Source of the DNA: Linyphia triangularis
Taxonomy: Eukaryota > Arthropoda > Arachnida > Araneae > Linyphiidae
NCBI GenBank assembly: GCA_963978545.1
Contig: OZ021722.1
Span: forward strand, 10,755,401-10,819,400
Direction: 5' to 3'
DNA: 64,000 nucleotides
Numbering within the stretch: the first letter of the stretch is position 1; every line of letters begins with the position of its first letter. The notes beneath the pieces were generated by a model. The model had not been told where the DNA came from. It worked only from the letters and a program-made list of their open reading frames with translations, and ran no database searches. The translations under genes and the position numbers were made by a program. Shown here piece by piece: positions 1 to 64,000 of the stretch.

Positions 1-380
1 ATCAGAATCTTTCTTAAAACTATATCTATGAGATTATTGAAGATTTTTACAGTTTGCATATGCGCCTGACATGTCGTTTATCTTGTGGCATGTCTGTCAT
101 ATTACTTGTTTCAGTTTTATCACGTACAAAAAGCTTCAACGTTATCTTTTTGTATATTTTCTGCATATTTTCTTTTTAAAAAATTATTCATGATTCAGTC
201 AAATAACTTTTTACTTTATTTATTTTTACTTGATTAAGTTTCAGAGCGTTAACTAATATTTTGCAGCCTTTTCAAGTGGGGGGGGGGGGGAGTATTTTGA
301 GGTTATGATTTTGATAACTGCATAAATAAAAATTCTAAATTTCATGCACATTTTGTAAAAATTAAACAACAATTGCTCAT
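1..380. other. AT-rich non-coding sequence
   Basis: Nothing gene-like is visible. The only distinctive feature is a 13-base G run at 278-290 in otherwise AT-rich DNA. Confidence 0.6.
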
Positions 381-384
381 ATTC

Positions 385-1500
385 AGTTGCAAAACAATCG
401 TATATGTTTTATTCTATACAGGCTTCAAAATTTCACGCAAAATGGACATTTTGACGCTGATTTTGCCAATTACGTAGAATATGGCAAATTATCGTATATG
501 CTGTAGTTTTTCTATGAGAAAAAGGAATTTTTGCACTTTTATTTTCCAATTGCATAGATAAAATTTCCTGCCTTTCTGAAAATTTGCACAACTTAGAAGA
601 TACAGTACATATTCTTTAATTGAACATATTGAGATACTTGTGACAGCAAATGACTGCTTGATTAAGAATAGGAATTTATTTCTCCAATGCATATAAAATG
701 TCCTAACTTTCATACGCATTTTGTGCAAGCTAGAAGAGTCAGTAGTTAATCTCTAATTACTCATAATGAGTAATTAGAAAATTATCGTATGTGCTGTAAT
801 GTTTGTAGAAAAAGGATTATTTTGGCACTTTGATTTTGCCAACTATGCAGTTTCAAAATCAAATAATCTCTGGCATACATGTAGATGCAATTTCCAACTT
901 TCATGAAAATTTGCACAGTTTAGAAGATGCAGTAGATATTCTTTAATTGCTCATTTTGAGACAATCAAGATTGAGATTGTTGCTGCAGCAACTCATTGTT
1001 TGCTGTAATGTTTAAAGAAAAAGCATTGATTTTTTCGATATATATAATATGTCCTATTGTCATGCACATTTTGCACAAGTTAGAAGAGTTGGTATAGTTA
1101 TTCTCTAATCCCTCACAATTTGTTGGAAAATTATCGTATATGCTGTAATGTTGGTACAAAAAGGGCTATTTTGGCATTGCATTGGCAGGTACTCTCTGAC
1201 AATTCATATTGCATATCGATAAATTATCATACATGCTGTGCCCACTCTACGCTGGCTTCAAAGTTTGATTAAATATAGGCTTTTTGGCATTTTGAATTGG
1301 CCAACTACAAAGTTACCGTCTTCATTGAAATGTTATACAAGTTAGAAGAGTTGGTTGCTCATATTGTATTTGTAAATTATCATGTATGCTGTAACCCTAC
1401 TATAACTGGTTCCAAAGATTAAAGAAAAATAGGCATTGTGGATATTCAATTTTTGAACTTCCCTGTAGTGACCGTCTTTCATATTTTGCACAAGTTCTCA
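385..1500 (+). repeat. Degenerate irregular repeat array
   Basis: A core close to AAATTATCGTATATGCTGT recurs near 393, 486, 777, 1128, 1221 and 1373. In the longer intervals the core is followed by similar blocks: a purine stretch with AAAAAGG, then TTTTGGCA, then a stretch containing TTTTGCACAAGTTAGAAGA. Spacing varies from about 90 to 350 bases, so this is an old, decayed tandem or nested repeat. The short open frames inside it are in shifting frames and are not credible genes. Confidence 0.6.
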
Positions 1501-1534
1501 AGTCCGTATGTTCTTGTGACTTTAAGTCATTGAA

Positions 1535-2768
1535 GTATTACAGGGGCCGAGTCGCATTCGCCCTAAAATTCCTAATATTCCTTAAGTTTTGTTTCTCCCT
1601 AAAATTCCTAAAAGTGTACTTACATTTTTCAAAATTTCCTACAAAAATTGAAAACGCGGAAATTCTTCTGATTTTCCTCCAAACCCCACGAAAAAAACCA
1701 CCTCGATATTCCTCCAGATGAGAAATTTGGATTTAATTAAATTTGCATGTTTTGTCGAAATACTAGTATAATTGTTTAATTATACAACTGTTATTTTGCT
1801 AAAAAGTTGTTTGATATTCAATTTTTTGAAAATTGGCTGTTTTTTTGCCGGTGTTAAAACAAGCTTTGGAAAGAATATATATGTCTGTGTTAAGAGACTA
1901 TGTCAGCTTCAAAAGAAATATCCCTAAATGTTTTTGAATTATACCAAAAATTTTAAGAATTATTCCTAAAATGTTCTGAAATTCTTCCTAAAATTAATTT
2001 TTTTTTGTTAACTTACAGCGTCTCCTGGTGTTAAATATGCTGCAAACTATCACTAGTAGCTACCAAATTTGGAAAGAGAATTAGACACTTACATTTTGCA
2101 AAATCAATTGAAAATTTTGACTTTCTAGTAAATTTTGCACGAGCTTCTATTCTGCTTGCTTATCATTGATTTGCTCTGATTCAGTTATTTTTAATGAGGA
2201 AGAATGATAATATTTTTATTACCAAATGAGAGGATTAAATTTAAATAGAAAATCCCATTGTTAGTGTTTGCTCGAATTTCTGTAACACTTTGTTGCAATT
2301 ACAAGAGAATTTTTTAAAAATGAACGAAATGAGTACAACAAAAACTTAAATTTCCCTTCAAATTTCAATGATTTTACTCGTATTCTAGTTGCACACTTGG
2401 TAAATAGTTTTATATATTTTAAAGCTATATTTCTACAGAAATTGCAAGATCACAAAATGGAACATTCGGTCGATGAGCCTTGGAAAGGCTGAGGTCCTGT
2501 TAAAATATCATGCACTCAGATTACGAAATTGTTGATTGTTAGTTTTGGCAGTCAGAAACATTTGTTTTCTCTGATTTTTATAGAATTTAATAAAATTCCC
2601 TAAAACAACCCCGATTTCCAAGTTCTGCTACAACATTCCCTTCAAAACTCCTTCAATGGGCAAATGAATCCTACCTCAATATTATCCGTTGCTTTATTCC
2701 TCCAACGTTGAATTCCGCAAAAGGGTAAATTCCTGTTCAATTCATGTAGCGGGAATGCGAATGAAATA
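1535..2768. repeat. Possible decayed element rich in AAATTCC motifs
   Basis: The stretch opens with CAGGGGCCGAGTCGCATTCG near 1541 and closes with GGGAATGCGAATG near 2750, so a short CATTCGC word is inverted at the two ends. Variants of AAATTCCTAAAA recur at 1565-1690, 1905-2000 and 2580-2720. This could be an old DNA transposon with subterminal repeats. No transposase and no target-site duplication were recognised, so the boundaries are tentative. Confidence 0.3.
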
Positions 2769-2769
2769 A

Positions 2770-3260
2770 CTACAAGGGCAACAAAGTGTAATTCTTCAGC
2801 TTTGTACACCCCATCTCACATCTACCTGGTACGTGAAACGGCCCATAAAAAACCCCAGACCACAAAGAAGGGAGAGAAGTGAAGCCCCGATGGTCTTTTT
2901 TCATTCCGACATGTAAGGAAAGAAAACGCGAAGAGGTTTCAGGTTTGCCTGTATCCCAATCACGCCAACTTACCCGAAAAGCATGAAGCACGGGTGGGCA
3001 TGGGTTGCGTATTGCAGTTTGTGAACCGTTTTCAAGGGGAGGTCAACACCTGAGCTGGCACCGCACTATCCAAGCTCCTATACCGTGGAAGACTTCAGAG
3101 ACAGACTGGATTTGTGGTGAAGCTTCCCCCACTGCTCCATTCGTCGGCAAGATTTGTGGTTCAGACTTGCTGTAAGTCGTTTGGAAGGTCGATGCTCTAC
3201 CAACCGGCTGCAGTCACACAAGAGAAATCACATTACTGGAAGTTGAGCTTTGCTGATGGT
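2770..3260. other. GC-richer unassigned island
   Basis: Base composition shifts to clearly more GC than either flank. Short open frames exist on both strands (2770-2991 minus, 3114-3314 plus), but none shows a domain I recognise. The plus strand contains AACCGGCTGCAGT near 3208, and the same 13-mer recurs near 39183 in the other GC-richer island of the window. It may be a dispersed repeat or a remnant of captured genic sequence. I cannot assign it. Confidence 0.35.
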
Positions 3261-3954
3261 CCTTTCAGCAGTTCATATTGGCTGTATCCAAGTATCAACA
3301 AGTGGCGTAAATGAATTGTAACTTTTTTGTTTTTTTAGATATAAGTCAGGTTGGGTGATGTATTTGGTAGAGATAATATTACAGCTATTTGAATTATTGA
3401 ACACCAGCTGATTCCCAAACAATTTCTTGGAAGTTAAAATGTAATATGAAGTTAATTCCATTTTTGAGTTTTGGTGTTTTTTTTTTTTCTTTCTATTATT
3501 TTTTCTCAAAATCTGACATTGATTACTGAACTTTAAATGTTGTAAGTTGGGACTTTGCATGGAGAATTGCATGAAGAATTCATGCATTAAAGAATTTCAA
3601 GTTGCATAAAAATAGTTATGAAACAATTGTAATGAAATTGTTATGCCTGCTTGAATTAAACTAAGATTTAAGAATAAAAATTTTTCAACTTGCGAAAGAT
3701 TATATAAAAAAAAAAAAAATTCAGGATTTTTTTTATTGCCATTTTAATTACATGTTTAAACGCTAATTTTACACAGAATCAATATAAATGGATTGTTAAT
3801 TATTTTGTCTAGTTGAGATTTGATTAATTTAATAATTTTTATTTAATAATTTAAATTTAGTTTTTATATGAATTTAATTTTTTTTGCTGGTTGAATTTAA
3901 TTAGAGATTTTAAACTTTTAATATTTACTTTAAATGTGGCCTCCTTGAGTTTCG

Positions 3955-4085
3955 AAAGTCCTGAACGATTCCAGAACGATGACCAAATGATGACTAAGAA
4001 GACTAATCACAGAAAGATGACGAATCCCTGAAAGATGACTAAACGATGACTATTCCCAGAATGATGACTAGACGACGGCAAATTT
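3955..4085 (+). repeat. Short-period GATGACTA repeat
   Basis: Variants of the words GATGACTAA and GAAAGATGAC recur irregularly over about 120 bases just before the large satellite array (for example 3980, 3990, 4014, 4032, 4044 and 4061). It looks like a decayed minisatellite. Confidence 0.5.
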
Positions 4086-4097
4086 CAGATGATATTG

Positions 4098-7000
4098 AAT
4101 TGAAACGTCACCAAAACCTGTCCACATAAGGCTAAAAGCAAGTTGTGCTTGTAGCATTTTGATATTAGTGCTGTGATCGAATCAATTGTAAAGCCACATA
4201 TTAAAGACATTATGTGAGATATCAAAATTTTCAAAGATCCCTAAAAAACATTATTTAGGTCTTGGAAAAGTCATTGATTTACATTCAGCTGTTTCATTAC
4301 AAATACTCTGTATATTATCTAGTCAAACTATTACTTGTACAGAAATGTGAATAACTTATTCAAATTATATGTGTGTATATTTATGTATATATTTATAAAT
4401 TGTATTATGTATACTTTAATTGTATTACTATGTATATATATAATTACTATGTATATTTACTATGTGTATTTACTATGAATAATTATCTATACTTGCTGCA
4501 CTGGAATAATACTTGTATGGCCAAAAGAGTTTGCGACCAGAACACTGTGACGAATACAAATACTCTACCTGGGGAAGTGCACATTTAATGTGCTGTGTCT
4601 ATAGCGCAGTGCATATAAAAACATTGGATTGAAACATTAAAATCTGTTCATAAGGCAAAAAACAAATTGTACATGTAATATTTTGATACAAGTGCTATCG
4701 AATCAGCTGTAAAATCATAACATTAAAGACATGATGTCTTTAAAAAAAATTTCAAAGATCCTTAAAAAACATTATTTAGGTCTTGAAAAGTCACTGATTT
4801 TCAGTCAGCGGTTTCATTACAAATACTGTGTATGTTATCTAGTCAAGCTATTAATTGTACCAACTTACTCAAATGATATGTGTGTATATTTATGCATTTA
4901 TCTATAAATTGTATTCTGTATACTTTAATTGTATTTACTATGTATATGTATAATTATTTACTATGTGTATTTATATAATTATATATACTTGCTGAACATG
5001 AATAATACTTGTACGGCCAAAAGAGTTTGCAACCAGAATACTGTGACAAATACAAATACTCTGCCTGGGAAGTGCACATTTAATGTGCTGTGTCTATAGC
5101 GCAGTGCATATAAAAAAATGGATTGAAACATCATTAAAATCTGTTCATAAGGCAAAAAACAAATTGTACATATAATATTTTGATACTAGTGCTACCGAAA
5201 CAGCTGTTAAGTCATAACATTAAAGACATGATGTCTTTAAACAAATTTTCAAAGATCCTTAAAAAACATTATTTAGGTCTTGAAAAGTCATTGATTTTCA
5301 TTCAGTGGTTTCATTAGAAATGCTGTGTATGTTATATAGTCAAACTATTAATTGTACCAACTTACTCAAATGATATGTGTGCATTTATCTATAAATTGTA
5401 TCAACTTACTCAAATAATATGTGTGTATATTTATGCATTTATCTATATTGTATTCTGTATACTTTAATTGTATTTACTATGTATATGTATAATTATTTAC
5501 TATGTATATTTACTGTGTATAATTATGTATACTTGCTGCACTGGAATAATACTTGTATGGCCAAAAAAGTTTACAACCAGAATACTGTGACGAACACGAT
5601 TACTCTGCCTGGGAAGTGCACATTTAATGTGCTGTGTCTATAGCGCAGTGCATATAAAAAAATGGATTGAAACATCATTAAAATCTGTTCATAAGGCAAA
5701 AAACAAATTGTACATATAATATTTTAATACTAGTGCTACCGAAACAGCTGTTAAGTCGTAACATTAAAGACATGATGTCTTTCAACAAATTTTCAAAGAT
5801 CCTTAAAAAACATTATTTAGGTCTTGAAAAGTCATTGATTTTCATTCAGCGGTTTCATTAGAAATACTGTGAATGTTATCTAGTCAAACTATTAATTGTA
5901 CCAACTTATTCAAAATGATATGCGTGTATATTTTTGCATTCATCTATAAATTGTATTATGTATATTTTTATTGTATTTTTTCTGTATTATTTACTATGTA
6001 TATTTACTATGTGTATTTACATAATTATATATACTTGCTGCACTGGAATAATACTTGTATGGCCAAAAGAGTTTACAACCAGAATACTGTGACGAACACG
6101 ATTACTCTGCCTGGGAAGTGCACATTTAATATGCTGTGTCTATAGCGCAGTGCATATAAAAAAAAATGGATTGAAACATCATTAAAATCTGTTCATAAGG
6201 CAAAAAACAAATTGTACATATAATATTTTGATACTAGTGCTACCGAAACAGCTGTTAAGTCGTAACATTAAAGACATGATGTCTTTCAACAAATTTTCAA
6301 AGATCCTTAAAAAACATTATTTAGGTCTTGAAAAGTCATTGATTTTCATTCAGCGGTTTCATTAGAAATACTGTGAATGTTATCTAGTCAAACTATTAAT
6401 TGTACCAACTTATTCAAAATGATATGCGTGTATATTTTTGCATTCATCTATAAATTGTATTATGTATATTTTTATTGTATTTTTTCTGTATTATTTACTA
6501 TGTATATTTACTATGTGTATTTACATAATTATATATACTTGCTGCACTGGAATAATACTTGTATGGCCAAAAGAGTTTACAACCAGAATACTGTGACGAA
6601 CACGATTACTCTGCCTGGGAAGTGCACATTTAATGTGCTGTGTCTATAGCGCAGTGCATATAAAAAAAAATGGATTGAAACATCATTAAAATCTGTTCAT
6701 AAGGCAAAAAACAAATTGTACATATAATATTTTGATACTAGTGCTACCGAAACAGCTGTTAAGTCGTAACATTAAAGACATGATGTCTTTCAAAAAATTT
6801 TCCAAGATCCTTAAAAAACATTATTTAGGTTTTGAAAAGTCATTGATTTTCATTCAGCGGTTTCATTAGAAATACTGTGAATGTTATCTAGTCAAACTAT
6901 TAATTGTACCAACTTATTCAAAATGATATGCATGTATATTTTTGCATTCATCTATAAATTGTATTATGTATATTTTTATTGTATTTTTTCTGTATTATTT

Positions 7001-10000
7001 ACTATGTATATTTACTATGTGTATTTATATAATTATATATACTTGCTGCACTGGAATAATACTTGTATGGCCAAAAGAGTTTACAACCAGAATACTGTGA
7101 CGAACACGATTACTCTGCCTGGGAAGTGCACATTTAATGTGCTGTGTCTATAGCGCAGTGCATATAAAAAAATGGATTGAAACATTATTAAAATCTGTTC
7201 ATAAGGCAAAAAACAAATTGTACATATAATATTTTGATACTAGTGCTACCAAAACAGCTGTTAAGTCATAACATTAAAGACATGATGTCTTTAAACAAAT
7301 TTTCAAAGATCCTTAAAAAACATTTTTTAGGTCTTGAAAGGTCATTGATTTTCATTCAGTGGTTTCATTAGAAATACTGTGTATGTTATATAGTCAAACA
7401 ATTAATTGTACCAACTTACTCAAATGATATGTGTGCATTTATCTATAAATTGTATCAACTTACTCAAATGCTATGTGTGTATATTTATGCATTTATCTAT
7501 ATTGTATTCTGTATACTTTAATTGTATTTACTATGTATATGTATAATTATTTACTATGTGTATTTATATAATTATATATACTTGCTGAACATGAATAATA
7601 CTTGTACGGCCAAAAGAGTTTGCAACCAGAATACTGTGACAAATACAAATACTCTGCCTGGGAAGTGCACATTTAATGTGCTGTGTCTATAGCGCAATGC
7701 ATATAATAAAATGGATTGAAACATCATTAAAATCTGTTCATAAGGCAAAAAGCAAATTGTACATGTAATATTTTGATACTAGTGCTACCGTAACAGCTGT
7801 TAAGTCGTAACATTAAAGACATGATGTCTTAAAACAAATTTTCAAAGATCCTTAAAAAACATTATTTAGGTCTTGAAAAGTCATTGATTTTCATTCAGCG
7901 GTTTCATTAGAAATACTGTGAATGTTATCTAGTCAAACTATTAATTGTACCAACTTATTCAAAATGATATGCGTGTATATTTATGCATTCATCTATAAAT
8001 TGTATTATGTATATTTTTATTGTATTTTTTCTCTATTATTTACTATGTATATTTACTATGTGTATTTATATAATTATATATACTTGCTGCACTGGAATAA
8101 TACTTGTATGGCCAAAAGAGTTTACAACCAGAATACTGTGACGAACACGATTACTCTGCCTGGGAAGTGCACATTTAATGTGCTGTGTCTATAGCGCAGT
8201 GCATATAAAAAAATGGATTGAAACATTATTAAAATCTGTTCATAAGGCAAAAAACAAATTGTACATATAATATTTTGATACTAGTGCTACCAAAACAGCT
8301 GTTAAGTCGTAACATTAAAGACATGATGTCTTTAAACAAATTTTCAAAGATCCTTAAAAAACATTATTTAGGTCTTGAATCATTGATTTTCATTCAGCGG
8401 TTTCATTAGAAATACTGTGAATGTTATCTAGTCAAACTATTAATTGTACCAACTTATTCAAAATGATATGCGTGTATATTTATGCATTCATCTATAAATT
8501 CTATTATGTATATTTTTATTGTATTTTTTATGTATAATTATTTACTATGTATATTTACTATGTGCATTTACTGTGTATAATTATGCATACTTGCTGCACT
8601 GTAATAATACTTGTATGGCCAAAAGAGTTTGCGACCAGTTTACTGTGATGAATACTATGCGTGGGAAGTTCACATATGTGTTATGGCTGAAGCACACTGC
8701 ATACAAAACAATAGATTGAAACGTCATCAAAATATGTCCACTTAAGCCAGAATGCAAGTTGTGCTTGTAGAATTTTGATATTAGTGCTGTAGTCGAATCA
8801 ATTGTAAAGCCACATATTAAAGACATGATGTGAGAATACAAATTTTCAAAGAACCTGAAAAAACATTATTTAGGTCTTGAAAGGTCATTGATTTACCTTC
8901 AGCGGTTTCACTAGAAATAGTGTGTATATTACCTAGTCAAACTGTTAATTCTACCAAAATGTTACCAATTTACTGAAATATGCGTGTATATATATGTATA
9001 TATTTATAAATTGTATTATGTATATTTTCACTTTAAGAAACCTTTAAACCTCTCACCATAAACACATTGAAAAAAGAGTTTGCGACCAGTTTAACAGAAG
9101 TTATTTACAAATACTATGCCCGGGAAGTGTACATTCAATGTGCTATTGATAAACACAGTGGATATCAAACGTTGGATTGAAACATCATCAAAATCTGTCC
9201 ATAAGGCAAAAACAAATTGTGCTTGTAAGATTTTGATACTTTTCCGAATGTGGCTGAATTAAAGACATGATGTGTCAAGACATGCAAAGCCACACGTTAA
9301 AGACACGGTGTCTTTAAATAAATTTTCAAAGATCCTTAAAAAATGTTATTTCTGTCTTGAAAAGTCATTGATTTGCATTCCACGATTTCAGTAGGAATAC
9401 TGTGTATATTATCTAGAAAACTATTAATTGTACAGAAATATAACCAACTTACTTAAGTGTTATGTGTGTGCATAATTTATACTTTCATTTTCATGAACCT
9501 TTAAACCCCTCACCATGAACAAATTGTAAACTATTGTTTGCATATCTTAAAATGCTTGTTGGTATGCTGCCTGCCAACATTCCCGCATTATTGTTTGAAT
9601 GTATGTTTTCGAGCAATTGAAAGTACTTGAAAAGGCTTAGAGGTATAAGTCTTTAATATTTGTTGATGTTATGTTCCTAACTGTAATTATTATAAAAATT
9701 CAAGTATGTTTTGTTTAACTCCACTTATCTGTGCCTCACTGGAATTATCTGGTATTTGTTAGGCCAAAAGAGTTGTCGACGAGTTTAGTATAAGCTATTT
9801 ACAAATACTATGCCCGGAAAGTGTACATTCAATGTGCTACAGATAAACACAGTGGATATAAAACATTAGATTGAAACATCATCAAAATCTGTCCATAAGG
9901 CAAAAAGCAAATTGTGCTTGTAAGATTTTAATACTTGTCCAAATGTGGCGTGGCTGAATTAAAGACATGATGTGTAAAGGCATGTAAAGTCACACATTAA

Positions 10001-10140
10001 AGACATGATGCCTTTAAATAAATTTTCAAAGATCCTTAAAAAATATTGTCTTGAAAAGTCATTGATTTGCATTCCACGATTTCAGTAGGAATACTGTGTA
10101 TATTATCAAGAAAATTATTAATTGTACGGAATTATTCACT
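4098..10140 (+). repeat. Tandem array of ~500-bp units, about 12 copies
   Basis: The landmark (G/A)GATTGAAAC recurs at 4098, 4626, 5120, 5664, 6168, 6672, 7174, 7712, 8215, 8712, 9174 and 9868. Steps are 528, 494, 544, 504, 504, 502, 538, 503, 497, 462 and 694. Each unit also carries CTGGGAAGTGCACATTTAAT and GCGCAGTGCATATAAAA. Units from about 5660 to 8690 are nearly identical, while the outer units are diverged, as expected when a satellite array is homogenised in its centre. Two units (near 5380 and 7430) share an extra ~40-bp duplication, which hints at a multi-unit block duplication. The repeated 90-aa open frames (5873, 6377, 6881, 7922) are low-complexity Tyr/Ile/Cys-rich. They are destroyed in the outer units, so I do not call them genes. 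Confidence 0.9.
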
Positions 10141-10749
10141 GAATCGTCACTGAAATATTCATTGAATATTGTTACTTACTTTAGCATGGACTTTTAGAAA
10201 TATTTTCCCATAAAAAAAAGTTATTGAATTTCAAACATTAAAAAATGTTTTTTTTGTTGTTTTTTTTTTGTTTTTTTTTGTCTTTCTCTTGGTAATGTTT
10301 AAGTAAAAAATTGCTTTCTTAAGAAACTAGGCAATATTTTTGAAAAAAGTTACTTATTTGTTAAAGTAATAAACTATGTCTGATTTGTTACAGTAAAAAG
10401 TTTCAATTCAAAATCTCTTATAATTACTTAGAAAAGTTACATCAAACGCCAAAAACATGGTTCTGAGTATATCAAATTTAAAGTAAACAATCCACCTTAA
10501 TTCTTAGTATACCTGCACCATATGTCTGTGTGCTGTTATGAAACAATTAAAATCTCAAAACCGACAAATTTCAAGATGTCCGATTCCGGGTGACCTTAAG
10601 TTTAATAAAAGTTATGGCGAATGGGTTGCAAAAGTCGGGTGAGGGCAAACGACAATATCTTTTATATTAACAAGATCACTCAAAGTAAAACTAGGGGTGT
10701 GGAATATTACGCAACTTGCAATTAGACTATAATTTTGTTCATTGCATTA

Positions 10750-11405
10750 AAATTTATGGTGTTTTCTCATTTAATTAAAAATGGCCAATTTGGAGATATT
10801 TTTGGCAAAAATGTTTACATGTGCAAAAAACCCCCGCCAAGATGGCAAAATTGTCGATGTTATTCGATCGACATTGCATTGTCCTTTCTTGTGCGGAAAA
10901 CAGAAAAAAAATCAATCGTTGATGAGCGATGTTCAAGGGCAGAGAGCTCTGCGTTAACGACACTCGTTTCTCATCTAACGGTATAGTGGTTAGCGTGCTA
11001 GCTTCTAGATCGCGAGGTTGCGGGTTCCGAGTCCCATGTTAGGCATGGGTGTTTGTAAATGTATGTTGGCTTGTCTAATGACGAATGTTTCGGCGCATTA
11101 TAGCCCTCGTGTTGCTGATGGCGCTAGATAATCTGAAAAACAACCAATCAACAACGTTTCTCATCTTTTTACCCTTTTATCACATTTCTAGGGAAATTTT
11201 GAAGGTGGGGACGATTAGATTTTACACAGAGATTTTAATCAAAATTTTTAGAGTCGTCTTTTAGTAATTGATGGAAAACAGGTTCTTTTCGTGATTTTTC
11301 ATAATTTCAACAGCATGCTCAAACGTGATTTTGACTGAAACCTAAATGGTTGGTCCCATGGCCACCACTAACCCGCACACAAAATTTCAACATCATAGGT
11401 CAATT
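10750..11405 (+). repeat. Dispersed repeat family A, copy 1 (split by SINE)
   Basis: This segment aligns by eye with 27585-28075. Both carry a block near GGCCAATTTGGAGATATTTT, then GGGCAGAGAGCTCTGCGTTA (with AAGAGAGCTCTGTGTTAAAG in the other copy). Both then have a block with ATTTTGATCAAAAT, and CCATGGCCACCAC (CCATGGCGACCAC). A SINE at 10976-11154 interrupts this copy but not the other. The element class is unknown. Confidence 0.6.
10976..11154 (+). mobile_element. tRNA-derived SINE, copy 1
   Basis: The head is tRNA-like. It begins ACGGTATAGTGGTTAGCGTG (A-box region) and continues to a B-box-like GGGTTCCGAGTCCC. The unrelated body ends in a GGCGC hairpin and a tail of CAACCAATCAAC. A perfect 11-bp target-site duplication, CGTTTCTCATC, lies at 10965-10975 and 11155-11165. 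The host repeat copy at 27.7 kb lacks the insertion. The B box has one extra base compared with the consensus, so this copy is probably inactive. Confidence 0.9.
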
Positions 11406-11543
11406 TATATATATATATATAAATATTTTTTTTGAACGAATGCTACGAATGCTATACTTTCATTTCCCTATGTAAACAAGGGGGGGGGGGGTTCCCCCCT
11501 TCCATTGCTCACACTGTTCCTGGAAAGAATCTGGCTTCGAACT

Positions 11544-12362
11544 CAGGCCTGTAGCCAGAGGGGGGCGAGGTCGAGCTTTGCCCGACCTAGAAAAATCTTA
11601 ACTCGTCCTGGAAAATTTTATCCCCATCATTTGTTTTTACTTGTAAACCTTTATATCTATGATTGAATAGAAACGAACTTTCTGCTGCTGTAGATACCAT
11701 CGGTTGTAGCAAAGCAACTTGCGAATCTACCTTTTCCACTTTGACGGCCATAAATCGTCCCCAAAGAATGTCAATAGGCCACGAAAGGATGGCAAATCTT
11801 AAATGACAAGTTTGTTAAAGAGTTATGTAGCTATTCCACAAGACTAATGATAGGAAAATGTAATTTGTTCAACAATATATATTTTCAAATAGAAATGTAA
11901 AAACGGAACTTCGAAAAAACTTTTTATGTTAAAAAAACTTTTTATGTAAAAGTAACATGCACTAATTTTTATATTTGTAATTATTTTTAAAGTAGATATT
12001 CCTAAGTTGAAATGTATGAAAAATTAAGAGATGGACAAGCATAGAATATTGTAAAGGAATAGAATTGTATTAAATATACTTTAAAAAAATTTAAATTGAA
12101 AGTTTTTTTTTTATCAAAAAAAATTTCTGGTGTAGAGTCTTTAAAAGAATTAAAAAAAATAACATTACGCCAAAAATACATTAACACCGTTTCTTTTTTT
12201 TAATATTTTTTTGTATATGTACTTCATAAAGTGCTCTGATAAATACTCTTTTACGTGTAATCAATTGTAAAAATTAATTAAAAACCAATTAAATAATTTA
12301 TATTTCTGCCCCTCCTGGGAAAATTTTGCCCGTCCTACAAACTTTGGCTGGGTACGAGCCTG
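11544..12362. mobile_element. hAT-like non-autonomous element
   Basis: The left end reads CAGGCCTGTAGCCAG and the right end, read inward, CAGGCTCGTACCCAG. This matches the CAG-GTA-CCAG style of many hAT ends. The word CGAACT flanks both sides (11538-11543 and 12363-12368), possibly part of an original 8-bp duplication. The interior is AT-rich and has no transposase; the short minus-strand frame at 12002-12187 is not recognisable. Confidence 0.65.
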
Positions 12363-12369
12363 CGAACTT

Positions 12370-12600
12370 AAGTTTGAAAGACGTCGCCGGCGGCATTTCG
12401 GACTCAGAATTTACGATGCCAGAAAGTGCCAACTCTGTGACAAGGTGCCGAAGGAGGAGGTTTCAGACACGATTGACTAACGCGACAACCGGCACCTGAA
12501 GAAGGTTGCAACTTGGCTGAATTTTATGGAAGCCAATGTTTAATGCGCCAAAATTGAAATTCGTCAATTTTGGAATTCGACGCCAACCACCGAGCGATAG
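12370..12600. repeat. Segment with inverted paralogue at 27.1 kb
   Basis: Between 12430 and 12510 the sequence contains GGTGCCGAAGG, GTTTCAGACACGATTGACTA and CAACCGGCACC. Read on the minus strand, this matches the plus strand at about 27140-27190 (GGTGCCGGTTGTCCCGTTAG followed by CAGTCGTGTTTCAGACC). The GGTGCCG/CGGCACC arms would form a stem. The shared segment implies a dispersed family. I did not recognise its class. Confidence 0.45.
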
Positions 12601-12601
12601 T

Positions 12602-12970
12602 GAACGTTAGGGTTATTATATATAGTAGCCCCGCCATTTCAGATATGAATGTGAATTGTGATTGTAATGCGCCGTAAATAGTTTTCTCTTCAGTCAGATT
12701 GTGTATTTAAGTTATCTTTATTTTAATAATTGTATAATGAGTTCATAGTTTTGTCTGAAGTAAGATTTTTCTTGCTTTTAGTTGTTCATTAGTGCACGTA
12801 TATTTTCTGTGTTCTGATTATTTCGGCAATTTACGATGCTTACTATTTTGTTGTAAATATTTTTATTGTGTATTGCATTTGTAAATCTTGGCCTGTTGGT
12901 GTGCTCGCTTGAAGTAGGAGTTAATTAAAATGTTCTGTTTTACGAGTATACTTGCCGGCTGTTATTTACA
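12602..12970 (+). repeat. Duplicated segment, unit 1
   Basis: This segment aligns with 13027-13436: GAACGTTAGGGTTA at the start, GGCCTGTTGGTGTGCTCGCT and GGAGTTAATTAAAAT near the end, then GGCTGTTAT. The two units lie almost head to tail with a 56-bp gap. The end resembles a processed-transcript 3' end (AATTAAAAT), but no coding sequence is attached. Confidence 0.7.
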
Positions 12971-13026
12971 TTAAAATAACTTTACTTTTTATACTAATTC
13001 TATTGGTTGATGTATTATGGCTAATT

Positions 13027-13436
13027 GAACGTTAGGGTTAACGTATATCCGCACCATGTGATATTAATGCAGTCAGTGTGCATATAGTTTTCCCTTTAGC
13101 AAGATAGAATTATTTATAAGAAATTATTTTTATTTCATAATTGCACAATAAGGTTCATAGAACATTAAATATTCTTCATAAAAACAGATGTTTCGAGCAG
13201 GTATAAGGATATTTTAAACTCCACGCTTCTCTTTTAGTTCATTTGTACACAAATATTTACTAGATTTCATGTTTTATTTATAAACATATCAACAATTTAC
13301 AATGCTTTCGCCTTTGTTGTAATTTTGTTTTATTGTATATTGCATTTGTAAATATTGGCCTGTTGGTGTGCTCGCTTGTAGCAGGAGTTAATTAAAATAT
13401 TCTGTTACACGAGCATACTTGCTGGCTGTTATCTAC
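13027..13436 (+). repeat. Duplicated segment, unit 2
   Basis: Second copy of the unit at 12602-12970, with a short insertion containing an AACATTAAATATTCTTCATA block. That block recurs downstream at 13447-13466, just past the unit. A more diverged third copy of the 3' half lies at about 17165-17250 (TTGGCCTGTTGGAATGTTTG). Confidence 0.7.
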
Positions 13437-13797
13437 TGAAAACATGGAACATTAAATATTCTTCATAAGCACAGAAGATATTTCGAGCAGGCATAAGGAT
13501 ATTTAAATTCCACGCCAGTTAGTACAACATGTAAAATGCTGATGTTTTGCCTGAACTGAAGTAAGATTTCTCTTGTGAATGTGTGTTATTTTCTACATGA
13601 CAAAACTATAAATCGAGTTAATAATTTTGGAAGTTTTCTTTTTACAGTACAGCACACCTATTGAGGTTTGAAAAAGTCAATTAAAAGAATGAGTAATAGA
13701 AAATGTCATTAAAAATAATGAAAAGGTACTAAATACTTTTCTACTACTTAATAGTTTTAGTTTTTAATCTCTTTTTTAAAATGCTTTCTTAAAGTAT

Positions 13798-14415
13798 TAG
13801 AGTGGCCACAGAACCTGGAATTCAGGGAGCTTTTTGATTCTGGAAAAAAAAATCCGGGAATTTTATAAAATTTCACAAAAATCAGGGAAATTTTCAGGCA
13901 AGCATGTTTTCACGTTCTTCTGTATTTTGGTGCCTTTTACCAAAAGATTTGTTGTGGTAATTGTTAGAAGTTTAATGTTACAGAATAATTTAAACTTTTC
14001 ATTACCACCAAAACTATTTTTAAAAAATTGGCTTGTTATCTCTTTAGCATACATATTCTATATGATCAAGGTGTCTACACATCTATACTAAACTCCAACT
14101 TAACATCACTAGACGATAGATCTTCACCGCGCTCATAGGCATTTAATCCATTTTAGCGGAGTGAAGACATAATTCTCTCCAAACTTTATAGCCTTTTGTT
14201 CTCTACAGGGTTGTGGTTTGGCAAACATTATGCTTTCATGCTGCCAGAATGGATTAAATGCCTATGAGCAATGTGATGATCTACCGTCTAGTGATGTTAA
14301 GTTGAAGTTTAGTATAGAAAAATTGGGGAATTTTAAAAAAAAGTTTACTGTAAAATCCGGGAATTTTTTAGAAATCTGTCGGTCAACTTTTTTCCTGAAT
14401 TATATGGCCACCCTG
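13798..14415. mobile_element. hAT-type palindromic MITE
   Basis: The right end read inward is CAGGGTGGCCATATAATTCA and the left end TAGAGTGGCCACAGAACC, the common hAT terminal form. Long inner arms are also inverted: GATTAAATGCCTATGAGC near 14250 pairs with GCTCATAGGCATTTAATCC near 14133, and ATCACTAGACG pairs with CGTCTAGTGAT. No convincing 8-bp duplication remains, so the insertion is old. The open frames at 13834-14091 and 14218-14421 lie inside the arms and are not genes. Confidence 0.75.
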
Positions 14416-15728
14416 CATTAAATTTCAGTTATAGAGCACCCATACTATTTTTGGAGGGTTCATTTCCATTGTAAGGCGTGCCTAAACTCTTCCTTGCACA
14501 CCAGCTTATCGCTCATAGGCCAGCCCTGTTGATGGGTTAATATTTCGTTATTCATCAGGAGTTTAGAGTTTGGTACACAAAGTGTTCTAAAATTATGAAG
14601 CACATTTTATAGTTGAATGTCGTCATATCCAGTTGTGGGAGTTTAAATTTTATTTTTGCTTTGAATTTTTTTTTTTTTACATGAAATGTGCAATGCACAC
14701 AATAACTTTTGACCACCCTGCTTCTTCCAGATGGCACTTGACAATACGACTTTTTAGTAATGTTGGTAGTAGACTTTATTTATTGGCCATCAAACAGGAA
14801 GCTGCATGCTTGTATATTTGCCTATTATCATGAAATGTAATATGTACAGGTCTGTTGGGGATTTAAATAAGTCGTATGGTTTATTAAATTCTCATCTTTT
14901 AGTTGACTTAATTGATCTGAAATTTAAACATGCACCAATTCAGTAGAAATGCAAATTTCATTCATTGCTACACAACATCTCAAAAATTCCTACCAAGCTA
15001 AGCTCATTTTGTTTGTTTGTTATGGAACTGTTGCTTGCTTGTCTAAAATATCCTTTACAACTACCAACAAAAAAAACTGAATGTTTTGATGTGAAAGATA
15101 ATGACTTTCAAATGTACAAAATACTGCCTTATTTAAAGAATGTATAAATGTAGCACTTTGGCTCTTCTAGAAACTAATATAATTTAAAATGTTCTAGAAA
15201 CTTGCCTTTATTGATACAAGTATATGGAAACAAACAATATTAAAAACTTGGCTATTGTTAAGATTCAATCTAGGAACTTATCCATTTAGCTGCTAATTAT
15301 AAAATTTGTTCAATATTTAGTTTTCAGAAAAAGAATGTAGCCAAATATTTAGTTGCTAATATACAATTTTATTATCGCCAATTTAGAGGAGGGTGGCAGT
15401 GTGTATTTTACTTAAATTTACCTTCATAACCTAAATGATTTTATTAAATCAAGAAACAAAAATTATTTGATTACTTTCAGCCCTCGTTGATTCAATTAGA
15501 TGACTATAGTAATTGTTAGTAGTAATCAATAGAAAAGCATGGAAGTTTTAATAGAAATATAAGCAGTAACATAAAATCCTTTGTCAAATTTAACAAACAA
15601 TCAAAAAATATGCTAACCTGCATCATATGACATTCTATTAATTTTCATCAAAATTCTAAACTGAAGTAACGCAAGAAGAAAAATTTCTTGCTTTAGAATG
15701 CATCAATACTTTACTCTGCACTCTTCTG
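14416..15728. other. AT-rich sequence without recognisable genes
   Basis: Three frames of 60-67 codons occur, none with recognisable domains. I see no tandem structure. Confidence 0.5.
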
Positions 15729-15904
15729 TTAGACAGGGGTACCAGAAAAAATCGCCAAATTGCAGTGGTAACTCGTCTAAACTAAAACTATTATAGGGGT
15801 GAAATAACAAACCTATTACAAACCGTATTACCGCTTGGCGATACATTTATGTGTCACTTAAATGTATGAACATTTAGGCTTGGCGCCAACTGGTACCTAT
15901 CTAA
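15729..15904. mobile_element. Small MITE
   Basis: TTAGACAGGGGTACCAG at the left is inverted at the right as CTGGTACCTATCTAA, and AATCGCCAAA at the left is matched by TTGGCGCC at the right. The element is about 176 bp with no coding capacity. The AATCGCCAAA word is shared with the subterminal repeats of the hAT element at 18655-22062. Confidence 0.6.
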
Positions 15905-17035
15905 TGGAAGAGTATCAAAATAATAAAATAAAGAAACTTACACAATTAAACATTGGTGTGTTTTGGTATTTATTAACTTAGTATAAAAGACTAATTCAGT
16001 ATTCTTACACAGGTGCTTGTGTATTTCCGCATCGACCATTTTCAGCAAAACAAAAAATGTCGCCAGATGTCAACATAAAAGGAATGTTAAACAAAGCAAA
16101 CAAGGAGGCTTCAGTTACTAAAGTGTGCAGTTTGTAATGCCACTTATCTGTTATTAGGGCTAAAGCTGCCTTTTGGCAATAGTTCCTAGTTATGTTGAAA
16201 TTGGTCAAAGTGATATGTACATTGCATCTTCAATTTTCACTATAAAAATGTCTGACAATGCTTGGCTTTATTGTTTTTAGCTCTAAAGTTACAAAAATCT
16301 CCTAGTTACATATAGTGCATGAATACAATAAATGTGGAGTTTACATAGTGCATGAATACAATAAATGTGGATTTTACAAACTAAAATTTAACAAACCATT
16401 TTGTCTTGTTGGGAGACATTTTAGCAATGTATAGTATGACAATATCATTTCCTTCGTCGCAAACTTTCATAGTGAATCCCAATAAAAACACAGATGGCAC
16501 AATACAAACAGATTGACAAACTCCATACTAAGAGTCTTTCCTAAGCATCAGTTAAGAAAAATATAACTGGTGACAATTGGAAGTAGCACGACTTAAGATA
16601 TTATAAAGCGAAAAGCATATTTATTCGGCAGGGAATTAGTTTTTTTTTATTGGTGGGGGAGGGGGGGTATGTAAACAAACGAGTATTGCCATTCCGACTA
16701 TACAAATACCAACAATTGGCTAAATTGTATTATAATATTCTTCAATAAACGAAAGATCATTTTTATTCTTTAAACATATTCCACGAAATTAGTTGTTCAA
16801 TTTATTTGCGACATATTGGCGGCGCTGTGTATATGGCCCCGCCCCTTTTGTTTACAATTTAGGTTTCACGCGATATATATAAAAAATCAGCTCGGTCATT
16901 TTTAGTATTAATTTAATGCATGTCTTTACAGCATGGATCCACCTTATATTGTATAGAAGTAATATTTATGAACAGTAGTTTTAGGATAAAATATTTTTGT
17001 ACGCATATATATAACGGTGGAGAGTTACTTTTGAA
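15905..17035. other. AT-rich sequence with a 33-bp duplication
   Basis: AGTGCATGAATACAATAAAT occurs twice at 16314 and 16347, a two-unit tandem with a period of 33. Otherwise nothing gene-like is seen. Confidence 0.6.
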
Positions 17036-17767
17036 AGGATTGTTTAGCCAACATGCTTTTTGCCACAGTAAGTTAGTCTAATCGTTTTATAATGTTTTTG
17101 CATTGCTCTGAGCTGGTGTATAAAATGATGCATTGTTTCTGGAAGGAGATTTCTACATAATTCTGCTACATTGGCCTGTTGGAATGTTTGCTTGAAGCAG
17201 AAGTGAATATAAATATTCTGTTTCAGGCACATTCTTACCAGCTATTTCTTTTAATCCAAGAACATTCTAAACTTATATATTATATTTAATTTTCCACCAC
17301 CCAATTAAAATTGAGTGGAATAGGTTGAAGTTTTTATGCAGGTAAACTTAAAAGATTGTTTCAAAGTTATACAAGTTTCTGAAGTGATGTCAAATACTTT
17401 TTGGTGTTATAGGGATCATAGTCGAGTTTCTTTTGCTATTAACCTTTAACTGCTGTGACATTAACTGTTGCATAACTAGTGTGAGCGGTCTCTCAGACCG
17501 CTCTTCCTAAAATGCAATTAAAAGTGGACTGATATGCTAAATTGATGAAAATTATTTCACTACGTATTATTAACAAATATTAAAATCACATAATTAAATT
17601 TTAAAGTTATTATATATGCCATTTTTAATAATTATACAATTTAAGAAAAAATAACTTTCTCCAAAAAGAACATATCTATTAAGGTTTCGTTTAATTAACT
17701 AACTTACAGTTCTGATAAAATCATTTCTATGTTATTCTAGTTTTAAAAATAAATACCTTTAGTAATA

Positions 17768-18552
17768 TCAAGCATGATATTTTGAACTGCAATTAATACA
17801 TAATTTTCGGGTACATTGAAGACAAACTGGCTGAACGCATCCCAAACATTTGTATGCAGTTTTCCTCTTTTTGCTGGGAGGACATAAATTGCAAGTTTTG
17901 CGTTTTTCTAGTTTATCATCATGGGTGAGATTTCTTAAATCTTGACAATCACTTTGTCCTAGAATTTGTTCAGTTGTCAGTTTCATTTCACTAGGTAATT
18001 GCGTTGAGGATATTCTCCGTTTCAAATGAGGCACTACCAGTTCTTTTGCTAAGGAAAGCATGAATTTTGTTCGCTTTATCTTCGTAGCTTCGGGAAATGA
18101 TTGAAACAACACAAAGGTATTTACTGCACATATATCTTTCCTTCTACGTGAACTAATTTTCACGTTAGTCCATTTCACTATAACTTCTACGATACTTGCA
18201 TCGAAAAGTAAATTCCAGATCTCCTCGGGCTCTGCTTTGGGTCCAATTCTTGCTGGGCGTTTCAATCCTGGCAATTGTACAATTATGTTATGTTTTGCAA
18301 TTCGAACGGCTCGATTAGGTTCTTGAACACACCATTTGAAATAGTTTTTTTGATAAAAATTGTCTTGAGTAGAAGTGTTTGAAGAGACTTCAATCTCATC
18401 CGCAGACATTTCGGAATGAGTGATATGGTCCCTTTAAAAAAATCCGAATTTTCAGTATCTGAACACTCTACATCAGACCAATTATTAATGATATCTTCAA
18501 TTTCTTCTTTCGTGAGAAAAACGGGGTGTTTTTTAAGAACATTTATAGCCAT
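17768..18552 (-). pseudogene. piggyBac transposase remnant (N and C ends only)
   Basis: Translation begins at 18552 with a lysine/acidic N-terminus containing EEIEDIINNWSDVECSDTEN, the acidic leader typical of piggyBac transposases. It then shifts frame near 18410 to a 213-residue frame. That frame has FKWCVQEPNRAVRIAKHNII and EEIWNLLFDASIVEVIVKWT, the start of the DDE_Tnp_1_7 domain. It then jumps directly to a C-terminal part with LAKELVVPHLKRR and a cysteine-rich tail (CNLC, YKCLGCVQPVCLQC, CINC), which in the family binds DNA or chromatin. The catalytic aspartate segment is missing, so the protein is about a third of normal length. A frameshift plus a central deletion make it a dead copy. 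Similarity to the family is from pattern recognition, not a search. Confidence 0.9.
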
Positions 18553-18679
18553 TTTGAGCTTTCTACGAAAAATAAATCATATGACAACAGTCAACTTTGT
18601 CGGACAGAAACTGTGACGCATCTGCTGTGAGCGGTCTCCCAGACCGCATGAAACCAGGGCTGCCAACTCTCAGATAGCC

Positions 18680-18795
18680 TGAATCGCCAACGGCCTATTA
18701 AAAAATCGCCAAAAATCGCCAGATCTCAAAATCAAGAAAATCGCCAAAATATAGCCAAAAATCGCCAAATGAGAAAATAATTTGCCAAAAAAACT
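18680..18795 (+). repeat. Left subterminal ATCGCCA repeats
   Basis: About seven exact or near copies of ATCGCCAA lie within 115 bp of the left end of the hAT element. Such iterated short motifs in hAT elements are usually transposase-binding sites; that role is inferred here. Confidence 0.75.
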
Positions 18796-21700
18796 AATTA
18801 TCTTAGAAAAAAAATGTGTTTATCAATAGTATTGCCTTTCCAGCCAAGCCAATTGGCGGATAAATACCTGGTTTTTTCAACGTTGGAGGGTATTTTGAAA
18901 ATGAGGATATCTGCGGGTTTGTTTTTTTTCCCCCAAAAAGAATGTATTTTTTTTACTACGGAGAGGTCATTTTTTCGAGTAATCTGATAAGTTCAAGGCA
19001 TCGCATGGATTAAATAAACAAGGGTCATTACTATACGAGTAGGCGACAAAACACGAGATCAATTTATTTTATCCCCTACCCCGTAGTGTTCGTCACTGTG
19101 GTGTTCGTTTCAAATTTCAATTAGTTTGCAGCCGTTTTTAGGGTTTCCTATCCCTCCCTATTGCCCCCCAGGAGTTCTCTTACAAAGAAACCTCGGCGCC
19201 TACTTGACAAATAATTAGATCGACTTGGCGGACAAACTTAACGTAACCAAATGGTTGTGGAGAATCTCGTTTTAGGGTAGTTTAGCTTCTAGCCTCCAGC
19301 CTTCTTCTTTCCTTTTTTTTTTTTTTGTCTCGCATGCAGAACCAAATCGCGGCGAACAGAACAACAAAGGACCAAGGGGTACCCTATTGTGTTTGTTAAA
19401 ATACTATAGTCGCACTGTCGGCGTGGGGGGGGGGGGATGAAAAGTGCAGTGTCATTTCCTTTCCCTTGTTCCAATCTTGAGCCGAAACCGATTCTGGTTT
19501 GGCTTTTTTCCTTTCCATTTCTATCTATTAACTGGGCTGGGATTTAGGAAAGTTAAGCTGAAGACACACAGGAACAAATTCCACCCTCCTTAAGATTTCA
19601 TTTCTCCCCTTTCGACATTTATCAAAAGGAGGCTTGTATCCGCGCCGTGCCCGGCCTTTTAGTGAAGCCTGTGTGTCCCCAGTTTAGGCTGCCACGTATT
19701 ATTCATTACGTAAAAAAAAATTTCGTTGCTTTCGAAATAATATTGGAAATTTTTCTTGGATATTCATAGGTTATTTGCTTACGCTTGTCATTTAAAACTT
19801 AACAATAAGAATAATAAAAGATTGCAAATTATTATTTACTTTCAATTTTTTGATTTTGATTCAAGGGAATAAAAGAAACAGTATAAATAGAAGAAAATAC
19901 AACGAACCTGGAAATGATGAAGAAAATGGTAGATAAAAATGTAAATAGTACAGCTTTAACCACAATTATTTCTAAAAAGAGTTAATTAACTTTAGAGAGA
20001 AATGAAAAAAAATATTGACATAGTTAACATGACTGATTACAATGCTTTAATTGGATATAAAAATAAGAATTTATGTTTTTGAATAAGAATTATTTGATTA
20101 GTTTTCTTAATAATCTTATGACTTTGGAAATTTTAATTTGTTAAAAATTTTAAACTTGTTTTTTTAACAGTTCAGATTGTTACTACATCAATAATCGGAC
20201 ATCTGTCACAATCCCTGTCGGGTCTACTTATATTTTGAAAATTGAGATCACCACAGAACTCCTTCACGCTATGGAAAATTTTGAAACAATATTTCATATT
20301 TTCTTAGTTACACGAACAGTTTTGCATTTCAATAATTTTATGCTTTTACATGGAACTAGATAAATTATTTTTATGAATTTCAATGATCCATTTGTTAAAA
20401 CAGGGAAATAAAAGTATTGGATTCTTTTCTTCATGTTTTGGGATGTGCTCTGAGTTAAAAAAAAGTGGTCTAGAACAATGTCGGTGTACGTCCGTAGACC
20501 TAGTAAGCATAACTCCCGAACAGATTGATCTACGATATTCTACTTAAGGTCGCACTCATCAAAGAAGCATTTTACCTTGTTTGAAAAAGTAATACTTTCT
20601 CCACTAGTTGCATAAATAACTATTTCCTATGAAATTTTTTTTTTCAGTCGGATAGGCTTAAATTAGAACTTCTCAATAGTCAAAAACTTCTCAAATCTAA
20701 TGTATCTCTTTGTTAACGTATTAAATTTTTATATGTGATTATAATATGGGATACATTTTTGTAAATTATTTGAAAATTTCCGATTAGTTTGGTATATGAA
20801 CGGAAAAAAAGTAATTTAAAATGAATGACTGGTGTTCGATCTAACATTTTAATTTTTTGTCTTTACTTTGATGTCGACATTTTCAAAATTTTGATTTTTT
20901 TTTATCATTAAACTTTTATTATTTTAAATAAGATACTCATTTCATAATACATGCTAAAAAGTTTTTGAAGTTGTTCCATTGACTTTGACTTCAGGGCAAT
21001 ATATTTTAAAGTCGGATTGTCGGAGAATCGGTTGACTTCTTATAATAGTTATAATAATATTTTATTTTTTTTCTTCCTTTTTGTCGCGTTCCATGTGCCT
21101 CCTACGTGGGAAGACTGTTTCTTCCTCTCGTTTTTTATTTCTGGTAACACCTTTAGATTAGATACGAATCAAGTTTCTTAATAAGAAAAAATCCTTTTCA
21201 CGAAATAAGAAAACAATTTGTGATTAGTTGAAACGCATTTCGAATTCTTCCACCTCTTTTTATTTTACACTACAACACTTAGATTAAGTTCAATTGGATT
21301 ACAGTAAGTGAGTTAATTAGTTCCTCCAAGTCAAATAGAAACGTGTGTAAAAGAGGCCTTTTAGTGACAGCCCTAAAACTTGATAGAATGCATTGCTATC
21401 GATATCGAAATCTATCTGCTAAGTTTCAGCTCGAATGGATAAAGCTAGGCAAGTGGATTAATTTGTCGTTATCATTTTCTCAGATTCGTACGCCACACAC
21501 AAAAGCAAACAAAATCGAAGTTAAGATTTAGAAATACAACATACAAAATTCAAAGAAAATTGTTTCCCCAATGAAAATAAAATTAAAAAATAGGCCATAT
21601 TCTAAATGAACAACCGAATTCTAAAAATAGATATCAATTAAGTACCATATTTAATGCCTAATAATCTACAAACAGCAAAGTATTTAAAAGTAAATGGTTG

Positions 21701-21904
21701 AGAACAAAACAGGAACAAAAAGTAATCCAAAGTATTTTAATGATAGTGCAATAAATGTATCTTCTAACCAATCCTCAATAATTTAAGACAACAGGTGCCT
21801 GCATTCACCAGACAGTTACAAGGAAGGTTGACTAAGTCTGCTATAAACAAAACAAAAAAAAAATATATATATATATAAAAAAATAGCAAATATCCAGAAA
21901 ATCA

Positions 21905-22050
21905 CTGGAAAATCCGAAAATCGCCAAAAAAAAGTGGAAATTCGCCAGAATAATTTTTTTAAATCGCCAAAAAATCGCCAATCGCCAAACCCTCAAAACC
22001 TATCGCCAAATGCCTTCAAAAATCGCCAAATTGGCGAAAAATCGCCAGAC
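21905..22050 (+). repeat. Right subterminal ATCGCCA repeats
   Basis: About nine copies of ATCGCCA or TCGCCAG sit within 150 bp of the right end of the hAT element, plus one in reverse orientation (TTGGCGAA). Most copies have the same strand orientation as the left cluster rather than being inverted. Confidence 0.75.
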
Positions 22051-22300
22051 CTGGCAGCGCTGCATGAAACTGGAAAATGGAATAAAAGTAAAAATAAAAA
22101 AGCTAGCTGGACCAGTTGTGGAATGTGACCTTGGTGTCCCCTCTCAGGAAGGTAGTGAAGAGGGCAGAGACCATTATTCATTTTAAGGGGTGCAAACTCC
22201 CCATGAAAAATGCTTTGCGGTCTATGAGACCGCTCACAGCAGTTAAAGGTTAAAATATCACTATTTTCTTCATTTGAGATGCAAGAGCAGAATAATTTCA

Positions 22301-22460
22301 ATTTAAAGACCGGTACGGATTCTACGTCTTAAGTGATTTTTGCCAAAGAATGGCAGCCCCACCATTTTTTTTTTTAATGACAAGTGAACTTTCAATGGTT
22401 TCTTTTGTGTAAACAATTCTTAGCGCAGAATCTATACCGGACTTGGAATTTTAACCTAAA
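22301..22460. mobile_element. MITE family M, copy 1
   Basis: The left arm ACGGATTCTACGTCTTAAG pairs with the right arm CTTAGCGCAGAATCTATACC. The interior includes TTGCCAAAGAATGGCAG. The same arms occur at 33726-33949, where more of the ends is preserved. No coding capacity. Confidence 0.6.
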
Positions 22461-22599
22461 GACTTTCTGCAAGTTTTTCCATTCACACTTCAGTGGAGTA
22501 TAGCCCTTGTACAGGTAAGTACAAACTAATTAAATACTTATGAATACCCTTCGATAAATTGAAATATCACTTTTTATCAATAAAATCAAACAATATAAC

Positions 22600-22853
22600 A
22601 GGCGTCAAGATTCGTTAAATTCTTTATATTAACTTCAATTATGTTTGTCGATGGTGGCTAAATCTGCGGAGGCCTAATTAATTCCCTTACCGTCATCCAA
22701 ACAGGCTGCTGAAACTTGGCAGATAATGTGCGACTCTTAATTATATTCATCGGGTACATTATTCTCTTTATGGTAATTCATACTCTAATTCGGAGTAAAT
22801 TCATTAACGTCCCCTGTTCACTATAATGGTTCAGCAAAAATTATCAAAAAATC
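22600..22853 (+). repeat. Dispersed repeat family B, copy 1
   Basis: TATATTAACTTCAATTATGT is followed by TCGATGGTGGCTAAATCTG, CGGAGGCCTAA, TACCGTCATCC and GCTGAAACTTGGCAGAT. The same order is found at 29675-29900, and the first part at 55905-56110. The class is unknown; similar leader sequences are common in arthropod mobile DNA. Confidence 0.6.
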
Positions 22854-24165
22854 TATGGAAGCAGTAAAACTCTTAGGAAAAAAACTATAGGCACTGCAAA
22901 TAGATTAAAGCTATTAAAAAAAGAACAGATTAATGTAAATTCAATAGTTTATTATTAAAAAATTTCTCGGAGGAAATGACGTCACAGCTTTTACAAAATA
23001 AAAGCTGTAATTCTAAAGACTCGCAAAAGTTCTTTGAAACAACAGTGAACTCGTTATCAAGCTTAAATAATAGCTTTAGTGCTTACAACTTAAGGCAGAA
23101 TGATAATTCAGGCCCCACAAAAGTAAACAAGCAATAGGCTACCAATACCAACTAACTCTCTGCGCATTGGAGATATTTAAATACTCGCTGGCAAACTTTC
23201 CTGAAAAATAAAATGCAAACAATTTGGCAATCAGAACACAAAGAATAATCGAAAATGTCTTGATTAACTTGTGTATCGCCAACTTTTTTCTCCTAGCCAG
23301 TATTATCGCCGTTGACAAATAAATTTAAGAAAATATACCTTTGAAAAGAATTATGTACACTATTTACAATTATATACAGATAAATTGCTTAACAGTATCC
23401 AGAGAGGAAATTTTAAATTCCCAGTCACCTGTATTATTTATATATATCACTTGCAGTATTGAATTATTTATGCGTGATAGCAAAAGTAAAGAATCAACAG
23501 TCAAAGAAATATAAATAGTCAGAAAATAATGAAAGCTTTTAGTATTCTAAGCCAGCATTTCACAATAAATTTTGTAAAAAGCTCAAACTATGTTTCTTAA
23601 CTTCAGAGGTAGGCTGCAAATATTTGTATTGAATTATTTACGATTATGATATTTAAGGTAATTAAACAATAATTAAATTACTAAGTTGAAATTTTAAGTT
23701 CGCAGTGTAGCATTCAACCTTATTAGATCAAGAATACTGATTATAACAGTCAAATTTTCCTAAAATAGCTAAATACTTTATCACCAACAATTAATGGTGA
23801 ATTCCATTAATTGGGATTTTTGATGATCTAGTGATGCCTTGAGCAAGAATTCAAATTCCACTTGAACAGCATCATGTCACTTGTAGTGAAGGAGTCTTGG
23901 CTTTGCAGCGATTGTCGGGTCACAATTCTGTATGTGATGCCTCGAGTAGTAGGATTGATCTAATTATGAGGAGCGCATAGCGTTTTCAAATCCTTCGGAT
24001 TTTGTAATAGTCTGATAGGGCACAGGTGGTAATTAAGAAAGGTAGAAAAACTGGACACACATTGATCTGGAAGTACGCAATTGAGTTTAGAAGTAAATGA
24101 GTCTTCTGATTATTTAACAAGTTAAATACTTCAGAAAGTCAGCACCATTGATTGGAATTGGGAAA
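22854..24165. other. AT-rich sequence without recognisable genes
   Basis: No frame with recognisable domains, no tandem array and no clear inverted-repeat element were seen. Confidence 0.5.
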
Positions 24166-24169
24166 TCAA

Positions 24170-24778
24170 TGACAGTTTTTTTTTTTCCTTTCTTCACAGG
24201 AATGGTTTGCACACATCAAAATATTTGTTTGCAGCTGTTCAAGTAGGGTTATTGGTATTATTTGCAGCATATAGGGTAAAGCTGGTATCTGGGAACTTCT
24301 TATTGAAAGCGTAAAGCAAGTACCACTGAAATTCTTTGGGCCGAGTGAATGAGAAAACTTCAATGATTACTGGTTGGATAGCTTTATCGCTCTTGGTTGG
24401 TATTTCCCATAATGTTAAAGCATGCTTGTCTGTCAGGAGTTCTTAGAGTGATTTGTTGTGGGAATAAAAAGATAATATTCGAAAGTGTTGACTAGTTGAA
24501 AGTTCACAATCTTATAAAGAAAAATGGGATGCTTGATTATACTGATATTTGAAAAGAGGCACATCGTGACACAATTTTTCACTCCAGGCACATACACTAA
24601 CAGCATCATTTGTAGGTAGCCGTTCTTTTTGTAGGATTCCTTCGGAAACACCAATAATTGTGAAGATCATTTTTTGTCAAAAGGTGGATCCTATCCAAAG
24701 TATCAGTAAGCGAGTTCCTCACATCATCAATAGATTTTTCAGTAGAAATCCCTTGAGACAACTTTCCTGAAAATAATA
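24170..24778 (-). pseudogene. Decayed MULE/SWIM-type transposase fragment
   Basis: Read on the minus strand from about 24770, one frame gives STEKSIDDVRNSLTDTLDR and IHLLTKNDLHNYWCFRRN. After a frameshift another gives NDAVSVCAWSEKL, DVPLFKYQYNQASHFSL and then QHFRILSFYSHNKS and HALTLWEIPTKS, with several stop codons. The order of these blocks resembles the region just before the DDE core of arthropod MULE-like proteins that carry a SWIM zinc finger. The family usually has an Asp-x-Thr-His block near the SFYSHNKS position, so the first catalytic Asp appears lost. A short upstream frame (24825-25010) reads on the same strand but was not recognised. The assignment rests on motif memory only. 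Confidence 0.4.
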
Positions 24779-25029
24779 TAAAATTAAGTAAATAGATAAA
24801 ATTACTACAGGCATTGAGAATTTTTTAGCAATAAGCATATATGAGGCATTGAGCGCCAGAACAGACTGTGGCGTAGCCTTTAAATGCTGGATAAAAGCTT
24901 CTATGCAGCGGAGTATTCTTATGCATAGCAGCAAGATTTTCAGCTTGAGAACTAAAGGTCCTACGATCAAGGCCCGGTGACCGCACTAACCAGCTTCGCC
25001 GCAAGACCATCCCACAATTTGACTTTTGC

Positions 25030-27100
25030 TGTTTCTACCCAGTTTTTCAAAACCATTCATGCCAGAATGGACCAAATACAGTTTATCCAAAGACCAACTT
25101 TTCAGAGCCTCATATAATAGTGTGGTGCACAGTGCTTATTCCATCAGACGCACTAATTTTTTTAATCAGCACGTATGAAAAATAACTTTAGATACACATT
25201 CAAAGTCATTTTATTTGTTCAAACAGTTAAATAATAATGGAACCAGAATATATATAAAAATATGACTAGATTAAAAAATATAACTAGATTAAACTGCGAA
25301 ATTTTATTAAAAAATTTATTGTTTATTAACGTCTAATATTCAAAGTGAGCAGTATGTTTCTGAAATTTTTTAATTATACTGTATTTGTGCATTTTTAGTG
25401 GCAACAAAAAAACTATTATTTTGAATTATATATTTTCTTTTATTAGTTTCATAAAATCATATTTCTAGAATTTTAAGAAACGAGATGATTTGAAAAGAAA
25501 AGCAGATTTGAACAAATTGAGGTAATATCACCAATTATTAGGTACAGCAAGGTTGTTCAGTAAATAATGTTTAATATTCTTTAAAGTTAACCATATTTTG
25601 ATCAATATGTTACAACTGGAGCTCTCAGTGTACCCACTTTGTAAATTGGTCAATGCAATTTTTTAAACATTTAATTGAAATGCATATCTACTTCTTAAGT
25701 ATGCATTGGTTGTGTTTATTACTATTTAAAATAAGTATTTTGATAGAACTTGGTTGTGATTTCGATTGTGGTACAGAAGTGTCTTGGGAACACCTTAGTC
25801 CGTGACAATTTCGAGAAAAATACAAATGAACATTTTTAATCTTGCAGAGGGCACATTAACGCATTCGTGTGGCTTATTTTAGTTGAAATTTCATTGCTTG
25901 GCGACACAATAAAAACAATTTCATTTCAGAAAAAAGTCCCTTGAACCTAAACGATTTATGTTGCGAGAATGAGGTTGAACCTTTCAAGATTTAATTTAAG
26001 AACAACAATTGATTGTGCTAAAAATAATTTCCAGTTTAAATTGTGGATTAAAATATTGTGATGCCAATTAACATAAAAACACAAGAGACATTTAATATTA
26101 CCATTACATTCAGATTCATTAATAATAGATTTTACAAAAATATCATTGATTAAATATACCTGTGTTATTCAGTCAGTACAGCGAAGATTATTTCCAATAC
26201 AGATCCCAACACATAAACAATCACGAGGACTTCACAAGGGCAAACTTTACATGGAACTCTACTTTCTAAAGTTTAGGTATATTGTTTAGTTTAAAATATA
26301 TATACCATTTGCATAGTAAAAACCATTGCTTTATGTATTTTATGATTACCTTGAATAAGATACAAGTCTCTACAAGTTTTCAAAAAAATTAAATTTTACC
26401 CAAGTACATGATTAAAAAGATATCTATTGTCTACCCAGGGGTCAGAAATGATAATAGTTTGTTCACCACTGCTTTAGAAAAACCACCAATTCCTATGCAT
26501 AAAGTTTTAGAATTAAAAAGTTTTTTCTATGATCATAATTAAAATGAGTCATCTAACTTTCATTATATTTGTGTTTCGTTAGCCATGTCTCAGCATTGGT
26601 TGGTTGCGTGGATTTTAATGGCACAAGCCAATATTGGCCAAGCTGCACCAAACATATTTTGTTTTACGAAACTATATAATTTTTAGCAGGACTTATTCAA
26701 AAAGAAATAAGTCAAATTAAGTATGTAAAACCAATGTCTTTCAAAAATGAAAACAAATTTGGATGTGGTTCGTCTGGCAGTAAATCCTTTAATGCTAAAT
26801 TAGTAGTACCGTCTAGGCATTGATTGGAGAAGATATATTCTATTTAACTTACTTGCTAAAGAATCTCTTTCCAATTTTCTTTTCAGAAAATAACATATAA
26901 TAGCATGTTGATGGTAAAAATGAAATCATCATGATCACGTGTACAGAAGTATGGTATATCGCAGTTACGGTTAAATAAATTCGTATTCTAGGCGATTTAA
27001 GAAAGTAAATACTACCACATTTGGCGTTTTATGTCAACTCCAACTAAACTGTGTTGCCAAGTAAGAAAATGGTGATGTTGTGCCAAATCTGGTACTTTCT
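25030..27100. other. AT-rich sequence without recognisable genes
   Basis: No frame of 60 codons or more and no repeat structure were evident over two kilobases. This is the longest featureless block in the window. Confidence 0.55.
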
Positions 27101-27129
27101 GTGCCAAACATATTATGACATCATTTTAG

Positions 27130-27200
27130 ACCAATCATAGTGAGGTGCCGGTTGTCCCGTTAGTCAGTCGTGTTTCAGACCGAAGAAGGGTAGGGCGGTG
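27130..27200. repeat. Inverted paralogue of the 12.4-kb segment
   Basis: GGTGCCGGTTGTCCCGTTAG followed by CAGTCGTGTTTCAGACC matches the minus strand of 12430-12490. The sequence on to about 27340 is GC-richer and holds a local repeat (GGGACTGAAATGTTTATTAG at 27229 and 27250). Confidence 0.45.
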
Positions 27201-27584
27201 ATCTTGTATGAGAAGGGAACATGGGACTGAAATGTTTATTAGGGGATTAAGGGACTGAAATGTTTATTAGTTCTTTTGGGAGAGATAGCAATTCTCAGAC
27301 CGAAACGAGAGCAATGCTCAACGAGAATAAAAGGGTGCGACTGATGGATGACTAGGTCTGTCTCTACGGCTGGTATGGGATATCAGATTTCTAAACACAG
27401 CTGTGCCTGACAGAGAACTAATTAAGGGTATGAAACATGGCTCAACTTTCAAGTACACTACAATACTGGTCAGTGGTCACTACATTTAAATTTTACGTGG
27501 TATAGTGTTGTTACCATTTTCTTAATTTCATTTATTTGAGAAAAAAAAAAAAATTAAAAAAAAAAAATTTAAAAAAAAAAAAAA

Positions 27585-28075
27585 AATGGCTAGTTTGGAG
27601 TTATTTTTGGCGCTAATTCCTAAGGAAAAAAAAATCGCAAAAATGTCGAATTTGGCGATGTACTTTTCAATAATTCTTACATTATCCGTTTCTTGTTAGT
27701 GAAGAGGAGTGACAAAGGAGAAAAACGGTTATTGACTTGTGATACTCAAGGGAAGAGAGCTCTGTGTTAAAGACATTCGTTTTTCAACTTTTATGCCTTT
27801 ATAGCATTTTTACGGAAATTTAAGAGGAAAGGTTGTTTAGAACATCTCTAGAGGTATTACCATGGAGATTTTGATCAAAATCGTTAGAACCGTTTTTTAA
27901 CGTTTGCTGAAAAAACTGATTTTTTCATATTTTCCTGTTTAGCGCCTGAGCAATATTGATGGAAACGTTAGTGACAGGTCCATGGCGACCACCAAACTGT
28001 GAACCAAATTTGAACATCGTCATTTCGTTCAGGAGTTTTGCTGACTACGTACACACAGACTGATAATTTTTCTAA
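27585..28075 (+). repeat. Dispersed repeat family A, copy 2
   Basis: This is the paralogue of 10750-11405 without the SINE. Its 5' side is preceded by a long interrupted A tract (27540-27585). The 3' side runs into GACTACGTACACACAGACTG and then another long A tract at 28122-28151. Confidence 0.6.
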
Positions 28076-28309
28076 ATCACACTTTTGATGTCAGAATGTT
28101 CCAAAAACGTGGATAAATGCAAGGAAAAAAAAAAAAAAAAAAAAAAAAAAAACGATTTTTTTTTTTAGAGGAATACATTAAATTCATTACCTTATGTTAA
28201 CATATGGCGAATTGTTATTTAAGAGAGTCGCAAAAAATATTCGTTTTTAGTTTAATATATATATAAAAAAAGTTTTCGTCTTTTTAAATTTTCTCAAAGT
28301 TCACTTTTT

Positions 28310-29454
28310 CGAAAATTTTTACAACTTTGGTAATGAAGAGGTCTTATATGCCTCTATATGTGCTTCACATTGCAAGGCCTTATAAGTTTAAAAAATTTGC
28401 TCAGTGGGCATTTTCCCCCCAACTAAATACAACATTTTTGATTTTCTAAGAGAGAAGTTAGTAAAAGTCGTGTGTCGAAAATTTGTGAGTGAAACATGTA
28501 GGGTAACATAGCCTCATAAAATAATATTTTGGAGCAATATCTTTTTCGGTAATTTTTTAAAATTTATTTTTTCAACTTAAAAAAAAAGTTTTTAAACTTT
28601 CTCTCAAAAAATTTTGTTTTTAAAAATGTAACAATTTGAATGAGGTGGTCTTATATAACTTTGTATGCGTCCAAAATTGAAGATCCTGATAAGTTAACTT
28701 TTTGATTTAAAAATCGCTCAAGGTACATTTTCCCCCCAACCAAATTCAACTTTTCTGATTTTTTCCAAGAGAAGTTACTATCGTAGAATTTTGAATTTTT
28801 TTGAGAAGTAGCGTACTGTAATAAAACTTAAGGTCGAAATTAAAGGATCCTTGAGCAATTAGAATCTTTCAAATATTTTTTTTTTTTAAATATTATAACT
28901 TTGGCAATGAAAAGGTCTTATATGTGTCTACACGTGCGTGAAATTGAAAGACCTTATAAATTTACTTTTTGACTAAAAATTTACTCGATGGTCATTTTTT
29001 TCACAACCAAATTCAACATTTCAACATTTATGATTTTTCACAAGATAAGTTATTGTCGTAGAAAGTTGTAAAATTCTGAGTGAATTACGGTAGTGTAACC
29101 TCAGGTTTAAAGAATCCTCTGACAATTAACTAATTTTTGGTAATTAATTAAAAATATTTTGTTAGAACAATAATAAGATTTTTTTCTTTTATCCTTGAGA
29201 ATTTTCCTGAATAGTGAGTTGAACTTGTTGTTGGTCTTATAATTTGTATTTGTATTTCTTAAAGTTCACATTTTCGAAAAATATTCTAATTACATAAATG
29301 AACAGTCCTTATATACATGCCTGAAATTGCATGATTCTGTCATGTTTACTTTTTGATTGGAATTTCGTTCAAAAAGCATTTATTGTTCAAAAAAAAAATA
29401 ATCAAGTTTTGAATTTTTATACAAAAAGTGATCACCGTAGAATGTTGAGGGGTT
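28310..29454 (+). repeat. Diverged tandem repeat, four ~300-bp units
   Basis: Each unit has the order: AACTTTGG-AATGA-AGGTCTTATAT, then a TGAAATTG-AAG-CCTTATAA block, TTTACTTTTTGA, a run of T and C before CAACCAAATTCAAC, GATTTTT, AAGTTA-T-TCGTAGAA. Units start near 28318, 28621, 28890 and 29280, with a period of about 270-390 bp and strong divergence. The array stops exactly at a GC-rich hairpin. Confidence 0.7.
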
Positions 29455-29489
29455 GGCGAGCGTTAGCGAGCAGGGGGCGAAGCCCCCTA
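29455..29489 (+). repeat. GC-rich double hairpin at repeat terminus
   Basis: GGCGAGCGTTAGCGAGC is followed directly by AGGGGGCGAAGCCCCCT. The second part is a 7-bp perfect stem (AGGGGGC/GCCCCCT) with a GAA loop. The segment contrasts sharply with its AT-rich surroundings and sits at the end of the tandem array. It could be the structured terminus of a Helitron-like or other rolling-circle or self-priming element. No CTRR end was found immediately after it, so this is uncertain. Confidence 0.6.
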
Positions 29490-29645
29490 TTAATAATTTA
29501 ATATTCGTAATATATAGTATAATATTAGTAATAATAATTTAATATTCGTAATATACTGAAGAAGCATATTACGAATATACTGAAGTGCATACTGAAGAAG
29601 TAATATTAGTAATAATAATTAGTAATATATATATATATATATTCA
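29490..29645 (+). repeat. Short AT tandem repeats
   Basis: TTAATATTCGTAATATA and AATATTAGTAATAATAATT alternate with ATACTGAAG words, ending in an (AT)n run at 29620-29642. A low-complexity minisatellite. Confidence 0.7.
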
Positions 29646-29674
29646 GTTAGATATATGTCTTATTTTTAAATCCT

Positions 29675-29900
29675 GTATATTAACTTCAATTTTGTGTGTG
29701 TGTGTGTTTGGGTGGATAGCTGGGTATGTCGATGACGGGTAAATCTGTGGAGGCCTAACAAACCCTCTTTCCGTCATCCGATCTGGCTGAAACTTGGCAG
29801 ATGGATTCGACGTCGATGATAATTCATTCTATCAGATTTTGGGGGGTTGTCACTGTTACTAAATGGCTACTTTTACGGAATAAAAACCAACTTGCCGTCA
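29675..29900 (+). repeat. Dispersed repeat family B, copy 2
   Basis: TATATTAACTTCAATTTTGT is followed by a (TG)n run, GTCGATGACGGGTAAATCTG, GGAGGCCTAACAAACC, CCGTCATCC and GGCTGAAACTTGGCAGATGG, parallel to 22620-22730. Confidence 0.65.
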
Positions 29901-30275
29901 TCTAGTCGCACTGAAATAACATTTAACCTAACATTGAAGAAACTCTTTCCTGTAGCAAAATTGTTTTAATAAATAAACAATAAAATTGCTTTAATCAGAA
30001 AAAATTAAAAATATTTGGATGTGTACACATAAATTCACATTTATTTTTAATAAATAAATTTTGAATAATAGTTTGCCGCATATGTTGCTGATAGAGATTT
30101 TTGGAATATTTTAAATTGGATGCAAACACTAAGCACACGCTGACAACAGAAACAGCGCTATGTAAATGAACATAGAAATTAGCGATCCATATAAAGGATT
30201 CATATTAAAAAAATTTGTTTTTAATGGGTCATATTACTTTCAATAATACCGTCTATTGTCTTAAGAATTTTTAAG

Positions 30276-30545
30276 AAACTACGCATACTTTTGGGTCTTT
30301 TCTGCATACTGAAGAAGTTGCAACACGGCGGTTACACTAATAAGAAATATCTGATGCCGCCAAAAATTTTTACTTTTAATTAGATGTATGTCTTCTTTTT
30401 TTGTACAATTACACCATGGATTGACGCTATTTCACTCGTATTCCTTACTAATTATTCCAAAAAAAAAAACTACACTTACTTTTGGGTCTTTTCTCCTTAC
30501 TGATGAAGATGTAACCCAGCGGTTATACTCATAATGAATATTTTG
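30276..30545 (+). repeat. Two-copy ~190-bp direct repeat
   Basis: ACTTTTGGGTCTTTTCTGCA at 30288 recurs as ACTTTTGGGTCTTTTCTCCT near 30478. Both are followed by TACTGA-GAAG, GTAACCCAGCGGTTA-style words and ACTCATAATGAATAT-style words. No coding sequence. Confidence 0.6.
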
Positions 30546-31094
30546 CTTTTCATAGCCTCTGGCTGAAGCAAATACCGGAATCAATACCATCGGTTACTCG
30601 GTGAACCTGACCCACCTACTTACAACTCAAATCTTTCGCACTCCGAAGACCAATAACACTACGCAAATGGGGAAAGTCTGAAAAACTGTCGTTATAGTAA
30701 AATGCCCATAATTAATGCTTCCGGGCTCAGATTTCCAGCAAATATGTACCAAATAAAAGGGTTATAAATCTTAACCTTATCAACTAGAAACACATTCTAT
30801 TTAAATAACTTTTTGATAGTAATAACATAAGAAATACTTTTATTTACTTGATTTGATTTCTTATTAAATCACAAATATATTACTTTTACAAACAATTTCA
30901 CCGAAATCACTAAATTTATTGCTTTATATCAAATTTTTTAACATGCATGTCAAAAACTACTCTCACCAACTTTGATATTTAAAAATAGAAGCAGTTTGAT
31001 GCAATTTATAACTAGAAAAAGATAATGATACCACACAAAAGAAAATTAGTTTTCAATCGATTTTTTCATAATTATTTCAATTGGACACCAAGCA

Positions 31095-31580
31095 GAGCTA
31101 CCGACAGGATTTTTGGGCCACTATGCAAGTGTACATCGGGCCCCCTTACCTCCCCCCTCCCCTTCTCCTCGCCCATATACACATACTGTCGTCCATACTA
31201 AAAATATAATATCTCCACAGTTATTGGTTTTGAAATAGGGTGGTTTTTGTAAATAGAGAAGCGTGTATAACAGGTGTCAATAGACGGCGGCTCCGGAGCC
31301 ACAAGCAGTTCATCTGATGGATATTTGAAGCTTTTAAAGTTCTAACTAATTATACCTAAGAATAAACGGAAGTAATAATATACTATAAAAAATGTAAAAA
31401 AGTTCATAGTTAAAATTTCTTATTTCGGCTCTTTAAATGTATTGTGATTCTGATTATTGAATGTTTGAGCCTTAGCGCAGAAATGTGTGCTGTCCCCTGG
31501 AAGGGCCGATGATAAGGGGGGGGGGGACAAAACAGTGCACACTATAGGGGCCCGCCTTTCTAAGAAGGGCCCGCGATTTC
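31095..31580. mobile_element. Possible decayed hAT-like element (GGGCCC arms)
   Basis: Near 31110-31145 the sequence reads GGGCCACTATGCAAGTGTAC then GGGCCCCC. Near 31530-31570 it reads GTGCACACTATAGGGGCCCG then GGGCCCGCG. These behave as loosely inverted arms of a non-autonomous DNA element. An 11-base G run lies at 31516-31526. Boundaries and target-site duplication were not resolved. Confidence 0.35.
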
Positions 31581-31629
31581 TTGTTAACATAATCTTGAAA
31601 ATAAGAATTTTACTAACCATTTTTTAAAA

Positions 31630-32390
31630 TTTATCGATTTTATAACAAACAAAAAGACAAAAGATATCGAAAATTCTTTTGCAAACGACTCTTAAAACCT
31701 GTCTTTTATTTTTTTATTTTTTATTATTAAACACCGTCCCAGGAACGCAAACCATAAGTGGAGGAAGGGACCCTGGGAATGAGAAGGGGAAATTGGTCAA
31801 GAGAACCTTTAACCACCAACAGTTTGTGTTGCCAAGGCAACTTTCTATATTAGCCATATGTATGCGTCTGATGGATATTTGCTCTATAAGAATGAGAACT
31901 ACCCGATATTTAGTTTGTGTTGTCATTTTGAAGCTCAGTAATAATCTTTTTTGTTTGGAGCGAACAGAGCCCCTAACAAGCTCCGACCTCAAAGGTAAAC
32001 ATCAATGTTTATAGAAGAAACTTAATTGTAGTCAAAATAATAATAATAATAATAAATATAGTGTTATTTCGTAGACAAAGGTTTAGTATCAAGTAAGAAT
32101 TAATCTTCAAAGCACTCTTGAGCTCGTGCCCTATAGATATTTTTGAAGGGTCCAGGCCATTTGAAAAACCGTGTTTATTCTTAAACGTGAAACTTCACAC
32201 AAAAGTTTTTTTTTGTCATTTCATAGACGAACGTTCACCTAAGCAAAGAAGAATTAAATCTCAAGCATTGACCTTAGAAAAGGGCCCGTCGATAGTTGTC
32301 CCAACTGAATATCATATTTGCATCAAAATCATAAATACACTAAAAACGAGCACCGTGTATCAATTTTAAATTGAATGTTTCTCTTATGTA
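31630..32390. other. Sequence without recognisable genes
   Basis: Frames at 31679-32014 (plus) and 31714-31992 (minus) overlap each other and show no recognisable domain. A short (ATA)n microsatellite lies at 32037-32055. Confidence 0.45.
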
Positions 32391-32512
32391 CACTGTTAAA
32401 AATTTGGTTCCACCCTGCACCAAAATTTGGTGCCCATTTAGCTGCCACCAACATTTGGTGCTTAGTTTCACGAAATAATGGTGCTACCTCGGACACCATA
32501 TTATGGTGATAG

Positions 32513-32696
32513 GTTGCACCAAAATTCGCGTTTTCGCTACACCACTTTATGGTACATGGTTGCACCAAGATTCCCGTTTTCGCTACCCCATTTTATGGTG
32601 CATGGTTGCACCAAAATTAGTGTTTTCGCTACTCCATTTTATGGTGAAACGTTGAACCAATATTTGCGTTTTTGTTATACCATTTTATGGTGATAG
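32513..32696 (+). repeat. 46-bp tandem repeat, four units
   Basis: GTTGCACCA recurs at 32513, 32559, 32605 and 32651 (last unit GTTGAACCA), a period of exactly 46. Each unit also carries CGTTTTCGCTACNCC and TTTATGGTG. It lies just inside the left end of the CACTG element and may be an expanded transposase-binding site. Confidence 0.9.
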
Positions 32697-32699
32697 TTT

Positions 32700-33725
32700 A
32701 AACCCCCTTTTATATTTTTTGTACCGCATTTTGAAGTTAAGGATGAATCAATATTTATGATTTCTGTCCTCAACTTAAAGGTGCATTAAATGTTGAATAA
32801 TGCGTTTTCCCCCCTCCCCCCCCTGCTTGTTATAGCTGTGGATAGAATATATATTTTTAAATTAAATATTGTTTGTATTAAATAATTTTTTTTGTTTTAA
32901 ATTATTACTTTTTCATATATTATATAGTTTTATAAATAATATTTTGTATATAAATTATTTTAATGTATTATAAATAAAAAATAGTTATCATTTCAACATT
33001 CAATGAGGATATAACTGCATGGGTTCTTCAGCTAGGGCAATGAAGTAGTATAATCATGCATTAATTAAAAATATATCCATTTGGAAACAACCAATATTAA
33101 AGTAATTTTTTTTTTCAACAAATAAAATATCCACATATTAAGTAGAAAATATAATTAAAAAAAATTCTATTTCTAATAAGCATTACTATTTATTTAAAAA
33201 CTGAATACCTTTATTTATTGTTACCAACAATAACACTTTTAAATAATTAAAATTATGATCAGATCAACAATTCTCATATTTTAGCAAACTATTTTTATAG
33301 CCCTGTATATTTCACACAGAATACTTGAACAGGAAAACATTGTTTACTTATTTAATCAGATCTCAAATGCAATAAAAATGAGTCACATGACACCCTCAAT
33401 TTCATATATATATTCAAATTTAAATAGCAGCTTCACATTATAAATGAAAATACAAAATCAAAATATTTTATTAATTGCTCATTACAAAAAAGCAAACTGA
33501 ACAGATGTAATTACAAAACATTTTATGAATAACAATACAGTTGGTAAAATTAGCATCCCACTTTCTACACCGCAACTTGTGTTAAGGAAACCACAGCTTC
33601 AGAATACCATTATATTTTGCCCTGTTGGACATGTGTATCTAAATTATACTATCAAACAAATTCTGTTTAAATATATTTGTAAAAAAGTAACATATTATAA
33701 ACATACATTTTTAATACAGAAGAGA
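32700..33725. other. AT-rich interior of the CACTG element
   Basis: No recognisable genes. The frame at 33525-33842 runs into the next MITE and is not credible. Confidence 0.45.
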
Positions 33726-33949
33726 CAGTACTTTTCCCTTAAAGGGTGCTATTGGCAAAAAATATCCAAGTACAGTACGGATTCTGCGTTAAGAACTGTT
33801 TACGTAAAACCAAGCCAAATCATGGCAACCATAGGCAGTTAACTTATTAAAAAATGGCAGCTGCTGCCATTTATTGGCAAAAATTATCTTGGCGCAGAAT
33901 TCGTACCACACTTGGATTTTGCCAATGGCCTCCTTTAACGGAAAAGTAC
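33726..33949. mobile_element. MITE family M, copy 2
   Basis: The left arm CAGTACTTTTCCCTTAAAGG continues with ATTGGCAAAA, ATCCAAGTA and ACGGATTCTGCG. The right arm is its inverse (CGCAGAATTCGTACC, TTGGATTTTGCCAAT, CCTTTAACGGAAAAGTACTG). Arms are about 65 bp around a short centre containing GGCAGCTGCTGCC. It is related to 22301-22460. Confidence 0.8.
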
Positions 33950-34884
33950 TGAAGAGGCTTTTTAAAACATTTAGTTGATTAAAAGTCTGTAACTGAGCAC
34001 TAAATCAACTTATTACTTTGGAGATTATATTTTTTTATCATATTACAGCAACCTTTCATTATGCAATGGTATCATGTAGCTTAAAATAGAATATATTTTT
34101 AAAAAAATTATTTAAAGTCACCTTCAGAGGAAGTCATTTTACTGTTATTTGTACTAAATGCAAGTTTTTCATGTTGAAATAGGGGAATTCTTAATAAAGA
34201 ATAATTAAAAAAAGCTGAGGGACAACCAATAATACCACAAACATACCGAAAAAGATAGCTCATGTTTATGTTTATTACGAGCAGGGTAGAAATGAAACTT
34301 TTGAAAGTCTACTTTATTTAGCACACAAAAACATTGTTTTTAATCAGGGTTCCCACACTTTTCATACAATAAGAAGCTATTAAACACCTTTAATATTTTT
34401 CATAAGAACTAACCTTAACTTGCATACATGAATTAAAAATCAAACCTGAACAAGATTTTGTATGATAATTAGCATAAACTATCTTATTTAAAAATAAACA
34501 ACACATTTGAAACCATTAATACCACAAACATATCGAAAATGAGTCAAATCTAGTTAGCTGTAATAAATAAGCTGGAATTTTAAATTACTATTAGAGAAAA
34601 ATAAGAATTATTAAAGGTTTTTATAAATGAAAACTAAAAGTAAGGATTTCTTAAAGAGCAAGACCTAGTAGAAACATTGTTTATACATAAATTAAATATA
34701 AAACATGTACTAGATTATTTAAGGTTTTTTTAGAATAAAACTTGTAATAAGTTCTAGTCTTCTTGAACGGAGCATCAGGTTACTTATCCAGATCATATAC
34801 GAACCACGTTCTGGTGCAGCATAGTCTTCAATTGTGTACTCATTTGACTTAGATCCATTCCTGCTGCTACAATGATAGGTTATC

Positions 34885-35745
34885 AAAATTTAATGGACTT
34901 TGAACGTGGCATTATAGTCAACGCATGAAAGATGGACATAGTATCTCCGAGGTGGTAAATAAACCGTGTATCTATTACCCGGTAAAACATCAAATCTCAG
35001 AGAAATCGATGCGGTTAGGAAAATACCTTGAAAGACAGGGACCATCAACAACTAAGGAGAATCCTTAAACAAGATGGAAGTGCACCACTTCTACAAATTG
35101 CCACAAATTTCAATGCTGGGGCATCAACAAGTGTCAATGTGCAAACAGTTCAAAGAACCATCAATGATGTGAGGCGGAATCCCACACATGACGTTGTTGA
35201 CTACATGACACAAGGATTTACGATTCGCCTGGGCCCACCAATATCGCTATTGAACTGTTGATGACAAACTGTTGCCTGGTCTGATGAGTCTCCTTTACAA
35301 TTGTATTGGGCAGATGGACAAGCAGGGTTTGGAGACAACCTTATGAATCCAAGGATCCTACATGTCTACAGGGAACTGTTTAACTTAGTGGAGCCTCTGC
35401 GATGATATGTGGTATATGCTGTTGGAGCGATATGTGACACCTGATTAGTCTAGAGACGACTCTGACAGGTATGTAAGCATCTTCTCCCATCACCTGCACT
35501 TATTCATGTCCATGGCGCATTCGGCTGGACTTGGGCAATTCTAGCAGGACAATGGGACACTCCACATGCCACGAGTAGCTACAAACTGGCTCCAGGGACA
35601 CTCTTTTGACTTTGGACATCTTCGTTGACCACCTAAACCCCCAGACAGGAATATTAGCATATCTGGGATGCCTTGCAACGTGATGATCAGAAGAGATCTC
35701 CACCACCTCGCACTCCTATGGATTTGTGAGCTGAGCTGAGCATCA
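34885..35745 (+). pseudogene. Tc1-like transposase, decayed
   Basis: Fragments appear in order in shifting frames. DFERGIIVN (first helix-turn-helix) lies near 34900 and RRILKQDGSAPLLQIA (second DNA-binding segment) near 35050. TVAWSDESPLQLYWADGQAG, containing the first catalytic Asp context, is near 35268. LETTLTGRYVS is near 35450, QDNGTLHMPRVATNWLQG (second Asp context, family QDNAxPH) near 35545, and PPKPPDRNI (family SPDxNxIE) near 35630. Several stops and frameshifts break it, and the catalytic Glu/Asp after SPDxN is not retained. Length matches a full Tc1 transposase of about 340 residues. It sits inside the CACTG element. Confidence 0.85.
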
Positions 35746-35968
35746 TCATCGGGAAACTGAAATATACAAAAGAGCATGATTAAGTCCCGAGTTTATTATT
35801 ATTTTTATTATGTATAAAATTGTGTTTACTTTACTGCAATTTCATTGAAATATCACTGGTCGCTCTACACAGAATAATTTTTTTTGTTATTTAATCGATA
35901 ACTATCCGAGACGATTTATTATTTATGCAATTTATTTCTCAATTAAACTCTTATAGTCCGAAGGAGGG

Positions 35969-36569
35969 CTGCATGTTAAGGTACTCCATCGGACATCATT
36001 ATAATTTTTTTTACAGAATGTGGAGAAAAGTTAGATTATGAGTCCACTGGTCTGCTGTGGCAAAAATGGCCGAAACTGGTCAAAAATCGATGTGGAATGA
36101 GTTGAACTAAATCCGATTGCCAAATAATGAGCATTCTTTTTTTTATTTTATAACCCTTAGTTCTTTAATTTTCAATTAAAGGCTGCAGACGGTTCAGATA
36201 TCAGGCGACGGCTTACTTGTATCTTTTAAAAATGAATCAAGTACACAATATATATTATGTCCCTAATGACGTAACTGATGTTGCCAATTAAGCTCACTTT
36301 TGAAATATGCTAGTTTTCTGACCCAGAAATCAGAAATCATTTGCCTCCTTCTTCATTGAAAATCAAAGTGCGTTGGCTGACCAGAAGAAAAAGTGAGTTA
36401 ATATACTAGCAAGTTACGACATATTTGGCAGTCGGATTTAGTTCAAGTCATTAAATGTAAATTTTCGACCAGTTTTGGCCATTTTTGCCACAGCAGACGA
36501 GGGGATTTACATTCTTCGCATTCTATAAAAAATACAGAATGATGTTCGATGATGTACCTCAACATGCAG
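35969..36569. mobile_element. Foldback MITE with ~170-bp arms
   Basis: CTGCATGTTAAGGTAC at the left is inverted at the right as GTACCTCAACATGCAG. The pairing continues through CTGCTGTGGCAAAAATGGCC (36053) against GGCCATTTTTGCCACAGCAG (36477) and TGAACTAAATCCGA against TCGGATTTAGTTCA. The loop of about 270 bp shows nothing recognisable. Confidence 0.85.
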
Positions 36570-36798
36570 TCGTCTCTTAGTCTATTAGCGATACAGGTAG
36601 AATTGAAATAAAGGATATATAAAAAGACAATAAACTACGCATGAAAAAAATACATTTAAAATAGCATTAATTGAAAATGTGTAATTTGAACTAAAGGGGC
36701 CTTAAACATTCTTTTTCAGAAAACATGTTTAGATGAAAATGCATTGAATTGTTCGAGAAATTGATTAAATTGAACTTTTGAATATTTTGTATGATTAA

Positions 36799-37016
36799 AC
36801 TTTCAACTGCAGTGGCATAAACTGTTACATAATTCATATGAGCGGCCTCTCAAACCATTCTTCCATAAGCGTGATTAAAAGTTGACGGAAAATTAATAAA
36901 ATATTATTTAAGTACTATTATTTATTTGAAAAGAGGAGGGACCATTGTTCACTTTCAAGGGTGGAAACATTTCATGAAAAATGACTCGGGTCGGAAACTG
37001 CATACAACAGTTAAAG
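36799..37016. mobile_element. piggyBac-related MITE
   Basis: TTAA at 36795-36798 precedes ACTTTCAACTGCAGTGGCAT. The right end CAACAGTTAAAGC is followed by TTATAA. The interior copies the ends of the 17.4-kb piggyBac element in order: GAGCGGCCTCTCAAACC, GATTAAAAGTTGACGG, GAGGGACCATTGTTCACTTT and GGAAACATTTCATGAAAAAT. It is about 218 bp, diverged and without coding capacity. Confidence 0.75.
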
Positions 37017-37150
37017 CTTATAAACTTTAGGATAATGCTAATAATTATTGAATAAAATAATTTTTTATTCATACATATGTCATTTATGTAGAAAGGGTGC
37101 AATATAAGTCAAAATTTATCATTTTGAGTAAAAAATCCGAGACTGCATGT
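37017..37150 (+). repeat. Dispersed repeat family D, copy 1
   Basis: GGATAATGCTAATAATTATT, ATTTTTTATTCATACATATG, AATTTATCATTTTGAGTAAA and TCCGAGACTGC run parallel to 61560-61690, which follows the same piggyBac-like right end (AGTTAAAG). Confidence 0.65.
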
Positions 37151-38590
37151 ACTTGAAGCTAGTTGAATGGCACAAGATTGTTTTCATATTAAATTCAAGC
37201 TGAAACAGACTTAAGCGTCCTTCCAGCCCATATAATCTATGATTATGTATACACTTTAACTTAAAAAAAAAAAGAATTTTGGGTTGTGTCACTTTTGTAG
37301 CAAGAGTGCGATAAAACATCGCGAAATCAGAAATTTTAAGGTAATTTCACTGGTAATGCATTGCTGCGAATTTGTCAACATCACTTAAGCCTAACTGAAC
37401 ACAGGGCAAATCAGTTTCTGTATCGATAAATAATTTACAGTAAGCAAAAAACATTTACCATATAAGTAAAATAAAGCATTTTACTTACCTTGATATTCGA
37501 TTAATGATTTAAATACTCTGTGCTAGACATTGGCTTTCGGTTTTGATGCGGTTGTTGTCGATTTCAATCGAAGTTATACGGTTGCGGTGATCCGAGGTTG
37601 CACCATATTTTCGTGCAACCTCCTCATCAGTATTTTTCGTTGATGGAAGTTGCACCACTTTTTGGTGCAACTGCCTGCCAGCCATGAAATTGCACCAAAA
37701 TTTGGTTCAACGTTGAACTGAATTTTTTAACAGTGTACCCGCCACATGCTCATGGACGTCACGAACCTTATAGAGGGCAATTGTAATTTATTTATTGTTA
37801 TCATTATTACTATTATCATTTTCCAAAACGTCTTACCTGACAACTTATGGTTCTGTCGCTATTCATTTGTACAAGTGTATGCGCACTACAGAAAAACTCA
37901 AAATTATTTCCTCTTGAATGAAGAATGAGTTTTGTGTAGTCGTATATTGGGGCTCTTTTAAGTTTTTTCCTCCTGTCAAATAATTGGGCAATCGTAAAAA
38001 GTAAAGGGGGAAAAAAAAGGTAATTACGAAAATGATTTTATAAAAAAGAGTGCAAATAATATTCATCTATTTGAATTTGATTGCAATGAAATCTAAAATG
38101 ACTTTTTAAGGTGACTCAAGTATGCGTTTTTTTTTAAATAAATATTTCCGAATTCATTTCCTTTAAAATTATAACATTTTCTTTCTGAGACTCAAATTAC
38201 TTTTTAAATTACAGTATGTTTAGTGAACCTATTTTGTATCACATTAATTAGAGTAGTAAACTTTTAACGCGTTTTCCGAAGAATGACATTTTGGTGCGAT
38301 AATACGACTTTACTCTAACGGTCATAATTTCATTATAAATGGTCCGGTTTACAAAATTCTAAGATTCTTTTGTAGACAATAGTTGTGAATGTGCTTCCTA
38401 CTAGAATCTAATATATACTGTTATACACAAATTTTTATATATATTTAATTTTTTGATGAAAACTATATATTTTTTCATACTTTTTATTTAAAAACATATC
38501 TGGCTACCTAGCAGTAAAAAAATGCTTAAATAAAAATTACTTCTTAGTTAAAAATACTTATTTATATTAGAAACGATTATTTATAGCCAT
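37151..38590. other. AT-rich sequence without recognisable genes
   Basis: It includes the right end of the CACTG element. Beyond 37735 nothing specific is seen. Confidence 0.5.
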
Positions 38591-38594
38591 ATTT

Positions 38595-39200
38595 ACAAAG
38601 TAATTAAATAGTATTTCAGAGCTCTTGCAAAGAAATTAGCAAGTCGCGAGTCCTCTCTGATGGTAATCCTCGAATCCGTCTTCTTAAGTAGCCTGGTCAG
38701 TTCCGAATATTTGCAAGAAGACCATTTGCATATCAGCGGGTTTCATGGTCTGCAGTGGCACCAAAGGCATGCTAAGATGATGTTACTTGATTGGAAGCTT
38801 GAACTTGGATCCGTTGTCGCGCGTCAATTTGCTGGGGACATGCACGTAGTGAACCACATTATCCTTCGTCATTTTGTGGTTTAACTGGTGAGGATTTGGC
38901 AACACAGACTTTAACAGTTCGTTGTTATGAAACGTGTCGTTTGAATAGTTCGAAGGCAGGGGAGAGGAACTCGACGAAGCTCTTAGCTAGGTAGTGATTT
39001 GAGATGTTTTTAGGCGGTGTTTTATCTTCTGCCAAACTTCTTCCAACTGCTACCTAGTAGTGTTTAGACGGGAAATTACTTTTGTGTGTGAGTGGAGATT
39101 GGAAGAGGTTGGGTGAAAGAATGACAAGGGTGTAGGATGACCCTCGGAAATGCCGTCCCCTTTTCTTCTGCTGGACTTGGTTAACCGGCTGCAGTATGAA
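38595..39200. other. GC-richer unassigned island
   Basis: About 600 bp with markedly more GC than the flanks and no frame with recognisable domains (38660-38884 plus is open but unassigned). It ends with AACCGGCTGCAGT near 39183, the same 13-mer as the island at 2770-3260. This may be a dispersed repeat family or a conserved non-coding segment. Confidence 0.35.
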
Positions 39201-39628
39201 AAAAAGAAAATTCACTGACATTAATGTGAAAGAACCACGTCCATCCTTTGCTTTTGTGCGATATCACAGTGAAAAGGTATGCCAATTATTTTACATGGTA
39301 TAAACTTAAACACCCTAGAAATAATATTAACTATGTAGAGGTCTTGCATAATTGAATAACAAAACTCGTTATAAAAAAAACCCAGTTTTTTTAAATACTC
39401 TTCTTCAATAGTCGAATGAATTGACAAACTAATTTTTTTTTTACGGTAATTTGAAATTTTGGTACAAATGTTGCAATATCATGACACATTTTTACCTCGA
39501 CATGCTTTTAAATTCCATTTCTTTTTGTAGTGCAGTGTGTTAAAATATAAACTGCTTATAATTTTTTTTTTAATTAAACTTATCGAATTTTGTATTTAGT
39601 GAAACTATTTTTTCACGTCGAATTGAGT

Positions 39629-39811
39629 CGATCAAACGGTATAGTGGTTAGCGTGCTAGATTCTAGACCGCGAGGTTGCGGGTTCGGGTCCCGTGTAAGG
39701 CATGGGTGTTTGTAAATGTATGTTGGCTTGTCAAATGACGAATGTTTCGGCGCATTATAGCCCTCGTGTTGCTGACGGCGCCAGATAATCTGAAAACAAC
39801 CAACCAAGATG
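39629..39811 (+). mobile_element. tRNA-derived SINE, copy 2
   Basis: It begins CGATCAAACGGTATAGTGGT. A-box region TAGTGGTTAGCGTG and B box GGGTTCGGGTCCC are nearly intact. The body has ATGTATGTTGGCTTGT and the terminal hairpin GGCGCATTATAGCCC ... GGCGCCAG, then AAAACAACCAACCAA. I found no clear target-site duplication. Confidence 0.9.
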
Positions 39812-39904
39812 CAACAAAAATTATGGCAATCATCCTCGTTTGCACATCGAGTATACTTAATTTGATTTCTTAATAAAATACAATTTTTTATTAAAAATGG
39901 CTTT

Positions 39905-41032
39905 TGTTTCTTATTTAAATGTTTTTCTAAAGCACGTGTTATTTGTGTTGGTAAATGTGCACTGTAACATCTAATACGCTTTATAGGGCTACACTCTGCC
40001 GATTGCATTGGAACTGGAGTTCGGATATCCATTTAAATTTCAGTTGTAGTGTTTCCTACATAACATTTCATACTAATTTACTCAAAAATTATCATTAATC
40101 ACTCAATACTCTACCCTTTTTTAATGAACTTTGCTCATGTTTTTTTGAGAGAGAATATATAACTTCGGTAAATCACGATTAGGGAGGCTGCAAATTGCCG
40201 AATTCTTCTTTTCAACGTGTTACATCACTACACTTGCTTCCTTACTCTACTCACAAGCATTTTAAAGTTATTTTACTTTTCCAGACTTAAGTTTGCTCTC
40301 TGCATATCGCAACAAGTTTACATTTGTGCAAACAAATAACTTTCTCACATAAATTTATGTTAGTTTCTTGTTTTTCAAAAAACCTTTAGAGTTGCATAAC
40401 AGCTCTCATGAACAACTTCCTGCAAAATGTTCAAGTTATAAACGCAAGTTAAATAATGTGTTTTCTGCAATGTAGCAACTGTAACTGAAAGTTAAATGTG
40501 TGAAACAGCATTTAGTCTTGCATCACATTATTTCCTATTTTTTTTCTTATCCCAAGAAAAACGTATTTGAATGTAAAGAAATATTCACGGAACTTTTTAA
40601 GTACTAATATTTTTTTAAAATTCTCATCCATTCAACATCAGTACTGATTTCAAAATTTAATTGCATCAAAATTACACAAATGAGCAATTTTTGATTTTCA
40701 AATTTTTTTTTCAATGCTAGAAGAAATCATGTACCGAAACTAATTTGAACTCTGATATATAAATTTATTTTTCGAAAAATAATTCGATTACGAAAAATAA
40801 TTTTTGTTACATGCCCACTTTGCCATGCAGCCTTAAATATTATAAAATTTCAATTTCGGGCTTTTAAATCTTATGCGAATGCATTGTTGGAAGCTTTTTA
40901 TACAATCAGTTGGATTAGATCATTCTTGGTTTCAGAAAATTCAGTGTTGTTGCAATTTCACATTGTTAACTTCTAACAATGGAGTAAAATATGTTTGAAA
41001 ACCATTATTGCGAAATCGCTCATTTCGACGCC
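39905..41032 (+). repeat. Dispersed repeat family C, copy 1, left part
   Basis: This co-linear paralogue of 61690-62726 shares TTTCATACTAATTTACTCAA, GAGAATATATAACTTC, AACAAGTTTACATTTGTGCA, GTGTGAAACAGCATTTAGTC and ATGTAAAGAAATATTCA. Its first ~150 bp also match 56695-56850. The repeat continues at 49383 after the Transib insertion. No coding sequence is preserved. Confidence 0.85.
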
Positions 41033-41182
41033 CACAGTGGTCGGAAAAGGCCGAAAAACGGCAAAAACCCTGAAAAACTTCTATTTTGAGAAGAAAACTT
41101 TGAAAACCTCTGTTTCTTTAGTATTTTGACCCCTCTGAGTTCATTTATGCTATAGCCAAGTTTGTAAGAACATCCGTTTTAG

Positions 41183-41565
41183 CAGGAGCGTAAACAGAAA
41201 ACTTCTGAGGGGGGGGGGGGAATAAAATTGGTTAAATAATTCCGATAATTTCATTATTTTAATTTACTTGAACACTTAATAAATTATTATTTAATTTGCT
41301 AATCATTAATACATGATCTAATAATGAATAGTCAAATAATTATTGAATAACAATTAAGTAAAAATTTCTTTTTGATTTGTTACTTAGTTATTCACTAAAT
41401 TATTTTGGTAAATTATTAAAGATTTAATTAAAATTCTTTAATTTATAATGATTTAAAAATACACTTTAAAAATCAAAATACATAAATAAAAAAATTGAAG
41501 GAAAATTCATCCTAACGTAAAGTTTAACCCTAAATATTCCCCCAAACCCCGTGGTTACGAGTCAG
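41183..41565. mobile_element. hAT-like MITE inside the Transib element
   Basis: The left end is CAGGAGCGTAAACAG followed by a 12-base G run. The right end read inward is CTGACTCGTAACCACGGGG. Flanks CGTTTTAG (41175-41182) and CTTTTTAG (41566-41573) match at 7 of 8 bases. The interior is AT-only and has no coding capacity. Confidence 0.65.
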
Positions 41566-42150
41566 CTTTTTAGTCTAGGGTAAGTGCGGTAAATCGGGTG
41601 GAGCATGAATTTAAGAAAAATAATATTTTATACTAGCTTGCAATATAAGCTGAAAGTGTATATCAGTCTTTCTTTCAAATCAAAGAAAAATACATAATGT
41701 ATTTAGCTTCATTTGATTAAGTTGGTACAAATAAAGTTTTTGTGTAAGTTTTTTTTTTTTACATTTAAACTTGTTTTTTACTTTGCCAACCCGATTTATC
41801 TATTACACAAAAAATAAATTGGTTCAGCATTTTTTTAAATACAGCTTTGACTTACGTTGATAAACTTTCTTGATTACCTTTACACATAGAAAATTCTAAA
41901 TTTTTAAACATTATATAGTAACTAATAATATTTTATGAGGTTTGTTATAAAATTATATATATATATATATATATATTGTTATGAAGACCTGCGTTTGGCA
42001 TGTAGTGCCAGTTGTGCAGCTCAACATACATCTCTAAAGTTTCCTTGCAGTATTGCTTAAATTTCTGGAGATCTATTGAGGCTTCTCTGTTGATAGTATT
42101 GAGAATGATTTTGAATCTGTGAATTAGGCTATTATCCAGTCCATTAATAT

Positions 42151-42169
42151 CTGATGTGATAGCTGGACC
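42151..42169 (+). repeat. Target-site duplication, left copy
   Basis: CTGATGTGATAGCTGGACC, 19 bp, repeated without a mismatch at 47971-47989. It defines the insertion of the retrotransposon. Confidence 0.97.
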
Positions 42170-42572
42170 CCTCAGGGGGTTTACTTTCTTTAAGTAAACA
42201 CGGGCTTCACAACCCCGAGGTGCCCCAGTGATCTAACCCTTCGTCTGTTGTACCTTCCTTTTTAGGTTTTTGTATTTATTGTTTGGCTTCTCTTCCATCC
42301 CTCGTTGTGGTTACCTCTTCAGAGGTGAGGGCTCCCCTTGAGAAGCTTTGTGCCGCTCTGTTGCTATCAGCTTCTCTCGGGGATTATATCACCCACGTGT
42401 TTGCCGTGCGTGGAGACCCGTGTCCCTGGAAAGGGGGATCCTGGTAGTTGAGGGACGACATACTGTCCCAATACACTACTTTGGCCCTTGCTTCAGATAA
42501 ACGGGAGGTGTACATTGGTCCCATGTGCATCAATCGGCTGGTCGTCCGACTTCGTCGGCGGCTTGGGATCAA

Positions 42573-42637
42573 GCGACCGGCTCGTCTACTGGGAATCTCG
42601 TTAAGGGTTGAGACATCTACAGGGACGAGCCGGTCGC
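42573..42637 (+). promoter_or_regulatory. 14-bp perfect stem-loop in LINE 5' UTR
   Basis: GCGACCGGCTCGTC at 42573-42586 is the exact inverse of GACGAGCCGGTCGC at 42624-42637, with a 37-base loop. It is GC-rich in a GC-richer 5' UTR. It could act on RNA packaging, translation or promoter function; the role is inferred only. Confidence 0.75.
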
Positions 42638-42800
42638 GTATAGACACTAGATAACCTGATAGTGTTATGCCGTGCGTAACAGTTCAGTTACTATTTTTTT
42701 TTCTTGCTTTTTGTTGCTTGCCGGTGTGCACTATCCCTGATATCGAGGACTCCATGGTGGGTGGGATTCTAGTGTCCGAAATTTTAGTTCTTTATTTTAA

Positions 42801-44138
42801 ATGGCATCTATTCTTCCTTTGTGCCCCACGGGAGGCCTTAATCCCCAAAATGTATCTACAAAACGACAAATAGACATTGACGAAAACACATCACTTAAAA
42901 AGCAAGCTCAATCACCTAATGTACCCACCTTTATAATAGTTCAATCTGAATCCGGAGAATTGGGAAAAATGTCCCCTTTCTTTATACAAAAGGGCATAAA
43001 AGGTATCTGCGGGAATGAACCAAAGGCAATTAAGAAGCTAAGATCGGGTGACTTCCTAATCGAAACCAAAGACTCTAGACAATCACAGTACTTACTATCT
43101 GCAACAACAATAGGCAATATCAAAATAACAGTAACCCCACACAAAGCTTTAAACTCATGTCAAGGCGTCATTTCGGAATCAGATCTACAACATGTAGATG
43201 ATTCCGAAATCCTGAAGGAACTATCTGCACAAGATGTTACTAATGTTCGCCGAATAACCATCAAACGAGACAACAATATAATAAAGACTAAGCATATTAT
43301 CCTAACCTTCAACACACCTAAACTTCCCAATAGAATCACTGCTGGTTATCTAAGTTGTCCCGTACGCCCTTACATCCCAAATCCATTACGATGCTTTAAA
43401 TGCCAAAAGTTCGGGCATTCTAGAAATACATGTAGAAGTGATCACGAAGTTTGCGCAGTGTGTGGCAGCATTGAACATCCAAGCGAAGGCTGCAAAGCTG
43501 AGCCCACCTGCGTAAACTGCTCTGGAAATCATCCATCTTTTTCCAGAACGTGCAAACAATACATTAAAGAAAAGGATATTCAAGAAATAAAAGCCAACAA
43601 TAACATCTCATATCCGGAAGCCCGAACTATATACCAAACTACAATAGAAAATTCCATGGCCAAAACAATAGCAAAATCCCTTATTCCCGCACCAATTCAA
43701 GTGAAATGCATAGCTACTCAAACTGATATCCAAATCCCTCATACTCAAATGTCACCCGAACAGCTTCTTAAGTGTTTTTCCCCACTTGCAAAACACACTG
43801 CATCTTCATCTCAAACAATCCCAATTCCCGGTAAATCAAATTTAACTGCAAAAACTACAGGAAAATCTAACAAAAACAAAAAACAGTCTGAATCAAAACA
43901 TTCAAATAAACCTGGAGAAGTTCTAAAAAGTAAAATACAGTCAAAACTACAAACAAATACACAAAAGAAAATCAAAACAAAGGAAGAGAAATCTGAAACT
44001 TCATCTGAAGAAGATACAGATGTCATCTCGGGTCTTGATCCAGGTGACATGGAGGTCGACCCAGGCCTCGAGACCCCTGCTCTTCTTCATCCGAGGAGCA
44101 GGTCATTAGACCGGCGGATCGGTAAACCTTCCAAGTAA
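42801..44138 (+). CDS. LINE ORF1, zinc-knuckle nucleic-acid-binding protein
   Basis: 445 residues. ORF1 proteins of this retrotransposon group bind the element RNA and act as chaperones in the ribonucleoprotein. Three consecutive CCHC-type zinc knuckles are visible: CFKCQKFGHSRNTC at residue ~198, CAVCGSIEHPSEGC at ~218 and CVNCSGNHPSFSRTC at ~237. Before them, residues ~50-190 resemble the PRE_C2HC-type region of arthropod X-element/Jockey Gag-like proteins. The C-terminal third is lysine/serine-rich and low in complexity (KKNKKQSESK-style) and ends with an acidic patch and an arginine-rich tail. The start ATG has a favourable purine context (AAATGG). The stop is 8 bases before the ATG of ORF2, which lies in another frame. 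This suggests coupled termination-reinitiation. No disabling mutation was seen. Confidence 0.93.
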   Translation: MASILPLCPTGGLNPQNVSTKRQIDIDENTSLKKQAQSPNVPTFIIVQSESGELGKMSPFFIQKGIKGICGNEPKAIKKLRSGDFLIETKDSRQSQYLLSATTIGNIKITVTPHKALNSCQGVISESDLQHVDDSEILKELSAQDVTNVRRITIKRDNNIIKTKHIILTFNTPKLPNRITAGYLSCPVRPYIPNPLRCFKCQKFGHSRNTCRSDHEVCAVCGSIEHPSEGCKAEPTCVNCSGNHPSFSRTCKQYIKEKDIQEIKANNNISYPEARTIYQTTIENSMAKTIAKSLIPAPIQVKCIATQTDIQIPHTQMSPEQLLKCFSPLAKHTASSSQTIPIPGKSNLTAKTTGKSNKNKKQSESKHSNKPGEVLKSKIQSKLQTNTQKKIKTKEEKSETSSEEDTDVISGLDPGDMEVDPGLETPALLHPRSRSLDRRIGKPSK

Positions 44139-44146
44139 CATTCAAT

Positions 44147-47100
44147 ATGTTATCTTGGAATTGTCGCGGTTTCCACCACAACTCGGTAGATATAAAACAT
44201 CTTGTAGATTTATACAAACCTGTCTGCTTCTGTTTGCAAGAGACGCTCTTAAGGCCTTTTCAGAGCTCTCTTGTTAGGGGGTACAGTCCCCTACGTAAGG
44301 ACTTTGTCAGCGGCGACAGAGCTAGCGGCGGTGTTGCTATATTTACATCGAATAGTAGTCCATCCACCCCGCTATCGCTCATAACCACCTTACAAGCTGT
44401 TGCTGCTAGAGTAACTGTAAAAAATCAACTAGTCACAGTTTGTTCCATTTATCTCCCCCCTAATCGTAACATCCGACAATCAGAACTAGACAGGCTTTGT
44501 GACCAGCTTCCTCCCCCTTTTATTTTAATGGGGGATTTCAACGGCCACAATCCTCTTTGGGGTAGCCCAGATATAAATCAACGTGGAAGGCAAGTCGAAA
44601 AAGTTATGAATGACCAAAGTCTATGTCTTCTAAATAATGGGCAACAAACATACTTCCACGCCCCATCGAGGACGTTTCACGCCATCGATCTCGTCTTGTG
44701 TTCGCCATCTCTCCTACATCTATGGTCGTTTCATGTCGGACGGGATCCTTACCATAGTGATCATTTCCCCATCCGTCTGGAGATGTTAGGAGATGGTACT
44801 GTTCCCTCTGTTCGTGTTCCTCGGTTCAAAATCGAATCTGCCGATTGGGAACAGTTTTCTTCCGTCGTCGATTTCTCTGACGAGATGGTAAACCAAGACA
44901 ACATCGATGACGCTGTAAATTCTATTACACAGGCCATTTTGGAAGCTGCACGCATTTCCATATCTATGACATCTACTAAGCTACCGAAAATTCCTAAACC
45001 GTGGTGGAACCATGACTGTAAAATTGCACATAAAGAGCGGAGGAAGGCTTGGGGTATTTTTCGCCGATACCCCACAGAAAACAACCTCATTGCTTTTAAA
45101 CGTGCCCGAGCTCAAGCTCGTAAGATCCGCCGGCGTAGCCAGAAGGACTCTTGGACGGTTTATGTCAGCACTATAACATCGAATACCTCTGCTAAAAGTG
45201 TCTGGAATAAAGTCAACAAAATTAAGGGCCAATATCCCAGAAACTCCTTCTCTATCCTGGAGACAGATCTGGGTATTGTTTCAGACCCTAAAGGTATTGC
45301 TGACACCCTGGCTGACTCTTTTGCTAACATATCTAGCAATTCGAATTACAAAGAGCCGTTCGCCTCTATAAAAAGTAATGCTGAGAAAACAAAATTAAAC
45401 TTTACATCCAACGAGTTAGAAGACTATAATGCTGATTTCACCATGGCCGAGTTAATGCGAGCTCTTTCGAACACTCGCGGCTCGGCCGTTGGTTATGATG
45501 AAATCCATTATAGTATGCTGAAACATCTCCAGCCTCTCCAACTCAAGTACATTCTCAAGCTATATAATAGGATCTGGCGGGAAAACAAATTCCCGTCAGC
45601 ATGGCAACGTGCTCTTGTAATTCCAATAGTCAAGCCAGGTAAAGACGCTAAGAGTCCTTCCAGCTACAGACCAATAGCATTAACTAGTTGCTTATGCAAA
45701 CTATTAGAAAAATTAGTCAATGCTCGTCTGCTTTTTTATTTGGAACACAACAATTGTCTCTCTCGGTTTCAAAGTGGTTTCCGTCGTGGGCGAAGTACAC
45801 TTGACAACCTGCTTTTCCTAGAAACATCTATTCGGGAGGCATTTGTCAAGCGGAACCATTTGGTATCTGTTTTTTTCGACATGGAGAAAGCCTATGACCG
45901 TACTTGGAGATATGGTATCCTCAGAGACCTACATAATTTAGGTCTCAGAGGAAATTTACCACTCTTTATTGAGAATTTCCTTTCTCGGAGAGTCTTCCAA
46001 GTACGAGTCAACTCTGTCTTATCCGATGAGTTTATTCAGGAGCAAGGCGTTCCCCAAGGAAGTGTATTGAGTTGCGCACTGTTTATCATCAAAGTCAACG
46101 ACATTATGACCTGCCTACCACCTGCAGTGTCTGGATCGTTATTTGTCGATGACTTTCAAATATCGTGCGCCTCAATAAACATGTCTCTTATTGAAAGACA
46201 AATCCAACTCGCCATCAGGAGAATTTCAGACTGGGCCAACCATAATGGATTTACATTTAATGCCCAAAAGACCGTGGCCGTGCACTTTTGCAGGAAACGA
46301 GGGCTTCATAACGACCCCGAGCTTTACTTAAATAGGGACCAGATACCTATTGTATCTCAAACAAAATTCCTTGGAGTCATTTTCGATTCGAAGCTTACTT
46401 TCCTGCCTCATATAAAACATCTGAGACTAAAGTGCACTAAAGCTCTGAATCTCCTGAAAGTGCTTTCTAACACTTCCTGGGGTGCTGATACCACCTCCAT
46501 GTTGAAAATATACAGATGCCTTATTCGTTCCAAACTTGATTATGGTTCTGTGGTGTACGGATCCGCCAGAAAATCGGTGTTGATGCTCCTTGACCCTGTC
46601 CACCACCAAGGTGTCAGAATCGCGTCAGGGGCCTTCCGTACATCACCAATCCCAAGTGTACTCAATATATGTTTGGAACAACCTTTGAAACTGAGACGAG
46701 ACAAGCTGTCTTTAAAATTTTATTTTAAAATTAAAAGTCATCCATCTCACCTTGTCGCTCAAAATATTTATGATCCATTACATATCAGACTTTTTAACGC
46801 GCGACCATCTTGCATCCCATCATTTTCATTACGTATACATAAAGTTCTTTTATTTTATGGTTTGGACAACTTCAGAGTTCGTCCTGTTATTTTTAATGTA
46901 CCTCCCTGGCATGATCATAAAATCATAATTTTAAATATTTTTAGTCATTTTAAAAAAAGTGACACTCCTGACATTGTTTTTACTACTCATTTTCATTTCC
47001 ATAGAACTAACTTTTCTCATTTTAAATCGATATATACCGATGGGTCGAAAAGCCAGGGGCATGTCGGAGCTGCTGCAGTTCATGACAATAACATCATGTC

Positions 47101-47824
47101 CCGCGAACTGCACAGTAGCAGCTCCGTTTTTTCTGCTGAGTCCCTGGCGATTCTTATGGCCTTGCAATACATCCTACAGCAAGAGCACGACCAGTGGATT
47201 ATTTACACAGACTCGAAGAGCTGTTTGGATGCTCTGAATAATCCACTGAGCCAGACCCATCCCTTCATACTAGACATTTTAAATACTCAGATTTTACTTT
47301 TAGAGAGAAATATCCAAGTTCTTTTTTGTTGGATCCCAGGTCATGTGGGGATCATGGGTAATGAACGCGCAGACTCCATCGCACGATCAACAAGTGGACC
47401 TAGGAGCACTTGGCTTTGCCCTGACGACGCATATAAAGCTTGTGACACTGCTCTGTCTCTCACTTGGCAGGCCATGTGGGATGCACAGACGGCTAACAAG
47501 CTGCGTTCGTTTCAGCCCTCAATTTCCGGATTCGCCCCCATACAGCAATCCAGGAAAAGGGAAGTGCTCTTGACACGACTAAGAATAGGTCACACACGTT
47601 TTACCCATGTGCATCTTCTGCTGGCAGAAGATGCCCCCACATGCAATGCCTGTGGAGTTGTTTTTACAGTTTTTCATATTTTAAATGAGTGTCCATCTTT
47701 TAACCCAGTCAGATACAGATATTTTAATATGAATAATCCCCCATTGTCGTCTCTCCTGAATTCACCCCCTCATAAAAATCTTTTTCGTTTTTTACTTGAA
47801 ATTGGCTTTTATCACTTGATTTGA
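44147..47824 (+). CDS. LINE ORF2: endonuclease, reverse transcriptase, RNase H
   Basis: 1225 residues, intact. Residues 1-210 form an APE-type endonuclease: LSWNCRG, LQET, GDFNGHNPLWG, IDLVLC and SDHFPI at ~204. This part would nick target DNA. Residues ~470-760 are the reverse transcriptase: PGKDAKSPSSYRPIAL, FFDMEKAYDRTW, QGVPQGSVLS and the catalytic box FVDD at 666-669 (the commonest family form is YADD or FADD; both Asp are present). Residues ~960-1090 are RNase H: IYTDGS with Asp 965, AESLAILMAL, YTDSKSCLDAL and WIPGHVGIMGNERAD. A C-terminal knuckle CNACGVVFTVFHILNEC starts at 1166. All expected catalytic residues can be seen. It presumably acts in cis on the element RNA, and probably in trans on the SINEs that share its 3' end. 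Confidence 0.95.
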   Translation: MLSWNCRGFHHNSVDIKHLVDLYKPVCFCLQETLLRPFQSSLVRGYSPLRKDFVSGDRASGGVAIFTSNSSPSTPLSLITTLQAVAARVTVKNQLVTVCSIYLPPNRNIRQSELDRLCDQLPPPFILMGDFNGHNPLWGSPDINQRGRQVEKVMNDQSLCLLNNGQQTYFHAPSRTFHAIDLVLCSPSLLHLWSFHVGRDPYHSDHFPIRLEMLGDGTVPSVRVPRFKIESADWEQFSSVVDFSDEMVNQDNIDDAVNSITQAILEAARISISMTSTKLPKIPKPWWNHDCKIAHKERRKAWGIFRRYPTENNLIAFKRARAQARKIRRRSQKDSWTVYVSTITSNTSAKSVWNKVNKIKGQYPRNSFSILETDLGIVSDPKGIADTLADSFANISSNSNYKEPFASIKSNAEKTKLNFTSNELEDYNADFTMAELMRALSNTRGSAVGYDEIHYSMLKHLQPLQLKYILKLYNRIWRENKFPSAWQRALVIPIVKPGKDAKSPSSYRPIALTSCLCKLLEKLVNARLLFYLEHNNCLSRFQSGFRRGRSTLDNLLFLETSIREAFVKRNHLVSVFFDMEKAYDRTWRYGILRDLHNLGLRGNLPLFIENFLSRRVFQVRVNSVLSDEFIQEQGVPQGSVLSCALFIIKVNDIMTCLPPAVSGSLFVDDFQISCASINMSLIERQIQLAIRRISDWANHNGFTFNAQKTVAVHFCRKRGLHNDPELYLNRDQIPIVSQTKFLGVIFDSKLTFLPHIKHLRLKCTKALNLLKVLSNTSWGADTTSMLKIYRCLIRSKLDYGSVVYGSARKSVLMLLDPVHHQGVRIASGAFRTSPIPSVLNICLEQPLKLRRDKLSLKFYFKIKSHPSHLVAQNIYDPLHIRLFNARPSCIPSFSLRIHKVLLFYGLDNFRVRPVIFNVPPWHDHKIIILNIFSHFKKSDTPDIVFTTHFHFHRTNFSHFKSIYTDGSKSQGHVGAAAVHDNNIMSRELHSSSSVFSAESLAILMALQYILQQEHDQWIIYTDSKSCLDALNNPLSQTHPFILDILNTQILLLERNIQVLFCWIPGHVGIMGNERADSIARSTSGPRSTWLCPDDAYKACDTALSLTWQAMWDAQTANKLRSFQPSISGFAPIQQSRKREVLLTRLRIGHTRFTHVHLLLAEDAPTCNACGVVFTVFHILNECPSFNPVRYRYFNMNNPPLSSLLNSPPHKNLFRFLLEIGFYHLI

Positions 47825-47910
47825 TTATTTCGTTTTTAATCTTTTAACTATTACAGATCAATTTATATTTCTTAAATTTTTTTAACTTGGTTGATATAGT
47901 TTAATTTGTA

Positions 47911-47970
47911 CGGCGCAGTATGGCCCATGAGTTGCCCTTGCGCCAGTAAAGCAACCAACCAACCAACCAA
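47911..47970 (+). promoter_or_regulatory. LINE 3'-end hairpin and CAAC tail
   Basis: GGCGCA (47912-47917) pairs with TGCGCC (47939-47944) around a loop with GTATGGCCCATGAGTTGC, followed by AGTAAAG and five CAAC-type repeats. The SINE tails have the same layout: GGCGCA-TATAGCCC-GTTGC-GGCGCCAG, then CAACCAACC. In stringent LINE/SINE pairs such a 3' element is the signal recognised by the reverse transcriptase. Confidence 0.8.
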
Positions 47971-47989
47971 CTGATGTGATAGCTGGACC
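47971..47989 (+). repeat. Target-site duplication, right copy
   Basis: Identical to 42151-42169 over 19 bp. Confidence 0.97.
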
Positions 47990-48225
47990 TTTGAAAAATC
48001 TTCGTCGTTGGTTGTTCACCTCATTAATTTGCAAACCCAAAATTCTCTATTCTTTTGAGATTTTTCTAGAATTACCTTTTTCCTTTTTTAAATTTCTTTC
48101 ACTTCCTTTGTTTGATTATTACTCCTCCATTTTTAAGCATCCATGTTATATGCAATGTGGAGTACTGAATTTTATTCGAACATGGAGTGATGAGAGGCCA
48201 AGTGGGATAAATGGGTTTACTTTTT

Positions 48226-48346
48226 AAGAGTTCCAAGTTGTTCGTTTCTGTTGATTTCGTTGGATTTACAAATCGGACACACTGACATAAACGCTGCGTG
48301 AATTAGACCTTCCCGTCGATCATTGATAGCACTAGAAAATGAGTCT
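48226..48346 (-). other. Short open segment in Transib remnant
   Basis: The minus strand reads SFSSAINDRREGLIHAAFMS then VCPICKSNEINRNEQLGTLK before a stop, with a CPIC pair. It may be another piece of the same transposase (an N-terminal zinc-binding part) or chance. I do not recognise it with confidence. Confidence 0.25.
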
Positions 48347-49442
48347 CTGTAATGGGTTTGTCATTCAAGGAGGTCGGGCTACTACTTCCTCTCTCAGGAC
48401 ATCGGGTGTTTATTTAGAAAATTTAAACCGAATAGGTCTGCAGAATCAGGTCGATGGCGTCTGAGATTTAAAAAAAATCAAAATCGAACCAGTAACAACC
48501 ATACACAAAGGTATGAGAGAAGTAAGGAACATAATTGTATCAGTCTCGCTCTCATATTCAGAAGTCTGTTTATACTATGTCCCGTGGAACCATCACACCA
48601 CCTTCTCTGGATGAATGCAGAAATATCAATTTCAGTTGGATAACAACATTTCTTCTGATTCAAAACTTGGTCGTAAGGATGGGAAAACATCGTTTCCAAA
48701 TTATTTTGCAGATTGCCTTAAAACAGTAAACAATAGTCATGTTTGGATAACGGGGCTATTAATCTATAATTCCTTACAAGAGCTCTATTATTTGTAAAAT
48801 ATTTTAGCAAACGATAATTTTTATACGTCACTACAAGTGCGGCATAACCTTGTGTATGTGTTTTCTATGGTGCTTGGACAGCTTGCTTCACAGATTTATG
48901 CAGATAATTACCAAAGTAGCAGATTGTAGCAGCTGATTCTTGGTTTATTGGTTAAAATATTGTTTAAGGAACAGTTTGATACCAATAAGGCCTTGGCGCA
49001 CGTTGGCGCACATTAGTTATAGCCTTTTATTCATACGAAAATATGATATTATAGGAATCATCATGAAAAACGTATTTTAACACATATTAAAAAAAGATTT
49101 CAACAAAAATCACAGAAAACAGTCCTAAGAATTCATTAGAGTGCGAATATATATTTTTAATAGTTTATATCATTAATGGCAAATCAATAAATATTGACGT
49201 CAAAACGAGCTACTTTTTGTGTGATGACTTTCGGTGAGTGTAAATAAATAAAAAAAATGTCTATTTAATGTCTAAATTCTGAAATCTTAGTACTCAACTA
49301 TCCTTAAAATAAAAAATAATGTCAATTTTCATTTTTCCCAAAACTTAAAAACCGGGGTTTTTGCCGCTCCCAGACCACTGTGCGCCATTTTAAGAAAAAA
49401 CTGACCACACAGTTTATTCAAGACTTTTCCTATTTCTAAAAG

Positions 49443-49572
49443 CGTGCTAGCTTCTAAACCGCGAGGTTGCATGGATGTTTGTAAATGTATGTTGGCTTGT
49501 CTAATGACGAATGTTTCGGCGCATTATAGCCCTCGTGTTGCTGACGGCGCCAGATAATCTGAGTACAACCAA
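49443..49572 (+). mobile_element. Truncated SINE, copy 3 (no B box)
   Basis: A perfect 15-bp duplication, TCCTATTTCTAAAAG (49428-49442 and 49573-49587), surrounds a copy that begins at CGTGCTAGCTTCTAAACCGC. It lacks the SINE start and the A-box core, and also the B-box segment: GCGAGGTTGC joins directly to ATGGATGTTT. The terminal hairpin GGCGCATTATAGCCC ... GGCGCCAG is intact. This looks like 5' truncation plus internal loss before or during insertion. Confidence 0.9.
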
Positions 49573-49874
49573 TCCTATTTCTAAAAGTGATTTAAGGGAA
49601 AGGAGAGGAGTGCACTTTTGCTTTGGTATATAATATTTACTTTCATATAGAACATGCTGTTAGTGTATTTTAATAATATTCAGCCTCACTTGAAAACTAA
49701 AATATTATTATAAATTCTTGATTATAATTCCTTGAGAACTGCAGTATTCAAGTTTTTTAAATTATTGTATTGTATTATCATACATTTTAACTCATTTTTG
49801 CAAACCATATATAACATTACAACTTCTTTGCATTTTGTTTTTATTTCAACCTATTGATTCCCATCCATTCCCAG

Positions 49875-50050
49875 CCGACCAAACGGTATAGTGGTTAGCG
49901 TGCTGGCTTCTAGACCGCGAGTTTGCTGGTGCGAGTCCAGTGTTAGGCATGGGTGTTTGTAAATGTATGTTAGCTTGTTTAATGACGAATGTTTCGGCGC
50001 ATTATAGCCCTAGTGTTGCTGATGGTGCCAGATAATCTGAATACAACCAA
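49875..50050 (+). mobile_element. tRNA-derived SINE, copy 4
   Basis: It starts CCGACCAAACGGTATAGTGG. The A-box region is intact; the B-box region is altered (GCTGGTGCGAGTCC). The duplication CCCATCCATTCCCAG (49860-49874) reappears as CCCATCCACTCCCAG (50051-50065), one mismatch in 15. Confidence 0.92.
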
Positions 50051-50778
50051 CCCATCCACTCCCAGAACATTTTGTTTAGTTTTAATATAGTTTCTATTAA
50101 TTATATTACTTTTATAGCATTTAATTACAGTTGAAATTTTAATAAAAATTATTATCCATACGATTAATTTTGAGTTGCTTTTCTCAAATTCAAACATTAT
50201 TTTTTCTCCACAGTGTCCTTATGGAAAATTATGCAGTATCGAGATTAATGTGCATCGTTTCGATCTTTTAGAAACCTATTTCTACTTAATTATTCAAGTT
50301 GACTTAAATGTTCAGTGATAAGGGTATGAATATTTTATTACTTTTTATGAGTTTTCAGAATCATCAAACCAAATGGGGATTCCCAATAATATTTAAGTTT
50401 TAAGTCTCAACCTTTGATGTCGAACATGCACTTAATGTAGTTTTCCCTGTTTTATTATGAATTTTATCCCTCCATTTATACAAGGTCATTCTGAAAATAA
50501 TCCCTAACTTTGAATGACATAAGAGCTAAACAGTAAAAAGAGGCATGTTATAAGGAATGTATAAAAGGTATGGAATTATAAATATACGGGCAATTCTACC
50601 ATAATTTTAACTTTTAGGTAAGGGAAATTTTGGAAAACAAAACGTAACAAATTAACATAAAATGTATATGAAAATGCTTATTAATGTTTCAAGATTACTA
50701 AACAATAGTCAGCAGTGATCGTTTTTAAAGAAATTTTGTTATAATGACTAAATATATTGAGTTTTTGTACCTAATTTT

Positions 50779-51143
50779 CCTTACCGTCCCCATGATATTT
50801 ATATTCAATAACATGTTACATTATGTAAAATTTGCACTCTTTATGCTTAATGTCGGTGACTCTGCATTGCTAAGACTCAGCAAATCTATAATCAACAGCA
50901 TTGTGAAAGGATTTTTTCTGTTAGCTATGCCGAAATGTTTCAATTTAACTATTTTTTGTATTTTGCGTTCATACATTTTATTTTACACCTATATATACCT
51001 ATAGAAAGTAGACTGAAGGCACGACAATTTTGAAATATACTTGCTGGGCTAAAATGTATTAATTATATCAGCAGACAAATTTGAAGACATTTACTGAAAG
51101 TTTTACTGTCGGGGACTGTAATGAAAGCGAAGGGACGGTAAGG
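50779..51143. mobile_element. Possible MITE with CCTTACCGTCCC ends
   Basis: CCTTACCGTCCC at 50779-50790 is perfectly inverted as GGGACGGTAAGG at 51132-51143. The same word recurs near 52789 (GGGACGGTAAGG) and 52944 (GGGGACGGTAAG), and GGGGACTGTAATGAA at 51114 is inverted near 52746. So there may be several nested copies or a larger element enclosing the pseudogene at 51.2-52.4 kb. The plus-strand frame at 50744-51004 lies mostly inside and is not recognised. Confidence 0.5.
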
Positions 51144-51199
51144 ACAACTCAGATAGGTTACAAGTAATAGAAAAATAATTACTAAATTAGATTTAGTTA

Positions 51200-52385
51200 A
51201 GTATTCGGATCTAAATGTATTGTAAAAACAAAGTTTTCTTCTTAAAATACCTGTTGAAATAGTTTATCATAGTCCTTGACATTGTTTATGCACAAAAATT
51301 GGTTTGATATTGAATGCGGTGGATCCTCAATTCTAGACATTATTTCTGTCACTGGTAGGCTGTTGTGACCTTCTGTTAATGTCTAAAAGAATTTGTCGTC
51401 AGAGCGATGCATTTACATAAGTTATTGCATCAGTTTCCAATTTTTCTACAATTCCGAGATAGAATGAGTTGTCGTAACATGCAGCAATCCAGTCTCCTTT
51501 TAAAACTTTATCAAGTTTTCCCGTCTCTTGATTAATTGAAGTGTTGGGACCACCATTTTGTGGTCCATCATCTTTGTGAGAAGAGGCTGTTTTCTTATGA
51601 CAAGTTGGGATACTGGTAAAGTCCCATATGCTGGGGCCGACCAAACGGTATAGTGGTTAGCGTGCTAGCTTCTAGACCGCGAGGTTGCGGATTCGAGTCC
51701 CGTGTTAGGCATGGGTATTTGTAAATGTATGTTGGCTTGTCTAATGACGAATGTTTTAGTGCATTATAGCCCTCGTGTTGCTGACGGCGGAAGATAATCT
51801 GAAAAACAACCAACCAACTCTCTTGACCACCCCCAATCACCCATATGCTGGAATTTGATAAAAAATGTTTACATTTTACTCCTTCTCAAGCAAAACATGA
51901 AACAGTGCGGAGACCAAGATGATTTGGAGATGTGGAACTCCATACGATGTGCCTTAACTTCATTGTATTTGGTACTGGTTTCAAATTTTGTGTTAACAAC
52001 TTCAATGTCTATAATGAATATTTTGAAACAATTTAACTTTAAGCTTCGAATTTTTCAAAGCTATGTATAAAGTCTAAGCATCCGTAATCTATGTGAAATG
52101 TGCTATAAACTGGTCTGTCTTCTTTCAGCTACCCTCCAAAACCATCAGCAGAACTTTAGAACTCAGTGAAGTTCAATGTGGTTTCTTTAAAACCCAGTTC
52201 TTGAACAAATTGTGTAAGCAAGTACAAGTTCGTTTTATTTTTGTACTATGTTATTGGGTCATCGCTTTGGAAATGAAAGTTATTAATACGTGGCCATGTC
52301 TTTTGTATCATATCTAAAACTGACATAAAATGTTCCCAAACGTCATTCGAGTCATGACGCACATTTTCTTAGTTGAGAATTGAAT
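51200..52385 (-). pseudogene. Decayed copy of uncharacterised multicopy protein
   Basis: Read on the minus strand, blocks appear in order: VRHDSNDVWEHFMSVLDMIQ, NNFHFQSDDPIT then a stop, YKNKTNLYLLTQFVQELGF, NFTEF then a stop, SSADGFGG (52370-52120). Next come VPNTMKLRHIVW, LGLRTVSCF (to ~51880) and the SINE insertion. Last are DKVLKGDWIAACYDNSFYLG, VEKLETDAITYV, then in another frame MHRSDDKFF and EIMSRIEDPP (to ~51220). This order (SDGP-TQY, WNF-E-HGK-ADG-GG, GDWV-YD, MHR) matches a large arthropod and cnidarian family of uncharacterised proteins that I recall but cannot name. Its abundance suggests it is spread by, or is, mobile DNA. Stops, frameshifts and the SINE make this copy dead. Confidence 0.65.
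51635..51839 (+). mobile_element. tRNA-derived SINE, copy 5, with 3' extension
   Basis: It starts GGCCGACCAAACGGTATAGT. Both promoter boxes are near consensus (GCGGATTCGAGTCCCG). The end hairpin is mutated (AGTGCATTATAGCCC ... GGCGGAAG). The duplication CCCATATGCTGG lies at 51623-51634 and 51840-51851. After the CAACCAACCAAC tail there are 21 extra bases, TCTCTTGACC followed by ACCCCCAATCA, before the second duplication copy. They look like a 3' transduced flank. The insertion splits the pseudogene on the other strand. Confidence 0.9.
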
Positions 52386-52389
52386 ACAT

Positions 52390-53070
52390 CAATTTCAATA
52401 ATTTTTTTAATCATCCATTTTATGTTCATGATTTTAAATAGTCCTACTGGCGCTTTGAATTATTTACTAGATTAGAAATAAAAGCGAAACATAGGAAGGA
52501 CGTTTGTTATATAAAACAGTAAATAGTAACTATGCACTTAATTTTTTTTTTATATATTTTTTAATATTTTTTTAGAGTTATTACAAATTTTACATAAAAT
52601 TTTCTTTATCATACCTATAATTACCAAAATTGGAAAGTAATGAAAAAAAATTAAGTAATATATATTTTGATATTTCTAAAAATTCATTTTAAATATAAAA
52701 TTCTTTATCCCCCTACCACACCAATTCTAATAATTCATAATTCATTACTGTCCCCAATTACTGTTCCTTACAATTGTAAAATGTAACTGGGACGGTAAGG
52801 AAAATTGTCCTTTCTTCTAAGCCTTCACCATGTTAGATCTAATACAACCACATGGTACTTGATTTTTTTACACCTTCCATCTACGTTAAACCATTCAACA
52901 TAAAAAGTTTCAACTTACCTATCAAAGTTTCAAAATAATCCTTGGGGACGGTAAGCCGACCAATAAAGCCACCCAGCCGATGTACTGTGTTGCTTCAGCT
53001 TGTCAGTTGCCAATATGTATAAATCCTGTCGAATCAGACTTACCATGCGAAAAGTATCTACGTAATCTTT
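52390..53070. other. AT-rich sequence with GGGACGGTAAG words
   Basis: It contains two more copies of the GGGACGGTAAG word (52789 and 52944). The frame at 52980-53189 runs into the foldback element and is not a gene. Confidence 0.45.
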
Positions 53071-53074
53071 TCTT

Positions 53075-53828
53075 AAGGGGAGTCGGAGTTGAAGAACGTC
53101 AAAAAATCAATTTTGAGATTAATATTGTAAAACAAACTAAAAACAATTTTGAATCCGACGGTGTAAAAAGTTTTAATCTCGCTAAGTAGAAGTATATTTA
53201 AAAAAAAAAAAAAAATGTTTTGTGCATCAATTTGTATGATCGTTTTCAAATGTATCAGCTCATATTTCCAATAGCAATTTTGGAGACATAAGGAACATTT
53301 ACTAAAAAACTATTAAAGATAAATGCCTAAAATTTATATATATATATTCTTACTAATATATCACACAATTTGAGTGTAGGATTTTTTAATATTTTTAAAA
53401 TTAAAGATTTTATACAGTTTTATACCTACCAAAAATGACAATTTGTAATATTCTATAGAATGTCGGACCTTTTAATTTTTTTTTCGAGAAACAAAACAAA
53501 ATAATTAAAAAAGTGAAGCTCAAATTGTGTAATATATTAATAAGAATATGTGTTAAATGGGTTTTAGGCATTTATCTTCAATAGTTTTTTAGAAAATGCT
53601 CCTTACATCTCCAAAATTGCGTTTGAGGATAAAGACCGTTGAAGTTGGAAACGATAATACAAATTGAGGAACAATCCTAGTTTTTTTTTTTTTTATTTAT
53701 AAAAAAATATTTCTAATTTAGTGTGATGAAAACTTTTTGCACCGTCGGATTCAAAATTGTTTGTAGATATATTTATATTATTATCTCAAAATTGATTTTT
53801 TGACTTTCTTAAACTCCGACACCCCTTA
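53075..53828. mobile_element. Foldback element with ~370-bp arms, TTAA flanks
   Basis: The left arm begins TTAAGGGGAGTCGGAGTTGA and the right arm ends ACTCCGACACCCCTTAA. The arms pair almost throughout: AAAAAATCAATTTTGAGAT, AACAATTTTGAATCCGACGG, GCAATTTTGGAGACATAAGG against its inverse at ~53610, ATAAATGCCTAAAA, and CACACAATTTGAG. Identity drops at AT-rich tracts. The TTAA at each outer edge could be the target-site duplication. No coding capacity. Confidence 0.85.
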
Positions 53829-54587
53829 ACATAATTCTTCGTGAACCAGTTTTTGAACCTTTTCTCCGGTTAACACAAAAAACCCTTTACCTCCAGATAG
53901 CATATAAGCTCATGAAAACCTTGTCATTTGCTTATCATTATAATTGCAGTGGGAAGGATGCAAGGTAAAAGTGGTATCCTAAGCTTAAAATAAAATGTGG
54001 TTATTTATGTTTGTGTGTTTGTCTGTAAATCTGACTGTGAATTACCGCATTTCAAGCTTTAGCGCTCCAAAAAATTTTCGGAACCTAAATAAGAGTTCAG
54101 AATAAATTTTGCAACACCGGATTACTTGGAACTTTTAGTTAAGCACGTTTTGTTTTTAGAAAACCATGTTCCTTAATTCTGTACTTATCCTAATAATTAT
54201 TACCTAATTAACTCGAAATAGGGTAAATCCAATCATTGTGGAAGTTTTCTAGTTTTAATTTTTTTTTTTTGAAAATCTGAAAAAAAATAAAAAAAATCTG
54301 AAAATTTAAAATTGAATTCCGAACATGATATTCAATTTTGGGATTTAAAGTTGATAATTAACAATATTTTTAATAATTCGGAAAGGAGTATATAATAAAT
54401 AGTTCATTTTTAAGTATCCATTCGAGACGTTTTATAAGAAACTTTGTTTTAAATCTGTTTTTCTTGAGAAAATGCAGTGTAGAAACAATATCTGAATACC
54501 AGCTTCCAGCAATAAAGTAAAATGTTTAAAAAACAACATTATTGCATTCTTTTTCAGTTCTACACCATCTTGAAAAAAACTAGGACT

Positions 54588-55510
54588 TCGACGCCATTTT
54601 GAACAAAAATTGATCGCATACAATAGCGGATGACTTTTCTTGTTTTTAAAAGTGTTTTAAGGAAATGAAATACTTGTATTTTCGCTTTGGTACGTAATGT
54701 TTACTTGAATATTCAATGGCCAAAACATGTTTTCAGGATTTTCGATAATATTTCAAACTTATTTAAAAGCAAAATTTAATACATCTTTCGATTATAGTAT
54801 CATGAGAAGTACAGCTCTGTAACTTCTACACCCTTTTATTTGTCGTCTCTTTTCTAATTTTGCCTTATGTGGTTACTTTTTACTGTGCCTTTTTATTCAC
54901 ATTCAGTTTTTACTTAACTTAACTGATTCGAACTATGCTTAGTTTTAACATCTCTCTACATTATGTTTTTTTTATATAATATTTCCTTTAGAGTTCTTAC
55001 ATTTTTATATACATTCATAATCAAGCAAACGTTATTACTTATAATTTTAATGCAGACCAGCAATTAATTGAATATCAAAGTATGAAAATCTAGGGGGGAA
55101 AATTAAGTATCCTAGTTTTTTATAAACGTTTACAAAAAGTCAATATATGTATATGTTATAATTAATTGCATTTAAATCAATACATTATTACTATAATTTC
55201 TGCATAAAAAAATAGCATATTTGAAATATTCCAAGCATGAAATTTCACTGAAATTTTTTGTAATTTTGTAAATTGAAAGTAAAGGTTATAAACAGTTACG
55301 AGAGTAAGGTTATGAATATTATCTATTTTGGATGCCATTTCTTAGAATTCTAGAAATGTTGAAATTCAGTCACGATGTATGCTTTAAAATGTATTCTTCT
55401 CTATTTAAGTAAAATCAAGTTATTTGAATTAAGTTCAAATCCGATATTTTTATGCTGTAATTCTTTTCACTAATTTTTCACTTAATTGTTCACTAATAAT
55501 TCACTTGTTT
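54588..55510 (+). repeat. Dispersed repeat family C, copy 3 (right part)
   Basis: CTTCGACGCCATTTTGAACA starts a diverged paralogue of 49383-50330 and 62719-63310 (TTTTCTTGTTTTTAAAAGTG, TTTTCGCTTTGGTACGTAAT). It preserves an empty Transib site. Confidence 0.65.
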
Positions 55511-55904
55511 CACTAATTGAATATAAATTAAGGTTAATCAAGGAGTAGGCTGCTGAAGAATTCTACATTTTGAATATTTTGCCTTCTAATACTCCTTTAG
55601 GGTTGGTCAATATAAATATCGATAGCTTAAATTTGCAATGGATCATTGCTGTGAACAATTGTACCAATTTTCAACATCCTGAGAACATGGGAAGTAGTAC
55701 ACTGAGAAATTCTATACTTAGAAAGTTTTACCCTTATTCCACCCACTTAGAATTTGTTTAATAAAAACAGGATAGTGTAATTTGGCTCTGCAGGACCTCA
55801 GAATATTTGTATCAAATTTCTTCGATATGACTGAGTAGGAAGAAGTGTTTATGTGGATATTCGAAATTTAAATTTCTGAAGTTTCTTGAATCTTTTAAAA
55901 TCAT

Positions 55905-56110
55905 TTATATTAACTTCGATTTTGTCTGTTTGTGTATGTGTATAGCGAGATAATCTCCGGAAGGCTCGGAACTGCCTCTAAGATGCCACTTATACACACG
56001 TTTAAATTACCATTCATCAGACCTAGATACCAAACCATAGACAAACATGTACAATTCTTTAATAATTGAAAACTTCCCCTGTTAAGTTTGGTGACGTATG
56101 ATAAAAGAAA
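55905..56110 (+). repeat. Dispersed repeat family B, copy 3 (partial)
   Basis: TATATTAACTTCGATTTTGT, then TGTTTGTGTATGTGTATAGC and a diverged continuation (ATAATCTCCGGAAGG). It is shorter and more diverged than the other two copies. Confidence 0.45.
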
Positions 56111-56689
56111 CTAGCTATTTTGATATTTTTAAATTCTTTACATCAACTTTATGCTATAGATGCGTGAAAAGTGGAAAAACAATTATCTTTAATTCAGATT
56201 TCTCTTCCGTTGAAACGACACATCAAAAACTGTTATTCCTCTGTTTTATTTACAAGAAAAGGATAATATAAGAACTTGAATGTTCTGCGATATTCCACAC
56301 CCTTAGTTAAATGTGTAAACCTAGAGTAGTGAAGGCCCTCTCTACTTGTAGTAAAAGAGTTAAATGAAAGCAGTGCCCATAGAAACTTGAATTACGGAAG
56401 TTATTGATTTTTTCTCAAAAACTATTACAGATGGAGAGAATTTCAGTTATAAAATATGATGAAAAATAGATTTTGTATGAAATAAAGTTTTACCCATTAA
56501 TCAGTTCAATTACAAGATCTGAAACGTTAATTTAATTTTACGAAAATCCTTATGTGAAATGAAACATGATGCATAAAAAGATGTATATCGAATGCCAAGT
56601 TGTATTGTTGCCGACGATTGATATATCCATTATACTGAATTTGATTTTCATTATAAATTGTCCTCTTTTTTTTTTTTTTTTATTCAAAT

Positions 56690-56850
56690 GGCTTCAAATG
56701 TTTACCTCAAGCACATGTATTAATTGTGTTGGTAAATGCGCATTGTAATGTTTAATACTCTTTACAGTGCTACACTCTGCCACGCGATTAGAGACATATT
56801 GGAACTGGAGCTTGGTATCATTTTTTTTACCTTTCAGTTGCAGTGTTTCC
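56690..56850 (+). repeat. Dispersed repeat family C, copy 4 (5' start)
   Basis: AATTGTGTTGGTAAATGCGC, GCTACACTCTGCC, ATTGGAACTGGAG and TTTCAGTTGCAGTGTTTCCT run parallel to 39945-40055. The match ends where GGGCCGGATTTAGA begins. Confidence 0.7.
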
Positions 56851-57115
56851 TGGGCCGGATTTAGACTTGATAAGGCCCTAAGCTATTTGAGATATGGGGC
56901 CCTTGATAAGTCCAGATATTTTATGTCTGTGCCAAATATGATTCTTTGCTGCTGAATCTTCCTTGCTTGTACTACTATCTGGTTTATAAATCTTAATATT
57001 TGCTGAAGTAGATTCTATACAATTAGATGTACCAGGTTAGTGTCAGGAATAGGATGAATATCCCGTGACTGACTCACTGTGGTATAGGTTTTTGGTTCAT
57101 CAGGCCCCTTATCTA
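56851..57115. mobile_element. Possible hAT-like MITE (GGGCCGGATTTAGA)
   Basis: GGGCCGGATTTAGACTTGAT, AAGGCCCTAAGC and GGGGCCC recall a common hAT terminal form. AGGCCCCTTATCTATC near 57104 could be the inverse end. The element joins repeat family C at its left. Duplication not found. Confidence 0.4.
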
Positions 57116-57414
57116 TCTTTGCCATTAAGTAACTTTATAAATTTGTTGACTTTCTAAGCTCTTCTTCAGCTCTCTGCTTCTTCCTCTTTCGAGCTTCTCT
57201 TCTGTAGTTTCTGTTTGACATCTTGCAAACTGAGGCAGAATATTTAACATAACTATAACTGACATTGTTTGTTGCACCACTGAAATGGTTCATGTTAACC
57301 GAATTTTGTGCTAAACGAATAAATAGCGTTAATTTTGAAGTATTGGGAACTGCTTTTACTTCGTGTTAAAAGGGATTTCATGTTAAGCGATTTCACGTTA
57401 ACAGGGTTTGACTG

Positions 57415-57507
57415 TCTCTATTTGGGAAGGGAAGAGGCCATTCTTCACTCTAAGGGGTGGAAACGTTTCACGAAAATTGACTCGGGTCTGAAACTGCATA
57501 CAATAGT
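57415..57507 (+). mobile_element. piggyBac-related MITE fragment
   Basis: GGGAAGAGGCCATTCTTCAC, AAGGGGTGGAAACGTTTCAC and CTCGGGTCTGAAACTGCATA repeat the right half of the MITE at 36799-37016. The copy continues after the hAT MITE with TAGAGATAG. Confidence 0.65.
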
Positions 57508-57753
57508 CAGGCGTATAGGCAGGGGGTGGGATATGGGGATATCACCTCCCAAAAGCTTACAGTTTACCATAACTCAAAAATCATAGGACTCATCATGTTT
57601 AAGGTGGTAAATTTATTAAAAACGATTTTAAATGTCTAAAACCCTATTATCTTGATTATCAGGTACAGGCCGCACTTATAATAAATAAAAATTATGATTT
57701 GTCAACTTAAAATTTCATATCCCATCCAGAAAAAATCTCTGCCTACGCCCCTG
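57508..57753. mobile_element. hAT MITE, 246 bp
   Basis: The left end CAGGCGTATAGGCAGG and the right end read inward CAGGGGCGTAGGCAGAG are flanked by a perfect 8-bp duplication, ACAATAGT (57500-57507 and 57754-57761). TGGGATATGG and its inverse ATATCCCATCC extend the arms. It was inserted into the piggyBac-related fragment. Confidence 0.9.
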
Positions 57754-57777
57754 ACAATAGTTAGAGATAGTTACGAG

Positions 57778-58440
57778 AGACAGTTAGATATCAATATATT
57801 CACTGATAGCAGATCCTCAATCGAGTCGCTTACTAGCACCGACAATAAGTCTGAAATCCTCTTCAATTTCAAATCTACCCTAAATAAATACAAAGACCAT
57901 TTTAATCTTTATTGGATCAAAGCCCATGCCGGAGATCCAGGCAATGAAACAGCGGACCTCCATGCTAAAATGGGGGCCGCTTCCGGTAACAATTACAATC
58001 TCCCAATCCCTTACTCATACCTTAAATACAGCTGCAAATCAATTATTAATAAATGGTGGCTTGGTTCCTGGAGATCCTCAACAGGAACCGGCAATTGCAG
58101 AGTTAAAACATTCATACCTAAACCCTCAAATATTACGCAGATTACTAATAGAAACCTCATTTTTTTCCTGACTAATCACGGACCCTTTCTTCAATATTTA
58201 CATCGTTTTAAATTAAAAAATACAAATTTCTGTCCATGCGGCTCGATTGGGGACGCTGACCACTATTTATTTGACTGCCCCCTCACCGTGGGCCACTACT
58301 TGACCAGACCATCGGACCAAAATAAACCCAAATGGTTGGAGCTAGTACAAATCAATAAAACCTCACTTAATAAAATCGAAAAATCAATCAGGTTCTCAAA
58401 GGAAATTTGTAACATCCAACAGAATGACAGCAATCACTGA
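57778..58440 (+). pseudogene. 5'-truncated LINE ORF2 end (RNase H, zinc knuckle)
   Basis: A 220-residue open tail of a second non-LTR retrotransposon. It enters the RNase H domain at NIFTDSRSSIESL, continues to LYWIKAHAGDPGNETADLHA (family HxGxxGNxxAD), then IIFFLTNHGP-type residues, YLHRFKL, and a zinc motif FCPCGSIGDADHYLFDCP. It stops at 58438-58440. Endonuclease, reverse transcriptase and the first half of RNase H are missing, as is usual for 5'-truncated LINE insertions. The frame is uninterrupted, so the copy is fairly young. The apparent ATG at 57694 lies in the upstream MITE and is not the real start. The sequence is unlike the 42-48 kb element and looks closer to R1-type arthropod elements; clade uncertain. 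Confidence 0.85.
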
Positions 58441-59100
58441 ATAAACAAACCCTTATCCTGTTTCAACGTTTCCCCACAATTAAATATAGAGTATTTCTAT
58501 ATTTCCAAAACTTAAAAATTCCTTTCCTTTTTGTCTACATCCACATTCTGCCACCAATCGATCTCTCCCGTTAAGCCCTCTGCGACTGATCCCTTTTTTT
58601 TTTCCCTTTAAGCCACTTGCTCGCTGGTCTCATTGCTCATCGACAGCTGGGATCTCACCATTTTCAATTGCAACCAATTACTTTGAATTGTAAATTTTGT
58701 ATTTTCCTCGTTCACTTATTTGTACATGATTAATTCTCTCCACAACACCAAACCTGTTTACAATTACTCTGATTTGCAAATTTATGTGTTTCCCTCCGAT
58801 TCACTCATTATTACCTTGATGTTGAATTATTTAATCTGGTTTGGCTTTTATTGGATCAAATTTGATTTAATCCGAGATAGAGCTTTTTTCTACGATCACC
58901 TTCTTTTTACACGATTCATTTTGTGTGAACCGGCTTGACTTATAAATAACTTAACTCGGTTCTATATTTAAATTTTTTTTTTATTTAATCTACATAATTA
59001 ATTAATAATTTCTTTGTTCCTGGTTCCTCATCGGCCATGGTGGATTCAGTTAAATTTTACATTGATCTATATTCTTACTTTTACTATTGCCAAGGTCCTG
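58441..59100 (+). other. AT-rich, possible 3' UTR of truncated LINE
   Basis: No recognisable coding sequence; the frame at 58720-58938 is not recognised. C-rich pyrimidine tracts and the absence of a visible duplication leave the LINE 3' boundary open. Confidence 0.4.
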
Positions 59101-59656
59101 GGTCCCTTAATTAATTTTTACTAAATAATTTAAGCTAAAGATCACCCTTTCAAATATTTTAAAATTTATTCTAAAATATTTTAACAAAATTTAGGAACTA
59201 CCCTATGCTCGGTATACCCAGGACCTAACCACCCCCACAACACAGGTGTGAGAGTGGGTTTGCCCCTAATACACAATTATCACAATACTTATATCCTAAT
59301 ATAACCCAATTTAACTTATACTATACAATACATGTTAGTTTATACAATTTTCGACACCATTCATACTCTTGGGTACCCACTCTTCATCTGTACTGTAATA
59401 GAACATATATCATAGATTAATTTATACAGGTTATATTAGGCGGTTCTACATCCATCACATACATACAATTATCAAACACACACATAGTTAGTCCCTCCGA
59501 TATTAAGCGCACGCGTCTGCAGTATTTTTGCTCTTCATACTACCCATACCACCATGACCGATTCAGAGGACAGAACCAGGAACACAATGATATGAGCAGT
59601 ACAGAAAGCCGGTGCCCTACCGACCAGGCTGCCTGGCGGTGAGGGGCCGGCTTCTT
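59100..59656 (-). mobile_element. Possible second tRNA-derived SINE, minus strand
   Basis: On the minus strand a tRNA-like head is seen: GCAGCCTGGTCGGTAGGGC (A-box-like) and, about 45 bases on, TTCCTGGTTCTGTCC (B-box-like). The 48-base segment 59606-59653 folds into a strong hairpin (AAGCCGG/CCGGCTT, CCCTACCG/CGGTGAGGG, CCAGG/CCTGG). The body continues toward 59100 without recognisable coding. It is not the same family as the other SINEs. Confidence 0.4.
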
Positions 59657-59989
59657 CTAATTAATTTAAATTTAACTCTCTCTTTTTTTTTTTTTTATTA
59701 AAGCCAAACCGAAACTAAAATCTCTTTTATAAGCCTTTTTGACCAATTGTCAGATCTTTTCAGTATATTTATCTACTTAAACTTGATATTGCAATAACGT
59801 TATATATTTGCTATTTATAAATTCTTTTTATTATATCATTGACAGATTTATATTATAATTTTGGTTATATTAGATTTTATATAGATTTTGTTTATATTAG
59901 ATTTATATTATAATTATACAGATTTATATTACCCTTATCTTTAGTCAGAGATCCCGGCTGTCTTTCCCTTTATTTGAATTTATCTTATT

Positions 59990-60500
59990 TTTGTAGGGTC
60001 AACTGGGAGACCCCTGGTCCAAGACCAATTTTTCTAATTGCTTTTTTTTCCATAAAATTTTACAAATTACTTATATTTTCATTAATACTTAAATTACTTT
60101 AAAGCCCCCCCCCCCCATTAAAACTCACCCCCAATCTAATTTTTGACAAAAACCAATAAATTTTAGGGTCCACTGGAAGACCCCGGGTCCAAGTTCACTT
60201 TTCATTTTTAAATTTTATCTACTATTTTCCATTGTTTATTTGTTGCTCAGTATAATAAATCTTAAATTTTTGACCCTAATCAATTTCCACTTCCCCTAAA
60301 TTAATATTACTCCCCTTTGTGCAACTTAGATCCCTTTTTTTTTTTTTTTTTTCAAACAAACCAAACCCGATTTTAATATAGCACATTGGGGGCTTTCAAT
60401 CATATCCCATTGTATTTCATCCTTAATCCTTTTTCAATAAACCAACTTTTAGGGTCCATTGGAAGACCCCTGATCCAAGTCCACTATTCACAATTGATTT
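59990..60500 (+). repeat. Three-copy dispersed AGGGTCCACTGGAAGACCCC unit
   Basis: TAGGGTCAACTGGGAGACCC at 59994, TAGGGTCCACTGGAAGACCC at ~60165 and TAGGGTCCATTGGAAGACCC at ~60450 are each followed by GGTCCAAG or GATCCAAG words. Spacing is ~171 and ~285 bp. A 12-base C run lies at 60105-60116. Confidence 0.7.
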
Positions 60501-60653
60501 AATTTTCCACCCCATAGTGCAACTAATTTTTTTTTACTAAAGCAAACCAAACCTGATGATTTAATGAATATCCTTTTTTTTTTTTAAATTTATCCAACTA
60601 AATTTCTAAACTTCAATAAAATCAAATATACCAACACAACGGATCCAGATAAA

Positions 60654-60780
60654 GCACAACTGATCCTGTTTTACTTTATTGAAATTTTTATTAAGTTTAC
60701 TTACGGCACAACTAATCCTGTTTTACTTTATTGAAATTTTTATTAAGTTTACTTACGGCACAACTGATCCTGTTTTAAAT
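60654..60780 (+). repeat. 52-bp tandem repeat, ~2.4 units
   Basis: GCACAAC recurs at 60654, 60706 and 60758 and is followed by TGATCCTGTTTTACTTTATT (ATAATCC-type change in unit 2). The units are almost identical. Confidence 0.9.
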
Positions 60781-61400
60781 TTTATAAAAAATGTTTCTTT
60801 CAAAGTCCAACATCCAGTACAACTGATCCAGATCTTTTTTAAAGCTGGAAGGAAAGAAAAACTTATAATTAATAGAAAAATAAAAGAGAATAATTTTATA
60901 ATATTTTAAAAATTTTTACATTAACGCATCGGGTTGGTCGCAGATGATTCTTGATTAAATGGCATGTTTTTGTTCGTTTTTCCATATGATGTGCTGTTCT
61001 AGGTTGATTGTGGTGAGTCGTGGGTTGTTTTATTTGTGTTAAATATAGAAACAACATGGTTTGGTTAAATTGGAAACAGGAGGGGAAGAAAGAATAAGAA
61101 ACATAATAGAGTTAAATATGTGAATATTTGTTTTGAATAATTCCAATTTGTTAGATTAATTTACTTTTTTAATTGTTCTGAGTTGTGTTCTGTGTTGCGT
61201 TGTGTTCTGTGTTCTATGTCATTCCCTGTTTATTGTTCTCTGCTTTGTTAGAAAGATGATTTGCTTTCCCGTGTTTTAATAATCTACAACCAGAATGTAT
61301 ATAATTTACCAGTATTCTTATTGTTAACCATATCCTGTTTATTTTTATTATTGCCAACTATTTTGTCATATATCCAAAAACCCAATGTACTGAATCACCT
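60781..61400. other. AT-rich sequence with GTGTTCT repeats
   Basis: A low-complexity GTTCTGTGTTGCGTTGTG stretch lies at 61180-61225. No recognisable gene. Confidence 0.5.
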
Positions 61401-61409
61401 AATTTTAAA

Positions 61410-61545
61410 TAAAGCTGCTCCGGCAGGGCGGGGTGCTCGGGGGATCTTCTTCCGGGCTGGGGTGACGCTTTTCCTCCCGGCCGGGGGTACAAAAGGCTCT
61501 AAACCCGTAAGGGTGAGTCCTCTGGCTTGGGCAGTCCAATAGTTA
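61410..61545. other. Very GC-rich 130-bp patch
   Basis: GGGCGGGGTGCTCGGGGG and CCTCCCGGCCGGGGGTAC stand out sharply against AT-rich flanks. The plus frame 61261-61542 and minus frame 61395-61607 both cross it without a recognisable domain. It directly precedes a piggyBac-like end (AATAGTTAAAGATTAA) and may be a captured fragment. Confidence 0.45.
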
Positions 61546-61549
61546 AAGA

Positions 61550-61690
61550 TTAAAAACTTCTGGATAATGCCAGTAATTATTGAAGAAAATAATTTTTTTT
61601 CATACATATATTTTACATCCTTTCTTCAAAAATGACATAATTCAAAATTCATCATTTTGAGTAAAAGCGTGTAAAATATCCGAGACTGCG
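61550..61690 (+). repeat. Dispersed repeat family D, copy 2
   Basis: Parallel to 37017-37150: GGATAATGCCAGTAATTATT, CATACATATATTTTAC, CATCATTTTGAGTAAAAGCG and TCCGAGACTGC. It runs directly into repeat family C. Confidence 0.65.
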
Positions 61691-61691
61691 C

Positions 61692-63570
61692 TGAGTGTTT
61701 ACTACATTACATTTCATACTGATTTGTTCAAACATAATCGTAAATCTCCCAATACTCTAACTTTTTGTGATGAACATCGCTTAAGCATCTTTCATAGTTT
61801 CTGAGTGAGAATATATAACTTCAGTAAATGACCACTAGGGATACTGTAAATTACTCCCAAGTGATAGCGAATTCGCGTTTTTCCCATGCTACATCCGTGA
61901 CGCTTGGTTCATAACTCCAGCCAAAACTATTTCAAAGTTATTTGAGTACTCCAATTTTTAGTTTGCACCCTGTCCCTAACAAGTTTACATTTGTGTAAAT
62001 TAATAAGTTCTTAATGTAAATTCATATTAGTGTCTTGTTTTCCAAAAACATTTTGAGTGGCAAAACAACGCTCATAACCAACCACCGGCAAATTAATTAA
62101 TTCAAGTTAAATTACCACGTATTTGCTGCAAGGTAACGCTTGTAATTGGAAATTATAATGTGTGAAACAGCACTTAGTCTTACATCACATTATAATCTAT
62201 TTTTTCCCCAAGGAAAACGTAATTGGATGTAAAGAAATATTCATTTTTAAGTAAAATATTTTCCTCAAGAAACTCTTTCATTCTACATCAGTACTGATTT
62301 CAAAAAGTAATTCCTTCAAAATTACTCAAATGTGAAATTTTAGAATTTCGAAAACTTTTTTCGATGCTAGAGGATCCCGGATGGATATTAAAAAACATTT
62401 GTCGTACCTTATTGGTGCTTTGATACATAAAGTGATTTTTTGGACTTAGCAAGATAAATTTCGAAATATAACTTTTGTAATAAGCCCATATTGACATGCA
62501 GCCTTATATATTATAATCTTTTTTATTCAGGCAATTAAACAGGAAGAGTCCGTAATTAAAAATCTTTAGAAAATGTATTGTTGGAACCTTTGTATAAATT
62601 CAGTTCAATTAAATCACTCATTGTTTAAAAAAAAATCATTGTTTTTGCAGTTTCACATTATTAATTTCCAACAAAGGATTAAAATATGTCTGAAGATCAT
62701 TATTGCGATATCACTATTTCGACGCCATTTTGAGAAAAAATTGACTGCACAGTTTTGGCAAGACTTTTCCTATTTTTAAAAGTGATTTAAAGATATGAGA
62801 GCCATGCACTTTTGCTTTGGTATGTAATATTTATTTACGTGTATAACATTACTTGCATAAAACAGCTGTTAGTGTATTTTAATAATATTTCGATTCACTT
62901 GAAAACTAGATTTTATTATAAATTCACGATTATAATTCCTTGAAAACTGCTGTATGCAAGTCTTGTAAATCACCGCATTGTATTTATTGTATATTTTATC
63001 TCGTTTTGCTGAATTATATGACAACTTTAATGTTTTATTTTAATCCATTAGTTCCCATCTATTCTCAAAATATTTTATTTAGTTTTAATATAGTTTCTCG
63101 CTATTATGTCACTTACATTGCATAAAAAGCAGTTGCATTTAATTAACAACTATTACCTTTACGATTAATTTTGAACTGCTTTTCTTAAAATAAAACATTC
63201 TATTTCCAACGGTGCTCTTTTGGAACATCATGCGGAATCAAGATTGAAGAATATCATTTCCATCTTTTAGACACCTCTTTCTACTAAATTATTTAAGTTG
63301 ACAAGGGATGAAACTTTCATTATTTTCTATGAGTTTTCAAACCATTCTTCTAACACATCATTTCAATGTTGTGTTTATGCATTTAACGTTGACAACCACT
63401 TTCTGTCTAAGGAAAACAGCGTATTAATGGAGATTCCCAATGTTATTTCAGCTTTAAGGCTCATGTCAAAATGCACTTATTGAAGTTTCTATATTTTATT
63501 ATGAATTTTATCCCTCCATTCAAACAAGGTCTTTCTGAAAATCATCCCTAAATTTGAGTGACAAAAACAG
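61692..63570 (+). repeat. Dispersed repeat family C, copy 2 (uninterrupted)
   Basis: This is the long co-linear paralogue of 40045-41032 plus 49383-50560. Landmarks are TTTCATACTGATTTGTTCAA, GAGAATATATAACTTCAGTA, AACAAGTTTACATTTGTG, GTGTGAAACAGCACTTAGTC, TTTCGACGCCATTTTGAGAA (the empty Transib site) and TATGAATTTTATCCCTCCAT near 63500. Neither flanking SINE insertion is present. Function and class are unknown; no coding sequence is preserved. Confidence 0.85.
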
Positions 63571-64000
63571 CTAAACAGAAAGAAGGGACAAGTGATATGG
63601 AAAGTACAAAAGGTTTGGAATTACAAACACACCGGTATCAGAATTGATTTCTGAGAGTAAATTGAGTGACGACTGCATTTGGTTTTCCCATGAAACCCAT
63701 TTTCATTTGAACGGATTTGTCAAAATAAACGAAACTGGTGAATTCGAGGTGTTGAAAACCCGTATGTCTGTCTGGTAAAAGTAATATATTCTGCAAAAGT
63801 GACCGCTTGTGCTGCCACTATTGTAAAACATTTTTCGCCCCTAACTTTTAAAGTTGGGCCGCATGACTTATACTGGAGAATTTCGCAGGTCACAGATTTA
63901 TACCGAGTATATCAATGTATATCTTGCTTTCACTATTCAATTTAAACGCTAGAAATGTGATCATTAATAAAGACTCAACAGTATAAAATATTTCTGAACA
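63571..64000. other. AT-rich sequence without recognisable genes
   Basis: Nothing specific is seen. The match to the 50.5-kb copy fades near 63600. Confidence 0.5.

Follow-up and report, generated by a model that had tools for sequence, protein, structure and literature searches.

A hairpin followed by a CAAC-type tail closes both a full-length LINE and a short SINE of the spider Linyphia triangularis, and, judged from the sequences, this module is very probably the stringent-type 3′ recognition element of a LINE clade encoding an APE endonuclease, a reverse transcriptase (RT) and an RNase H, the SINE's version of it enabling the SINE to be copied. The hairpin alone was pasted many times, which suggests that it is the part recognised by the copying machinery. 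This reading draws on (i) a LINE–SINE similarity that starts at the hairpin, (ii) retention of the hairpin down to about 45% ORF2 identity and (iii) target-site duplications (TSDs) at LINE, SINE and hairpin-only copies. By analogy with known elements, the ORF2 protein would bind the hairpin and target-primed reverse transcription would start at the CAAC tail; a SINE carrying its own version of the LINE 3′ element would be copied by the LINE machinery, and LINE-derived hairpin-only insertions would derive from RNA stubs, or from aborted cDNA, that end at the 5′ base of the hairpin.

The window, i.e. the whole 64,000-nt stretch of DNA analysed, contains a complete LINE, hereafter family A, with the following features.

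42151..42169: 5′ TSD of the LINE, CTGATGTGATAGCTGGACC
42170..47970, + strand: full-length LINE of family A, bounded by the 19-nt TSD and matching a second genomic copy at 99.8% identity over 5811 bp
42801..44138, + strand: ORF1, 445 aa, with CCHC zinc-knuckle motifs identified by eye and without Pfam match
44126..47824, + strand: ORF2, 1232 aa, with APE endonuclease, RT and RNase H
47911..47944, + strand: 3′ hairpin, with outer stem GGCGCAG/UUGCGCC, inner stem GGC/GCC and 9-nt loop CCAUGAGUU
47952..47970, + strand: (CAAC)n tail
47971..47989: 3′ TSD of the LINE, CTGATGTGATAGCTGGACC

From 47911 onwards the element reads CGGCGCAGTATGGCCCATGAGTTGCCCTTGCGCCAGTAAAG(CAAC)n. The sequence-only reading of this DNA had described a CGGCGCA...GTTGC hairpin and a tail at the LINE end, and this description was correct, the strings that it quoted being the real sequence minus the letters at the hyphens. 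Many genomic copies of family A have identical 3′ ends; it is a young LINE family. The domain layout (APE, RT and RNase H, with the zinc knuckles of ORF1 seen by eye) matches that of an I-group LINE. Among the best 120 matches listed, the closest named relatives of ORF2 are spider proteins with 44–53% identity and the same APE-RT-RNase H arrangement, annotated as 'X-element' or 'mobile element jockey' in Stegodyphus, Araneus, Trichonephila and Argiope; these were compared as proteins alone, the names look like automatic annotation, and the Argiope entry is an uncharacterized protein.

Five copies of a SINE of ~180 nt lie in the same window.

10969..11149, + strand: SINE copy 1, hairpin match at 11091–11131 with arm substitutions, ends approximate
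39626..39806, + strand: SINE copy 2, hairpin match at 39748–39788 exact, ends approximate
49441..49574, + strand: SINE copy 3, 5′-truncated and with an internal deletion, hairpin match at 49517–49557 exact, ends approximate
49873..50053, + strand: SINE copy 4, hairpin match at 49995–50035 with arm substitutions, ends approximate
51635..51817, + strand: SINE copy 5, hairpin match at 51760–51797 badly damaged, ends approximate

The co-occurrence of a full-length LINE with SINEs in one window, as the sequence-only reading had it, thus holds, the LINE being bounded by its 19-nt TSDs, and so does the claim that the SINEs keep a LINE-like stem and tail: a related hairpin and a CAAC tail are present in all five copies, with an exact hairpin in two (those starting at 39626 and 49441) and arm substitutions in the other three. 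Copy 3 is flanked by CCTATTTCTAAAAG, by eye. A search of the 1.35-Gb genome with the SINE gave 3758 first-look candidates, 40 of which were scored. TSDs surround 29 of the 34 SINE copies examined, a set without swapped-flank control in which two of the TSD-bearing copies (L009 and L012) share the same amplified host repeat. SINE copy 5 sits within an amplified host repeat, and L009–L017 have nearly identical flanks. The SINE head has a candidate Pol III B box, GGTTCGAGTCC, in agreement with the consensus, and TAGTGGTTAGC is A-box-like, both by eye. ARAGORN found no tRNA gene in the window and ten SINE loci, and an Rfam search for a tRNA in the SINE gave no match.

We compared the 3′ ends of the two elements letter by letter. 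The 41-nt end of family A scores 15.5 against the SINE end, to be compared with a mean of 3.9 (sd 1.7, maximum 10.5) for 500 single-letter shuffles. The tails of other LINE families of the genome score 21.5 (B), 15.5 (C), 19.5 (D) and 24.5 (E); for A, B, D and E the shuffled means are 3.7–3.9 with an sd of about 1.7, and none of 500 shuffles exceeds 12. Over the 49 nt that precede the hairpin, families A–E show no similarity to the SINE (92 to 491 of 500 shuffles reach the real score), which places the start of the shared module at the hairpin. LINE and SINE ends also fold alike, into an outer stem, an inner stem and a 9-nt loop, with CC-NNNN-GUU in most, the SINE being without two outer-stem pairs that are present in the LINEs. 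SINE and LINE share 3′-end sequence adjoining the same terminal repeat, as members of a stringent-type pair do. The elements have no match in Rfam, and a search for relatives in viral contigs found none.

Could such a likeness reflect convergence or chance between unrelated structured ends that have a common simple-repeat tail? CAAC-type tails alone are of low complexity, the 3′ arm of the SINE is unlike that of the LINEs, and the hairpin letters of one further family, F, score 5.0 against the SINE, which is shuffle level. However, the hairpin letters of families A–E, taken without the repeat, outscore all 500 shuffles each, and the LINE-type pattern CGGCGCAGTATRGCCCNNNNGTTGC has 143 matches in the genome against 0 for the reversed control. 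We therefore hold convergence or chance to be extremely improbable.

Eight LINE families of the genome have this hairpin, most of them with CAAC-type tails. The families were found through nested copies and pattern matches: A in the window, B at L051:7991, C at L051:1638, D at L005, E at L069–L072 and L075, F at L044 and L024, G at L172, L159, L140 and L065, and H in the window, where its end is preserved as follows.

26614..26650, − strand: 3′ hairpin of LINE family H, with palindromic inner stem GCCAAU/AUUGGC, followed by CAACCAACC; covariance-model match with E 6e-4

A remnant of the ORF2 C-terminus is recognisable by eye upstream of the family H hairpin. In families C and F the hairpin is followed by AAAC repeats and by ACTAACATCAAACTC, respectively, rather than by (CAAC)n, and family F also differs from the other families in loop and inner stem. 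Compared with family A, the ORF2 proteins of B, E and C are 76%, 71% and 45% identical, respectively. In a midpoint-rooted tree of 37 sequences, built from relatives found by similarity and interpreted without branch support, A, B and E cluster and C falls among Araneus elements. Alignment of 11 hand-picked hairpins pairs 92.6% of the cells, compared with 33–66% in slid versions, the outermost pair being unformed in six of the 11. The covariation that had been proposed as a check of the stem was found in the form of three double-sided pair changes, each carried by one sequence of this hand-picked set; shuffles give 0.8 on average and reach three in 2 of 500 cases. Among these changes, the inner stem has A-U in the SINE for G-C in most LINEs, and U-A for G-C in family F. 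By covariation score one slid version (0.107) exceeds the true alignment (0.096). The loop varies across families (ATGA, TAGC, TTGT, TCGT, ATGT/ACGT), and from such variants partner specificity may be predicted.

The sequence-only reading had proposed a LINE/SINE partnership in which the SINE acquired the recognition end of the window's own LINE family. The partnership itself is supported by the hairpin and tail shared across genomic copies, by folding, by a few compensatory changes and by TSDs; the proposed donor is not. The tail of the window LINE is not the best match in the genome: the loop of family E is identical to the SINE loop CCTCGTGTT (9/9, against 6/9 for the window LINE, by eye) and its tail scores 24.5 against 15.5, so that family E is the different LINE family with a better tail match that the reading had itself named as counting against it. 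Family A was accordingly rejected as best partner. An origin of the SINE from the family A LINE of the window, with mobilisation by that LINE, agrees with their similar hairpin plan and tail and with the youth of family A and its many copies with identical 3′ ends; however, this is improbable given the loop and tail differences just described, and in the L2 LINEs of zebrafish it is the loop that sets specificity (PMC4176376). The 3′ arm of the SINE, TGACGGCGCC, has no match in any LINE family seen. A LINE bearing the SINE-type hairpin was looked for and none appeared: all 23 fetched copies of CGGCGCAGTATAGCCCTCG[TC]GTTGC have the SINE body upstream, and among the first 100 of 206 SINE-hairpin matches the 12 fetched are five SINEs and seven hairpin-only copies, the other 88 having been judged from 27 letters each. 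Since family E has the SINE loop and the best score, and no LINE has the SINE 3′ arm, we infer from these comparisons that the main partner of the SINE is likelier to be family E or an unseen relative than family A.

Matches to the LINE-type pattern revealed insertions consisting of the hairpin and its tail only. The locus classes given here are for the first 100 of the 143 pattern matches listed, 52 in contigs C1–C9 and 48 in contig C10. In C1–C9, 22 of the 52 are SINEs and 30 are of LINE type, all fetched. Half of the latter (15/30) are hairpin-only: they have no LINE body, and their TSD ends at most 3 nt from the hairpin start. LINE sequence lies upstream in 9/30 (L050, L061, L065, L066, L075, L082, L084, L091 and L092, with L065 scored as LINE-bearing because it carries LINE 3′ UTR), and 6/30 are ambiguous (L076, L085, L089, L090, L093 and L094). 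As L059 and L077 stem from a single event, the hairpin-only class comprises 14 of 29 distinct events. When flanks were swapped, a duplication of at least 8 nt near the hairpin start was found in 8/462 cases, and two of these eight, with a score of 14, are most likely the L059/L077 pair. The insertions measure about 45 nt plus the tail and start a few bases from the 5′ base of the hairpin. Among the LINE-type copies of C1–C9, one has a body of 27 nt and one of the six ambiguous copies has perhaps about 20 nt, by eye. In C10, 46 of the 48 matches listed are of LINE type, and each of these is preceded by LINE sequence (established by similarity for 24 and from fetched loci for 22); of the remainder, L198 is a SINE and one further match was unfetched.

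Young nested LINE copies are concentrated in the first 26 Mb of C10, which holds 46 of the 76 LINE-type hairpins among the first 100 matches listed and is possibly a sex-linked or heterochromatic region. The 3′ flanks common to L126/L127 and to L095/L124 point to segmental duplication there as well.

Family G provided a sample in which the 5′ side is unselected, since its search pattern consisted of the 3′ arm and tail, without the 5′ arm. Its 3′-arm pattern has 412 exact matches (control, 0), and 40 loci were sampled from C1 to C4. Eleven of the 40 are one composite repeat and 26 are neither composite nor provided with LINE body. Among the 29 non-composite loci, 19 start at the hairpin base, seven start inside the hairpin and three have LINE body (base or inside assigned by eye). 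Of the 26 letters preceding the hairpin, 20–25 are LINE-like in the three body copies and 3–11 in the 26 others, a comparison that could miss bodies under about 10 nt. A TSD score of at least 9 was obtained for 16 of 30 loci classed as non-composite by script (L160 was manually reassigned to the composites, leaving 29) but for only 33 of 870 swapped pairs. In 14 of these 16 loci the TSD end lies in the interval from 2 nt within to 4 nt beyond the hairpin start; in L144 it lies inside the hairpin, and L178 is ambiguous. The 200 nt upstream of the non-composite loci have no mutual similarity at E 0.001 except for L159/L172, and a further comparison links L140 to L172. The idea that family G is without a parent LINE was rejected, as L172, L159, L140 and L065 carry LINE 3′ UTR and L172 also the end of ORF2. 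L041, L144 and L168 start inside the hairpin; an intact 5′ arm is thus not needed in the final copy.

The composite repeat joins a piece of the family G 3′ arm and a CAACC tail to an adjoining GGTTCGATTCC-like motif in reverse orientation, and occurs at the following loci.

L139, L147, L149, L151, L153, L154, L157, L160, L162, L166 and L170: composite repeat

The SINE likewise gave TSD-flanked hairpin-only copies, seven among the first 100 of 206 matches (L096, L098–L101, L105 and L107). However, a control breakpoint 24 nt upstream yielded five truncated insertions that are clear by eye (L109, L112, L114, L116 and L119) in 44 matches, 14 of them fetched. A SINE truncation peak at the hairpin, not clearly above this control site, is thus unsupported, and as the control site also yields truncated SINEs we claim a start-point peak for the LINE-type copies only. 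SINE and hairpin-only copies alike prefer targets that are T-rich before C; we set this preference aside because it is partly forced by extending the duplications into the tail.

How did the LINE-type peak arise? We propose that what was copied is a 3′ stub, either protected or aborted. If LINE RNA decays to a protein-protected stub, the long RNA of the LINE would be expected to give a peak but the short RNA of the SINE would not, whereas a polymerase stop at the hairpin would give a peak for LINE and SINE alike. Several LINE families have starts clustered at the base of the hairpin, which would suit a reverse transcriptase that tends to stop past the hairpin, where its own protein is bound, and aborts; but the SINE has a similar hairpin and no clear peak, which RNA decay to a protected stub fits better, and we regard such an enzyme stop as somewhat doubtful. 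The data thus lean, weakly, to an RNA stub. We tentatively propose, as one possibility, that LINE RNA decayed or was cut to a stub of ~45–65 nt (hairpin plus tail) held by LINE protein, and that such stubs were pasted as a distinct target-primed class of probably hundreds of insertions, a number suggested by the 412 exact matches of the family G pattern and by the 26 of 40 sampled loci that are neither composite nor carry LINE body.

It is unlikely that the hairpin-only insertions are simply ordinary random 5′ truncations of which short copies survive selection better. Among the LINE-type matches listed, LINE sequence lies upstream in 46/46 in C10 but in only 9/30 in C1–C9; as C10 has long copies and C1–C9 mostly short ones, long copies may be removed elsewhere, and the SINE truncations look roughly even. 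However, truncation followed by purging should leave copies with some tens of nucleotides of body. Outside the three long-body copies, none of 26 family G loci is LINE-like over 26 nt upstream, and 14 of 16 family G TSDs end at the hairpin base; the C1–C9 set offers the one copy with 27 nt of body and the one with perhaps about 20 nt, with 6/30 ambiguous. Better survival of short copies may add to the C10 contrast, but it poorly explains the scarcity of bodies of some tens of nucleotides. Should the protected-stub reading be true, these insertions would count among the smallest retroposons and would amount to a deletion experiment of nature, marking the minimal mobile RNA.

SINE/LINE pairs of this kind are already known, and the hairpin-only insertions perhaps represent a new variant. 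A 2013 survey counts 58 SINEs in such pairs (PMC3747384), and ORF2 protein of L2 LINEs binds the stem-loop, the loop setting specificity (PMC4176376). Eel UnaL2/UnaSINE and zebrafish ZfL2-1 and ZfL2-2 resemble the present elements in having a 3′ stem-loop and a short terminal repeat, shared with the SINE in eel, and their loop is recognised specifically in this L2-clade, stringent-type system (PMC4176376 and PMC3747384). They differ in belonging to the L2 clade, in the TGTAA repeats of the UnaL2 tail and in that recognition was cell-tested there, whereas here it is read from sequence. The one protostome pair in the 2013 table is the Gecko SINE with I-74_AAe / MosquI of Aedes aegypti, LINEs of the I clade (PMC3747384, Table 1); this is a mosquito pair and is likened to the present one by description only. 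In the open-access literature that was searched we found no arachnid SINE/LINE pair and no description of hairpin-only insertions. Our data add to that table an arachnid pair with an RNase H-bearing LINE. The hairpin-only insertions point, without a bench assay, to the RNA needed by the LINE machinery, and pose the question of RNA decay to a protected stub versus a polymerase stop.

Three further features were noted in the window: about eleven tandem copies of a ~500-nt unit at 4200–9440; an element remnant at 17768–18433 (− strand), with a 221-aa frame that has a cysteine-rich end and is without Pfam match; and, at 57685–58440 (+ strand), an RNase H fragment, perhaps part of another LINE.
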